A stretch of DNA of 64,000 bases from Athripsodes cinereus (lineage: Eukaryota; Arthropoda; Insecta; Trichoptera; Leptoceridae), in contig OX388315.1 of the NCBI GenBank assembly GCA_947579605.1, forward strand, positions 186,001 to 250,000, in the 5' to 3' direction. Each line of letters begins with the position of its first letter. Within the stretch, counting starts at the first letter, position 1. Below the pieces are notes generated by a model that was not told the origin of the DNA, did no database searches, and saw nothing but the letters and a program-made list of their open reading frames with translations. Positions 1 through 64,000 of this stretch are shown here, piece after piece. The position numbers and the translations under genes are program-made.

Positions 1-690
1 TTCTTGAATTAGCCAATTAAGTGAATGGCTAGGCGGTTAGTTAAATGCCGGCATTAAATTGAAAGGCTGACAGAGATCTAGCGGGATTGTTTAATGCAGC
101 GTTCATCAATCGTTTATGTGTGGAATAGAGCGCAATTGGTTTTGGTTTTGCTGATATTCGTTTGAGTGGTGACCTGGTTTCGACGTACAAAGTCATTGTC
201 AGGCCGGGTCGCTGCTCGGTTGGGTGTTGGTGGAGCTGGGGCCAGTTGTGTTTTGCTCCATATATTATTATTTTATTACTCACTCGATCTATTTAATTTG
301 CATGCTTCTTAAGTCTTGTTTGTTGGTTAATTGAATTTTATGGTTTTTAGTTACAATATAATTTATTCGTATATTGTGATTTTTAAGTATTTTTCTTATG
401 CATCGTTTTATGTACCTATACGTTTTATATGAGTATTATACCTTTATTGTGTTTTCTTTTATTTTGCATGTCTGTAAAGGCGAAAGCCGTTTATATTGTT
501 AATAAATAAATAAATCAATTCTCGCGCCACAGTGCCAAATAAACAAACTAAATTTCAACAATCGGGCTAGTTTCGTTCAGGCAGGGTGTTGAACATTTGG
601 CGATTTTATTGTGATTCAGCGAATTAACAGTTAGACATTCAATTGAGTGCCGGCATTTTACCAACTGCCTAACTGGCTAGTCTAACTATC
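1..690. repeat. Element with inverted ends around a LINE/SINE-like tail
   Basis: A stretch around 12-60 (GGCTAGGCGGTTAGTTAAATG then CCGGCATTAAATTGAA) recurs in inverted, imperfect form around 632-690, both centred on ATGCCGGCA-like words. Between them lies moderately GC-rich DNA ending in a TAAATAAATAAAT tail at about 501-517, which looks like the 3' end of a retroelement. The left end may continue before the window. No protein is recognised. It could be a DNA transposon with long degraded terminal repeats or two separate inverted copies. Confidence 0.35.
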
Positions 691-699
691 GGGCGGTGG

Positions 700-2049
700 C
701 ATTTATATGTTTATACATTATTCACATATGACGTGTTACATAGGTAGGTACCTATATAATATAAAACATTTCTATATATATAATGAGTGTAGTTATAGAT
801 ATACAGACAGGGTCACAATATTCAGATCTAAATAGAATACTAATGGATGCCTTTTTTTGATGTATTGTTTAGGTATAAATTATTCTCTTTTATTCACGTT
901 CTCATTGCCCACACTTAAATTGTATTGATTGATAGATATAGGTATAGGAAATTGCAAATGAAACAGTATGCTTTTGAAATATGAAACGGGAACTAAATAT
1001 AAACAAAGGAATTGGTCTCTCACTTTTTTCTATAAGTTTTAAATGGTAAAAGACTTTTACCCACTTATTTTACAGTAAAAAAAAACAGAAAACTATTCGT
1101 ACTTATTTTACAGAAAAAGACAGCTTATTCGTGAAAATTCGCATATTCATATCATACATAGGTAGGTGTTAAATTCAAACATCATCCCCCCCTCTTATAC
1201 ACCTACCCTTTTTCAGTGTAGTGAAATATTAATTATGACTATAAGTTGCATTCCATGATGGGATGGTGGTAAAAATAAACAATACTATAACTCTAGTCTC
1301 GCTACTATGAATATAAGTAGGTACATACATACATACATAGCATTTACATATAATAGTAGTAGCCATGGTGAGCCCTCTAGGTAGGTACTCTGTTCTCAGG
1401 TATACCTAATATGGAAAATATCGATCAAAATGACATTATTAATATTGTTTTGTTTGCGTGTAGTGTGTATACATTCCTACCTGGTGTTAGTTATTAGGTA
1501 CCTACCCATACGTAGATAGGTAGGTAGATATTTGTAGTTTGAGGGAGGGGACAGTATCAGACTGATATTATTTATTAAATATAATATTATCTACACACTA
1601 GCTATCATACCCACTCTCATATGATCTATATTATACATACATGTTATATCAATCAACAATATCTACCTTCATAAGTAAATAGAATGCCGTGCAGGTTTTC
1701 ATATTAACTTTGATTATTGTAAATGATGTATGCATGTAACAACCTATGTAAAAATACTACTATAGTATGGGAAATCACTGCCTAATCCTGTCTATACCCT
1801 TGCCTTAGAATTCCACATCGACATCTTAGAAAAATTATTAATCATAATTTGTAGGTATATAAAAGTTGGTAGATGCAGCAGATCTAGCATTGAATATTAT
1901 TTTATATCAAACCCGATTCAAATATATTTAAAAATAAACTATATAAACATTTTGTATAGATTCGTGTCACATTTATACTTACAAACATATTACGTATATT
2001 ATTTATATTGAATATTATATTATATAGGCAGTATGTGGATATTGCCAGC
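700..2049. other. AT-rich non-coding stretch
   Basis: I see no gene or dated mobile element here. The sequence is AT-rich with recurrent AGGTAGGTACCTA words, short CATA runs (about 1322-1340) and many stops in every frame. Confidence 0.6.
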
Positions 2050-2058
2050 TAGAGAGGG

Positions 2059-2572
2059 AAAGTTGCCAAGTCTACGTATTTTTTATGTAGATCTTTATTT
2101 GCCAAATCTACGTATTTAACGTAGATTTTGTGTTTTGTTTACATCAGTCAATGCATAGGTGCTGATGAGAAAGATAAACTGTTTAAATAAATACGTACTT
2201 TTGGTTCCATTCGGTAATCTATGAACTTTCGGCCTAACCTGCGAACTTTTTTCCGGGCGTTTTTGGACTTTTTGTCAAATTAACGAATTTGATTCCCGAA
2301 AGTACCACTTCTCTAAATATACCTAATATATTATATCCCTTTATAAATCTTAGGAAATCACGAATATTTTCTCAAATAGATATACATACCATTTTGAAAA
2401 TTTGGTGACGGTGATGGTGAGAAGATAGAAATCGAGTTAAATGAAGTCACTAAATTTAATTGATACCTAAGTACAATATTTTCAGTTTTTTCGACATATT
2501 AACTAAAAATACCAAGTTCGGAAAATCTACGTACTTGTTGGTCTGATCTACGTCTTTGAATTGACAGCACTG
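2059..2572. mobile_element. Non-autonomous DNA transposon, hAT-like
   Basis: The element is flanked on both sides by TAGAGAGGG (2050-2058 and 2573-2581), a probable target duplication of 8-9 bp. Subterminal ACGTAGA/TCTACGT words recur in both orientations near each end (for example 2071-2077, 2087-2094, 2108-2130, 2525-2531, 2546-2552), as expected of transposase-binding repeats in hAT elements. The outermost ends match only loosely, and no transposase frame is present. Confidence 0.5.
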
Positions 2573-2581
2573 TAGAGAGGG

Positions 2582-3339
2582 TACCTACTACAAGCAGGTG
2601 GTCATCACATAATATTAGAAGGTAATATGGTTTTTATCTGTTCACAGTCTGTTGTCCCTTGCGTGATACAGTGCCTTACATTCAGCTAGTCAATCATTAT
2701 TAGGACACTTTACAGAAGCTCCGCAAACAAACGTATAAACAATACACAGTGGTGGATATTAAATTTACAAGTGAATTTAATGTCATTGTGTAGGAGTAAT
2801 TTTACATGTTATATCACTTTTTTACATCTTTGGAAATTTACAATATTGGATATATGCATTGAATACTGACGTGCCTAAAAATGGAAGACGCAATACTAAC
2901 AACTTTTTTGTTGCCATTCAAAGGATTAACGAGTGTTTAATTAAACAATATTATTGGACTCCACAAAATAATTATGTAATTCTCTTTCCTTTGTTTTCCG
3001 TTGATAACTCACACGGATTATTATTAACTATTTTGAGATTGTACCGTCATTCAAACATAATTGATATCGTTGGTTACAAAAAAAAGAAAAAATATGTGCA
3101 CATAAAATGAGTTAAAATCATACAACTATCGGAATCAATTACTGACTAATATTATATTATTATATATATTTTATATAAAATATATATAATACTTGACACG
3201 ACGAGTCCGTTTGAAACATTCCTAGAAAATCGATAAATAAATTTACTAAGTGACGTTACGTTATATGAAAATAAACAGTCATAATTAAAGGATAGATAAT
3301 TTTGTGATCAGTAGGTATTTGGTTCTTGTTAACTGAAAC
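2582..3339. other. Upstream region of the 3340 gene, no firm feature
   Basis: This is AT-rich sequence leading up to the small gene at 3340. A stop-free frame at 2859-3110 (+) encodes 83 residues with no recognisable domain and ordinary AT-rich composition. I do not treat it as a gene. The last part (about 3200-3339) is probably 5' leader or promoter of the next gene, but no core promoter element is clear. Confidence 0.4.
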
Positions 3340-4364
3340 ATGAAACATCAGAAGGTTTCTGTGGACGTGTGGAGTATGGTGAAGACTATGGTAGGATACC
3401 TGGCCGTGGTCGTGTTGGGAGGAGTACTACTGAGGCTCATGATAGCTGTGGTAATGTTGCCCAGGAGGTTCGCCAGAGAAAGAGAAAACGTGGACAGAGC
3501 TATTAAAAACCTTCAAGTAAGTCTTTGGAATATTTACTATTATTTTTTTTACTAAGTTTAACGCGCAGATGACAAAACCTATCGGAATATCACAATTGGA
3601 GAATATGTTAACGAAATTCAATTACATATGCAATATATGTTACATTACATATGCAGTATATATGATGTAATGCCATGCAAAAAGTGTTCAGAATCACTCT
3701 AAATAAAGTGGGCTGGTTTTTGGTCTGAGCCAAAAAGAGTGGAAAATGGTGAAAAGGGGTGAAAAATAGATGCACATGATTAAATTTCGTTTATGAATCA
3801 TTTGAAACTGTTTCAAGTATTTTACGATTTTATTTTATTCACTGTGTCGGTGTTAAGGTAGTAGAATTCCATATCGAAAAAATAAAACAGGTGTTTTATT
3901 CTACTAAAGATTATATTTTGTGAGAGAGACGTCTTTCGTCTTATGAGGACATTGTCAATCAAGAGATTGACAATGTCCTCATAAGACGAAAGACGTCTCT
4001 CTCACAAAATATAATTTTTAGTAGAATAAAACACCTGTTTTATTTTTTCGATTTTATTTTACTTTGAAATACAAAACAACTAGTTCATTATTTGTTTACT
4101 TAATTGTACGTTTACATGGTGCCCTTACTGAATTTTACTTAATTTATTCGAGAAATCAATACATCAATAATATTTTATAAAATACTTCATTAATTTCAGG
4201 AACGATACCCAGAATGTTTCAAGGATGCCGCGGAAGGAATTGAGAGTGAAAAAAATAAAAACGAAGGACGCGAAACAGAAGAGGATGAACAGGAGGAGTT
4301 GGAGGAAGCGGAACAAATAGAGCAAGTAGAAATAAAAGGAGACCTTGAAAAGAAAGCTGATTGA
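3340..4364 (+). CDS. Two-exon gene for a 113-residue single-pass membrane microprotein
   Basis: Exon 1 is 3340-3516 (59 codons), followed by a GTAAGT donor at 3517. Exon 2 is 4200-4364 after a TTAATTTCAG acceptor ending at 4199. The junction falls between codons and the frame stays open to TGA at 4362. The product has a short polar N-terminus, one strong transmembrane segment (about residues 16-40), a basic patch PRRFARER right after it, and a very acidic, coiled-coil-like tail (about residues 69-113, rich in E and K). The start has A at -3. The coding parts are more GC-rich than the surroundings. The intron carries a complete foldback element (3838-4048). An AATAAA lies near 4552. I do not recognise the family. 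The layout suggests a membrane-anchored adaptor or small regulatory membrane protein, but that is inference. Confidence 0.72.
3838..4048 (-). mobile_element. Hammerhead-bearing foldback element, copy 1
   Basis: This 211-bp element has a 13-bp target duplication CGATTTTATTTTA (3825-3837 and 4049-4061). It consists of a tail (TTCACTGTGTCGG... GTAGTAGAATTCCAT, 3838-3870) and a near-perfect palindrome (about 3873-4052) whose arms meet at AAGA (3961-3964). The strand given puts the conserved ...CACCGACACAGTGAA end last. The same tail sits beside copies at 23115 and 49023. Each arm contains a hammerhead-like core. No protein is encoded. The variable 12-13 bp duplication fits a retroelement better than a DNA transposon. 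It lies in the intron of the microprotein gene. Confidence 0.75.
3963..4003 (+). ncRNA. Hammerhead-ribozyme-like motif (variant U3/A8)
   Basis: Read 5' to 3' the motif has stem I GAGA (3963-3966), core UUGACAA (3967-3973), a bulged U, stem II GUC (3975-3977) and GAC (3985-3987), GAAA (3988-3991), a palindromic stem III GACGUC closed by U (3998), C17 (3999), and stem I UCUC (4000-4003) pairing with GAGA. This matches the hammerhead order CUGANGA / GAAA / UH except that position 3 is U and position 8 is A. In full-length hammerheads positions 3 and 8 pair, so U-A could replace C-G. Stem III has no loop, as in dimer-acting hammerheads of Penelope-like elements. The opposite arm has the same motif on the minus strand. 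Activity is unproven, and the fold competes with the long hairpin. Confidence 0.5.
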
Positions 4365-4369
4365 GTAGT

Positions 4370-4860
4370 TTTATACTTACACATATATATATATATCAAG
4401 GTTTTATTATTATATATGATTAGGTATACTATCATACTCGCGTAATATTATCATTTTTATTATATAAGTAGGTACCTTTATCATAATGCAAGTAGCTGTT
4501 ATAAGTAGGTACGTAAGTATATTATAATTATATACAAGCATTTAGAATAGATAATAAAAAAGTGTATTTATCTGAAAGCAATGATGTAAGAAAGCGCAGA
4601 CAACGAAAACGAAATCCTATAGAATGGCCGCGTGTTGATATATAAAAGATATAAAATAATTTATTTTTTTAAATGTTACTCTGCTGTGAAATTATAACAG
4701 CATAAGGCCAAGGCGATCTCAACAAGAAAATAATAAAATAATTTTGAAAAAGCAATAGAAAGGAATAAAAAAACATCGTATTGGCATACCATCCTCTACC
4801 TACATAACATGATATGTATGTAGTATGCAGGTATTGTATGTATGTATATTTAAAAAGTTT
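4370..4860. other. 3' flank of the microprotein gene
   Basis: This is AT-rich sequence with AATAAA near 4552 and 4664, probably 3' untranslated region followed by intergenic DNA. No further coding signal is seen. Confidence 0.4.
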
Positions 4861-5184
4861 ATATTAACGAAAACAATTGAATCTTGAATCCAAATCTTTT
4901 CAAAAATAATTTGTCATATATACCTAATTCTATTTTTTTTTCTCCATTTCGGTTTGAGGTTTTACTCCATTTCACTGTGTACAGTCGGCAGACATTTGGT
5001 TCAAGCCTTTGCATGTGGTACGAGACTCGGTCCGTTGCCGGAATATGCAATTTGGATCTGTCGGAAAGATGTCATGTTTCTACATTGGTCAATACCACCT
5101 TCATTGATACACGTGTCCAGTCAGGACCATCTCACAAAATGGCCGACCCAACATCAAATCCTATATGCGAGGAGTATCGCATAT

Positions 5185-5405
5185 AATGAATGACTGTATG
5201 AATTTTCATCCGAAATGCATGCGAAAAATCAAAACAAGTCTCTTACTAAATGCGAAGGCATGAGCCAAGCCAATGATATGGAGTAAAACCTTTAGCTTAT
5301 ATTATCTCCTGCGTAAAAAAATATGACATTTCATTCATGAAATGCATGTTAGTTTTTCGCTTGAATTTCGGGTGAAAATTAGATCATACAGTCATTCAAT
5401 ATATG
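5185..5405. repeat. Foldback repeat
   Basis: The segment beginning AATGAATGACTGTATGAATT (about 5186) with ATCCGAAATGCATGCGAAAA recurs inverted at about 5337-5402 (TTTTTCGCTTGAATTTCGGG ... CATACAGTCATTCAAT). The arms are about 55 bp and imperfect, around a 90-base centre. It looks like a MITE or the two ends of a larger element. A GC-richer block at 4975-5175 abuts it and may belong to the same repeat. A (GT)n run follows at 5405-5420. Confidence 0.45.
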
Positions 5406-5433
5406 TGTGTGTGTGTGTGTACTATAGCTATAA

Positions 5434-5968
5434 TTATTATAGTGTTGTGGAATTCTCAAGAAATAATTTTTGGAGAAATTTACCGAGAAATTTCTCGGTA
5501 AATTTCTCGAAGTAGAGAATTTTCCGAGAATTTTTTTTATTTTTTATTTAACAGTAGGTATAATAAAAAATACTTTATTCAATGAATAATAACAATGTAC
5601 AAATGTTGAGACAATTTATCACTAATTAATTATGGAAACAAAAAATGTTAGGTACCTACATAGAAAAAAGTGATTATAACTGATGTAAAATCTTGATGTT
5701 TGACACCCCACATGCCCATATTTAAGTTTAAAAAAAATTGCAAGTACGTATATGGAAAAAAGTGTTAAAAACCTCTGATTTGGGCCTTACTCAGCCCCAC
5801 AAATTTGGGATCAATCAGGTTGGCTGCGAAAAGTACTGGGCGAAAGATCATAATACCACTAAGAAAAATTATGGAGAGAAATTTCTCTTCCATCAGAGGA
5901 GAAATTCTCGGAGAAATTTCTCGTTCTCGAGAAATTTCTTTGGAGAATTTTCTCTTCTCACATCACTA
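5434..5968. mobile_element. Non-autonomous element with TTTCTCGAGAAA-type ends
   Basis: Both ends are built of GAGAAATTTCTC-like palindromic words (5450-5535 and 5868-5960). The left edge reads AGTGTTGTGGAATTCTC and the right edge TTCTCTTCTCACATCACT, an imperfect inverted pair typical of hAT-like MITEs. An identical 13-bp ACTATAGCTATAA lies on both sides (5421-5433 and 5969-5981). This is longer than the 8 bp expected for hAT, so the true border is uncertain. The middle contains a retroelement-tail-like segment (TACTTTATTCAATGAATAAT, about 5570) that resembles sequence at about 30215. Confidence 0.5.
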
Positions 5969-6437
5969 ACTATAGCTATAAGTATGGATATTTTATATGT
6001 AAGCAATATAATCGTATTAACTAAATTCTACATTTTGTTTCTTTTTATTGGCACTACCATAACTACCTATAACTAAATATTTTAAATTCTACATACCTAC
6101 ATATTATACTTATAATCCGTGTAATTGTATTTTCAAATAAAATTTATTTTCAAAAAAGATTGTTACTTTCCATTATGGACTAGGTATATCCACTCCAAGT
6201 GTCCTTGTAGATTTCATGTACCTACTCGTATATATACCTCATATATAAAGGTAGATAATGTATATAGGAAAGATTTTACTGTATGTTTATAATACATGTA
6301 CATGAACCTTCTCATAAATGTGAACTCTATTTTTAAGTCATTAACCAAACCTTTAAGAAAAGTTTGTTATTGAAATGGTTTACCTGAATACAAATTTCAA
6401 GGTTTCAAATGTGTAACCTAATCATTTTAATAATCTA

Positions 6438-6662
6438 ACTGGATTGGCCACAACATCAGGCACCCAGGACTGCTTATTACCGTCGCAGAGGGTAGGACCG
6501 AATGCACAAATGGTAGAGGCCGACCAAGAGACGCTTAGGTATATGGACCAACTGAAGAAGGACATGAACTGTGGCACATACGTACAACTAAAAAGACAGC
6601 TGAAAATAGGGAGGAATGGAGAAGAAAATCCAAACTTATTGCAGACAATCCAATAGATTGCA
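6438..6662 (+). pseudogene. LINE 3' end, C-terminal reverse-transcriptase tail (family D)
   Basis: This is a broken copy of the C-terminal part of a non-LTR retrotransposon polyprotein. It has the NWIGHNIRHPGLL and NGRGRPRDA motifs seen intact at 57240-57330. An in-frame stop and frameshift follow RPRDA, and the usual end (EEWRRKSKLIADN) is in another frame. It is 5'-truncated, keeping only about 225 bp, and ends near CAATAGATTGCATGTAACTC. The element is dead. Confidence 0.8.
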
Positions 6663-6858
6663 TGTAACTCGTCACTTTGATTTTGTCTCTATAGGTTATT
6701 TGATTGTAGTACAATTTTATAATTAAATTAATCGTCATATACCTATCATTTGATTATCACTACATTCTAAACCATTATTTACATCCATTCTGTAATAAAT
6801 TTAGCAGTTTTATAGTATCTAATTTCTATTAAAGTTTTTTCTAATGAAATATTTTATC

Positions 6859-7210
6859 AAAATACTGACTCGAGTAAATTTGTAAGTGGTTGTACAGTCG
6901 TGTAAAGCCATCTCTAGATTCATACTGAAAACAAAATGGAACATCCCCTTAAGCCACTAGAGTATTAAACAATTGTGGAGAATGGAACTATGTATCGAAT
7001 ATTATCATTCATTACTATACCGATACAATTATATAAAATACTGACTCGAGTAAATTTGTAAGTGGTTGTACAGTCGTGTAAAGCCATCTCTAGATTCATA
7101 CTGAAAACAAAATGGAACATCCCCTTAAGCCACTAGAGTATTAAACAATTGTGGAGAATGGAACTATGTATCGAATATTATCATTCATTACTATACCGAT
7201 ACAATTATAT
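6859..7210. repeat. Tandem duplication, 2 x 176 bp
   Basis: The block beginning AAAATACTGACTCGAGTAAA occurs at 6859-7034 and again immediately at 7035-7210. By eye the copies are identical, so the duplication is recent (or an assembly artefact). The unit holds no recognisable gene. Confidence 0.9.
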
Positions 7211-7774
7211 AGTCGACACGCATAGCAGAACATTATTAATTATTTTATTATCCTGGTCATTTTAATTCTTCAATTTGCCGTTATAGAGGTTGCATACAGA
7301 GAGGCGCACTAGTTTCATGAAAATTGTGCCTTATTTTGTGTATTGTATACTTGATACCAAAATGTTACATAAAAGTGATACAAATGCTGCTGCCACTCTA
7401 GGATTTTTCCATAAATTTCCATAAATAAGAGAAGATAACTAATTCTTTGTGTATTGAATTATTGAGTGAATTTTAAAAGGAATTTATAATAAAAACTCCT
7501 TTCAAAAGTGTTTGGTAACTTTTACTCTACTAGGTATAGAGATTAATAATCGTTAATGTTATCTCTTAACGAATTAACATTATTGTATAGTTTCATATAA
7601 TCTTTGTTAAATAACGTAATCAGCAGACAAACACAATTTACTTAAATCTTTCGTCATTTCTATTATTTTAAACACAAATAATACATACTTAAATGGACGT
7701 CATTGATAACACACATATAATATGTACAATATAACAAATATAGGTTAATTATATACAAAACACTTTTCGCTAGC

Positions 7775-7810
7775 CTGATGATGAGAGCGGAAGCTCTTGA
7801 AAGCCGGCTC
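7775..7810 (+). ncRNA. Hammerhead-ribozyme core of Penelope-like type
   Basis: The core reads CUGAUGA (7775-7781), a bulged U, stem II GAGAGC-GGAA-GCUCUU, GAAA (7799-7802), a stem III formed by the palindrome GCCGGC closed by A-U, and C17 at 7810. All conserved hammerhead core residues are present, including C3 and G8. Stem I is weak (C-G and G-C next to the core: ...GC before CUGAUGA and GC after C7810). Zero-loop stem III is the form reported for hammerheads in Penelope-like retroelements. The following GATATACTAAAAAGGTGTTT (about 7832-7851) may be part of the same element. No reverse transcriptase frame is seen nearby. Confidence 0.6.
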
Positions 7811-7849
7811 GCGACCAATGAAGTCACACTGGATATACTAAAAAGGTGT

Positions 7850-9060
7850 TTTATTTATAATTAATACACAAAACATATAAGTTAATCGCATACAAAAATA
7901 AATAAAAAAGTTAGATTTTGTTAGATACAAATAATGTTAATATAATCGAGAAAGCTTTCCACATCTAGTGAGTATCAATGTACATAGGTACCTACTTTAG
8001 ACTAGGTGTGTTTCCCGCGCATACTCCTGTACTGCGTAGTGTACAACTGTACACCCACGTCACAGCCGGGACTTATAACAAAGAGCTCGGCCGGAGGCTT
8101 TCTGTGCCGTGAAATATTACAGATATCGCATTATATAATTATATATCGCTTATCAATAATATATATAAACATATTTACACAATACATTAATTCAATTAGT
8201 TGCTCAATATCAAAGTAATTTATTATCTAGTGATGTACTTCTCATACAAAACATTCAATTGGTTTAACACGCCGAATCCTATGTCCTCTCGTGTTGTCAC
8301 CGCGTAACGTTGATCCTGAAAATCGAAACAGTGTTACTGCGAGAATAAAAATAACCTACAAATGCCGTGTTTAAATTATTACCAACGATATAAATAACCA
8401 GGCTATTCTAATGTATTAAGTCAATCAATAAAACTACTAGTGTATTTTAGTTTCATACGAAATGGTAAAAGAATAAGTATTGTGTTTTGATTCCATGGCA
8501 AGGTGCATCGTATTGTGGAAAGTTGCAGCATGAGAGACGTTAACAGGAAGACGTGAGGTGCAACTGAACAGTTTTATTATATTCATATAAAATTATTTGA
8601 TACCACTTAAATATATGAGATAGGGAGGGAGATAGAGAGAGACTACATTTAAGTACCTATATAATTATATTGATATCAGATGAGATAAGGCGGCGAGCGA
8701 CCACTGATAACGATGTTCTGCTGTTGCTTATAATAATAAACAATGTGTTTAGTTGGAGAAGTTACATTGCAATATTCACACTGTGACAATTATAATATTT
8801 TATTGTTACTATTACTAAACTCGGTGCAATATAAGTTTTCAAGCTCAATCCTCTTATGATACAGTAAATATTTATGTATTCTGTGTTGTGGTATTTATTA
8901 TGTGATGGTAGTGTAGGTAGCACGAGTCGGTGAGGTGAATGAGTCAAGTGTGCCAATCGTTGTAATATTATTTGTTATAGCTATCTTCATAGAGATAGGT
9001 ACATGTTATAATTATTGAAAGTGTTGTGATAGTTGATAGTACTGTATTACCTGTCGAGTA
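7850..9060. other. Mostly AT-rich; possible 5' leader towards 9097
   Basis: There is no clear gene. A GC-richer island at 8020-8110 (CCCGCGCATACTCC ... GAGCTCGGCCGGAGGC) is unexplained. The stretch 8680-9095 (GGCGGCGAGCGACCACTG...) could be the 5' untranslated region or promoter of the start exon at 9097, but no initiator or TATA box is convincing. Confidence 0.35.
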
Positions 9061-9096
9061 TTAACATTATAATAATAATAGTGTGAGTTCTGCAGG

Positions 9097-9173
9097 ATGC
9101 CGTACTACAGAGAGGACCGCATGAGTCGCAGACCCATGATGAGGGGATCGAGGACATCCAGTATGTCTGTAGG
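9097..9173 (+). CDS. Probable first coding exon, Arg/Met/Ser-rich N-terminus
   Basis: An ATG at 9097 (A at -3) lies two bases after TTCTGCAG, a possible acceptor ending at 9095. It opens a frame MPYYREDRMSRRPMMRG... of 25 codons plus two bases, stopping at a strong GTAAGT donor (9174-9179). Base composition is clearly more GC-rich than the surroundings. The rest of the gene is not identified. Splicing to the acceptor at 19125 would add about 26 codons before a stop at 19202, which is not persuasive. The next exon may lie outside the window. I do not recognise the protein; a basic, disordered N-terminus is all that can be said. Confidence 0.5.
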
Positions 9174-9463
9174 GTAAGTCTCACTTAACACCTTCACTTG
9201 CGTTCAAATGCATTCTATGTGTCATATTTCAAAATTTCCCAAGTAAATAAAAAAAATGGAATTACATATAAGTAAGATGGGGTGCCACTGTAGTAGCATG
9301 GATATTTAGACCAACAGAAATATCAATATAAACATAAAATTTCTCCGTGAAATCCATAACAATTTGCTATATAGTCATTATGTCCATATGTTGAATATAA
9401 TTATGAGGAGTCTCGAGATACTGATACTGATGTGAAAACAACAACAGTCTGGAAGATTGGAAT

Positions 9464-9772
9464 ATGAGTGAAACATTAATGCAAAGGATGGTGAGATGCT
9501 ATGCGACAATATTCCATGAAGATAATGAAGTGATGGCAAATGGCTGGAAAGGGGAAGAAAATAAAATGCGAAATTCAATAATTAATAAAACAATATTGTT
9601 TGTAGAAATGATTAGTTCAGTTTTCTTAAAATTCTCAGGAGCAGAAGAAAAGTATTTACATTTTTTTGATCGATTACATATTAGATCCAATTTCGGCAGG
9701 CAATTTAAGCTTGTAGATCTATTGTTTCAGAGCCTAAACCTCTACAATAAGGCCATCGGCGGAAATAAGTAA
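9464..9772 (+). CDS. Unrecognised open frame, 102 residues
   Basis: This is an unusually long open frame for this AT-rich region, extending back to about 9440 before a stop. It encodes a mixed charged and hydrophobic protein with no motif I know. Open frames also exist on the opposite strand. It lies about 300 bases downstream of the start exon at 9097, inside its presumed intron. It may be chance or a worn transposon remnant. Confidence 0.15.
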   Translation: MSETLMQRMVRCYATIFHEDNEVMANGWKGEENKMRNSIINKTILFVEMISSVFLKFSGAEEKYLHFFDRLHIRSNFGRQFKLVDLLFQSLNLYNKAIGGNK

Positions 9773-9923
9773 ATAAGCAAGTATTGAATCCAAGCATTAA
9801 TTTTCTATTTTACTAGCCAAATAAGATTCTCGTATACTTAATTGAAAATACAGGGCAGATAGGTATATACAATTACTTAAAATTAATTTATACACCAGAG
9901 TAGGTATACAAAATTATTTTCCT

Positions 9924-10559
9924 ATATACAGTCATATATCCCTTCATTGATTGTGATCGTAGTATCACCTTATATATGTTACAACATTAATCATCTAGAA
10001 AGCATTATTATGTTCCTTATCAATGACCTGATAGTTAGATAATATTAACTATATACAGTCATATATCCCTTCATTGATTGTGATCGTAGTATCACCTTAT
10101 ATATGTTACAACATTAATCATCTAGAAAGCATTATTATGTTCCTTATCAATGACCTGATAGTTAGATAATATTAACTATATACAGTCATATATCCCTTCA
10201 TTGATTGTGATCGTAGTATCACCTTATATATGTTACAACATTAATCATCTAGAAAGCATTATTATGTTCCTTATCAATGACCTGATAGTTAGATAATATT
10301 AACTATATACAGTCATATATCCCTTCATTGATTGTGATCGTAGTATCACCTTATATATGTTACAACATTAATCATCTAGAAAGCATTATTATGTTCCTTA
10401 TCAATGACCTGATAGTTAGATAATATTAACTATATACAGTCATATATATCCCTTCATTGATTGTGATCGTAGTATCACCTTATATATGTTACAACATTAA
10501 TCATCTAGAAAGCATTATTATGTTCCTTATCAATGACCTGATAGTTAGATAATATTAAC
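9924..10559. repeat. Tandem array, 5 x 127 bp
   Basis: Five direct copies of a 127-bp unit start with TATATACAGTCATATATCCC. The GTCATATATC word falls at 9931, 10058, 10185, 10312 and 10439. The copies appear identical except that the fifth has an extra AT (CATATATATCC). Such homogeneity means recent expansion. The unit encodes nothing recognisable. Confidence 0.95.
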
Positions 10560-11005
10560 GATTGCGTATATTTATTTAGGTAGGTTGGTATATTATTTTA
10601 TGAATCGATGTTTGTTTTATCTTCGTAATAAATCTGTTCAAATATATTTAGATAATTTTTATCATTAACTTATCGATTAGTTATGTTTACTTGTATGTAT
10701 GAACTAAATGTGTAATATGTAGGTACATAGTACATACTAGGTCATTCTATAATTATTATTTATGTATGTCTGTCGTTGCATCAACAGCGATGAACTGAAA
10801 AATAAAGTGCTTACGAAAATCAGTAATGAATCATTTACAAGAGTTTTCGAAATTGTATAATGAAATACATATCATCATATCTTTTCTACATAAAATAAAT
10901 GTCAAATATTTATTTTATAAATAAGCAGAAACCCTCTGCTAATAGGCGACGACACACAACCGGAGGTTACTCAGAAACCTATCTTAACATATGGTTCACG
11001 CCAGA

Positions 11006-11953
11006 AAAACATCAAAAAATTACATAGATTTACTCGTATACTGAAGATGTATGTAGTTGAGAATCTCCCAATACTAAAAAAACATCAAAAAATTACATAG
11101 ATTTACTCGTATACTGAAGATGTATGTAGTTGAGAATCTCCCAATACTAAAAAAACATCAAAAAATTACATAGATTTACTCGTATACTGAAGATGTATAT
11201 AGTTGAGAGTCTCCCAATACTAAAAAAACATCAAAAAATTACATAGATTTACTCGTATACTGAAGATGTATATAGTTGAGAGTCTCCCAATACTAAAAAA
11301 ACATCAAAAAATTACATAGATTTACTCGTATACTGAAGATGTATGTAGTTGAGAATCTCCCAATACTAAAAAAACATCAAAAAATTACATAGATTTACTC
11401 GTATACTGAAGATGTATGTAGTTGAGAATCTCCCAGTACTAAAAAAACATCAAAAAATTACATAGATTTACTCGTATACTGAAGATGTATATAGTTGAGA
11501 GTCTCCCAATACTAAAAAAACATCAAAAAATTACATAGATTTACTCGTATACTGAAGATGTATATAGTTGAGAGTCTCCCAATACTAAAAAAACATCAAA
11601 AAATTACATAGATTTACTCGTATACTGAAGATGTATGTAGTTGAGAATCTCCCAATACTAAAAAAACATCAAAAAATTACATAGATTTACTCGTATACTG
11701 AAGATGTATGTAGTTGAGAATCTCCCAATACTAAAAAAACATCAAAAAATTACATAGATTTACTCGTATACTGAAGATGTATGTAGTTGAGAGTCTCCCA
11801 ATACTAAAAAAACATCAAAAAATTACATAGATTTACTCGTATACTGAAGATGTATATAGTTGAGAGTCTCCCAATACTAAAAAAACATCAAAAAATTACA
11901 TAGATTTACTCGTATACTGAAGATGTATGTAGTTGAGAGTCTCCCAATACTAA
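11006..11953. repeat. Tandem array, 13 x 73 bp with higher-order pattern
   Basis: Thirteen direct copies of a 73-bp unit run from AAAACATCAAAAAATTACAT to GAGAATCTCCCAATACTA. Two linked variant sites (TGTATGTAG/TGTATATAG and GAATCT/GAGTCT) alternate in blocks of two: GA GA AG AG GA GA AG AG GA GA GG AG GG. The repeat therefore grew in part as 292-bp four-unit blocks. A short CTAAAGTCACTTGGGAG direct repeat follows the array (about 11950-12000). Confidence 0.95.
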
Positions 11954-12070
11954 AGTCACTTGGGAGATAAAGCGTAATTAATAAAGTCACTTGGGAGTTA
12001 ACTAAATAGTGTTTTTTTAATTCACCTTGGAAAACAACTTCATTTATTTCTCAGTGAGCTACATACTTGG

Positions 12071-12157
12071 TCGTGTAAGGGGATTTCGCCGGCACATGGG
12101 ATTGAATCGCGCATCCTATTATTATGCATGAGGCTGAGACTACCGACGAACTCAATA
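12071..12157 (-). repeat. SINE family A, degraded fragment
   Basis: On the minus strand this matches the tRNA-like head of the SINE that is intact at 55724: GAGTTCGTCGGTAG, then a worn B-box region, then CCGGCGAAATCCCC. It has lost much of the centre and the 3' half. Confidence 0.65.
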
Positions 12158-12159
12158 AA

Positions 12160-12784
12160 TTATATCCTAAAAATATTTATTTAATATAATATTTTCCATA
12201 GATATTCTGTTTCACAAGAAGATAATAAGCTATATAATAATGAAATATGTGTGACATATACATATATCTTTATATTTTAAACTATAAACTTATTTAGGTG
12301 TTCCTAAATAAGTTGTACAAGAATAATTTATTATTACCAATTATTTTCGACCGTACAAAAATTTCTTGGCAGAGCTGGCGTGTCATGTGTGATATCAATT
12401 ATTTCATATCATCTATACTAAATACACCGAGTTTGTTCCAATATGAATCCACATAATATAAACTATATTATGCATTTACTAAGAAAATTACTGCACAGAT
12501 ACTAATTCATCTACTCAACCAACAGATTCTACAAACTCCATTTATGTATTAGGAAATAATGTCCCGATGCTTACAAAGTGGCTGAGGCTGGTTGTAATGC
12601 ATTTTACTCATTGTACCTTCGCCAATCCCACCAATTACCGAATCAAACCATTATGTTTAACATCAGCTGTTGAGCATACAATATGTCAACTAACAGCAAC
12701 CACCTTAATGATTGTTTTCGAGCTTTTAACAATCTATCTTTGATTGTCAACCCGATGTTGCCAGAGCAAGATACTATACTACTA
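12160..12784. other. AT-rich non-coding stretch
   Basis: No gene, array or datable mobile element is visible. Confidence 0.5.
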
Positions 12785-12925
12785 TTACTACTATACCTTC
12801 ACGCCGTATCCCAAGTGGGGTAGGCAGAGAGAACGGAACGCCATGTCGCTCTATCCTTACATACTTCTTTCGCTTCCTCTACATTCATCCAGTTTCTCAT
12901 ACATGCACACCGATTCCTCTTACTT
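12785..12925 (-). pseudogene. LINE C-terminal fragment (family E)
   Basis: The minus-strand translation contains the words RCACMRNWMNVEEAKEVC and CKDRATWRSVLSAYPTWDTA followed by a stop. This is the same polyprotein end as at 59622-59903 (RRACMRNCMTVTEAKDVC...WRSILSAYPAREAA). It is 5'-truncated to about 45 codons. It belongs to a non-LTR retrotransposon; the clade is not certain. Confidence 0.75.
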
Positions 12926-12929
12926 ACTG

Positions 12930-15900
12930 TAAATGCAAGACACTGTTCTCCTATTTACAGTGTTGCTTTGACCAGTGGTTTATAAATGTTAACTTCTATC
13001 TTATAACATAATCTTATATTTGATTATTATCCTGTATCCTGTATCAACAAAATCTTTTCATTTCAGATAACGAATAGTATTTCAACATTAAATCAATAGC
13101 AATGTGTTTGTAACAATAAACACATGGAGATTTTTAAGGTTTTTGCATACTTACTATAACTACAACTTTGTATTTTCCACTGCATATATTCCATTTTCTT
13201 AGATTTTCCCTTCATAAATTATCAAATATGACGGGGTGAAAACCAGACAGGTATAAGTGACAAAATGATGAAACTCAGATAAACCAATAAATATCTATAT
13301 TTTCGGAGATGTTTATTATAAAATGAAAAAAATCACTTTATTAATTATTTTGTAGATGGTTATGGTCATGTTTTTACGTTATCTCATTGACACAACGAGA
13401 AATGTGTATAAAGCAACCACTAAAGCATGACATCTCGTTTTTTGGAAAAGTCAGTTGTACCAGTCTGGTCCTCAGCCCGTCATATTATTTATTTTTGAAT
13501 TACCACACTCAATTTATTTTTCAATTCATTTAGATAGGATTGTTGTGTTTAAAAATAAGTTCTATTCTTTGCAATTGTGCTAAAGTTCATCAAGAAGTTT
13601 GATGGAAAGATATTGTAAACACCTTTGTACGACGAATATAAGTAATCCACATTGACATGAATATTGGTAATTTGAACTTCATCCAGAGGCATCTAAAGTT
13701 TTCTGCTTATTCAAAATATTTTAACACCTCCTCTTGTCTTTTGCCCATTACCACAACTTACTGAAATATTAATAATGGTTTATTTTTATTTCATGATGCA
13801 TGTTTTTAATCTGTAATAAAGAATTACTGGATTTTACTTGTTTTCACAGTGTAAAAAAATATTTTTAAATAATTCTTAGTGGCAAAAACATCAGTGTTCA
13901 AATTTCTAAAAGTTCATTAGTAAAATTATGAAAAATCTTTTGTAATTTAGATTTATTTTTGATAAGGAACTTTTATTGTTAGTGAGGTGTCGGACACCCT
14001 ATCAATATTATGATAGAATTACGTTAGTATGAAGTCATTTTCTGCAATAACATGAGACATTTAGATGTTTTCTATTTTTAGAATATGTATGAACTCAACA
14101 ATTATTATATCTATAGGTGGTTACTTACAATATTAGGCATAAGTCAAGTATAATAATATATTATAATAACATCTACTTACTAGATGTGCGTTATGCAACT
14201 TTTAAATGTTCTTATTGAGCAGTCGCCCTCCTTGTGTCAACACGAACGATTCACTATTAACTTCTTCTTATCGGAACTCCAAATAAATATTTTACTTTCT
14301 ACAAAACTTGTCAAAAATCGCAAAAAATAATTATTTCAATTTTTGTCATTTGTTTAATGTTCTTCTGCATTGAAACTATCGGTAATTATTGATACTCAAT
14401 ATTTACAAATATTTATAAATTGTGTTTTTAGTAACGTCGTTTTACCATAATTATAAAGTTTCATACAAGTACTGTAGTATTATCACATTAACTGTATCGA
14501 AATATGACGTTGTAGTGTATTATCCGGTGTAAATAGTTACATTCATCATAACATAACCATTCATGTTTACACGTGTGATAAATGTTGAAAAATATATATG
14601 TTAAAGAATCACATTTTGATATTTCAAATTGACCAACACTCACAATTAGGCACGATTCATATTTATTTCACATACCTAATACATAATATGGACAAATTTC
14701 CTACTAACAGTTTACTCATTAACGGTCAGTACCAATAATTAATCTATCCATTACTATCTGTCAAAATCTATTGTACAGAGGATACGTTTTTTAAACGTAG
14801 TGTCTTTTTCATTATCAATGTACATGATTTTGTACAGTTTTGTACAAAAAATAATATTTTAATATTCCCTCGCATAACTATGATTGGTACAATATGCTTG
14901 CAGTTTATATCAATTAAACGATGTATGATTTTCTGTTAAATATTAGTTAGTTTTAATTATCATTCATCGTTATGAAATGAATATCCATATAAATAGATAT
15001 ATTATGGTTATTTGTTATTTATACAGTAAAATAATTATAATACATGTTATTTAATTTAATGTTTCAACACTCTAATACTTACAAAGTATAAAGAAACATT
15101 AGTCTTTTTTTCATTTTTTAGTTTTAAGTTTAGTTTATAGGTTTAATAAATTATTTATATTATATTGTGACCAAATGATTATTCTAGGATAGTTCTACTT
15201 AGTTGGATAATCCTTTTTCTTACTTGTATAATAAATAGTAAAGAAAGACGAGCTTATATAATATGCTTGGATACCTATCTATGTGTGTATGTATACAATA
15301 ATATGTAGGTACCTAACCTACCTAAAGTAATTAAGTAATACGGTGACTTGTTAAATATTGCTTTAAATGAAATATTCAGTGTATCTTCTTCCTACCGTCG
15401 TATAGTGATGTGTGGATGTGTCTGTGTACACAGTAGATATAACAATAGATGGGTAGGTACCTATAGGATATGTGATATTTAATGAGGTAGAATAGATAGA
15501 ATATAGGTAGGTACCTACATATATGTATTAAAGTGTATATGAATTATTGAATAAACAGTTCATTACGTTCATTAACAATCGTGTGAAATATAATCCAGTT
15601 GTATCTACTTGTATATAGATAGGAAAATATATATATGTGATACGGTACTATATTTCTATGTAGATTCGGTACTAGTAATTATAGGTAGTATAAACATTTA
15701 ATACAAACAACACAGGGCGCAGGAACATTCTCGTACATATTATGTATTATACCAATGGTTGTCACTTAATATTTTGACTACACTCACATTCACCCTTGTT
15801 AAATAATACTAATGAATGTATTTAGGTAATTATATTCTTACTATCTTATCGCAGTTCAACAGTGGCATATTTTAATTTATCTTTACCAAGAAATCATGAC

Positions 15901-16230
15901 AGATCATTCTATATTGATCATCGAGTTTGATGAAATGAATTGTCAATTTGTTATTTAGGTGTCTATATCACAAACATTCCATTTATTTCAAACTCATTTC
16001 TAACTTTAAAACTTTCTTTCAATTCATTGATAATTAGACATTCCATAAGTCTAGTTTATTGGTGAGCTTTCGGAAATGCATTGAATTAAGCAAAATCAAC
16101 TGCACAAACTTGTAACTATAGCATCTATGATGTGAAGAATAAAATTACCTATAATATTCTAATGAATCTAATGTCATTAAATTTTAATGTTAAGTTCCAG
16201 AATATATTTTTTGTTAATCGGTTAAAATCA
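12930..16230. other. Long AT-rich stretch without genes
   Basis: I see no coding exon or intact repeat in 3.3 kb. One arm of a repeat found as an inverted pair at 42296-42420 (CCAATAATTAATCTATCCAT then TACTATCTGTCAAAATC) is present at about 14729-14772. AGGTACCTA words cluster near 15305 and 15460-15520. Confidence 0.5.
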
Positions 16231-16235
16231 ATCTT

Positions 16236-16450
16236 CTTCTTCTTTCTGTGTCGTGTCAGGTCCCCCCGACGTTGACGATCACTCCAGCGAAAACCTCCCT
16301 GTCCTGTGCTGCTCTGAACAGGTCATCCACTATCCTCATTCCGGTCCATTCTCTAATATTGCGCAGCCAGGACATCTGCTTTCTGCCAACTCCCCGTCTT
16401 CCTTTTATCTTACCCTCCAATATAAGGCGGAGGAGACGGTTCTTCTCTCC
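16236..16450 (-). pseudogene. LINE C-terminal fragment (GRRGVGRKQMSWLRN type)
   Basis: The minus strand encodes a polyprotein end with LLRLILEGKIKGRRGVGRK, QMSWLRNIREWTGM and FRAAQDREVFAGVIVNV in one frame. It is the typical conserved tail of insect non-LTR reverse transcriptases. About 70 codons remain and the 5' part is lost. It differs from families D, E and the 58-kb copy. Confidence 0.8.
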
Positions 16451-16459
16451 ACGCAGAAA

Positions 16460-18250
16460 ATCTATAATATTGTTATATCAGTCTTCATCCCTGTTAGACA
16501 AAATTAATAACAATAGGAGTATCTATAATATAATAAAATAATATGATATGATGAGCCTCTGTGGTTAACCGACACATGTCCTCGTACTTACGAAGTAATT
16601 AGTATAATTATATCGATTCCTCAGTTCAATAGATCAACAACTAAAAAATTTACAAAATCTAAGTATTAGCTTATTCGTGTTCAAAGTGACAATATTTCAA
16701 TCCCACAAACAAAAAAAAATCTAAAAATTGAATTTTCTGTTAGAAGCACATACCTACATATTTGTTTTGAGTTTTTGGTAGAACGCCATACTACCTACTT
16801 CAAAACTTTAACGTTACATTATTTATCTTGGAATATTATAATTTTGAGTTACTGGCGTACGGAACTGAGGGATGGAATGATGATAATACCTATATAGCTA
16901 TACACGATAGGTATATGGGATATGTAATATTAAACCGACAATTAAAACACGTGAATGTTATTAATCCATCCGCAGAATAATATTAGAGGCTGACTGTTGT
17001 ATGTATATACGAGTCTAATAGTTGCCAACTTAACTAACATTTTTTTTATATAGTAGTTTTCGTCATCTGACGTTTGCTCTTCAACGGTTGAAATTTATAG
17101 CGAATTTCCTTTCAAAAATGTGCGTAAACAACAAAGACTTACGTTACGTATGTCATTGGTTAAAATGCAGATTTTTACTTAGCATTTGATCAAATATAAT
17201 TTTATTTATTTTTATGTACTGAACATTGTCTATTTTTACATCAGCTGGCGTTACTGTTCATACCTATGCGTCCGTAAAAATATTCTGATGTTTCAAATTA
17301 CACATTTTTTTATTGAAGGAAGACAAAAAATAACTGTAAAACGTAAAAATGCCTATAATAGTGGTGATTTGAAAGAATCGCTTATTCATGACAACCTACT
17401 AGGTAGGTATATGTTTATTACACGCAGTTAGTTCACTGGCTACCCCATTCGTGGGAAAAATGTAGGTATAACGTACGCAAACATTATTAATTCAAACACA
17501 ACAGCGTCGGTCGGTGGATGGCGCTGGTAGTAGCTGCCTGAAACCTCTGATCTCATTTTTCAAAATTAAATATTATTATCTTAAAATTGTTCGAATTTAC
17601 AAAATTTTAATACATTTAGTTTTAATAGTTTTATAATGTTAAATTTTTGGGTGTTACTATTTTTAAACTAGATAAAAAATTCTAATTTAAAAATGTGAAT
17701 CAGTGAATAATATTTGTGACAATTAATAATAGGTTCAATTGGAACTCACATAAAATTCTCGAATTTCAATCAAATTTGTGACAAAAGTGTTTTCAAAATT
17801 TTATAATAGTTAAACATAAATAATAGGCGCCCTTGAGACGGTCTAGGAACTGTTAAACGGCGTCAAAACAAAATCATCCATAATCATCATCATCAACAGC
17901 ACATAATACGTATCTTAAATCACAATAACAAAAAAAATAAGGCCAAATATATTATGTATTTTTACCATTTTCCTTTGATTCATAGTTTTTAGGGAAGATA
18001 AAGACTACATGATAATGCTTATGATTATAATGATTACAGTTGTGTGAAAATACATCATTTTAAGCATTGATGTGATTAAATAACATAATTGACTAAAAAG
18101 TCAAAATGCTCCCGCACACATTTGTACGTAATTGAAACTGTTAATAAGTAAGTTCGTAGAGCGCATCACCAGAGGGCATACTATATTTCGTTTTATAAGT
18201 GTAGAGCTACCAAGAAAATATTTTATTATATTATTTAGGCTACTACTATT
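16460..18250. other. AT-rich stretch with minor repeat scraps
   Basis: There is no gene. A scrap of repeat family C (CTGGCTACCCCATTCGTGGG, minus orientation) lies at about 17435-17454. A small GC-richer patch at about 17500-17545 is unexplained. Confidence 0.45.
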
Positions 18251-18251
18251 C

Positions 18252-18455
18252 CGTCACGACATTATCGCACAAGTGGGACAGTCAACAGACCAGCCGCATG
18301 CAAAAAAAACATGCAAGCTGTCCTCTCCGTGCCAACAGAAAAAATACGACATTCAGGATGGGTGACAAACCTCATCGCTGAATTGAAGATGTAAAACTCG
18401 CGGAAAAGAGTGGGAGAGCTGTATTCTTTGCTGGGTGCTCCACAGAATTTTGTAT
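18252..18455 (+). repeat. Repeat family C
   Basis: This copy of a dispersed repeat begins TCACGACATTATCGCACAAG and contains CATGCAAGCTGTCCTCTCCG, ATTCAGGATGGGTGACAAAC and GAAAAGAGTGGGAGAG. Similar copies lie at about 24719, 27318, 29296, 37290, 51592, 53935 and 55446. It encodes no protein. A second 5' scrap with CACAAGTGGGGTAGCC follows at about 18509-18560. It is probably a SINE or a LINE 3' untranslated region. Confidence 0.7.
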
Positions 18456-19125
18456 GCAGATGTTATTACTATTCTCTGTAATATTGTATGTACCTACCTA
18501 TATCATCACGACACGATTGTATTTGTCACAAGTGGGGTAGCCAATAAACTAATTGCGTATATATATATAGTGAACATAGGCAGGTACATGTTATATTCAT
18601 CGTGAAAAACAATAATACTTAATTTTCACTGAATGTGAAGATATTAAAATAATGTCTTACCTAATTTATTACTTTACGGACTTACGTACATGATAAATAG
18701 ATAGATATTTAAAACATATGTATGTAAATATTATATGAATAAGAAAATAATACGAGTATTGTTTCAATTCCAAAAGTGCGCATGATATGGTAGTACAATT
18801 TTCGTATGAAATTCTGGAAATAATAATAAAGAAAATACTTTCAGTATTATTTGCCGACCAAAAGAAGTTTATTTGTTGTTGTTTAGTTTCTCCTTCAAAT
18901 GTTTCCGGTTTTCTAGAACTTTTATTATTATTTTTATTTCTCACTGCCAACTTCCTGACCTTCACATTTATGTACCTATAATAGAAATAAGTAGGTAGGT
19001 ATATATACCTACAATAATATTATTCTACATAAACCTACTAACGTGTTCCCACGCATCACTATTTTTATTTGATACCTAAAGTTTCCTTTTACTCATGTTT
19101 GCTTTTATTTCTTGGTGGTTTTCAG

Positions 19126-20310
19126 GTTGCAGATCATCACACGTACAATAAATTGGAGTAACATTAGGTTGTCGAAATTTAGAAGGAAATTATTAGGTAT
19201 ATAGACAGATTATACCTAACATTGTATTAGTTAATGATTCGTTATAATATTACAATAATAAGTCACAATGGAGGGCACACTGACAACCCAACTCAACCTA
19301 AACCTGGAGACCGCACCTCTTCCTTCATACACAAACCAGCATGAATTTGAAAAGTACCCCGAATATGAGAAATCTCCCAAAGCTAGCTGCAAAACTGTTG
19401 TGGTGAAGGCGCCCTCGTTTGAAGATGGTGTCCTGAATACTGTGATGGAGATGAATCAAATCTTATTGGTATTTGTAGTGGGTCACGTTTTAAGCAATAT
19501 ATTCAAGTGGTACTAGAACTCACTATAAAACCTCACGGCAATTCTATATAACAGAGCGTTAGGAATGTCGTAGAAGTGAATAAATTACGCGCAAATTCGT
19601 TCCGAGAAAAATGCATACGTTGCCCAAAAGGGACGTTGAAAGACGAATGAAGATGCTGGTATGAAAATAGGAAGATCTAGCTGCTAGGTTACAGATCTTT
19701 TAAGATTCAAGAAAAGGTTTGCAGGAAACTCAATTTATCCTATTTTGGATGTGAACTGTTGTTATTTCTTAACAAGTGCTTATATAATGTTTTGTATATT
19801 ATAATACCGTAATTACTCGACGTTCTCAACCTGTGCCTACCTACAAGGACTTCTTATCTTTTCGATACAATAATATTACTGTGTCCGCTACGAGTAGCCA
19901 TGTTGAATGTTATCATTTTATGGCATAGATACCTACTGATAGTGTAAATAATTATGTATAATGCTTAACCACGTGTGATACATAGGTTTTATATGCGGTA
20001 GGTATAGGTATGAGTTTTATATGCGTTTAACTATACCACTTGTTGTAAGTCCTGCTCTGAATAATATACACATACCTAACAATTATATTTATATTTGTGT
20101 TAAATGACTAAACTACGAGTAGGTATATTTATTTAACTTTCTATGGAGAGATAAAATTTTATCTTTTTCAATTTAGAGAGCATTTCAAAATACTAACGTA
20201 CATAGTTCCATATTATGTATCTTTATAATAATACATCAGTGTTTTTTAAAGATACTTCTCATCTTTTTAATAAAATTATATTTAAATAAACTTCAAATGT
20301 CTTAAATTAT
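19126..20310 (+). other. Possible terminal exon carrying the 82-residue frame
   Basis: A pyrimidine-rich acceptor (TTGGTGGTTTTCAG, ending 19125) could begin an exon with a 142-base leader, the frame at 19268-19516 and a long 3' untranslated region. Tandem AATAAA-like signals lie at about 20270-20290. The exon borders are inferred, not shown. Confidence 0.35.
19268..19516 (+). CDS. 82-residue tail-anchored small membrane protein
   Basis: A strong start context (TCACAATGG, A at -3 and G at +4) opens a complete 82-codon frame ending in TAG. The DNA is markedly more GC-rich than its surroundings. The first 50 residues are polar and proline/tyrosine-rich (TAPLPSYTNQHEFEKYPEYE). Residues about 63-79 (NQILLVFVVGHVLSNIF) form a single hydrophobic segment just before the C-terminal KWY. 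This is the layout of a tail-anchored membrane protein. I do not recognise a family. A processed or single-exon gene, or the last exon of a gene, are both possible. Confidence 0.55.
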   Translation: MEGTLTTQLNLNLETAPLPSYTNQHEFEKYPEYEKSPKASCKTVVVKAPSFEDGVLNTVMEMNQILLVFVVGHVLSNIFKWY

Positions 20311-20319
20311 TTTTCTTTG

Positions 20320-21430
20320 TCTTTCATTTATTAATACTGTAAATATGTACCTAACTTCAATGTTTTTATACAAAAATAATAAAAGAAAGCTCAGAGAGCC
20401 AAAATAAAAGACATAAGATTTATTATGAGGATGCGTACCTGTTTTATATATTTACAGAATTTACTGCAAAGTGTCACACTTATCTGTAATGTGTTCAGTA
20501 TTATTTTTGTTTGTGTATCGTAAGTAAATAATTTGATAGACGATGTATTTGAATCACCTGTTCTGCAGTAGTTTTATGATAGTGTTCCACTAAATGTAAG
20601 TATGATATATGAGAATTCTCTTCACAATACAACACATTGAGTGATGTCTGCCCCTGAATAAGATATAATTAGTCTCAAATGATCTTCACACATTGATATA
20701 ATGATACTCGCATATACCTACATAAATACATTCTACTTTATTCCAACCTCTGGCTCCGTATCAAATTTTTCAAGTGATTAGTTGCAAAGAAAGTAAACTT
20801 GCCTCAATATAGTGTGTCACATTACCCTGTTTAATTTAAATGTAACATTTATTAAAAAAATGTTACTTTTTCAAATAAGTAACTTTGCTATAAAAGATCA
20901 AACTACATATTATAAGTAATAAAAAAGAGAACATAAAATCGTTTCTAGAAATCGTACAATTGTAATCCCCTCGTATGACTAATCTCTTGTAAACCAATTT
21001 GCTAAATAATTGTATATTGTATGCAGCATAAGATATTGTATAATTATGTAATATTTTCTGATAGTACCTAATTTTGAAGAAGAATTTCGATTAGGAATAT
21101 CCGAACAAGGTAAATATTACAAGGAAGAATGTATAAATGTCCTGGTTGAGAAGTATTAGAGCATGGATGAAATGTTTTCTTGTGCATATAATATGAACCA
21201 AAGAACCTGAAAACCTAAGATTAGTGACCGGAAATTTAGCACAGATACGTAAATTTGGAAAATTGTCGAGTATTTTTGATAACCATAGTATTCAAGAATT
21301 TTCATTAACACATAGGTAAGCTTTTTTCCCAAATGGCCAAATGATTGATACATGTCATATTATTATGAATACATTTTCAATTGATGCCTTTTTACATGTA
21401 TGTACATTGTACCTACTACCAATGTGTATA
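20320..21430. other. AT-rich intergenic stretch
   Basis: No feature can be supported. Confidence 0.5.
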
Positions 21431-23158
21431 CTATGTAGCAGCGCCGGACCTACCATAGGTTCAAATGGTTCGGCCCACCAGGGCGCCGAAAGTATAAGGC
21501 GGCACATAGATTAACTCTGGATTAAGTTTTAATCAGAGATTTTATAAATAAATAATTTAATAAGTACTTCCGCATTGATTGCTATACTTCCGCTTGCATA
21601 GAAAGTTACACATAACACAAAATGTATCGGTTTTATAATATCAACTATTTTTGAAATTCCCGCGAAAAGTAGCACGCTCTTATACCTCATCACTGTCGAC
21701 TCATATAATACAATTTGATTTCTTCATTTAAGTTCAAAGGATTTTGAATGTTACGTACTCTAACTTTTCCATACATAATAAGGGTCAAAATCTCGTGTAT
21801 CTCGGTTTTTTCAATGTCTCATACAACCAAGTATGCGCCCCGCTCAGCACTAATACAACTCTAAGCGCTTCTACATAGATTCTCACTAATACATACAAGA
21901 TATGCAACCAACCAACTGATCCAATAGCGGTTACATATACAACCACAACGCGCTCTTTGCGCCCCTACATATATTCTCACTAATACATACAAGGCGCCCT
22001 TTAAAATTCAAACAACAACCAGAAATGAAACTATTACCTAGCGGAAACAATGTGTGCTTTGGTTGATTATAACACAACGTAGCTTAAAACACTAGGTGGT
22101 TGTGCTCCAAACAACATGGATTATCTTCGTTTTACAGAAGATGTACTTCGTATGACTTCGTGCACCCGAATGACATTCGCTTCTGGTTTAATCGTTGCAA
22201 TAGTGACATAAATGTTATAATATGCGTAGATTATAATAGTACCTACTACGATAATTATTTAAAATATTTTTAAAAATATTGCAACCAAATATTATTATGG
22301 GCATATATTATTACAATACTAATTAAAATATTGAAAGCCTAATGTAATATACATATTTTCATACCTACATAACGATTATATTATTATATTATGTTTTTCG
22401 ACGATTTTGTTTTTGTTTGCATAAACTCTTTTGCAGTTGACCGCCGTTATGAATGCTGTTCTATTATATGATGACAAATGACCGTTGTCCGTTGCGTTTA
22501 AGTAGGTACCTATTTACTTAATGAACCGCACGTATTAATTTTTTGGCGTAAAAAATAATTAAATATTTATTATTATCGTATGATATTGCTAAATATCGTT
22601 ATTAATTATCGTATTAGATTTATTTGGCTTATGAAACTTTATGTATTATCTTCTTTCTTCTATTCTGTTTTTTCGTGTGTTTACTCAAAGTGTATACTTG
22701 AGATTTTGTGAGTGTTTGTAGTTTTCTTCAGTTATTTTAACTTTTATATAGGATATAATAGTTAATTTTACTTCCACACATGCATACATCCCATGTAAGT
22801 ATTGAAATAGTAGTATAATTATTGTATTTAGGTAAATTAATAGTTATGTTTATCTATGTATCTATCCCATGACGTCCTCTGGGGCTACGTTTTCTTATTT
22901 AGCTATAGGTCATAGACATACTTTGCTATAGGTAGATAAATATTTTTCATCTACCAATAGCTACACATCATGTTTGTACTAAAAACACTCGTATTTGAGT
23001 AAAAATTTTCAATATCAAGATACAAAAATATGTTACGCCTAGGTATATTAATAAACATGGTGGTAGGTCGATATAAAATTTTTTATAAGGTAGGTAGATA
23101 CTAATTACATTTTGAAATAATAAAACAAATGTTTTATTCTACTAATGGTTTATTATGT

Positions 23159-23197
23159 GAGAGAGACGTCTTTCGTCTGGTGAGGACATTGTCAATC
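23159..23197 (-). ncRNA. Hammerhead-like motif of copy 2, minus strand
   Basis: The opposite arm read on the minus strand has UUGACAA (23195-23189), stem II GUC/GAC, GAAA (complement of 23171-23174), GACGUC, U and C17. Position 3 is U and position 8 is A, so the 3-8 pair could form. Confidence 0.4.
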
Positions 23198-23236
23198 GAC
23201 TGACAATGTCCTCATCAGACGAAAGACGTCTCTCTC
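23198..23236 (+). ncRNA. Hammerhead-like motif of copy 2, plus strand
   Basis: Core CUGACAA (23200-23206), bulged U, stem II GUC (23208-23210) and GAC (23218-23220), GAAA (23221-23224), palindromic GACGUC, U and C17 (23231-23232), then UCUC. Stem I has only two good pairs (GA with UC). Here position 3 is C and position 8 is A, a mismatch. Confidence 0.4.
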
Positions 23237-23532
23237 ACATAATAAACCATTAGTAGAATAAAACATTTGTTTTATTATTTCGATATGGAATTCTACTACC
23301 TAAACACCGACACAGTGAATAATTACATTTTGTAAAAGTAGGCAAATAAGAAACGTAACTTCATATTTTTTGCGTATTATCACATTTTGTTATGATACGA
23401 AAATATTTTTTTGGAAAAGAGGTGGGGGAGGGGGGGGGGGCGCAGTATCTCTATTTGAACCAAGCGCAAAATGCGGTTGATCCGGCACTGCTATGTAGGC
23501 TTTTCTGAGGTTTACTAAACTACATAATATTT

Positions 23533-23822
23533 TATACCCTCACGCCGTATCCCAAGTGGGCTAGGCAGAGAAAACCTAACGCCATAAAAATCTACCCTTA
23601 CATACTTCTTCCGCTTCTTCTACATTCAAACAATTTCTCATACACGCACGACGACTTTTTAACTCAATACACGGCCGTTCTAGATAATTTGATGCACGTG
23701 ATCAATCAATCCACTTGGCTCTCAGATGCCTTCATTTTCATAAATCCTCTCTTTCAGATAAATAGGTATCCTCTCTGTCATCCATTCGTTTCACATGTTC
23801 AAACCATCGTAACTTATTTACA
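23533..23822 (-). pseudogene. LINE C-terminal fragment (family E)
   Basis: On the minus strand the broken frames contain KLRWFEHVKRMDD, RRACMRNCLNVEEAEEVC and SAPWDTA-like words. This matches the polyprotein end at 59622-59903. It holds several frameshifts and stops. The 3' end retains the GATACGGCGTGAGGG signature also seen at 12790. Confidence 0.75.
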
Positions 23823-24462
23823 CGCATTCTATCTACAACACTCCTTCAGATTCGCTAATTTTTCTAATATCCTAATTTTTCACTCTATCTCGTAACGTTT
23901 ACAAACCATTCTTCTCAGCGATCACATCTCCATTGAATTTATTCCACTTTATTCCGTCTTCAACACATTACATACATAGGTACCAAAACAGTATTGTGTT
24001 CTAGCATTTTCGCCATATTCGACACATTGTCATTGCCAATAGTGGGTCGAAGTGCACCATTCACTGTAGCACCGGCCACTTTCTTTCTTTCGACAAGCCT
24101 ATCGCATATTCCATTCCTCAAATAAACTATCCAGGTATATGTACATTTGTACATATTCGCTTACCTACTTGCTTGCTCCTTGGTCTAAATGTTATAATAT
24201 TACTTAATTTGAACGTCGTGTGATGTGATTATTTGGAGCGCAAAGATCACTTTCCCGGAAGGGACAAGGGTTTCTTTATTCATGCAATGAATTTTGAATC
24301 TTAATCAGCTTTCTTTGAATAATTATATTTGTATATAATTATGTAGGTAGTTAGTTACTTAGATAATTAGTTAATTCACACAATATGATTATTGAACTAA
24401 TCCGATTACATAAAGGTAGGAGTATTTGTCAAAATTTGGTTATTATTTTAATTTGGGACAAT

Positions 24463-24502
24463 AAACTATGTTTTTTTTTTTTAAAAAAAAACATAGTTTA
24501 TC
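24463..24502. repeat. Short perfect palindrome
   Basis: ATAAACTATG followed by T12-13, then A-run and CATAGTTTAT, forms a 40-bp self-complementary stem with no loop. It is probably the junction of inverted poly-A ends. Confidence 0.7.
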
Positions 24503-24718
24503 TGTCTGACATATTGTAAGAATGTAATGATTATGAAGAATATGCGTAAGTAACAATGACATTTCATTTGACATTAGTGTAAGCATAATGAATCTCTGCC
24601 CCATTCAAAGTTTTTATGGGCAAATGGGGCAGTTTATATTTCAATTCTTGAATTGTAATTTATATAATAATTTAATTTACATACCTATTCTATTGTTGTT
24701 TGTAATTTCTGTTGTACC

Positions 24719-24830
24719 GTGGAGCACACGACAAAGAATTGGTGTCCCACTCTTATTCGCAAGTTTTCGAGTGTCCTGTAAAAGGCAGGTGTTCGAAAAA
24801 ATAAAGGTATTTTACATATTAAATTCAGCG
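24719..24830 (-). repeat. Repeat family C, 3' half
   Basis: The minus strand matches the 3' half of the repeat at 55446: CGAACACCTGCCTTTTACAG, GACACTCGAAAACTTGCG and AAGAGTGGGACACC. Confidence 0.65.
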
Positions 24831-24934
24831 ATGAGCCTATTTTACCCACGTATGTATATATGTCGGATGATTAATTCGGCGCCGTTTAGTGGAGCATCCA
24901 TGAAGGAAACTATGTTGGAAATGCGATATCTTTA

Positions 24935-25235
24935 ATTTGTTCCTGAAAGTTGTTTTTGATTGGTTTTTACGAAGGTCGACTCCAGATGACGGGTCTCGCA
25001 ACGCCAAAAGCCCTGTCATGGAAGCAAGACTTATTGGCTCTATTTATCTCGTTCAGCATAGGTATTGGTGGTTGTCTTTGCTGAGAATGAGGATCTTCTT
25101 GCGGTTATTTTGAGAACACTGAGCTTAGAAAGTACCTGAGGTTCCATATTATTAAGCCTTGCCTTGTAGACCGTAAGGCGGCGTAGTTTGTATTGTCTCT
25201 TTCATCTACACCTTTCCAGCAGAGATGTGATGTGA
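24935..25235 (-). pseudogene. LINE C-terminal fragment (GRAFGVARPVIW type)
   Basis: The minus strand contains a GRAFGVARPVIWSR-like segment followed by KNNFQEQIKDIAF in a frame broken by a stop. This corresponds to the FGxRAFxVAAPxLWNxLP...FKxxLKxxLF tail common at the end of CR1/Jockey-group reverse transcriptases. Upstream codons are degraded. Confidence 0.5.
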
Positions 25236-25263
25236 TAAAAATAATTATCTGACGTCATACAGA

Positions 25264-26625
25264 ATAATAATAATTATCTGATAAGGGATGATAATATAAT
25301 TAAACATAATCTTTTAAACTCACAAATAGTAATACCTTATTATAAATACAACCAAGAACCGGTTTTAGAAAATCAAAATTACAAGCTCTATTATGATAAA
25401 ACCATAATAACAGATAGACAAATACATCATAATAGACCCGATTTAGTATTACATGATAAACGTAATAAAATAACGTACCTAATAGACATCGCTGTCCCAA
25501 ATACACATAATATACAAACAACCGTCGCAGAAAAAATACGTAAATATACAGAACTAGCAGGAGAAATAAAAAATATTTGGCATTCTATTATGCAGAACAT
25601 ATCCTCTGGGAGTGTGATATAATGTCCGAGGCGAGGAATGCAATGATTGAAGGTTTGAGCGTGGATACTCCACGGCCTGTGTGGTTTGGGGAACTAACTC
25701 TAAATGCTACCAATTTTAAGTGTTTTATTGTCTTCGTGGAAGCATGGAAATTGAAATGGGATGATCTTCGTCGACCCGGACTCCCTCCTGCGGATTTGTG
25801 AGTGATTTGTTTGGTATACTTTCTGAGCCGCTGAACTCCTCTTTTTCTTTGTTTTGTGTATGTCCACTCCTCTTATCGGAGGTGGCTTTTAAATAACTTT
25901 AACTTTGCCCCTTGGAGGATTTTCCTTTTTTTTTTTTTTTTTCTCTCAGGATTGCATCACAGTCCACTATCCTTCAGCCTTGGTTGCGATTTTTTTTTTT
26001 TTTTTTTTTTTTTTTTCTCTTCTTCCTTTGTTTTCCTTTTCTATAAGGAGAATTCTGTATACATGAAAGGGTGAGTATAGTGGTAAGTAAATTTCCAATT
26101 GTGCTAACACTAGTAAATAAGTTGTAAAGTGTTGTCCCTAGGGTTAAGAGTTTTAGTACGTAGCAATACGTAACTGTAAGAATATAGTTTGTAAGAATAT
26201 TGTAGTAGTGAGTAGAACCTTGAAGTGAGTATCTCCTCCAAGGGACATTAAGGGTTTTTGTAATTTTAGGGAGGATTTTGTTGGGGGGAGTCCTTCTGGC
26301 AAACCCTGAGCCCTCCCTTGAAAAAAAAAATTATTTTGTTTCGTTGAGTCTGGATGATATAGGAGCTTTGCTCTTGAAACATCCAGGGGAAAGTGGTGGG
26401 AAAAACCCATAATGGCATTCTATTATAGATCCGTTTATATGTATAATACCTTTAGTCATGTCAGCTACAGGGGTAACTCCGAAATCTTTAATAAATAATT
26501 TACAAAAATTAGATTTACCGGTTAATTTGTATATTAAAATTCAAAATTCTATTATAATAAACACTTGTAATATTGTAAAAAAGTTTTTGAACACAGATAT
26601 TTCAGGCACAATGCTGGTATTTTAA
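25264..26625 (+). pseudogene. Endonuclease-type LINE C-terminus, split by an insertion
   Basis: Segment one (25264-25591) encodes YNQEPVLENQNYKLYYDK, then ITDRQIHHNRPDLVL and KITYLIDIAVPNTHN, then VAEKIRKYTELAGEIKNIW. The RPDxxL...DIAVPxxxN pattern is the putative nuclease-like C-terminal domain of RLE-type (R2/R4-like) non-LTR elements. Segment two (26427-26625) continues IIPLVMSATGVTPKSL to a stop at 26623-26625. The two join in frame across the 14-bp duplication if the inserted DNA is removed, with no stops, so this LINE copy was fairly fresh when hit. It is 5'-truncated. Confidence 0.75.
25592..26412 (+). mobile_element. R1-like LINE, 5'-truncated insertion
   Basis: This 821-bp insertion is flanked by an exact 14-bp duplication TGGCATTCTATTAT (25578-25591 and 26413-26426). 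It starts in frame with AEHILWECDIMSEARNAMIE and continues through FGELTLNATNFKCFIVFVEA to a stop at 25799. HILxEC is the usual post-RNase H motif of R1/I-group LINEs. The long 3' untranslated region has two poly-T runs and ends GTGGTGGGAAAAACCCATAA. A 14-bp duplication is also what R1 makes in ribosomal DNA, but here the target is another LINE. Confidence 0.8.
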
Positions 26626-26629
26626 TCCC

Positions 26630-27310
26630 GCGTTTTGAGCCTAATCCTTTGATATCCTGTATATCTGGATAGGTGAATTTTTCCCGGCATTAGACTGTTA
26701 AGTTTTTGTGTGACCATGACTGATCATATGGAGACTTATCTGGTTGTATAATGCTGAGAAGTGTGGATGGCAATTCTGCCGCCGCGTAAAAAAATTATTA
26801 TTGTAACAATATGCAGTAAGTAATATTGTATAGGCAGGTAGTTACATTTAGGTACAAAGACAATGACTTTAAGGTCTATGTACATAATAATATAATATAT
26901 ATAGGTATCGAGGCTCAAAAGCTTTCTTTATAAATCTAGGAACTTTCTCTCATTCCAATGTTCTGTGAAAACCATATTTATTAACTTATCACGTGTAGCT
27001 ACCTAACTTCTTACTCACTAGAAATAAAACAAAGATAATATTGTACCTATACGTAAAGTCTATGGAATAAAATAATTTATTATTTGAATGAGACATTTTA
27101 AAAGATAAGACTTTGTATCATACCTAGAGATAAAGAAAGACCCATTGTTCCTTTATCTAACTATCCCAAGTTAGGACAGAAAAGGACCACGTGTAGGTAA
27201 AGTTACCATAATTTATAATACGATAAAGTAAAAACGTTAGACTGGTAGACCATGCAATATTACTCCATGGAGACTACAGTACCATTTCGATTAACAACAA
27301 TTATTTAACT
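26630..27310. other. AT-rich stretch
   Basis: No feature is supported apart from the LINE 3' tail just before it. Confidence 0.5.
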
Positions 27311-27317
27311 TTCTTTT

Positions 27318-27500
27318 CGAGTCATGTAAAAGACAGGTGTCCGTAAAATCGCGTGTAAGACAATTTAGCAATTAGGCGTGCCACCCATCCTGAATGACTT
27401 ATTTTTTTATAGACACGAAGAGAACAATCTGCATCTTTATTACTTGAAGTTCGTCCGCTGACTACCTCTTTTTTGAGATATGTCGTGATGGTAGGTAGGT
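27318..27500 (-). repeat. Repeat family C
   Basis: The minus strand contains CATCACGACATATCTC, then GATTGTTCTCTTCGTGTC, then CATTCAGGATGGGTGGCACG and ACGGACACCTGTCTTTTACA, in the order seen at 55446. It is diverged. Confidence 0.65.
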
Positions 27501-27617
27501 ATAGTATAATTTTGCACATAATATTATGTAACTAGTAGGCGATTGGAACACATATGTACCAACCTAAAAAACACCTATCGGAATCATCGGATGTACTTAA
27601 ATACCTATAACTTGTAT

Positions 27618-27776
27618 TTTTTTAGTAAAATACATCTGGGTTTTATTATAAACCTAAATACATCCTTATACACCTTTCACAGTAAACTAAAAGTGAAGTT
27701 TACCGGCACCTGTGATCGATCCGCAGACCCCTCGTTCACGAGGCCGAGACTCTACCTCCAAGCTACCGACGAACTC
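27618..27776 (-). repeat. SINE family A (tRNA-derived)
   Basis: The minus strand has the tRNA-like head GAGTTCGTCGGTAGC, an A-box-like GGAGGTAGAGTC and a diverged B box (CGGATCGATCACAGG), then a conserved body with TAGTTTACTGTGAAAGGTGT and an AAACCCAGATG-like end. This copy lacks the usual CACGACACAAGC segment. Confidence 0.8.
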
Positions 27777-27779
27777 TAA

Positions 27780-28488
27780 ATAAATACATAATACATGTAG
27801 ATACATACATAATAACGAACTTTTAAAAGGGGTGATATGGATGTCATATCCCCTGATCCCTAAAACGACGGACGCTTGTATTGTATCCAAACTACTTGTG
27901 GCGCTCTCTATCGGCTGCGTGCCCAACTATGTTCATCTGACATGACACTAGCAGCGTGAGCGGCCGGGGCGGAGTTGTAGATTTTATAGTTAAAGAAGAA
28001 AGAAGAAATCTATCAGTCGTGTTATTACATCGTTGGAGGTAGGGCGCGTTCGTTCCTCCAGCTAATGTTTATAATTTGTATCGATTTAACAAGTACCGCT
28101 ATTCTTATTCATCAATTAAAAATTAACACAATTATTATAAAATGTGCAAAATTCTATTTATCTAGTATGTGCAAATAAAAAGTAGCGTTGAATTTCGTGT
28201 TACAATAATAATAAAATTAAGTGCATTGTGTGCAACACTGATGTGAAAAGAATATAGTGACAGCGGCGATGCGATAGTTTACAATACAATACATAGTTGG
28301 TATTTGTGAAAGAGAAAAGTTAGTTACATACATAGTGTTAATAATATTATTATTTAGTGTTTGAATTAAATGTTATAATTAGTGTAATGTGGTCCCTGTG
28401 TTTGCTGATATCTGGTTAATTTATTTGTTGAAATATTATTTATATTACATCTCTTCCTGATGTAAGGAAGAGTACAACGTCCCCTGGG
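27780..28488. other. Possible promoter / 5' leader of exon at 28489
   Basis: The segment 27930-28065 is more GC-rich than the background (AGCGTGAGCGGCCGGGGCGG, then GGAGGTAGGGCGCGTTCG). An arthropod initiator-like TCAGTCG lies at 28014-28020. I see no DPE or TATA box. A regulatory role is inferred only from composition and position. Confidence 0.3.
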
Positions 28489-28586
28489 ATGGAACAGGTT
28501 TTTGTATCAGATGTTGTGTCTCTACAGTATAATGGAGATAATGAATTATCAAATATTTTATGTGATATTAAATGTAGATATTTACT
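28489..28586 (+). CDS. Possible first coding exon
   Basis: An ATG with G at +4 (GGGATGG, 28489) opens MEQVFVSDVVSLQYNGDNEL and continues to a GTAAGT donor at 28587. That gives 32 codons plus two bases. Without splicing the frame stops at 28588, giving a 33-residue peptide. The protein is acidic and unrecognised. Evidence is start context, donor and composition only. Confidence 0.3.
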
Positions 28587-28599
28587 GTAAGTTGAAGTC

Positions 28600-29290
28600 G
28601 GGACTGTTATCACCTTTATTGAAATATTTATTAACTATACTGAAGATGTTTTAATGCTAATGTAATTCATATTTGGTATTTTAAGCACAATATCGCGTTT
28701 ATATTTATAATATTGTCAATATTACATATTAGGAATTCATTTGACACTGAAAATACAGAGATAAGTAGTAATTATATTATTAATACTTATTTGCATAAGT
28801 CTCGTAGAACATTATATCGTCGCATAGATAGATGCTTGCATATTAATTTGCAAATTTTCTTTTTTTTTAAATACCTACCTTTTTTATTTTATAAATTTAT
28901 TACAACGACTCCCTTTCTTTCTATGTGTTTACAATAATAATACATAATATGTATAATATGTAATGCTATCAGACTATGAGGGCATTTAGTTACATCAATA
29001 TTCTCCATCTTATATTTAGTACTTTTTCTTTCAAACATTTTTTGGTAGTCGCAGTAGCCAACAAGCGCTCTGTAAATATAAGGTTCCCTTCATTGCTGAA
29101 CGGAAATAGGTACATGGATCAGAGGCAATACTCAACGTGCATAATGTACAATATAATTATTGAATTTCATCTTAACAGAAAATTACCGGATCTTTGACAT
29201 GATTATTGACAAATCTCTGACAAACTGACAAAAAATTTACAAATAGAAACTTAGACCATTAATGAGACATGAGACTAACTGCATATATTA
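28600..29290. other. AT-rich stretch
   Basis: No further exon or repeat is recognised. Confidence 0.4.
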
Positions 29291-29295
29291 TAATT

Positions 29296-29400
29296 AACAT
29301 GCAGATTGTCCTGTCCGTGCCATTGAAGAATGAGATATTCAGTATGAATGATATGTCTCGTCGCTGAATTGTGCATATCTTATACGCGAGGTTTTACATT
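29296..29400 (+). repeat. Repeat family C fragment
   Basis: It contains CATGCAGATTGTCCTGTCCG, GAGATATTCAGTATGAATGA and CTCGTCGCTGAATTG, in the order of the central part of the family. Confidence 0.6.
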
Positions 29401-30036
29401 TTTTCCACTTGGGCCCATTTAGCCTAGATAATTCTTCCAGAGACCTCTATCCATTACTACATAATTATTGCTTCCGAGATCTTTGGTTACCTGCTCCATA
29501 CCACAGCTTTTTATATAATAATTATTATAATTATTATAATAACCTCTATTTATATCATATTATTCCTTCCTTACTATGCTTAGGTACCAACCAAATGATT
29601 CACTCTCGAAAATTTCACCAACCATTTCATATCATTATGATTTTATTTATAATTTGCTATTTATCTATACATACATATTATATTATTATTAGTGTTATGT
29701 TATGTGACACATTGGTTCCATTCCAGTATCTAGTAAATGAACTGTTATAAAATGTTTTGTAATGAATGTATGTAACTAAAATAGTTATATCGAGATCTCC
29801 CACGTGCTATGCTAAATACCTACGTATTATATTGTGTGTCTCTGTATCTCTGTATGTGATATAATAATTATTATAATATTAGTTTCTGGAATCTCTACAG
29901 CCGTACTCACAAATACAGAATAACTGCTATATTATATTATACCCTCTCACTTTGACACTTACAACAGAGACTCACAGACAGACATTAGCGGTGTTCGGAT
30001 TTTATAAGTACCTGAATTAAATTATTCTTGATAAAA

Positions 30037-30192
30037 ATGATAAACAATAAATTAGTATATTATGTTTACAAAGAAATAACCCAAAAGGAAAAAGTCATAA
30101 ATGATTTAGACCAAAATTTATGTATATTGATGACAAAAAAAACAGAAGATAATTATCAAGAATTGAAAGTTTCCATGGAGAAATTAGATTAA
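30037..30192 (+). CDS. Short charged open frame, 51 residues
   Basis: ATG at 30037 opens MINNKLVYYVYKEITQKEKV and continues NDLDQNLCILMTKKTEDNYQ to a stop at 30190. The sequence is heptad-like and charged, so it reads like a coiled-coil fragment rather than chance AT-rich DNA. There is no known family and no clear splice sites. It may be a remnant of a transposon or gene. Confidence 0.22.
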   Translation: MINNKLVYYVYKEITQKEKVINDLDQNLCILMTKKTEDNYQELKVSMEKLD

Positions 30193-30199
30193 TTCAATA

Positions 30200-30345
30200 T
30201 AGATTTTTTTTATACTTTATTCAATCAATATCAATGTACAATCGTTGAAACAATATATCACCAATTAGCTTTAATTAAGTTGCAGCAGCCTCACTAGGTT
30301 GCCCTGTATCGAGGCGTGCTGCGTAAAAAATATTAAAAAAAAAAC
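30200..30345 (-). repeat. Retroelement 3' tail
   Basis: Reading from a poly-T start, TACTTTATTCAATCAATATC and CAATGTACAATCGTTGAAAC recur in diverged form at about 5565-5630, so this is a dispersed repeat. The poly-T/poly-A placement suggests the 3' end of a minus-strand LINE or SINE. Confidence 0.5.
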
Positions 30346-30349
30346 ATAT

Positions 30350-31450
30350 AATCATGTATATTGATTAATGGATAGAGTAATCATACAAGCTGTACACAAT
30401 ATAATGATTATGTAAACTTGTTGGTCTCCCGTAGGTATGATAATACTGTACAGTGTAGGTAGGTACCTACTATAGTAGTACATAGTTATGATGTGGGCTA
30501 GTTACCAGTTAGTTAGGGTATATTATATTAGCCAGTTTCATCATTCATCAGTAATACCTACTATACACAGTGCAATCATATTGTCTGCTGGACTAGCTCG
30601 TAATAATATAATGTGTTATCATAGTGCCAACGTACCTACAATAAGGTATTATATGCATAGATAATCTGCACTGCGCTGCCTGGGCCCGTAGTAAAATGTG
30701 TATATTATTATGTACATAGTAAGAAATACTAAATCAACAGTTTCTGTTTAATAGGTAGGTACTTACCTATATAATATATTATGACAGTACATACTCCAGT
30801 CAAAGGGGAGCTATCGACCCATTAGGTCATAACTGTAATAAAACATTGCATTACATAGATCCGGAATAAAGATTATTATTATATCACTACTCTGAGTAGA
30901 GGAGACTCGCTACTAACCTATTCTTTAGAAAGGAGCGTTGAGGGGTGTAGGTCGAATGAGAAATGTAGGTACTTGTTAATAATTAGTCGCAGCCTGTCAC
31001 GTGCCCCAGCTTCCACCCTCCATTATCCGCACCATCACGTGCAGCCCCCATACAGTATCACGAGGCTCTTGTGCCTTGAACGACTGCCAAGGAAGCCGAT
31101 GCCACGTTGTATTAATCTGTTGTATTATTATTATCATAATTTCATATCGTAAAACAGTACTGAACCTTACCTTGCCTATATTAAAATGAAACACTACGAT
31201 GTATAGTTGTGTATAGTATAGACAGTTATCTGCCATTAAATTTATTTGGTAGATACACATTCCCTTGCAATTTTCTCTTCCTATATTATTATAATATCAC
31301 TCATAATGGAAATGTATTGAGCATTTGAAGCTCTGACGTGTTCGCTTCTTCCTATCTTCCCAGTCGCAATCCAATGATATAAACTAACAATTATTATATG
31401 ATTAGGTATTAGATTACAGGGAATTCGCGGAAATTCAACACATAAGTTCT
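30350..31450. other. AT-rich stretch with one GC-rich island
   Basis: The island at about 30992-31110 (CACGTGCCCCAGCTTCCACC...) is clearly richer in GC, and the minus strand is open across it (QSFKAQEPRDTVWGLHVMV). It could be a transposon end. I cannot name it. Confidence 0.35.
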
Positions 31451-31459
31451 AAAACTTAA

Positions 31460-31780
31460 CAAAAAGCAAATGAGAATTCTGACCAGGACCTTAACGAGAC
31501 ACTGCAGACTACGGAAACTCATGACAAAAATTGGACTGTCAGATACCCCAGTCAGAGACACATATCCACATCCTCTGTAACTGTGACGCACTCGCTCGCA
31601 AACGAAGTACATCCTCGGAGGACCACTGAGAATGTGAGGCTTCTCACACTAAGACAAATTGTGAGTTACATGACGCATGTAGGTCTTGAGAGTGAGATAT
31701 GACACAGAAGGATGTCACAGTAAATATACTATGGTCACGGTGACATAAAGGGTGCAAGGTCCCTTGACCTTTGCTTTAAA
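31460..31780 (+). pseudogene. LINE C-terminal region past RNase H, degraded
   Basis: The plus strand contains RILTRTLTRHCRLRKLMTK and IGLSDTPV, followed in other frames by CNCDALARKRS. This is the GHCxLRKHxxxxGLxDxPxCxxC...HxLCxCxALxxxR pattern at the C-terminus of insect Jockey/I-group LINEs. Several frameshifts and stops are present. Confidence 0.65.
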
Positions 31781-31789
31781 AAAATAGTA

Positions 31790-34700
31790 GGTACATGTTT
31801 TAAATATGAGGGAAACTGCACAATTGTTCATAGTAAATTGTAGGAAAAATCTTCTTTAATCTATAATTATACCTTCACGTTATAACATTTAAATAATATG
31901 TAGATGTTACGGTAGGTAGATATTATATTAGTTACTTACAGTGACACGAGTATAAGAATTAATATGTAAGATGGATGTAAAAGTAAATTCAAAAATGTAG
32001 TTGCGTGTCATATCCACTAAATAATATGTTATTGGAATTAGGTAATATCCCTATTCGTGTATCATGTATGTATGTAGGTATTTGCTTGAAACTTTTGTTA
32101 TTATAGGAATGCAATAGGTAGCTGTGTATTTCGTTGCGTGCATTCGATGTGTGCCTTTAGTATTATTATAGAGTGCATGTTCAAACTGTGTAACTACATC
32201 ACCCTTCCAGTCCAGAATTCACCTCATATGTATTTGCCTACATTTTGTAACACAATGCCGCTACGTCTAGTCACACTATTCCGAAAAAGCACCACAATAT
32301 AGGTAGGTACCTACCTACTATGCTATATATGATTTCCTATATTCTACATTTCCTTGCTGTACAATAATAACAGATACTGCTTTAGATATTATGTATGACT
32401 GTTTTCATCTTGGCTTTTCATCGATCTTTTGTAACGCCAAAAGCTCAAGAAGTGAATAGCTCTAACAAGGAGAAATATTTACTTGATAAACATTTTAAAT
32501 CAATTCTTTGTATAAAATATCTATTAAATTATTAACATATCCAGGAATAATTAAAAAAAAAACTATTTAAAAAATTCTGATAATTTTAATAAAATTTATT
32601 TCGATGAACTCGCCCTCTGCATATTAGGTGTATGGTTGTATTTAAAATAATTGTATTGCTTTGTAAAATTACTTGTAATTAACGTAAGGCAGGTATAGAA
32701 TAAATAAATAAATAATTTTGATAGTATCTTTCGCTCTAATATTGTTATAATGATAACGTAATTCCGTGAAAGAAAATCTTCAAGACCCTCGAGAACTGAG
32801 TGCGTGAAGAAACATTCATAGCCAACCATAATATGTTGTGTTACATAATAATATTATTTTGCTTTCTGGGTAAGTTACTTACATAATACCTGTGCTTTAT
32901 TATAATAGTTCTCTCCTGGTGACTCACTATATTTTCCCTGTTGTTTTAATGTGCATGTTAGGAAATATACTTATATAGGTAGCTACGTGTACTAAATATT
33001 TATGTAGGTAGTTACCTAGTTATATCGAATATGTATTTTCCCTAAAAGAGGGTTGCATTATTGCTTGCATATTACCTATAAGCTGCGTGTATTGTGCTCT
33101 GCCTGGACTAGCAGCACCCAGCGCATGATTGATTGGTCATGCAATGAGCTTGTCGCGTCGTATTGATCGCTTCCTTGTCTTCCTGAGGGGAATGCATAAA
33201 TTATTGAAACAAACTATCTACTTCTTTCAGACTTTATAGGTGAAGTTATTAGGAATAGGGTTTTGGTGTACAGTAAATATAGCCTGAACAATTTAATAAC
33301 TTAACCACAATATAAATGTACTGAGTAAATATTATTTAAATCTAATTTTTACAATTATGAAATTATAATAAATGTTATCGATTAATATATTTTTTTTATC
33401 AAAAGTAAAAGGAAGGTAAATAGTAATTATACTTTATTGTGTCTACTTACTCTATGATAAAATATATATGTACAATCATCCGCGATATTGTAACATTAAA
33501 TTTTATGTTGATTATTACAACAACTTTCACGGTATCATGTCATGTTGAAATGTTATTTAGAAGTGAGATGAGATGAGACGAACTGATAGTGATGTGATTG
33601 GCTCTGGGTGAAGTTACCTAATGTACAATCAATCTACAATGAATAACACACATAATATTCTCAACGTATTCAGATAATTTCAATTCTTACTTGAAGATAA
33701 TACTAAGCATATCTATATATCACAACTAATGGTTAAATTGTTGTATTTTTTTTGCTCGCAAATTATATATTTTTTTTTTGTTTTTATTTATTTGCATAAT
33801 TTGGCGTCGACGTACTAATTAACAATGCAACATCACTCAGTATTGGGTGGAATTCCTATAGAATAAAAAAAAAAAAACTACTAATTCACAGCAAAATACA
33901 AACATTAATTGTTACAGGGAATGTCTACAAATACATTGTTATCGATTTGTCTACATATTTCTACGTACCACCACAGTATCTCTTACAACTATTTGGGTAG
34001 CTAGCAGTAATTAAATTCTATTATCAAACATACAAAATTAGATAAACAAAAAACTAGATGAAGAATACCTAATTAATAAACAAAAGAACTGTAAGGTCGT
34101 CAAGATTTATCATTGCAGAGGAAGGTACACTTTTGTTGTACATGGTCTTTATTTCGACTAACGGAATATTTTAAGCAGATTTTAAGACAATAATATAATA
34201 AATTGTCAATTTTATTGAAATAATAAATCGAACTCACTCGACCATCACTAGTTGGTTTAGATCGTAATAACATCTCTTCTTTAAAAGTGATACCTACTGT
34301 TCAAACAAAAGCAATGTAAATATTTGTCACTTACCATTTCTTTACGAGTGATCGCTAATTTATTATTCATACATTAATGTAATTATTTATGTTTTATTAT
34401 TGTTGGAATGGGAAATAATATGTACATTCTATATATTGTTATGTATGTATGTCGCCCTAATTTGAAAGGTAGTGAGTGTCTGGAGTGGGAGATCATTCAC
34501 CCAAATACACATTGAGATGAGTTATGGGTGAGTCAGTGGAGTGAGTAGAACAAACGTGGATAATTCATTCAATTTATGATTGCTTAACCTAGTTTGAATA
34601 TATCCATGATTTTGACAAATATTTTTCAAATGTATTGCGTTTATATAGGTAAATTATAAAATGCTTATTTGCGAGATTATTGAGTGACTTAAACAAACGG

Positions 34701-35300
34701 CCATGGTGAATTATTCGGACATGCTCAAATACAATCAAATAACTTGTTAAAATTATTTTTTTATTAATATTGTTACTTCATTAAATATTTTTTACAATAA
34801 CTTATAGATTTGAATTTCACATCTAAGTAGATGAAACAACTCAATTTCCTTATGATGTAATTATTTATATATGTCAGAATATTATTCCGTCTTATAATCT
34901 ATGTAATAGCAAACTAAGATAGTAATGTGTCCTAAGTCTAAACTATATCACACATTACAGCTGTGTAGGTACTGTAGATGCATTGTATATATGTAATTAT
35001 ATAGTATATAATATAATCCATCATCTGAGAATGTGTCGTGGTGCGTATCGTTTAAAGGTTGATGAACCACAGCACCACAGCGCAGTGGCTATCCGTATAC
35101 ACATTATGTACCTACTGCACAGTTCAAAGTCACTCATGTCTTTAATAGTCAGTGTCAGTATAATAGTGATCACCAAGTATTACAAGTTAAACGAAGTTCT
35201 TACTGCTTTGTAGCTTTTGTATTATAACTTATAACAACACCTGACTCATGTTTCTACGCGCTTTGTCTTCCCTTTAGGTATAACATTGTATCAAATAACA
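31790..35300. other. Long AT-rich stretch without genes
   Basis: No exon is convincing in 3.5 kb. A GC-richer patch at about 33095-33190 and a poly-T/poly-A bounded scrap at 33760-33880 look like transposon remnants. Confidence 0.45.
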
Positions 35301-35310
35301 ACTCGCATAG

Positions 35311-35394
35311 GAGGTACCTACCTATCTACATACATGTAGTGAATAGAAATCAGAGGTACCTACCTATCTACATACATGTAGTGAATAGAAATCA
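35311..35394. repeat. Tandem duplication, 2 x 42 bp
   Basis: GAGGTACCTACCTATCTACA... through GTGAATAGAAATCA occurs twice in direct succession (35311-35352 and 35353-35394), identical by eye. Confidence 0.9.
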
Positions 35395-35907
35395 TTTTGT
35401 GACGTCGAACATTTTAATGGTGTTTTTATATCACATATTCATTCCATCACGTCTATATAAAACTACATATCTATAATATCTCCTTGTGTTGTAACATTTC
35501 CTTACTCTAACGCTTCATAAATAAACAGTTAACATTTTATCTCTATCAGCATTTATAGAATTGTGTGTATTTATGTAGGTATAGGCAAAAGGCGTCTGTA
35601 TCATTCGGACTTACACTCTCTGTAAAATCCTGACCAAATGTTTTATAAACAAATCTGAAGTTAATGAAAAACAATTAGGTACTTCTGAAATTTCTTTATA
35701 TATGAAGCTTAAACGTTATAATATATAAAAGTAAACGTAAGTATATTTCCCTAAATGTGTAGATACTGTCTTACTTTGATTTTGATATAAGTTTAATATA
35801 TATTTTTTATATAACATATTAACAAACAAAATCTTTTTGTCATGAAAACAATTAGTCACATACAGGATTTAAATCTTAAAACCACCATTTAACTATTTTT
35901 TTTCTTA

Positions 35908-35981
35908 AATAAAAGAAATATATCTGGGTTTTGTTATGAACCCAAATACACCTTTCACAGTAAGCTAAAAACCTGTGTCGT
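35908..35981 (-). repeat. SINE family A, 3' half
   Basis: The minus strand has TCACGACACAGGTTTTTAGC, TTACTGTGAAAGGTGT and GGGTTCATAACAAAACCCAG. The tRNA-like head is missing. Confidence 0.75.
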
Positions 35982-35989
35982 GATTATTC

Positions 35990-37280
35990 GTTATTTGCGC
36001 ACTATATTATAGGTATTATTAGCTTGTAAAATGTTTAAAAGAATTGTTGAAGGAACGTGTTCAGTACCAATATCATTCATGTTCAAAATTACAATGCTAT
36101 TTTTTCCCATTAGGTAGGTACTTACTAAAGTGTGAGTTAAAATTTACATATACATAGTTTCTGAAATATGAATGTTCCGTTATAAAGCAACTGAAAGCTC
36201 GAAATGTTTATTCAGCTACTGTATGGTTACATAAACAGATTGAATTGTATAATATGTATGTATATATACATATCATACAGGTAATACTGTGAATGTAGGT
36301 GAGTGGTTCTGTTTGAATATTTACTCGTAGGTATATAAGTTGTGTGCATTATATTGTTGAAGTAGAATGGTGCACGGCTGAATACACCTGAGAAGTTCTG
36401 AATGCTCAGCATCCATCTTGACCTGATTGTGAGATGAAGTTTCAGGTCAAATACATTTACAACTTTCTGATTTAATTTTTCTAACTTTAAATCATCATTA
36501 AGTTAATACTTTTGCAGATTTTCAATTATTCTACGTTACTTAAATTACGTAAATTCTATAAAAAATATTTTATTTTTCAAAATATTTAACTCAATTTTCG
36601 AATGTTGTTGGCTGAAATCGAAAGTCTTTGAGATTTGTGTTATAAATTCTATTAACATACCTTGTAAAAACGGAAAAAATAACATATAATTATGTAAAAT
36701 AATATCAGAGCAAAATTTTATCGATTTTTTATGCTACTGGCATACTAAAATATTGTATTTATCTGTAGAAGTCTTGACTAACTTAATGTGTCGCATTTAC
36801 TATCGCTAAGTAAACAGTAGCGCTTTATTATGATATAACAGTGTTCCTCTTTTATCCTCGTTACTTCACATTGTCTCCTGCCCTCCCCCCCCCCCTCTCA
36901 TCCCATTTCTCTCCATCTCCCATTGCATTGTTATAATATATAGCAAGACAGCCTCGCTGCATGTTGCTTTGTGCTGTATGTGAATAAGTATACCTACATA
37001 GAGTAGATAATTCCTGGAAGCCAGTTTGGCGCATCTCACCTTAAGTAGCTTCATACAGGGTTGCATAATGACACTTCTTAGTCTTACATTATCTCTACGT
37101 AGCAGCTATACATATGTATACATCTTACTAAATCCTTAATAAAACATAAACTACATAAGTGCAGTACCTAATCTTAAGACAAGGGACGGGCTTAGTTAGT
37201 TGTAATAATAATGAGAGTTTTTTTAACCTCGATAGAATGCTCTGTTTTTAATAATAAATCCGGATATGGCTGTTTTCTCA
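35990..37280. other. AT-rich stretch
   Basis: No gene. A C-rich tract CCCTCCCCCCCCCCCCTC lies at about 36880-36898. Confidence 0.45.
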
Positions 37281-37289
37281 GAGTCAATA

Positions 37290-37410
37290 AAAATAAGATA
37301 TTCAGTATGGGTGGCATTCCTACCAAATCACATAACTGAAAATGTTGAATGTTCAACATCAAAAATGTCATATTTTTCCACGGCACCAGTAAACGTACAT
37401 GCATTAAAAA
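37290..37410 (+). repeat. Repeat family C, diverged fragment
   Basis: ATAAGATATTCAGTATGGGT then GGCATTCCTACCAAATCACA and ACTGAAAATG follow the order of the family centre (ATAAGAAATTCAGGATGGGT GGCAAACC...). It is diverged. Confidence 0.45.
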
Positions 37411-37978
37411 TAATAAGATTTATTTTAGCCATAGATATAATGTATGTAATCCTTCTTTATATAATCGATTTAAAATCGTATTATTAATAACAAGCTTTTG
37501 TAACCCGGCATTGCTCGGGTTTAAATAAACAGAAACCGTGCAAATACATGGGTTAAAATTGGTATTTTTAGTTTGTAGTACCTACATAAATCTTCAATTG
37601 ATTTGCCATGAAAAGTAAAGAAAAATATTAGGCGAAAATAAATAGGTTCTTATGGCTAGTACCGAGGTACTTTTGTATTTATTTATACAAAAAATCAATT
37701 AACATTGTTTATGGATTTTTTACATAATTCTATTCTTATTCTACAGTATGGATTTCTATGGTCTCATAATATCCTCCATTATGAAAATAGCTCAAAATGT
37801 CAAAAATATGCAATTTTTATTCTCATAATTCAGGATTTTTTGTCATTAGCAATCACAATGTTTCATTATGTAAACAGTCCCTAATTATTTAGTTTCAGTA
37901 TTGTTTTATTTATTGTTACATCCATTTTGAAATTAATTCAATACAATGAAAAATGTTTGACTATAAATATTGGATTTT

Positions 37979-38016
37979 CATACATTCGCTTGGCAATTTT
38001 GTCAAGCGAATGTATG
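37979..38016. repeat. 38-bp palindrome
   Basis: CATACATTCGCTTGGCAA and TTTTGTCAAGCGAATGTATG form an inverted pair with almost no loop (one mismatch inside). A second self-complementary word CCCGGCATTGCTCGGG lies at 37504-37519. The two may mark the ends of one MITE of about 0.5 kb, but no target duplication is clear. Confidence 0.5.
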
Positions 38017-38464
38017 GGAATCTCATTAAAATTGTAGTATCTTTATCAATACATAAGATATTTAAAATGTTTTTAGCCTTAAACCTGCCCAGAAGATGAG
38101 ACCTCGTATAGAGTGTATTATTTTACTTCTGTCTTTCCTTATTTCAGAGTCCATTGAGGACATACGCACATACGAACCGACTCAAATATTTATGTGTGGA
38201 TTAATAATTGTGGTTTGACGAAATTTTACTTTATGAGAAGTTACAACTAGCTATAGACTATTGTAATCAGTGAGGTTTAGTTTAGTTTAGCTTATTTGTA
38301 TTAATCACATTGGTGGTACATAGTAAGTAACAACATAATAATATGTACATACTCGTACATGTACCGCGAAATTCTAACAAGATGAGCCAAATTGTAATAG
38401 GTACATTTATTTTGAACCATGCGAAATTATGTCACATGGCCATTATAAAGGTACTCTTAGTATA

Positions 38465-38783
38465 GGTGGCCAACCTTTTCAGCAGTCGGACCAAATTTCA
38501 GAATAAGATTTCCTAGCGGGCCGCACAACAATATGCTCCTTATATAGAATATTTAATAATTTTACTTCAACTTAAAATTTCTACCCCCCCCCCATCACCA
38601 AATTTTCCAAATGGTATAGGAATTTGAAATGTTTTAAAACTTCTCGGTTTTCTTTAAGAATATTTTCTCGAAACACCTCTTTCAAATAATTCACGGGTAC
38701 TTGTACCGACTGTTATTAAAAAAAGTGTTCATATCCTTCGCGGGCCGCACGTAGACACCCAACGGGCCGCGGGTTGGCCACCC
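38465..38783. mobile_element. hAT MITE (GGTGGCCAACC ends)
   Basis: Left end GGTGGCCAACCTTTTC, right end GGGTTGGCCACCC, with internal GCGGGCCGCAC repeated near both ends. Flanks TTAGTATA (38457-38464) and TTGGTATA (38784-38791) are an 8-bp target duplication with one mismatch. Length is 319 bp and there is no coding. This end type is widespread among animal hAT elements. Confidence 0.8.
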
Positions 38784-38943
38784 TTGGTATAGAGCATAAT
38801 GCATCGTTAGTTCTATTATAACTAATATACGAGTACATAGTACGCAATATAATGTATAGTGTAGTGTGGCACTGTGAATATGATGATAATGTATTGTAGT
38901 TAAATAAAATGCTCAGTGTTCAGTAGTGAGACTATATTATAAA

Positions 38944-39110
38944 TCGTAACAAGCGTTTCGTTCTACTATAGATTAAACAACATAAGATAGATGAATCGAT
39001 TGATAATGACCTAAGAAGTCGAAAGACGTCTTTCTCGCGTTGTTAAATCTATAATAGAACAAAATGCTTGTTTCAGTTTACCCAATTGTGGAATTCTACT
39101 ACTTGTAATT
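38944..39110 (+). mobile_element. Hammerhead-bearing foldback element, copy 3
   Basis: Arms ACAAGCGTTTCGTTCTACTA... (38948-38980) and ...TATAATAGAACAAAATGCTT (39039-39071) are inverted copies with several differences. The tail TGTGGAATTCTACTACTTG (39088-39106) matches the family. No target duplication is visible and the CACCGACACA end is missing. It is older than copies 1, 2 and 4. Unlike them it carries the ribozyme-like core on one strand only. Confidence 0.65.
38948..39071 (+). ncRNA. Hammerhead-like motif with long stem I
   Basis: Core UUGAUAA (39000-39006), bulged U, stem II GAC (39008-39010) and GUC (39018-39020), GAAA (39021-39024), palindromic GACGUC, U (39031) and U17 (39032). The outer arms pair over about 33 positions and would extend stem I beyond an internal loop, with AACAAC against GUUGUU. 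Compared with copy 1, stem II is GAC/GUC instead of GUC/GAC, a compensated change. Position 3 is U and position 8 is A. Confidence 0.5.
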
Positions 39111-39222
39111 TACCTTACCACCAGCTATATAATTATAATGAGACATAATACAATCCTACATACCTAATTATAATTCTAATGGTTGTACATTCACAGAGTG
39201 AAAATTCATGATTACATATATC

Positions 39223-39384
39223 AATATTTCTAAACACAGTTAATTTTCACTAATTTTTTTTTAAAGAACTCGAACTTTTCGCCAAAAGCTCAGTTTGACA
39301 TTAAGTGCTCTTGAAAATGTCAAACTGAGCTATTGACGAAAGCTCTCAGTTTCTTTAAAAAAATTAACTGTCTCTAGAAATATT
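39223..39384. mobile_element. Foldback element, diverged relative (copy 5)
   Basis: The arms run from AATATTTCTAAACACAGTTA to the inverted TAACTGTCTCTAGAAATATT, with inner arms GCTCAGTTTGACATT and AATGTCAAACTGAGC around a short loop. No family tail or target duplication is clear. Its centre carries the same ribozyme-like layout as copies 1-4 with different bases. Confidence 0.6.
39311..39345 (+). ncRNA. Hammerhead-like motif of copy 5
   Basis: Core UUGAAAA (39311-39317), bulged U, five-pair stem II GUCAA (39319-39323) with UUGAC (39333-39337), GAAA (39338-39341), two-pair stem III AG/CU, C17 at 39345. Position 3 is U and position 8 is A, as in copies 1, 3 and 4. Stem I next to the core does not pair well, so this copy is probably inactive. 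Confidence 0.35.
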
Positions 39385-39583
39385 TATATTTGTATACCTA
39401 CTTATATTTCATACGACACCACGTTTTTCAAAAAATAATTGAATGCTGATTACTAATTGCAATATTATTGCAAGTAATTATAATGTGTTTATTATATTGT
39501 ACACATATATTTTTGTGATTTCTCAATATTTTCTAAATATTGGCACGGAGCTAACAGCTTGCATGTTTATTATATGCTGCTGG

Positions 39584-39630
39584 TTTGCTGGCTATCCCAC
39601 ATGTGAGATATGCCGTGATGGTATAGTTGT
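39584..39630 (-). repeat. Repeat family C, 5' scrap
   Basis: The minus strand reads CATCACGGCATATCTCACAT then GTGGGATAGCCAGC, the family start. Confidence 0.6.
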
Positions 39631-39821
39631 AGTAGTAGTAGATTTCTCAATTAATTTGCTAAATTTCTGCCAGTTCCAAAATAAATAGTTTTCTCGATTA
39701 TATAAGGTAAATTCTGTGTGAGTGATTCCAGAATCTCGTGCGTGTTTTTTCTCAGATATTAAAAGCTATATCTGTGAGTTACCGTTTTTTGTATATTATT
39801 TTGTACCTGCATTATATTCAA

Positions 39822-40005
39822 GGGTTCCGGGTTCGATTCCCGGCCAGAGCAAAATGAAGAATGACCTTTTTCAAATTGTCCTGGGTCTGGATGTTACATG
39901 TATATGTGTTCAGTGCATTGTATATATGTGTATCGTCGTGTTAGTGCCCATAATACAAGATTCATATCTTAATTTGGGACTAGCTCGGTCTGTGTGAATT
40001 GTCTA
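39822..40005 (+). repeat. SINE family B (tRNA-derived), 5'-truncated
   Basis: It starts within a tRNA-like half with a perfect B box (GGTTCGATTCC, about 39829) and acceptor-side CCGGCCAGAGC. A body with TGTCCTGGGTCTGGATGTT and CGTCGTGTTAGTGCCCATAA follows, then an end GGGACTAGCTCGGTCTGTGT. The A box is missing. This SINE style is common in insects, notably moths and butterflies. Confidence 0.75.
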
Positions 40006-40027
40006 TACATGTTATGTTATATATAAT

Positions 40028-40243
40028 GAGTTACAATCCACTGGATTGGTCTGCAACGAGTTTGGTTTTTCTTCTCCATTCGTCTCTATTCTCAGCCAGT
40101 CTTTTCAGCTCTACGTATGAGCCACAGTTCATGTCCCTCTTCAGTTGGTCCATATACGCGTCTCTTGGTCGGCCTCTGCCATTTGTCCCCTCGTTCTTAC
40201 CCTCCACGATGGCGATGAGTAGTCCTGGGTGCCTATGTTATGT
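40028..40243 (-). pseudogene. LINE 3' end (family D)
   Basis: The minus strand encodes the end of the same polyprotein as 56853-57456 (NGRGRPRDAYMDQLK, SYVELKRLAENRDEWR), with a short frame intact. It is 5'-truncated to about 215 bp. Confidence 0.8.
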
Positions 40244-40454
40244 AAAAAAAATAGTGCCGACATTCACAAAAGATTAGATTTATAACCATTCTCCATGATG
40301 CGTCCATTCTTCTTCTGTTTTGTCCCAAAATTACAAATTAATGAGTCTATTGTTATACCCATTTTATATGAGAATTTCCCAACAATAGAAAAAAGTTCAT
40401 CATTAATAACTTCCGGAATAATATTACTTAACCTTTTTATTTTTATTTCATGTA

Positions 40455-41210
40455 ATTTATGTATGTTACTTCTCACATAAAACAAAAGATCACGTTATTG
40501 TACTTACATAATGTGTTACCTTCTTTATGTATGTTACTTCTCACATAAAACAAAAGATCACGTTATTGTACTTACATAATGTGTTACCTTCTTTATGTAT
40601 GTTACTTCTCACATAAAACAAAAGATCACGTTATTGTACTTACATAATGTGTTACCTTCTTTATGTATGTTACTTCTCACATAAAACAAAAGATCACGTT
40701 ATTGTACTTACATAATGTGTTACCTTCTTTATGTATGTTACTTCTCACATAAAACAAAAGATCACGTTATTGTACTTACATAATGTGTTACCTTCTTTAT
40801 GTATGTTACTTCTCACATAAAACAAAAGATCACGTTATTGTACTTACATAATGTGTTACCTTCTTTATGTATGTTACTTCTCACATAAAACAAAAGATCA
40901 CGTTATTGTACTTACATAATGTGTTACCTTCTTTATGTATGTTACTTCTCACATAAAACAAAAGATCACGTTATTGTACTTACATAATGTGTTACCTTCT
41001 TTATGTATGTTACTTCTCACATAAAACAAAAGATCACGTTATTGTACTTACATAATGTGTTACCTTCTTTATGTATGTTACTTCTCACATAAAACAAAAG
41101 ATCACGTTATTGTACTTACATAATGTGTTACCTTCTTTATGTATGTTACTTCTCACATAAAACAAAAGATCACGTTATTGTACTTACATAATGTGTTACC
41201 TTCTTTACGT
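40455..41210. repeat. Tandem array, 11 x 68 bp
   Basis: Eleven direct copies of a 68-bp unit (GTATGTTACTTCTCACATAA ... GTGTTACCTTCTTTAT) start at 40461 and every 68 bases to 41141. The copies look identical by eye. The array starts inside an open minus-strand segment (40264-40485, unrecognised). Confidence 0.95.
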
Positions 41211-41342
41211 GGACCATAATTTTCATTGTGCCTACATTACAAGGTCTTTCTTTTTCTCTTCTATCTTTCTTTTTTTCTTCGGCCCATCTCAGTTCACTGT
41301 TCTTTGTTAATATTATTTAACGTTATAATTATATTTTTTTTT

Positions 41343-41521
41343 AATATTTTTTTAAGAAGATATATCTGGGTTTTGTTATAAACCCAAATACAACCATATA
41401 CACCTTTCACAGTAAGCTAAAAGCTTGTGTCGTGAAAGGGGAGTTGGCCGGCACCTGGGATCGAAAACCGGACCTCATGTTCATAAGGCCGAGACTCTAC
41501 CTCCAGGCTACCGACGAACTC
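41343..41521 (-). repeat. SINE family A
   Basis: Full-length by comparison with 55724. The minus strand begins GAGTTCGTCGGTAGCCTGG and ends with the AACCCAGATATATC tail and poly-A. The B box is GGTTTTCGATCCC, slightly altered. Confidence 0.85.
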
Positions 41522-41524
41522 ATA

Positions 41525-42295
41525 AATTGAAAGCAAAAATTCATAATTTTTAAGAAATATCTTCAATTTTTTTGTTAATAAGTAAAACATATATATTTTT
41601 TTATTCAGAATCAATTCAATGTTCGTCTTATGTTGTCAGGTCATTTAGCCTGTAGTCTTGTGACACTTATTTTGCATATGCCGTTAAAAAAAAAAACAAT
41701 TTTTGACTTATAAGTTGCTGTATCTGGAAACCTGCCTTGCCCAAGTCTATTGTAAAGCATTTCATATAATATATTATGTAATTATTTGATGTTTTTTTTC
41801 AAAACACATCAATTTGACTATGGGAATTTATTTCCTATATGTAGGTATAGCCAATTATGTGTCCTTGTAGTGGTAGATAATTATGCGTACCAACTGCGCG
41901 TTGTGCAGCATTACGGTATAGTAGCGTAAGTGATCTTGGACTCTAACTGGGAGTGCATAATGATATTGTTGTATCGGCTGATTCGGTTACAGACTGGTCT
42001 TGTAAGTTGTAACAAGTTTCCACAGTCAATAACCGGAATTTCACCATTTAACTGTTGAATCGTTAAGAGGAGAGAGCTCTATAACTACTATCGCCCAGAC
42101 TGTATCTGTGTAGTGTGTACTTACATGTAGGTACATATCTTACAGACTGATGTAGTGTGACCTGTAGTAGAAATATGTACTGTACCTACCAACATAATTG
42201 CAAATAAACTACCGTCACTATAGCAGATGGTTTGTTTGCAAAGTGTAGTACATTATTATACCCTTTTTACCTACTGTTTGATAGTAATGATGTTC
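41525..42295. other. AT-rich stretch
   Basis: No feature can be supported. Confidence 0.45.
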
Positions 42296-42420
42296 TTCGG
42301 TTCCAATAATCTAATTATACATTACTATCAGCTAAAATCTATTATGTGTATATATTTCATAGTACAATATAGATTTTAACTGATAGTAATGTATAGATAG
42401 ATTATTGAAATCAGGCATTG
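42296..42420. mobile_element. Inverted-repeat MITE
   Basis: TTCCAATAATCTAATTATAC... with ATTACTATCAGCTAAAATCT is mirrored by AGATTTTAACTGATAGTAAT and ATAGATAGATTATTGAAATC. Each arm is about 45 bp and the centre about 28 bases. One arm of the same repeat lies at about 14729-14772. The transposase family is unknown. Confidence 0.6.
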
Positions 42421-43382
42421 GGAAATTTAAAAAATAATCCTACAAATTATACGTTCTGATTTTTGATACCTAAGTGAAATAAAACTAAATTATTTTAATA
42501 TAAACTTCCACATGAAAACATTTTTAACGGTTTTAACTACCTACGTGTAACTTAAAAGTTAAATATTTATATGTTAGGCTACTTGGTGGTGTGTTGCAGA
42601 TACTATGATTAGAGTATGTGTATACATACACACACGCACATAATAAGTTACTTAGATACATTGTAACAACAATAGCAGAAGATATAGCTTTGTTATGTGC
42701 TGTGTATCTTGCAAGTGTCAAGATAATTATTTTACCTTCTCGTCTTGGTAGGTATTATTATTATAATATGTTGATATTAAGAAATAAACAATACATACCT
42801 ACTCAGTTACAGTACCAATCATCGTCTGATCTACGTCATATTGCAAGACGTATTGTAATTATTATTATTAGTGTATTTCTGGTAGATATTTAGAGTATTT
42901 CTTATTTTGTACATACAGATGTTGGTAGAAAACAATCTGATGTGATGTGTGTTTCACAATTTGTTTATGTGTGTTGTGTGACAGCTGAGTAGGTACCTTA
43001 TCAAATAGTGAATGTCGTTTAGTATATTTATATAAGTGTCTAGAAGGTGATGACAATACTAAATACCAGACACAACATAACTTGCATAGATCGAGAAAGC
43101 TCGTTTGAAAGTCGTCTGGTTGATAATATCTATATCCAAACAGATATTCTTTGCCATCGTGATTATTTCTTTACATTTCTACTATACTATTATACGATGT
43201 ATTCTGAATGGATATTCTTGACTAGGTGTCGTAGTATGTAATGCAAATTATATTAGTCTCGCGTCTCAGCTGTCCTAAGAAATTTGTTGATATAAAATCG
43301 TTAAATTAACATAATATTATTGCTTCGCAACGATTATTTCTCGAAAGATGAATAAATTTTGAAATAAGTTTCGGTTTCGCGT

Positions 43383-43418
43383 CTTGTGTATGATCCTGCC
43401 CTTGTGTATGATCCTGCC
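43383..43418. repeat. 18-bp tandem duplication
   Basis: CTTGTGTATGATCCTGCC occurs twice in succession. Confidence 0.85.
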
Positions 43419-43547
43419 CTTGAAATAATATCTACTATTGTGTTGATGCCATCCGATTTGAGATAAAATGGATACCAATAAAATAATGTTACTTAATATG
43501 ATAAAACCCGAAGAATGCTGTTTTATCTGTAGGTATATCTATTTTTT

Positions 43548-43724
43548 TTTTTTTGAAAAAAGACATATCTGGGTTTTGTTATAAACCCAAATACAACCTT
43601 ATACACCTTTCACACTAAGCTAAAAGCTTGTACCGTGAAAGGGGAGTTTGCCGGCACCTGGGATCGAACCACGGACCCCTTGTTCCGGAGGCCGAGGCTC
43701 TACCTCCAGGCTACCGACGAACTC
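43548..43724 (-). repeat. SINE family A
   Basis: Full-length copy with an intact B box GGTTCGATCCC on the minus strand, A-box-like TAGCCTGGAGGTAGAG, the TCACGGTACAAGCTTTTAGC body and the AAACCCAGATATGTC tail. Short open frames across it on both strands are SINE artefacts. Confidence 0.88.
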
Positions 43725-44369
43725 GAACATAACAGAAATTATATATATATTTTTTTTAAATATATTTATTTTATTCATAAATACACAGTATACATTGATA
43801 TTACAGTAATAAAACAATATAACACACAGTAAAAATGCTCCAGTACAGTATAAATGAATTGGTTAAATTGAAAATAGTTACCTACTTAGTAACTGATATG
43901 TATTATACTTCCGAAAAAAAATTTAATCGGTAACTGGTTTTCATGAGTTTCCACTCTCGTTAAAAATATCTAATATTTATAAAAAAAATTACTGCCGAAA
44001 ACAAATATATAACAACATAATAATGGAACATATAGTTTTGTGCCATGTCCGAGTTTCTCTCAGAAGCACCGTTTCTTCCAACTAACCCGACGCCTCAGGT
44101 TAACGTAGAGTCTTTAGTATTGTGGATGTATTGAATATATATGTTTTACTTTAGCGAATTCAAATTCATAATATATTTTGTACAATGGAGTACATACTGA
44201 CGTAGACATAATATTATAAAGCTGTGTCTGTTTAGCAGGTATATGTAGATAGGTCAGTTTAGTAACAGTTGTATTGTATGTGCCTACAGTATCATGGTGT
44301 TGCCAGTTCGGTTTCGAGTACTAACATAATATAAATGTATTATTCTGTACTGCGCTATATACTATAGAT

Positions 44370-44647
44370 CAGGCGTCGGCAACCTATGGCACGCGTGCCA
44401 GGCTTGGCACGCGATGGGGTTCTGAATGGCACTCTACAAAGTAATCAGGGACAAGGTTCGCATTAAAAAAAATTAATTTATGTTAGAATTTTATGTTATT
44501 TTTTTAATAAATATGTTTAAAAGATAAATTTGGTATAAAATTCTTCTCCTCTAGAACCCCATTATATAATTTAGAATTATGGCGGCACCCTGAATCATAT
44601 TGGTAGAGTGGCTTGGCACACTACAGCTAAAAGGTTGCCGACCCCTG
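44370..44647. mobile_element. hAT MITE (CAGGCGTCGGCAACC ends)
   Basis: Left end CAGGCGTCGGCAACCTATGG, right end AAAGGTTGCCGACCCCTG, with TGGCAC words near both ends. The exact 8-bp target duplication CTATAGAT (44362-44369 and 44648-44655) fits nTnnnnAn. Length is 278 bp, without coding. Confidence 0.88.
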
Positions 44648-44659
44648 CTATAGATAGAC

Positions 44660-46300
44660 TGTACCTACGTATTCATTATTGTATAGAGCAGAGTATTATA
44701 TTTATTATCAAAGTGTAATGCGAGCTCGGGAGAAAGAGAGATTTGACAAACACGATACATTTGGCGAAGACTCAAGTAACGGAACTTCGGACCTCGTGCT
44801 TTGTTGAGTTTGTACACCAACCAACCACAACACAATACAGTAATAATAAATGTATTATACACTCATACTTTATAATATTATGTATGAAACTATCTATTTA
44901 TATACGTATGTCGCAGTGAGAGAGTAAGTAGTTAGCTATCTGTAGTTCATAATTAAGTTCTGCGTATATTTATGTCATGCATTTAGATCTATTAATGTCT
45001 CCCTTTGTTGTTATTTTCCTTGATACTGAGGGTCGTAATCTCTTTTTACTCTAGTTTTTACAATAATCTGTCGTGATCTTCTGCCTAGGTTCGTTGGTTC
45101 TTTGTGACTTGAGTGAATATAGTATAATATGATTATGTTACACACTTAAATAAAAATCACGAATTGTTAAGTAGTAATTTGAGAGAAAAAATATTGTACG
45201 TTAATATAAATATAAAAAAATAGAAATTTAAAAGTAACCTCTACAACACGGATCAAACCAGGTAACAATAATAATAATAATAAAAAAAAACTATAAAAAT
45301 AATTGTAATTCCAAACAACGCTTGCGTCATTGCCATTATTTCCTTGAACAAATCGTCATAGGAGTACTGTCAGTACTAGGCCAGCGATCTTTTGAACTTT
45401 ACTGTTTTTAGGTTAGGACCATTTCATTCAATATTTAGGTATTAGGTTGATTAGTTGATTGACACCAGCAAATTAACGCAGCCATGTGAAATTATTATCG
45501 TATTGCAATAAATACATACAATATGAATATGATGCAACTCTTAACAAGACATCAACAACAATATCTATTGTTATGGATAGATAGGCAATAGTTTGGCCGG
45601 CCACAGTGATAGTAAGTATATAATAATGTGATGTGATGCAGTTAGCTTTAGTATAGGTATGCGCCCAAAGAGTTTGAGTGACCTAATTTCATATTTAATT
45701 TATAACGCAGTTGTAACCAAAAATACATATCGCGACATGTACCTACACTAATGTGTGTTAATATTCTCAAATAATAATTGTATCAAAACACATTTATTTA
45801 CAAAATTAAACACTTGTCACAAATGGTTGTAAGTAGACCGGGAGAGAGAACACTTTTTATTTTTTTTTTTATTTTATTTATTCAGTAAGGATCAGACAGA
45901 TAAGACAGACAAAAATATCAATTTTATATTCACATATTATTTCATTTCATAGAACACAAAGTATACTTATGTACGCTACCCAACTTGAATGTCATATTTT
46001 TATGTCTCGAAGAGGATTAACTATATATTCATTAAGTGAAGTGATACATAACTCGTTATTGTATAGATAAATAGATTTAGAAAATACCTTTTTCACTTAT
46101 ATATTATTTTAATCTTGGATCACATCCTTGCATTATTTATTTTCAATTATTAAAATTGTAATTATTTTATAGTGCATGCTCTAGACTCTAGAGTCTAGAC
46201 ACTCTTAATTAGAGATTTGGGCAGATATTCTTAGGTGTTTGAAATAATTTATTTTTTGTGTTGCCAGTTTTTTGTTAGTTTCTCCCTACATATTTATGTT
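44660..46300. other. AT-rich stretch with a retroelement tail scrap
   Basis: No gene. The segment TTTTATTTATTCAGTAAGGA at about 45868-45890 looks like the start of a minus-strand LINE 3' tail. Confidence 0.4.
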
Positions 46301-46307
46301 TATAATA

Positions 46308-46873
46308 TTTATTTATTTATTTATTAATCAGAGACACAAACAGAAAGTTGACAAAATACACACAAAAAAATAAAAACAACATACATTGATTCGGCCAGGC
46401 CAAACCCCCAATTAAGTGTGTCTACAGCATACACATATTAATGTAAAAAAAAAAAGAATGAGAAAAAAAAACAATCAAACAAAAGCAGACCACAATCACC
46501 GCAGGCCCAGTACAAACTGAACCCGCACCAAACAAGCACCGATCACGTCAAACAACAACAAGCAAATACCATCGCAACACTTAAAATCAAGCAATCCATT
46601 TAACATCAAAAAACAAAACAAAAAAAAAACACAAATAAGTCAATCTACAAAGATAACAAAGTTGGAGGCAACACTCCTTCTGAACCCCGTCAGTGAATGA
46701 CAAAAGACATCCACACCATCCACGCAATGTGAGCATAAAACATTATATAATCTACACATTCTGCTGATTGGACTATTGGGACTGACATTGTTACTGTGTC
46801 TGTCCATTAAGAAAGTTCTTAGGTTACGTAGGCGGGGATTTGCTGATTTGTGAATTTGATCGATAATATGCAA
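46308..46873 (-). pseudogene. LINE 3' end (NSPISRMCRLYN type)
   Basis: The minus strand encodes about 60 codons with RHSNNVSPNSPISRMCRLYN and VDVFCHSLTGFRRSV, then a stop, a long A-rich 3' untranslated region and a TAAATAAATAAAT end. This matches the HRTxxGxNSPxxRxCxxxN...DxFxxSLxxF tail of insect CR1/Jockey-group LINEs. Confidence 0.75.
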
Positions 46874-46879
46874 TTAATA

Positions 46880-48375
46880 TATTGCACGCTCTGGAAGAAA
46901 TAATTAATATCTCATTCTCGCGGATTTGATAATTTATACTTTTTATTATGGGTCAATTTACGTTATTTATTCTAACCTGGAAATATCAATTTTGAGGGTA
47001 GATATTAACGAAGGTTATTACCACTGTTTACTGTCAAAAATAAACATTCAGTATAGTAATCGGTGCAGATCTCTATAATTATATTTAATAGCAGAGTATT
47101 GCCATTAATAAATCAAATATTTACAAATTTATGATAAGTATTCTCATTGTTGTATTTTCATGGGAGTTTATCTAGTTAATTGGTACGTTGTTTATTATTA
47201 TTAACCATGTCGTCAGTTTTTGTCTTATAAATTCATATATTCTGATCAATGTTTTTTTTTCCTATACAAAAACATTGGTTAGATAAATATCTATCTGCAG
47301 AGATATGGGAGATGTGAACGGGATCCTCTGCCAGTTCACACGTTGTGAAAAAGAATGAATTAATACTTACATTTATTCATTAATCAGATGGTTATGCAAC
47401 GCTAGACAACAATTCATTATTAGATACATGTTGTATATATTATTATTATTAAATGCAATAACTATTTACCTAGTAGTGTTAAATAATTTGTGAAGTAATG
47501 AACTGTGTAAGTTTATCTTATTATTTAGTCACTAATTCAGAGCATAACATTTGTATTTATTTTTTTGTTGTTGTCTAAACACATTGAATTTTTATATGTA
47601 TGTGCTTGACCTGACAACTTGTTATCTTAATTACTTTGTTGTTGTTACTTTTATTTTTCTGTTGTTAACATGTAAAAGGCAAAAACGTAGATAAAATAAA
47701 TTAAAATGTTTCCTATTCAATTCTTAGTTGTACTCAACATAAAGCTTTCACGATTAAGCTAACTTATATTATGGGTTACTTTGTAAATGATATGGAATAT
47801 CACGTGTTCATGCATAACAATAATTATTTCACAAATTTAGGATTCTCAACATCATTGATAAATAAATGGAATTGAATGATTCATGTTGAGATGTAGGTAT
47901 ATAGTACGTATGTACCTACTAGTGTTGCCATTGAGTATTTATATATTTCGTTTGATCTGCAACGATCATCTTTCACGGTACAAATATCACATTATTGTGA
48001 GGAGTGTAACATAAATCTATTTTATCACCTACATAATGAGTCTTTCTTACATAATATTACCTATAACATTCTCTACAGCTCGCCTCTCTCATATTATTAT
48101 GATGAATGTGGCTGATGTAATACATGATGTATCCACTTAAGTATAAGATGTGTTACTATATTATATTATACCAATATATTGTACTGCAATTAACCTACCT
48201 GTTTAACTATTTATACCTCACACATAATTTGGGATAACTAGTCGTATCTATAACATTAAAATCGACTTCTCGAAAAATAAAGACATTTATAATAAGTATC
48301 GTGTTATACCTTCACATTATATTAAAGTTTCATATATGTACGTATTAAAACATTTTTAACATCGGTACAATTATA
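46880..48375. other. AT-rich stretch
   Basis: No gene or datable repeat is recognised in 1.5 kb. Confidence 0.45.
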
Positions 48376-49022
48376 TATACAGAGTTCGTCGGTATCCTGG
48401 AGGAAGAGTCTCGGCCTCATGATCAAGGGGTCCGTGGTTCGATTCCAGGCGCCGGCAAACTCCCCTTTCACGACACAAGCTTTTAGCTTAGTGTGAAAGG
48501 TGTATATGGTTGTATTTGGGTTTATAACAAAACCCAGATACAGTGGAACCTCTCATAACGAGCACCCCTCATAACGAGTAATTCGCATAACGAGCAAAAA
48601 TAAATGTGAAAAAGTTGCTTCCATAACGAGTGACATTTCGCATAACGAGCTACAGAGAAAGGGTAGTCCCTTTTTCACGACATTCACTTGTGACCTTGTG
48701 AGCCAGGACTTCCGCGCCAGTACATCAGTCTGTGTTTAGCACTCGTTCCGTTAGCGCCTTGATTTCGCATGTGATCACCCATTCTTCCAAAATTTGTATT
48801 GATATTATTAGTAATTTTTTATGTGGAAAGTATTATAATCCATTCAAAAATGTCCCCGAAGAAAAAAACACAAGAAGACAATAAAAATAACTGTTGAAAT
48901 GAAACGTTAAATCATTGAAAAGCGAGAACAAGGTGTGAGCGTGGCATATCTAACCCACACATACGCGCACATACTATCGGTCAACAGCAACGATCTGCAC
49001 TATTCTCAAGAACAAAGATAAA

Positions 49023-49237
49023 TAATGCAATTTGAAACAAGTGTTCCTTTCTACTATTGTTTTTTAATTCGCAGAGAGACGTCTTTCGACTTATGAGGTC
49101 ATTATCAAAGATTGATAATGACCTCATAAGTCGAAAGACGTCTCTCTGCGAATTAAAAAACAATAGTAGAAAGGAACACTTGTTTCAAATTGCATTATTA
49201 TGGAATTCTACTACGTGTGCACCGACACAATTAATAA
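49023..49237 (+). mobile_element. Hammerhead-bearing foldback element, copy 4
   Basis: This 215-bp element is flanked by an exact 12-bp AACAAAGATAAA (49011-49022 and 49238-49249) and interrupts the Tigger transposase remnant. The palindrome (about 49021-49199) has arms unlike those of copies 1 and 2 except in the ribozyme-like core. The tail TGGAATTCTACTAC...CACCGACACAATTAAT (49201-49235) matches the family. Confidence 0.8.
49109..49147 (+). ncRNA. Hammerhead-like motif of copy 4
   Basis: Stem I AGA (49109-49111), core UUGAUAA (49112-49118), bulged U, stem II GAC (49120-49122) and GUC (49130-49132), GAAA (49133-49136), palindromic GACGUC, U, C17 (49144), stem I UCU. Position 3 is U and position 8 is A. 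A degraded twin lies on the minus strand of the left arm. Confidence 0.5.
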
Positions 49238-49799
49238 AACAAAGATAAAATTAAGAGATGGATGTTTCAAGAGAGTGTTTACGAAAGGTCTACGTTTACG
49301 GTTAGTTTTCTAGTTAAAAATGGTTAATTATTTGTCATAAATTCATATTTTTATTTAGGTACGTTTTTTTCCTAATCTAAATTGTATTACAAGTTGTTAC
49401 ACTCTTTTATAAGTCATTTTATTTGAAAAAACGTTATTAAAAAAATCATGGAATACTTATTCTTTGGAACGCATTATCGTATTTTACATTGATTTCTTTG
49501 GAAAAAAAGGTTTCGCATACCTAACGAGTGTTTCGCATAAGGAGTAAGAGTCAGGAACGAATAAAACTCGTTATTTTTATTTTATTTTATTTGAATAAAA
49601 TATACCACTGCCAGCTTGACAGTTGTGAAACCTAATTGCTGGACAGTGGACAACATAATATAACAATCATAAACAAATATGAATCTAAGAATCTAAAATA
49701 ACAACCATACGAATATAACCCATTAATAAAAAAAAAACTTACAATGAGAGGTTCCACTGTATATCTTATTTCTAAAAAAAAATATCAAGTGACAAAACA

Positions 49800-51585
49800 T
49801 CAAAACAAAAAGCTATAAGCAAAAGAGTGTGTAAAATTCTCTAACATTAGGTAGTAATATGCAGTAGAATAAAATAATTAAAGTTTGTTTTTTCCATAAT
49901 GTTCAGTGTGCGTATCGTATATTGTAGGAAACATTGTTCTAGGAACATTATTATGATGTATGTACATAATTATGTATCTACTGCAAGCATTATATTATAT
50001 TATATAATTATGTTGTTCTACTATAAAGAAGCATCAGCCCGAAACAGTACAAAATTATAATATTATGTTATTGTGAAATTCATATCAATGTTTGTATGAA
50101 GTCTGAAATTATCTAACCTTTTGTAAGTAGCTTTCAGCAATAATTATCATATTAGAAGTATTTAATTATCTGAAAGTTTTTTCAGGTATATTGTGCCTTT
50201 ATCTTTATGTTTCGATTTCGTTCCTCCAAACAACCTCGTGACATTACCACTAAGGATAGTAATGAACGAAATATCATTAATTGGCAAAATAAAAAAATAA
50301 ATATTATAAGTATTTGATTATACGGGATCAGACAATATTTGGTTTTAAGATAACAAAACCGTAACAGTTTTACTGAGTTGTACGGAGTCTTTTCAAAATA
50401 TGTAAATGAATTTGGATTTACGTAAATTTTGTTAATTTAAAATCGCAAAAGTTAAATCAGATACAACGTAGGTACTTCGTACTAAACTTTGCAATAAAGT
50501 TTCCTTAGACATTTATAATTTCCTTCCTAATTTACATTTTATGTATATTTATATATTGCGTAGATTTTTAATTCTTGAATAACATTTCCATGATTTTATG
50601 CATATTATGATACAGTACAAATATTACTTACTTATATACATATTCCTCCCGCAGTGCGGATACATTCCACTTTCTGTAATAACATCTCATATTGGATCAA
50701 TGACATAAATACTAGAATAGAAACTCAAACAATAAATATAATTATCATCATATTTGATCATTTTGGTCCAATTCAATTTCATCTCAATAATTAATTAGTC
50801 TTATACAAGCGTTAGCTTAAGAAGGTTGCTCTCCATCTAACTTATTCATTAAAAAAGTATGTTTCTATATTTAATTTATATGAAACTGCACCTTTTTACG
50901 AAATTGAAATTGCACATTTTTTATAGCATTTTCGGAAACTAAATTTAGAGAACATTAGTATTAGAATTCTGGTCTAGTATAAATATCATTGTAATGCATG
51001 TATATCATTGTAGACAGACTACATGCAGTGTATATGTTGGTACATATTTATATTCATAATGAATCTCCATACATCCTCCCTCCACTTATGTCTTGTTCTG
51101 TAGTACCTACATATTGTGTACATGTAGTGTAGAGTGGTGATGTGACGATATTCTATTGCGTCCATCCATCCCGTAGTAACAAAGTGAGGAATGAGAAATT
51201 ACATTTTGATGGGGTCATAATTTTTAATGTTGACATTAATCTTACCTAAGTACCCTAACTACATAAAAAACACTTGTACAAGTTGAAGAAAAAAGTAATT
51301 AATTCTTAAGACTACTGCAATACTGTAAAGACATAAAATATACAGAGACTTCTTCTTCTTTTGCCATTTAACGATCCTCTCGTTAATAACAGAAACCAAG
51401 CTCCTTCATTCAGAACAATTTTGAGCAAATCCTTCCACTACTGCTATACTCAAATATAAAGTATCTCAAATTTCTGTTTGTTAGTGTTGGTGAGGAAGGG
51501 ATCTTGATTGGTTTGCTTATCGTTATAATTAATTGTTATATTTATTGTTATAACTGTATGATCCATAATAAAGAATAAATAAATA
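49800..51585. other. AT-rich stretch
   Basis: No gene or clear mobile element is seen. Confidence 0.45.
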
Positions 51586-51591
51586 AATACT

Positions 51592-51790
51592 GTCACGGCA
51601 TATCCCACAAGTGGGGTAATAAACATGCAAGCCTTCCTCTCCATGCCAATAAAAAAATAAGAAATTCAGGATGAGTAGCAAACCACATAACTAAATTTAA
51701 GATGCAAAATGTTTTATTACTTTGAATATCTACGTTTTACAAAACACGAAAACTTACCGAAAAGAATAGGAGACAAATTTTTCTGCATGA
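51592..51790 (+). repeat. Repeat family C
   Basis: It contains TCACGGCATATCCCACAAGT, GGGGTAATAAACATGCAAGC, CTTCCTCTCCATGCC and AAATTCAGGATGAGTAGCAA, then a diverged 3' half with CGAAAACTTACCGAAAAG. Confidence 0.75.
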
Positions 51791-51799
51791 TCTACGAAA

Positions 51800-53925
51800 C
51801 AGAGCTAATGTTTCATTAAAAATCCTAAAAATATCCTCCACACATTAAATTGTTGACAGTTTTTATTTTAGCATCAAGTAATTAGTTTTTTTTTTTAAAT
51901 AATCTGTTAAAATGTTTATTTTAGTTAAATTAGTATCAAAGGTTGATTGTCCGTAATACTGTTAACAATATATTATTATTCTCATACATAACTGATGTAT
52001 GCGTTGTGTACTGAATTTTAATCATATCGTATTAGCACAACAAGTAAATGTATGAATCTTAATGTCTCTGGTGCGTATTAACTTTGTACATGAAATTTCC
52101 GCGAACTTCAAAGGAATGAAATTCAAAGATATTCATATATTATATTGCGAGTACGAAGAACATTTGTATAAACGTGGGAGAGAGAGTAGCTTTAGAATAG
52201 TTATTAATTAGTATTACTTGGAAGCAGTGTTCTCAATGCACGGTTATAAATATCATTATTAATATGAAAATCATTTCATAGTGTTTAATCAAAGAGTTAT
52301 AAAAATAATATTTCATGGAATAATTTTGAATCATCAATAAAGTCATGAAATTAATGTTTTCTTAATTTAATTAAAAACCGATACCGGTTTATCTGAATCA
52401 TTGAGCATTATATTAGGAACTAAATTTTCAAAAGTGAAACTTGTTTTTCAAAATTTTATCCTAAATCAGTGCAGAATGCATTAAACCTACAAAAAAGCAA
52501 AAACATTAAGACAAAAGTTTTCTTAAGAAAGACTTATAATTATATCTTTATTTGTTGAGCTATTCAAATCTCATTATATTATAAATACATAATATACGTT
52601 ATATTGATACGATGAATACATATCTACAATGTAATTAACTGTAATCATAATAATTATGCATAATTATTAGTCATTCATTCGACCCCAATTCCCATCTGAA
52701 TTATCTTTTTATTTCATATATTATATATATCTACTTGCAGTATTGTCCCAATTTTTTATTACTTTGTATCTACATCTTCTATCAGTGACGTGCTTGCCAT
52801 ATATATGCAAAAAACGCCTATGCCCGAAGATTAAATCTGCAGTTTACGAATGAAAAGAAGCGATAACCTAGATTACAAATTAAAACTTATTCAAACTTGA
52901 CACCAAACTCATCTGTTGTAAACTTTATTTCAATTAAAAGAAAGGGTGGATTGCCGGAAGAAAACTATTTTTATCTATAAACTACTTTGTAGCATCTTAT
53001 GCATTATTTGTCCGGCAATTACTTGCCTTGTAACATTATTTAGTAAATATGTAGGGCTTGTAGGGTGTCAATCGCAAAATTGCATGCCCAATATAAAAAG
53101 CCTAGTCCCGCCGCTGCCTACTATGTACATAACATCTCAAAAATGCAAGAGAAAAATACGAAAAGTACATAGATAGTGAAATAATTATAAGACATAGGTA
53201 GGTACATATAGATATATAAATAGTATTGTAATAAAACAATTCGTCTGCAGTAGTTGTTTACTATTCCAATTGTCCCGCAATAGAGAACATTACATACCTA
53301 CATAATATAATGTATAGATTCGTTTATAATACTCATAATTAGAATAACGTTTCCACGATTCATTTGTATGGAGGTTTATTTAATAAATCATATTTTCTCT
53401 GCTACTTTCCCTATTGTCTAAAGTTTGCTGCAATGCAAACTTTTATTTATAAAAACGAAGCAACAAACTTTCCACAGTTTATCTTATCACTCAGCTATAC
53501 TTGACAAGTACAAAAGAATAGAAATAATATTTTGTATGTTAATTGTATTAAATATATGTTTTTTTGTCTTAATGCTAATTTGACAGGGTATTACGTTCAA
53601 ACTAATTCATTGCAGGTTAAAAAAAACGTGATATAAAAACGTGTATTTTGTATCGCACGATTTCTCTCAAATGCAACTCGCAAAAAATAGTTAGTACCTA
53701 CTTTTTTACATAATGTGTATATAAGGTATAAAATAACTCTTCGTGTAATAATTGTAATTGAGTATGATTTTAACACGTATACTTACTAGATATTATTAAT
53801 TACATTGGTTTCTGTATTTCGGTTTATATAAGTGCTTCATTCATTAATGGGTAAGAGTGGATACTCAGCTGGTTTACTTATTGCTTGTACTGTAATATTT
53901 TTAGGGCAAGGGCCTTACCTCCGCA
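51800..53925. other. AT-rich stretch
   Basis: No gene is supported in 2.1 kb. A 76-residue open frame at 52946-53176 has no recognisable feature. Confidence 0.4.
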
Positions 53926-53934
53926 CCAAATCAT

Positions 53935-54035
53935 AAAGTGTATTTATTTTTCAAACACTTGACTTTTACGGGACATTCGAAAACTTACGGAAAAGAGTGG
54001 GAGATCAATTCTTTGCCGAGTGCTCTACTGAACAG
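53935..54035 (+). repeat. Repeat family C, 3' half
   Basis: AAACACTTGACTTTTACGGG, ACATTCGAAAACTTACGG, AAAAGAGTGGGAGATC and TTCTTTGCCGAGTGCTC follow the family 3' half. Confidence 0.65.
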
Positions 54036-54039
54036 TTAT

Positions 54040-55180
54040 TACGAAATACTATACATGATTTTTATGTTAGGTACTATAACTGATACTAGTATGTGTTTTA
54101 TTGTTTATATACAACATGTGTATATACTCCAGAGATATAAAAAGTATTTTAAAAGCTACGAAAACAGTTTTCCACATAAAAGTGATGATATTAGATAGAT
54201 ACCTAATACTAGATACTGTTTGTGTATTTCCCAATAGTTAACATCAGCACTACTACTGTATATTGACACAGATGTTGTATAAAGATATACATTCAAATAT
54301 AAACAAATACAATACCACGAACGCACTTACGAAAATATTTATGTACATACTGTATTACTTTAAGGTGATACATACATACATTGCTTTTTTAATGCATTTG
54401 GCATTCTGGCCATATAGATTTAATGGTAAATTTCTCAGACAGTTGGCTGTTTCGGTGGTCACTTCATGCAGGTCTTGTTTTGTATACGGCGTATATTATT
54501 ATGTCACCTTATACTTCATGAAAGTTTGGAGTGTTTCAAAAAAAGTATCATCAATAAAATATTACATCCTAAATTGTAAATTCTTATTTTTTATAACACT
54601 AAGAGGATGACCTGTATGTCAATAACAAATAGTTAGACAGCTGGCTACCTCATTTGTTAGATATTATATAAAGGCATACATAGATTATGATTATTGTTAA
54701 TTATCCGATGGCTTTTAATATTTATTTGTTGGAAAAAATTCTCTAGAGTCCTTGTTCCAATTTTGCATTTCCAGGCACAAGGTTGAGTAAAGTAAAGTGT
54801 CAGGGAGGGTTAACAGCCCCACTTAGTATTGTATTGTATGTATTATCATGCATTGTGAAGGTAAGTACTGCAAAGTGTAGACATTATGCATTGCATACTT
54901 GTGTGCCAATAATAATAATAATATTTACGTTTTGTTGTAGGTATTGTGCCATCGTACCAATATACATACTTACATACATCCACTACCACAAACATAATAT
55001 ATTTTTTTTTCAATATATTTCATTATCTTTATTACTTGTTTAAAGTAAGTAACATCCAATACCAAACACCAACAAACAAAATATCAAAACGTAACACAAT
55101 ATGCAACCACGCATATTTATTAAATATCATGATTTGTAATAGCAACTGATTTTAGATATATTTTTTTTAAAAAGAGCACT
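54040..55180. other. AT-rich stretch with chance open frames
   Basis: Open frames of 86-115 codons (for example 54263-54610) are rich in Tyr, Phe, Ile and Lys as expected of AT-rich noise. None shows a motif. Confidence 0.4.
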
Positions 55181-55184
55181 GTTC

Positions 55185-55368
55185 TTCCGTTCGCAAGGGT
55201 TCCGTCGGCCCGGGCGTCCCTCTTTCACAATACACCGTTCCTATGACAACGACATCAGAGCGCAGGGAATGCCGTGGGAAGGGGTGACGCGATTGGTATC
55301 TACAGAGATGCTCTGAATGGAGGAGGCTGGTTTCTACCCTGTGCCCCCGAGAGGAGCACAGGGTAAGT
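55185..55368 (+). pseudogene. LINE C-terminal fragment (RPGRPS...DIRAQGMPW type)
   Basis: The plus strand has QGFRRPGRPSFTIH, YDNDIRAQGMPWEGVTRLV and, after a frameshift, GGWFLPCAPERSTG before a stop. This is the RxxGRPxxxWxDxVxxDLRxxGxxWxEAxxxAxDRxxWRxxVxxLCA type of LINE C-terminus. It stands out by GC content. Confidence 0.6.
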
Positions 55369-55445
55369 AGTTTTAAATCACTGCTTTATAAAGGCAATAA
55401 GGAAATAGTTGGGAAATATCAAAGAGTAAATAAGTAGGTAATGGT

Positions 55446-55640
55446 ACCGCTACTATACCATCACAACATATCCCACAAGTGGAGTAGCCAGCAGACCCGC
55501 TGCATATAATAAACATTAAGAAATTCAGGATTGGTGGCAAACCTCATTGCTGAATTTAAGATGTAAAATGTATTTGTTTTTTCGAACACTTGCCTTTTAC
55601 AGGACTCTCGAAAGCTTACGAAAAAGAGCGGGACATTGTG
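55446..55640 (+). repeat. Repeat family C, best full copy
   Basis: It runs from ACTATACCATCACAACATAT through CCCACAAGTGGAGTAGCCAG, GAAATTCAGGATTGGTGGCA, CGAACACTTGCCTTTTACAG and CTCTCGAAAGCTTACG to AAAAGAGCGGGACA. No pol III promoter boxes are clear. Confidence 0.75.
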
Positions 55641-55723
55641 TTAACCTATGCCCAACAAATATTATAGTAGTCATTGTAAATAAATATCGTGCATAGCAAC
55701 ATAATATACATAGATCATATAAT

Positions 55724-55903
55724 GAGTTCGTCGGTAGCCTGGAGGTAGAGTCTCGGCCTTGTGAACAAGGGGTCCGGGGTTCGATCCCAGGTGCCGGCAA
55801 ACTCCCCTTTCACGACACAAGCTTTTAGCTTACTGTGAAAGGTGTATAAGGTTGTATTTGGGTTTATAACAGAAACCCAGATATATCTTTAAAAAAAAAA
55901 AAA
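55724..55903 (+). repeat. SINE family A, reference-quality copy
   Basis: It starts GAGTTCGTCGGTAGCCTGGA, with A-box-like TAGCCTGGAGGTAGAG and a consensus B box GGTTCGATCCC. The GTGCCGGCAAACTCCCCTTT then CACGACACAAGCTTTTAGC body follows, and it ends AACCCAGATATATC plus a 15-A tail. The antisense short frame across it (MPAPGIEPRTPCS...) is a familiar SINE artefact. Confidence 0.9.
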
Positions 55904-56030
55904 ATGTGGAAGTGTTACATCCAAAATGTATGTAAGATCATTACTTGTTATTTGCATGAGCCCAACTAACTTCCATAAAGTTCCTCTTTATTTATTACTA
56001 ACCCATTATGCGTGATCCTGCAGGGTTACT

Positions 56031-56231
56031 CTTGACAAAACTAAACACGATCTTAATCTAGTCTTGATCTTGATCATACGACGCACGAATGGACTATGGT
56101 CAAAAACTTCGCGCTACCGCTAACGCGCGATCGGTTTGCGTGTATTTTTGGCCAATAGTCACTTCGTGCGTCGTATGATCAAGATCAAGACTAGATTAAG
56201 ATCGTGTTTAGTTTTGTCAAGAGTAGCCCTG
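56031..56231. mobile_element. Long-TIR MITE, 201 bp
   Basis: Ends CAGGGTTACTCTTGAC and GTCAAGAGTAGCCCTG begin near-perfect inverted arms of about 70 bp (GATCTTAATCTAGTCTTG, then CATACGACGCACGAA). A central CGCGCTACCGCTAACGCGCG adds a further inverted word. No target duplication is certain. It encodes nothing. Confidence 0.8.
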
Positions 56232-56239
56232 CTGATGGG

Positions 56240-56850
56240 AATATTATAACAATATAAACCTACGTGTGTATTTATGTTGTTTATTATGGTAGTAGGTACA
56301 TACTATAATTGGACGATGGCAATGAGAAGCCAATAAATATAATATCCTCCGAAAATAAGCACAGTAATTGGGGTAAAGTCTGTTATTAATACTTTATGCG
56401 CATTATATTATATTCAACATGTTGTGGGTAGGTACCTGAGGCAACTTTCTATTCTTACTGACTGACTAACCACTAACTACGTAATAAATATCTAATGATA
56501 TGGGGGTAAAAGGCACTACTCGCATAGGGGAGGTGTTAGAATATTAGATATGTTCTTACTGAGTATTTATCGTGTTATAATTATAGAGAAAGGGGTAGCG
56601 GTGTAATATTATAATATTCAGAGCTTCTGACTATAAATAAATTGACTTGGAAAATAATTGATATAAACTTAATGTAGGTACTTGCAACTACATTATTAGT
56701 TGTTAGATATTCAGGTATACCTAAATGTTCTAGGGATAGAGTTTGATGGCTACTTACTTCTGTTAAGGAAACGTCTCATACCTACGATAAAATGATGAAT
56801 TCATCAAGTATGGATTATATTATAAATGGATATTATTACTATTATAGTTA
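56240..56850. other. AT-rich stretch
   Basis: No feature is supported. Confidence 0.45.
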
Positions 56851-56852
56851 GC

Positions 56853-57456
56853 TAACATCAAACAAGTAAGTGAATTCGTGTAACTGGGCAGCAGAATAAA
56901 CCAGGATGGACGCTCCAAAGCAGAAATCGTAAGCAGAATAAACCAGGCAAGGATTGCCTTTAACAAAAAATCGAAGATATTGGAATCCCCAAATATTGAC
57001 TTAAGCGTAAGGAAGAACCTTACTAAATCCTTTGTATGGAGCATTCTGCTTTATGGTTGTGAGACATGGACCATCAGCAAGAGTGAAAGCGGACGGTTGG
57101 CGGCCTTTGAAATGTGGTGCTACAGACGCATGCTTAAGATGCATTGGTCGGAGCACGTCGAAAACGAAGAAGTATTAACCAGGGTAGGCGAAAAAAGGCA
57201 ACTCCTTAAGAGAATCAGCCAACAACGAGCTAACTGGATTGGCCACAACATCAGGCACCCAGGACTACTCATAGCCATCGCGGAGGGTAAGACCGAGGGG
57301 ACAAATGGCAGGGGCCGACCAAGAGACGCATATATGGACCAACTGAAGAGTGATATGAACTGTGGCTCATACGTAGAGCTGAAAAGACTGGCTGGAAATA
57401 GAGACGAATGGAGAAGAAAAACCAAACTCGTTGCAGACCAATCCAATGGATTGTAA
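56853..57456 (+). pseudogene. LINE reverse-transcriptase C-terminus (family D), longest copy
   Basis: From about 56853 the frame reads IKQVSEFV, a stop (TAA where TAC is expected), then LGSRINQDGRSKAEIVSRI and FNKKSKILESPNIDLSVRKNL-like sequence. It continues with SILLYGCETWTI, FEMWCYRRMLKMHW, NEEVLTRVGEKRQLLK, NWIGHNIRHPG and NGRGRPRDAYMDQLK to a stop at 57454. This is the region after the reverse-transcriptase domain of a non-LTR retrotransposon. Apart from the single nonsense change it is open for about 190 codons. It is 5'-truncated, and copies at 6438, 40028 and 63697 are shorter. Confidence 0.85.
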
Positions 57457-57469
57457 CTCATTATTATAT

Positions 57470-57985
57470 AGTTAGCTAAAGTTAGGTATTAGGTACTGTT
57501 ATAATGTATTTATAGACAGGTAATTATACTGTAGTAATATAACAAAGGTTAGTTGATTAGTTTTGTTGTATTGGTGTTGTACCTGTCGGTACTGTGGTCG
57601 TCGCTTTACTCACCCCGACTTGCCCTTTGCTTTGCGTGATCTCCATCAGGTAACAGGTACCTACCTCTACCTGACAATTTTCTTATAAACTTAGGTAATG
57701 TAACTTACTGTCAAAAATCTATAAAAGTAGGTACGAACTATATGAACATTACATCACCGCAAACAAAATGAGATGAAAAAGAATTATCTTCTTCTTTTCG
57801 TGTCGGTCAGCAAAGTTTCGTATCGGCGATAAAAAAAACAAAACATCAATATCTAGATTCCCATTTTCTCCCTGAAAGACACGACTTCCCTTGCAGCTCC
57901 CCTCAGATGAGTTCGCTCCACGAATTCCTGTGACACTGTCTGGGAGCCATTGGACATGTCAGGAGGAGAATATAATTAATCTTCT
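57470..57985. other. Intervening sequence
   Basis: No gene. A GC-richer block at about 57585-57660 is unexplained. Confidence 0.4.
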
Positions 57986-58548
57986 TCTTCTTCTTCTTAG
58001 TCAGCCATCTCTCCACTGCTGGATAAAGGCCTCTTCCAAACTCTTCCAATCGTTGCGGTCCTGTGCCCTCTGTATCCATTTCCTTCCCGCGATTGGAGTA
58101 ATGTCGTCAGTCCATCTCTTTTGTGGTCTGCCGATGCTTCTTTTGCTACTCCATGGTCGCCATTTGAGGATTCTAGGAGTCCATCTACCGTCGTTTCGTC
58201 TCACAACATGACCCGCCCATTGCCACTTAAGCTTTGCAACACGATCCATAATATCTGTGACTTTTGTTAGGTGTCTGATGTCTTCGTTTCTAATTTTATC
58301 TCTCAGACTCACCCCTAACATTCGTCTTTCCATAGATCTTTGTGAGCATTTTAGCTTGTGGACACTTGCTGCAGTTAGCGATATGGTTTCTAGTCCATAT
58401 GTTGTCACTGGGAGGATACATGTTTCGTAGACTTTCTTCTTTAGGGTTCTTGGGATATCTTTACTGGTGAGTATATTTTTCAATTTTCCAAATGCTGCCC
58501 AGCCCAGGCCTATTCTTCTGGGTATCTCTGCAGTTTGGTTTTCCTATA
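57986..58548 (-). pseudogene. RTE-like LINE 3' end with AAG-repeat tail
   Basis: The minus strand is open from about 58548 to a stop at 58001: TAEIPRRIGLGWAAFGKLKN, YETCILPVTTYGLETISL, RSMERRMLGVSLRDKIRN, DRVAKLKWQWAGHVVRR and SIGRPQKRWTDDI, ending FIQQWRDG. After the stop comes an (AAG)n run (57979-57999), like the microsatellite tails of RTE elements. The frame has no visible break, so the insertion is recent, but it is 5'-truncated. Confidence 0.85.
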
Positions 58549-58559
58549 TATGAATAATA

Positions 58560-59615
58560 TGAATTATTATTTATAGATATAATCAGCCGTTGTCTCTTAT
58601 ATAATAATCAATACAAATTACATAAAATACAGACTTAATAAATTGAATTTCATTAAATTACTAAATTGTATGCTTCATCTACTAATATTTTAACTAATTA
58701 TGCCGATTCTGAAATACTAAAGCATTACAATTATATTGCGGAGGAAATAAAAATAAATAAATATTGTTACGTATATTAATAACTTAAATGTGATTCAACT
58801 TGTGTATATTATGTGGTGCTAAACTATTAGATGCTCATTTATGACGCTTAATATTTTGAGATGTATTAAGAGCCAAAAATTATTATTAATATACAACATA
58901 TACATATGCGCCTTCTAATAATTATATATTCCAATAATACATTTGGTTATGTTTGGTGGCTCGAATCAACTTTATTTTACTGCAGTGCGTAAAATATTAT
59001 TTATAAATGTAACTAAATTACTGCGTTTCTTTCATAGAGTTATTAAACTGGTAGCCCAGTACAAATTTAGTTTAAAATTATGTTACAAAATAAAAATAAT
59101 TGTTGTTTCACTCCATAACGTTAAGATGGCAATGATTTCTTTCCTACTAATCGCTGAAGTATAGGACAGCCTTTATATCTGAACACCCATAAATATACTT
59201 TAAAAATAAAATATAAAAACAATAAATGTTCCTTAAGTATGAAACACAAAATATATTATATGCCTATATAGATGTACCTTTATGAACATAATATAAGCAA
59301 ACCGTGGTGCTTGTTGTTAAAAATTGCACTTTTAATATATGGACCATCAATATATTCTGAATTGACATTAACACTCTTTTACGAATGCATCCACAACAGG
59401 GAACTCGAGGGAAATATGAAAGTCCCTTTCTAAATCAATGCTCGTTTGAGACTGATTGATATGAAATTATATTGCTTGCATTGACAATTAGAAATGCTTT
59501 CGAATTAGAGAACTACTCAGAATTGATCGCAACCAAAATTTTATTTTAGGAATAATTTCAACAACATTTTTATAGATGAATTTGAGTTTAAATTAAATTT
59601 AAATACATCTTCACA
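58560..59615. other. AT-rich stretch
   Basis: No feature is supported. Confidence 0.45.
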
Positions 59616-59621
59616 ATAAAT

Positions 59622-59903
59622 AAGTTAAGATGGTTTGGGCACGTGGAAAGAATGAATGAGGACAGAATGACTAAGAAGATATATTTGGCTGAGAGGAATG
59701 GTGCTCGGAGACGCGGACGTCCGAGGATTAAATGGCAAGACCATTTAAATCAAATCCTACAGGACGGTCACGTGTTGAGCACATTGAACAGGAGAGCATG
59801 CATGAGGAATTGTATGACAGTGACGGAAGCGAAAGATGTATGCAAGGATAGAAGGAAGTGGCGCTCGATCCTTTCTGCCTACCCCGCGAGGGAAGCGGCG
59901 TGA
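59622..59903 (+). pseudogene. LINE C-terminal fragment (family E), best copy
   Basis: The frame reads KLRWFGHVERMNEDRMTKKI, NGARRRGRPRIKWQDHLN, NRRACMRNCMTVTEAKDVC and KWRSILSAYPAREAA to a stop at 59901, followed by a GTATGTATGTATATGTATG microsatellite tail. It is open throughout but 5'-truncated to about 93 codons. Degraded relatives lie at 12785 and 23533. Confidence 0.82.
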
Positions 59904-60162
59904 TGGTATGTATGTATATGTATGTTCACAATAATAATATGCTTATTTCCAGAATCTCTTGAGTATCATTACTTGAATTATAATATAAATTAAAAAAAAA
60001 ATTATCAATGTTTATTATTTTATTTTGATACATTGTATAATAATATTTTATTATTATATTTAAAATGTCACCCTTTACTGAGACCAAAGCAAATTTTGGC
60101 CAAGCAGGAAAAAAACAAAGTAAAATCCAAAAACCAATAACGAAAGAAAACAAAACACAAAA

Positions 60163-60308
60163 AAGGTATTGTCGTGTTAGTACTTTCAATAAAAGATTCA
60201 TATCTTATTTGGGACTAGCTATACTATGCTATACTACACAACAACAAATCTATTCGACTTGGACGATTGGGACTAGCTCGATCTGTGTAAATTGCCAATA
60301 TTATGTAT
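60163..60308 (+). repeat. SINE family B, 3' end
   Basis: TATTGTCGTGTTAGTACTTT and GATTCATATCTTATTTGGGA match the end of the SINE at 39822. The GGGACTAGCT word appears twice (about 60208 and 60269) with an insertion between, then CGATCTGTGTAAATTG. Confidence 0.6.
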
Positions 60309-60319
60309 GTGATATTATA

Positions 60320-61795
60320 ATCTCTTAGAAACACTGTCATTATATTATTTAGTAGGTACATACATAATAATTTACCCGCTATACGATATGAGATTAGTTA
60401 AGAGAATTGTTTTTGTTTTTACATTACAGAGACGCAATCTCTACAAGACATTATTAACATGTTTCTGTCTAGGTATAGTTGGGTACTCATATAGAGTGCT
60501 CTGCCAACTAATCCACTTGGTTTGTTTACTTATATCAGCTAAGAGTATATTATCTTCCAAACTGTATCATAATATTACGAGTCATTAGTCTGAAATAATA
60601 TTGCGTTGTCCGAGAATACATAGGTACATAATAATACATACGAGATATTAATATATGATTCATGTTCTATTCACCTGTCTCTTCGGATTAGTCATATAAA
60701 CTAAATTAAATATATATGAATACTTTTACCTACATATTGTTCTCTTTGTTATCCCCGAAATGGAATACTACGCATTACGTATTTGTAGTCAAATTTGTCT
60801 GCGGGACAGAAGATCAAAACCAGAAAGACCCACAAAAATTAATTACATTTCTGTGTTACAAATTCAAACTAATATAAAAAATAATATAACGTGGTTAGAT
60901 GCAAGAAATCACTAATATAATAATAATCTCGCCACTGCATATCATCACATTTTTTTATGAAAATTAATCCCTTGATTTTCTTATGTAAATGATAATGTAC
61001 AAGAAGAATAAAATAAATAAAAAAGTACATGGGCTCTCAAGATTACAGATAAGGCTTCAGCCCTCTCCGCTCTGCTCTAATGTCCTTATGATAGAAACGG
61101 TGTCTTATGCATCAACCTTTATTGTAGAGACTAAGGGAATTTAAAGAAAAAAATTGGTAATTCGACCAATCACATTGGTGTTGCAAGGCTTGAAAGACAT
61201 TGATTGTTTTTTATTGTAGAGACCCTTTTATGGCTTTCTCAGGTATACAGAATATATGCATTTTTTAAGTATAACTAGGAAAGAGATCATTAGCATATTA
61301 TTGCATGCAATACCATGATAATATCGATGACTTAGAGCACAGATGTTGTAAGTGCAGTTTTATATTTTTGAGATAATCAATTTTGAAAGTTTGAGCTGCC
61401 ATACCATTTAGTACTTGCCACATATAGTATTTGTTAAATATCTCGTCAATGACACAGAGTTACGCAATAATATACCTAAGGAACATACTTCGGATGTTAG
61501 AGATTCGCATGCGTATAATAACTCATTTTCGGTAAAAACTGCACTTACAACATCTATGCTCCAAGTCATCGATATTATTCATTTTGTAACATGTTTTTTT
61601 GAGAAACTCGGTGCAGCGTTACTAGTCTATACAATAAAAGTCAATGGTTTTATGCTTCTTTTTTCTTACTAATTGCTGAATGGGGAACTAGATATTAATG
61701 TGTTATGTTATAAAAATAAACTTGTATCATTTCTATATAATTGTAATTGTAAAATATTTTTTTGAATAAAATTCTATTCTATTCTATATATATAT
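60320..61795. other. AT-rich stretch
   Basis: No gene is recognised. The end, ATTCTATTCTATATATATAT, leads into the LINE tail at 61797. Confidence 0.45.
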
Positions 61796-61808
61796 AATGA
61801 GTTACAAT

Positions 61809-63696
61809 TAGGGAATCCAATCCCGCAAAAGCGGGATCCCGTAAATGCGGGATCCCGCACCTTTTTTGCGGGATCAGAAATGCGGGATTACTCATGCGGG
61901 ATCCCGCACGCTTGCGGGACTGAAAAAAATATTTAAGAATGGGCTCAGACGACATTCTGATTATTTATTAAGCCCAACACAGCCTCAATGATAAGTTAGT
62001 TAACTATTTTGCCTTGGATCTCGTGACTTTTCTATAGAATTTGTATGGAAAATAATTAAAGTTTCCTAAATCGTGTGGCGAAATTTTTTTCCTAAAATGT
62101 GATCGCATCAACAACCGATGGTGCAGCAGTCATGAAGAATGTTGGGAGATTATTATTAGCGCACCACCAGTTATTCTTTGCACGTGGGTTGCAACTCGCT
62201 GTTCTTGAAGTTCTATGCAATCAGAGACAAGAAGAAGAAATAAAGTCAAGTTGAAGTACTCGAAAATAGACCGGATGGTGGGAGTGATAATGAAAATGAT
62301 GACGAGCAAGGTGACTTTTCGGTAGAGGAAGACATTCAAGAAGGAGATTTGCTACCACAATATAGGTAGATAAGTATTGTCAGACCAATAGATTTTTCAA
62401 TGAAAATCATTATAACTTATTCCATTTTTTGTTTTTACTGTTTCAAAAAGTCAGGAAAATTGTCAAGCTTTTTAGTTCGAAATCTACAGTAACAAATGAT
62501 CTTCTGCAAAAATATATTTTAAAGCAGAATTCTGCAAAGAATTACAGCTGATCCTAGATTGCCGAACGCGCTGGAACAGTCTCGCATCAATGTTATCGAG
62601 GTTCAACCAAGTCAAACAGTACATACTTAAAGCACTTATTGATCTTAAACTGACATCATCTTCATTTTCATTCACTGATGAAGAATTTATAACATTGAGT
62701 AATATTGAACGAGCTTTACAGCCAGTGAAGCTTGCTGTAAATGTCTTATGCCGCGAGGACGCAACATTAGTTTCTGCAGAAACCACATTGCGTTTCATGA
62801 TAAGCAAACTGGATCGACAAAATACCAGGTTAAGCCAGAAACTTGAAGTGTCGCTATCTCGCCGGATAAAATAACGCCGCACATCAATGACTGTGCTTAG
62901 AAAATCCTAACAAATATCTAGAAAAAGATTCAGGATCTACAAATGTGGTGGACGTTCCATTCTTTCATCCAAGCAAAGTTACATTTCGAACTGAAATGAA
63001 GTGTTTAATCGAGAGACTGTTGTCAGACACGCAGGTACAACCTGAAACTAAAAACCAACAAGTTGATGACAATGGCGATGAAGAAGACACGCCTTTATCG
63101 AATCTATTAAATGATGAGCCTTCGTATATACTAGAAGATGAATTAGAGCACAGTCTCCGTACAGAATGGATTGTCAAGTAATATTAAATCAACTCCACCA
63201 AATAGCATGGAAGCTGAACGTGCTTTTTCCGCCGCTGGCTATTTATGCAACAAGATAAGATCAAATCTAAAAGATGAAACTTTAGGTACTTATCATTTCT
63301 TCGAAAGTATTATCAGAAAAAAGCTATTTTTTATGCCTCTAAAAGTCGAAACTAATAAATATGTTCAATTGTTCATAGAAATTACAAATCTATAAGGTGA
63401 AATGTTGTATTATATCGTTCCTTATATAAGAAGCTGATTATTTATACCTCTAAAACATCATTATTTCCACTTGTTAATTAGTAATAATGAGTAATAAATC
63501 TGCATAAAAATAAAAAAATATTAAAATTTACTCGTCTTTATTTAATATATTTTTTTAAATAACTAAGTATCTACTTGAAACAGTTTTTTTTATTAATAAA
63601 TCTCAGTCCCGCAAATCCCGCGGGATCCGCGGGACTGATGACCTCAATCCCGCAGGCTTGCGGGATCGCGATTTTGATGCGGGATTGGATTCCCTA
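61809..63696 (+). mobile_element. hAT transposon, complete ends, 1.89 kb
   Basis: Perfect 18-bp terminal inverted repeats TAGGGAATCCAATCCCGC and their complement lie between exact 8-bp duplications GTTACAAT (61801-61808 and 63697-63704), which fit nTnnnnAn. GCGGGAT/ATCCCGC words recur at least six times in the first 110 bp and again in the last 90 bp. They are probably transposase-binding subterminal repeats. The intact ends imply recent insertion. Confidence 0.93.
62105..63395 (+). pseudogene. hAT transposase, broken and internally deleted
   Basis: Recognisable blocks in order: ASTTDGAAVMKNVGRLLLA with HHQLFFARGLQLAVLEVL (62105-62230), KELQLILDCRTRWNSLASM (about 62536-62592), a long open block from SRFNQVKQYILKALIDLKL (62593-62874), an acidic linker with EEDTPLSNLLNDEPS (about 63075-63125), and the C-terminal dimerisation block MEAERAFSAAGYLCNKIRSN (63208-63270). 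Stops and frameshifts separate them. The N-terminal BED zinc finger and part of the catalytic domain are missing. It cannot make active transposase. Confidence 0.85.
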
Positions 63697-64000
63697 GTTA
63701 CAATCCATTGGATTGGTCTGCAACGAGTTTGGTTTTTCTTCTCCATTCGTCTCTATTCTCCGCCAGTCTTTTTAGCTCTACGTATGAGCCACAGTTCATA
63801 TCACTCTTCAGTTGTTCCATATATGCGTCTCTTGGTCGGCCTCTGCCATTTGTCCCGTCGGTCTTACCCTCCGCGATGGCTATGAGTAGTCCTGGGTGCC
63901 TGATGTTGTGGCCAATCCAGTTAGCTCGTTGTTGGCTGATTCTCTTAAGGAGTTGCCTTTTTTCGCCTACCCTGGTTAATACTTCTTCATTTTCGACGTG

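Follow-up and report, generated by a model that had tools for sequence, protein, structure and literature searches.

The window analysed here, a stretch of 64,000 nucleotides of Athripsodes cinereus DNA, contains four small foldbacks, at 3838-4048, 23115-23319, 38944-39110 and 49023-49237, each located where a reading of the sequence alone (the sequence-only reading) had placed it, with the palindrome and the common tail that had been claimed for it (reduced in copy 3, where it is decayed). In a common orientation, the layout runs from a target-site duplication (TSD) through an inverted leader arm of at most 87 nt to a short centre, and from there through a direct arm and a 36-nt tail, which ends at GTGAA or nearby, to the second TSD (Table 1). 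The inverted arms are complementary over 88 nt at 99% in copy 1, over 95 nt at 95% in copy 2 and over 88 nt at 100% in copy 4; in copy 3 much of the left arm is missing, including its centre. The tail is restricted to exactly one side in each of the four copies. TSDs of 13, 13 and 12 nt surround copies 1, 2 and 4, respectively, and none was detected at the flanks of copy 3. The hammerhead-ordered core proposed for each copy, YTGAYAA-T-stem II-GAAA-GACGTC-TH, was found in all four. The cut sites predicted with it stand for 23232, 39032 and 49144 on the plus strand, while copy 1 lies in reverse orientation, so that its sense core, on the side of the tail, is on the minus strand at 3958-3926 and not at 3967-3999.

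Table 1. Parts of the four foldback copies in the window, and hammerheads of sibling leaders elsewhere in the host genome (PLE, Penelope-like element).
Feature	Position	Strand	Remark
Copy 1, left TSD CGATTTTATTTTA	3825..3837	.	identical to 4049-4061
Copy 1, tail = PLE ORF start (MEFYYLNTDTV)	3838..3873	-	matches ORF start in L091
Copy 1, tailed arm = PLE 5' leader, sense	3874..3960	-	
Copy 1, hammerhead-type core, sense strand	3926..3958	-	predicted cut after 3926; motif-scan minus-strand match 60043
Copy 1, inverted tailless arm	3965..4048	+	mirror core 3967-3999
Copy 1, right TSD	4049..4061	.	
Copy 2, left TSD TAATTACATTTTG	23102..23114	.	
Copy 2, inverted tailless arm	23115..23197	-	
Copy 2, tailed arm	23198..23283	+	near-identical to leader of 811-aa PLE ORF
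Copy 2, hammerhead-type core	23200..23232	+	predicted cut after 23232; C3-A8 here, U3-A8 in usual sequence
Copy 2, tail (MEFYYLNTDTV)	23284..23319	+	
Copy 2, right TSD	23320..23332	.	
Copy 3, inverted-arm remnant	38944..38997	-	core-bearing centre gone
Copy 3, tailed arm	38998..39087	+	
Copy 3, hammerhead-type core	39000..39032	+	stem II GAC/GTC; predicted cut after 39032
Copy 3, decayed tail	39088..39110	+	without ATG; broken frame
Copy 4, left TSD AACAAAGATAAA	49011..49022	.	
Copy 4, inverted tailless arm	49023..49108	-	
Copy 4, tailed arm, diverged source	49112..49198	+	
Copy 4, hammerhead-type core	49112..49144	+	stem II GAC/GTC; predicted cut after 49144
Copy 4, tail (MEFYYVCTDTIN)	49199..49237	+	
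Copy 4, right TSD	49238..49249	.	
L081 hammerhead			GCAC-CUGACGA-U-GCG...CGC-GAAA-CCGG-UC-GUGC
L084 hammerhead			CUGAAGA-U-GGG...CCC-GAAA-ACGU-UU
L088 hammerhead			UUGAGAA-U-GCCC...GGGC-GAAA-ACGU-UA
L090 hammerhead			CUGAUGA-U-GUUA...UAAC-GAAA-GAUC-UU

Source Element

A search of the host genome for the GIY-YIG domain returned 86 matches, including 832-aa frames at a spacing of 2,657 bp. This unit (L081) is a tandem PLE in a pLTR-ORF-pLTR arrangement, with RT and GIY-YIG both above cut-off, and its ORF begins MKCYKVNADTIN, which resembles the foldback tail read onward as MEFYYLNTDTVN. The N-terminus of L081 was searched against the genome (150 candidates scored), and eight ORF starts were then fetched. 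At locus L091, an arm and tail of the copy-2 type continue directly into an open frame, MEFYYLNTDTVNKLKVA..., which together with the adjacent L096 makes up an 811-aa ORF. This ORF scores 40.8 bits for RVT_1 (cut-off 29.6) and 20.8 bits for GIY-YIG, just under the curated cut-off of 22.6; it is 38% identical over 789 aa to the sibling tandem PLE L081, and its closest database relative is a protein of the butterfly Euphydryas editha (43% identity). The leader of L091 is 5'-shortened. The coding source was identified from this one ORF, which matches the copy-2-type arm subgroup, and the leader is common to the foldbacks and the ORF-bearing loci L091, L094 and L095. Among the matches listed in the N-terminal search, the foldback family is represented by one head-to-head pair and by single ORFs.

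The tail corresponds to codons 1-11 of the PLE ORF (MEFYYLNTDTV) and two further bases, 36 nt at one end only. The earlier remark that the copies encode no protein overlooked this ORF start, and its mention of Penelope-like elements was well founded, the arm being the PLE 5' leader. The small palindromes are short PLE insertions and not novel jumping DNA. Elsewhere in the genome, at G000 C20:19965264-19966475 and C23:10645841-10646609, PLE N-terminal pieces at a spacing of 173 bp precede PLE frames, as if a leader and ORF start had been arrayed in tandem.

Genome-Wide Copies

The host genome (716 Mb, 160 contigs) was searched with the tail pattern GGAATTCTACTACN{1,12}CACCGACACAG, which gave 3,259 matches, 1,681 and 1,578 on the two strands, and 0 in the control. 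The view that the foldbacks are copies of something mobile is borne out. Two samples were drawn, a tail-selected one comprising the first 50 of the 100 tail matches listed, all from one contig, and a similarity-selected one comprising the 30 best DNA matches to copy 2. An exact TSD of 11-13 nt flanks 30 of 30 loci in the latter (L001-L004 have a common flank). In the tail-selected sample, a TSD of at least 9 nt was found at 33 of 50 loci, as against 165 of 2,450 mismatched locus pairs (L051-L053 share a flank), and none was found at 17 of the 50; where found, its length varied from 9 to 14 nt. As copy 2 and three others (L001-L004) have the same flank and TSD, this foldback sits within a larger repeated segment. 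Among 12 arm clusters found independently of the tail, the tail lay on one side in seven, on both sides in none and on neither side in five. Scans of a viral collection for the tail and for the core returned 0 matches each. Direct duplicates of the arm were seen in only one of 54 copies, L061, where 36-nt pieces of the outer inverted-arm part, without the core, are repeated in tandem just upstream of the tail-side arm.

The sequence-only reading had taken the palindromes for a self-standing ribozyme family, that is, a non-autonomous palindromic element, retrozyme-like or a foldback transposon, which would replicate as a palindrome. Thousands of copies would suit such an element, as would one identical sequence in 11 of the 30 best matches to copy 2 (a sample selected for likeness to copy 2), but its arm is a coding PLE's leader, one of its ends is a tail and not an inverted repeat, the fillers at the centre differ, TSD length varies, and ATGAATGATGTT, a 12-nt marker of the upstream promoter region in L094, was present in 0 of 54 copies. 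We regard it as scarcely probable; the copies look rather like 5'-leader insertion products of a coding PLE, with a palindrome made by integration. Solo foldbacks lack the promoter region and were probably inactive from the moment they inserted.

Foldback transposons and palindromic MITEs have long inverted arms and no complete gene. The foldbacks share these traits but differ in their non-inverted tail at one end, their variable TSD and their retrotransposon-leader arms, on which grounds a foldback DNA transposon, a MITE or a Helitron was ruled out; terminal inverted repeats at both ends and a TSD of fixed length, as in DNA transposons, were not found. Metazoan non-LTR retrozymes are described as small, non-coding elements with a type I hammerhead and TSDs that are possibly mobilised by PLEs, and as tandem repeats giving circular RNA (PMC7229834). 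The foldbacks are inverted single leaders, and in place of the direct tandem repeats bounded by hammerheads that mark a retrozyme, inverted arms were found in 41 of 50 loci.

Arm Ends and a Proposed Insertion Mechanism

Arm lengths were measured in the 50 tail-selected loci, an arm of at least 84 nt being counted as full. Both arms could be aligned at 41 loci, and nine were without an aligned left arm. The left arm is full in 24 and the right arm in 16 of these tail-selected loci, with both full in 11, the left only in 13 and the right only in four. Examples of unequal copies are L079, L039 and L047, each flanked by a TSD of 12-13 nt, in which a left arm of 86-87 nt (87 nt in L079) faces a right arm of 10, 19 and 23 nt, respectively. 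The 11 copies with two full arms have nine different centre fillers, two copies being without filler. The outer ends are nearly constant, with TGAA directly after CACCGACACAG in 41 of 50 tails and the end of the tailless arm at most 4 nt from the base preceding the ATG in 26 of 41 alignments. Left and right arm lengths are weakly correlated (Spearman 0.37, p 0.018, n=41), in part because of six copies in which both arms stop at 27-28 nt, where by eye they have a GTTTTATT stretch in common; the independence of the arms is thus incomplete. Later deletions in unstable palindromes could mimic unequal arms.

The arms pile up at one inner limit, GATTGAC. The reference arms start at GATTGAC, so that the measured lengths are capped by construction, and the limit was rechecked by adding 60 nt of upstream sequence from L094 to the reference and aligning it to 54 copies; 3 of 85 alignments passed GATTGAC by more than 5 nt, and those beyond it comprise two gapped alignments of 76-77% in L058 and one of 9 nt in L064. 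In the ORF-bearing locus L094, the upstream leader reads ...TATATATA...AAAATCAGATTGAC, and the predicted TATA box TATATATA lies 33 nt upstream of the A in the predicted TCAG initiator TCAGATTGAC, which is a usual spacing. Together with the inner limit, this spacing puts the centre of the foldbacks at the predicted 5' end of the mRNA, the start of which is predicted at or next to AGATTGAC. In L095, an ORF-bearing insertion, the tailless arm extends past the limit into the TATA region, which means that longer transcripts are used as templates as well.

With a probability of about 0.86, each foldback is a PLE insertion templated by the 5' end of the PLE mRNA. What can be seen of this in the copies are the leader arm with its core, the ORF-start tail, the near-constant outer ends and the TSDs, as well as unequal inner ends and a common inner limit beside the predicted TATA/initiator start. 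The PLE protein would cut the target with a stagger of ~12 nt, and the 3' ends of both cut strands would prime reverse transcription (RT) on the leader RNA. Priming at a distal site, GTGAA, would give the tailed arm, and priming at a proximal site, just before the ATG, the tailless arm; each cDNA would proceed toward the 5' end of the RNA or drop off early, and the two may then be joined via microhomology or a short filler. The near-constant outer ends, the largely independent inner ends and the differing fillers suggest that the palindrome was most likely made anew from two cDNAs.

This agrees with published biochemistry, in which the purified PLE protein of Anolis cuts and extends both strands in vitro and begins RT at two internal sites that delimit the "tail" (PMC11167929). 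By analogy, the one-sided tail seen here matches these two sites. In that assay, however, the two strands did not differ in RT start site (PMC11167929). In folds of single-arm RNA, at arm positions ~54-105, GUAGUAGAAU pairs with AUUCUACUAC in three of five sequences, forming a hairpin that encloses the proximal RT start site just ahead of the AC-rich tail end and recalls the AC-rich stem loop found where RT begins in PAc (PMC11167929).

An earlier hypothesis ascribes PLE inverted repeats to self-priming on an antisense template, an idea prompted by palindromes at inverted PLE junctions and accompanied by a call for further experiments (PMC3846280). In such a snap-back, cDNA or antisense RNA would fold at its inner end and copy itself, giving a head-to-head inverted repeat. 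The arms are near-perfect within copies, which favours this route, and the six copies with equal arms of 27-28 nt could be accounted for in the same way. A left arm of 86-87 nt, however, is not copyable from the right arms of L079, L039 and L047, barring later trimming of the latter, and 13 of the 41 two-armed copies combine a full left arm with a shorter right arm. Snap-back also predicts template-derived loops, whereas the fillers vary between copies, and the outer ends occupy two preferred sites, with TSDs. Self-priming is therefore considered very unlikely, and two-strand priming on the leader RNA is preferred.

The foldback source and the GIY-YIG PLEs (Anolis PAc, the Adineta vaga Pen families and D. 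virilis Penelope) both have an ORF with RT and GIY-YIG, and the foldbacks resemble these elements in their head-to-head inverted pLTRs, one-sided tail of 30-40 bp, short TSDs and, for PAc, a hammerhead in the pLTR (PMC11167929; PMC3846280). Unlike them, the products sampled here are ~210-bp inserts made up solely of two leader cDNAs; the tail pattern matches 3,259 times in this single genome, and the centre lies at the predicted mRNA start.

The Hammerhead-Type Core

In arm coordinates, the core reads GA-UUGAYAA-U-(GUC...GAC or GAC...GUC)-GAAA-GACGUC-UH. A motif scan of the window, in which a palindromic stem III was required, found eight sites, seven of them within the four foldbacks, against 0.075 per order-1 Markov sequence (40 sequences), a contrast that is partly circular for the foldbacks as the pattern was written after the motif had been seen. 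Where a CUGANGA box would be expected the core has UUGAYAA, in which U3-A8 could pair like C3-G8; the core variant pointed out earlier thus lies in U3/A8, which is also present in L088 and L038. Neither GAAA nor the U of UH varies in 13 of 13 aligned arms, most of which have GUC/GAC or GAC/GUC as stem II, and stem I has 0-5 bp depending on the copy, with 3 bp (AGA/UCU, by eye) in the ORF-linked leader. The core starts 85 nt before the ATG, at +4 of the predicted mRNA. In an alignment of five arms (three hand-typed subgroup representatives from fetched copies, together with window copies 3 and 4), columns are invariant at 31 of 38 positions in the core, 6 of 20 in the spacer, 14 of 31 in the RT-site hairpin and 18 of 36 in the tail. 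A core no better conserved than the arms had been named beforehand, together with an absence of transcript ends at the predicted sites, as the outcome that would speak against the family, and these five arms gave the opposite. The left arm of copy-2-type elements contains CTGATGAG, which was considered as a canonical hammerhead box and rejected, because it is loop II in reverse complement, reads CTTATGAG in window copies 1 and 4, and is without an adjacent GAAA.

Ten PLE ORF starts fetched from the host genome (L081, L084, L086-L093) were scanned for hammerheads with a palindromic stem III, or with another stem III where stem I had at least 4 bp. The scan found one in four of the ten (Table 1), L091 has a 5'-shortened one, and five were without a hammerhead (L092 being partly masked). 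Counted from the ATG, the four begin 92-112 nt upstream; counted from the A in TCAGT or TTAGT, they begin 7-23 nt downstream. In an alignment of six non-foldback hammerheads, both sides change in eight of nine pairs, with values equalled in just 0-2 of 500 shuffles; at positions 3-8, four of the sequences have C-G, while L088 and its relative L038 have U-A. This alignment was drawn from eight considered, with L090 and window 7775 excluded for stem III length or spacing and L038 added, and it is also without L079, the second L041 core, L065 and L067. In the leaders of L087 and L092, which belong to PLEs of the MSRNCYIVN type, GAAA is followed by the palindrome UCGCGA without a recognisable CUGANGA box (by eye); these are perhaps further decayed hammerheads.

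Other hammerhead-bearing repeats form inverted pairs in the fetched flanks of L038, L041 and L065, and by eye in L067; these were chance sightings and not a sample, and the same test found no inverted pair around L079 or window 7775. The pair at L038 has a one-sided tail by eye. L065 carries a perfect 226-bp palindrome (1849-2074) with the core CUGAUGA-U-GGAGAC...GUCUCC-GAAU-ACUAGU-AC, in which GAAU...AC for GAAA...UH amounts to a U-A pair at 15.1-16.1. Outside the foldbacks, the window has a PLE-type minimal hammerhead at 7775-7814 on the plus strand, CUGAUGA-U-GAGAGC...GCUCUU-GAAA-GCCGGC-UC, and L067 has a core similar to it within its inverted pair, with a non-palindromic stem III, UCCGGU. 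At window 39212-39394, ~100 bp downstream of copy 3, lies a decayed inverted repeat that contains a hammerhead-like core (39303-39354) and may be a foldback derived from a different PLE family.

A covariance model (R1) was built from the six other hammerheads, with the foldbacks left out. In the window it listed copy 3 at only 9.4 bits (E 8.8) and left copies 1, 2 and 4 unlisted, and across 22 further loci it found no foldback core; it gave 16 bits to the hammerhead at window 7775 and 18.4 bits (E 0.023) to the core at 39303-39354. An Rfam scan of the window returned nothing at the gathering threshold, and scans of copy 4 and two sibling leaders also returned no hammerhead; since Rfam misses clear PLE hammerheads as well (L081, L084), this null is uninformative. 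The minimum-energy fold of a single arm lacked the hammerhead core in the five sequences folded, and within the family, among 13 arms chosen by hand from the 29 listed, covariation was limited to a single pair (26 of 500 shuffles).

These results leave some room for a reading in which the resemblance to a hammerhead is coincidental and the core is kept for some other purpose, for instance to bind a protein or to act as a promoter close to where transcription starts. The missing strict C3/G8, the 3-bp stem I of the ORF-linked leader, the failure of R1 and Rfam on the foldback cores, the single-arm fold and the lone covarying pair all speak for it. It is nevertheless thought unlikely: the order of elements, the extra U after the first box and the palindromic stem III are those of the four sibling-leader hammerheads, the place in the leader is similar (85 nt from core to ATG, against 92-112 nt), and U3-A8 replaces C3-G8 as a pair, as it does in L088/L038. 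Rfam passes over the L081 and L084 hammerheads too, and R1 gives the clear hammerheads of L090 and window 7775 just 16 bits. The shared order and pairing, with U3-A8 as in L088, indicate a PLE hammerhead architecture, and from its sequence the core is a degenerate PLE-type minimal hammerhead, weak in stem I and palindromic in stem III, whose self-cleavage is putative.

The minimal type I hammerheads of PLEs reportedly work as dimers, a finding credited to Cervera and de la Pena in 2014 and to Lunse et al. in 2017. The foldback core is like them in its core order, palindromic stem III and pLTR location (PMC6466107; PMC7761336), and unlike them in U3-A8 for C3-G8, a stem I of ~3 bp and a start at +4 of the predicted mRNA.

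Cleavage and Insertion

Insertion of RNA cleaved at the predicted site (after GACGUCUC) would leave arms ending 52 nt from the proximal RT site. Only 1 of 91 arms ends within 1 nt of the predicted cut, against 40 of 91 that reach the inner limit, suggesting that the inserted RNA was mostly uncleaved. With the ribozyme intact in most inserted RNA, cleavage does not usually appear to precede insertion. The RNA inserted by PAc in vitro was likewise reported to be mostly uncleaved (PMC11167929).

A more speculative proposal, which we hold to be rather improbable, is that the PLE hammerhead is kept mainly as a pairing device and not as scissors, its palindromic stem III joining two mRNA 5' ends. 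GACGUC, or other palindromes in sibling leaders, would form a double hammerhead from two mRNAs, and two template RNAs would be delivered to one PLE protein dimer, one per cut strand; the foldbacks would then be the footprint of the paired, uncleaved complex. If true, the proposal would account for the missing internal stem III of PLE hammerheads and their tolerance of U3-A8, and would explain why the core is the best-conserved part of the leader when so few arms end at the cut, and why insertions occur as head-to-head pairs.

Implications

Among the open-licence papers listed, none was found to describe leader-only inverted PLE insertions in large numbers, which is weak evidence of absence. 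In repeat annotation, such foldbacks could be mistaken for DNA transposons of the foldback type or for a novel ribozyme element. Genome data left open the choice between self-priming and dual-strand priming in PLEs (PMC3846280), a question that in vitro work has taken up for a single protein (PMC11167929). The insertion mechanism proposed here is well supported by the anatomy of the copies. Many short, simple insertions in one genome offer a natural readout of PLE integration, in which the outer ends fall at two preferred sites where RT starts, while the inner ends are unequal and have their limit at the predicted start of the mRNA. Their ends also allow a test of whether hammerhead cleavage comes before insertion, the RNA here appearing mostly uncleaved.
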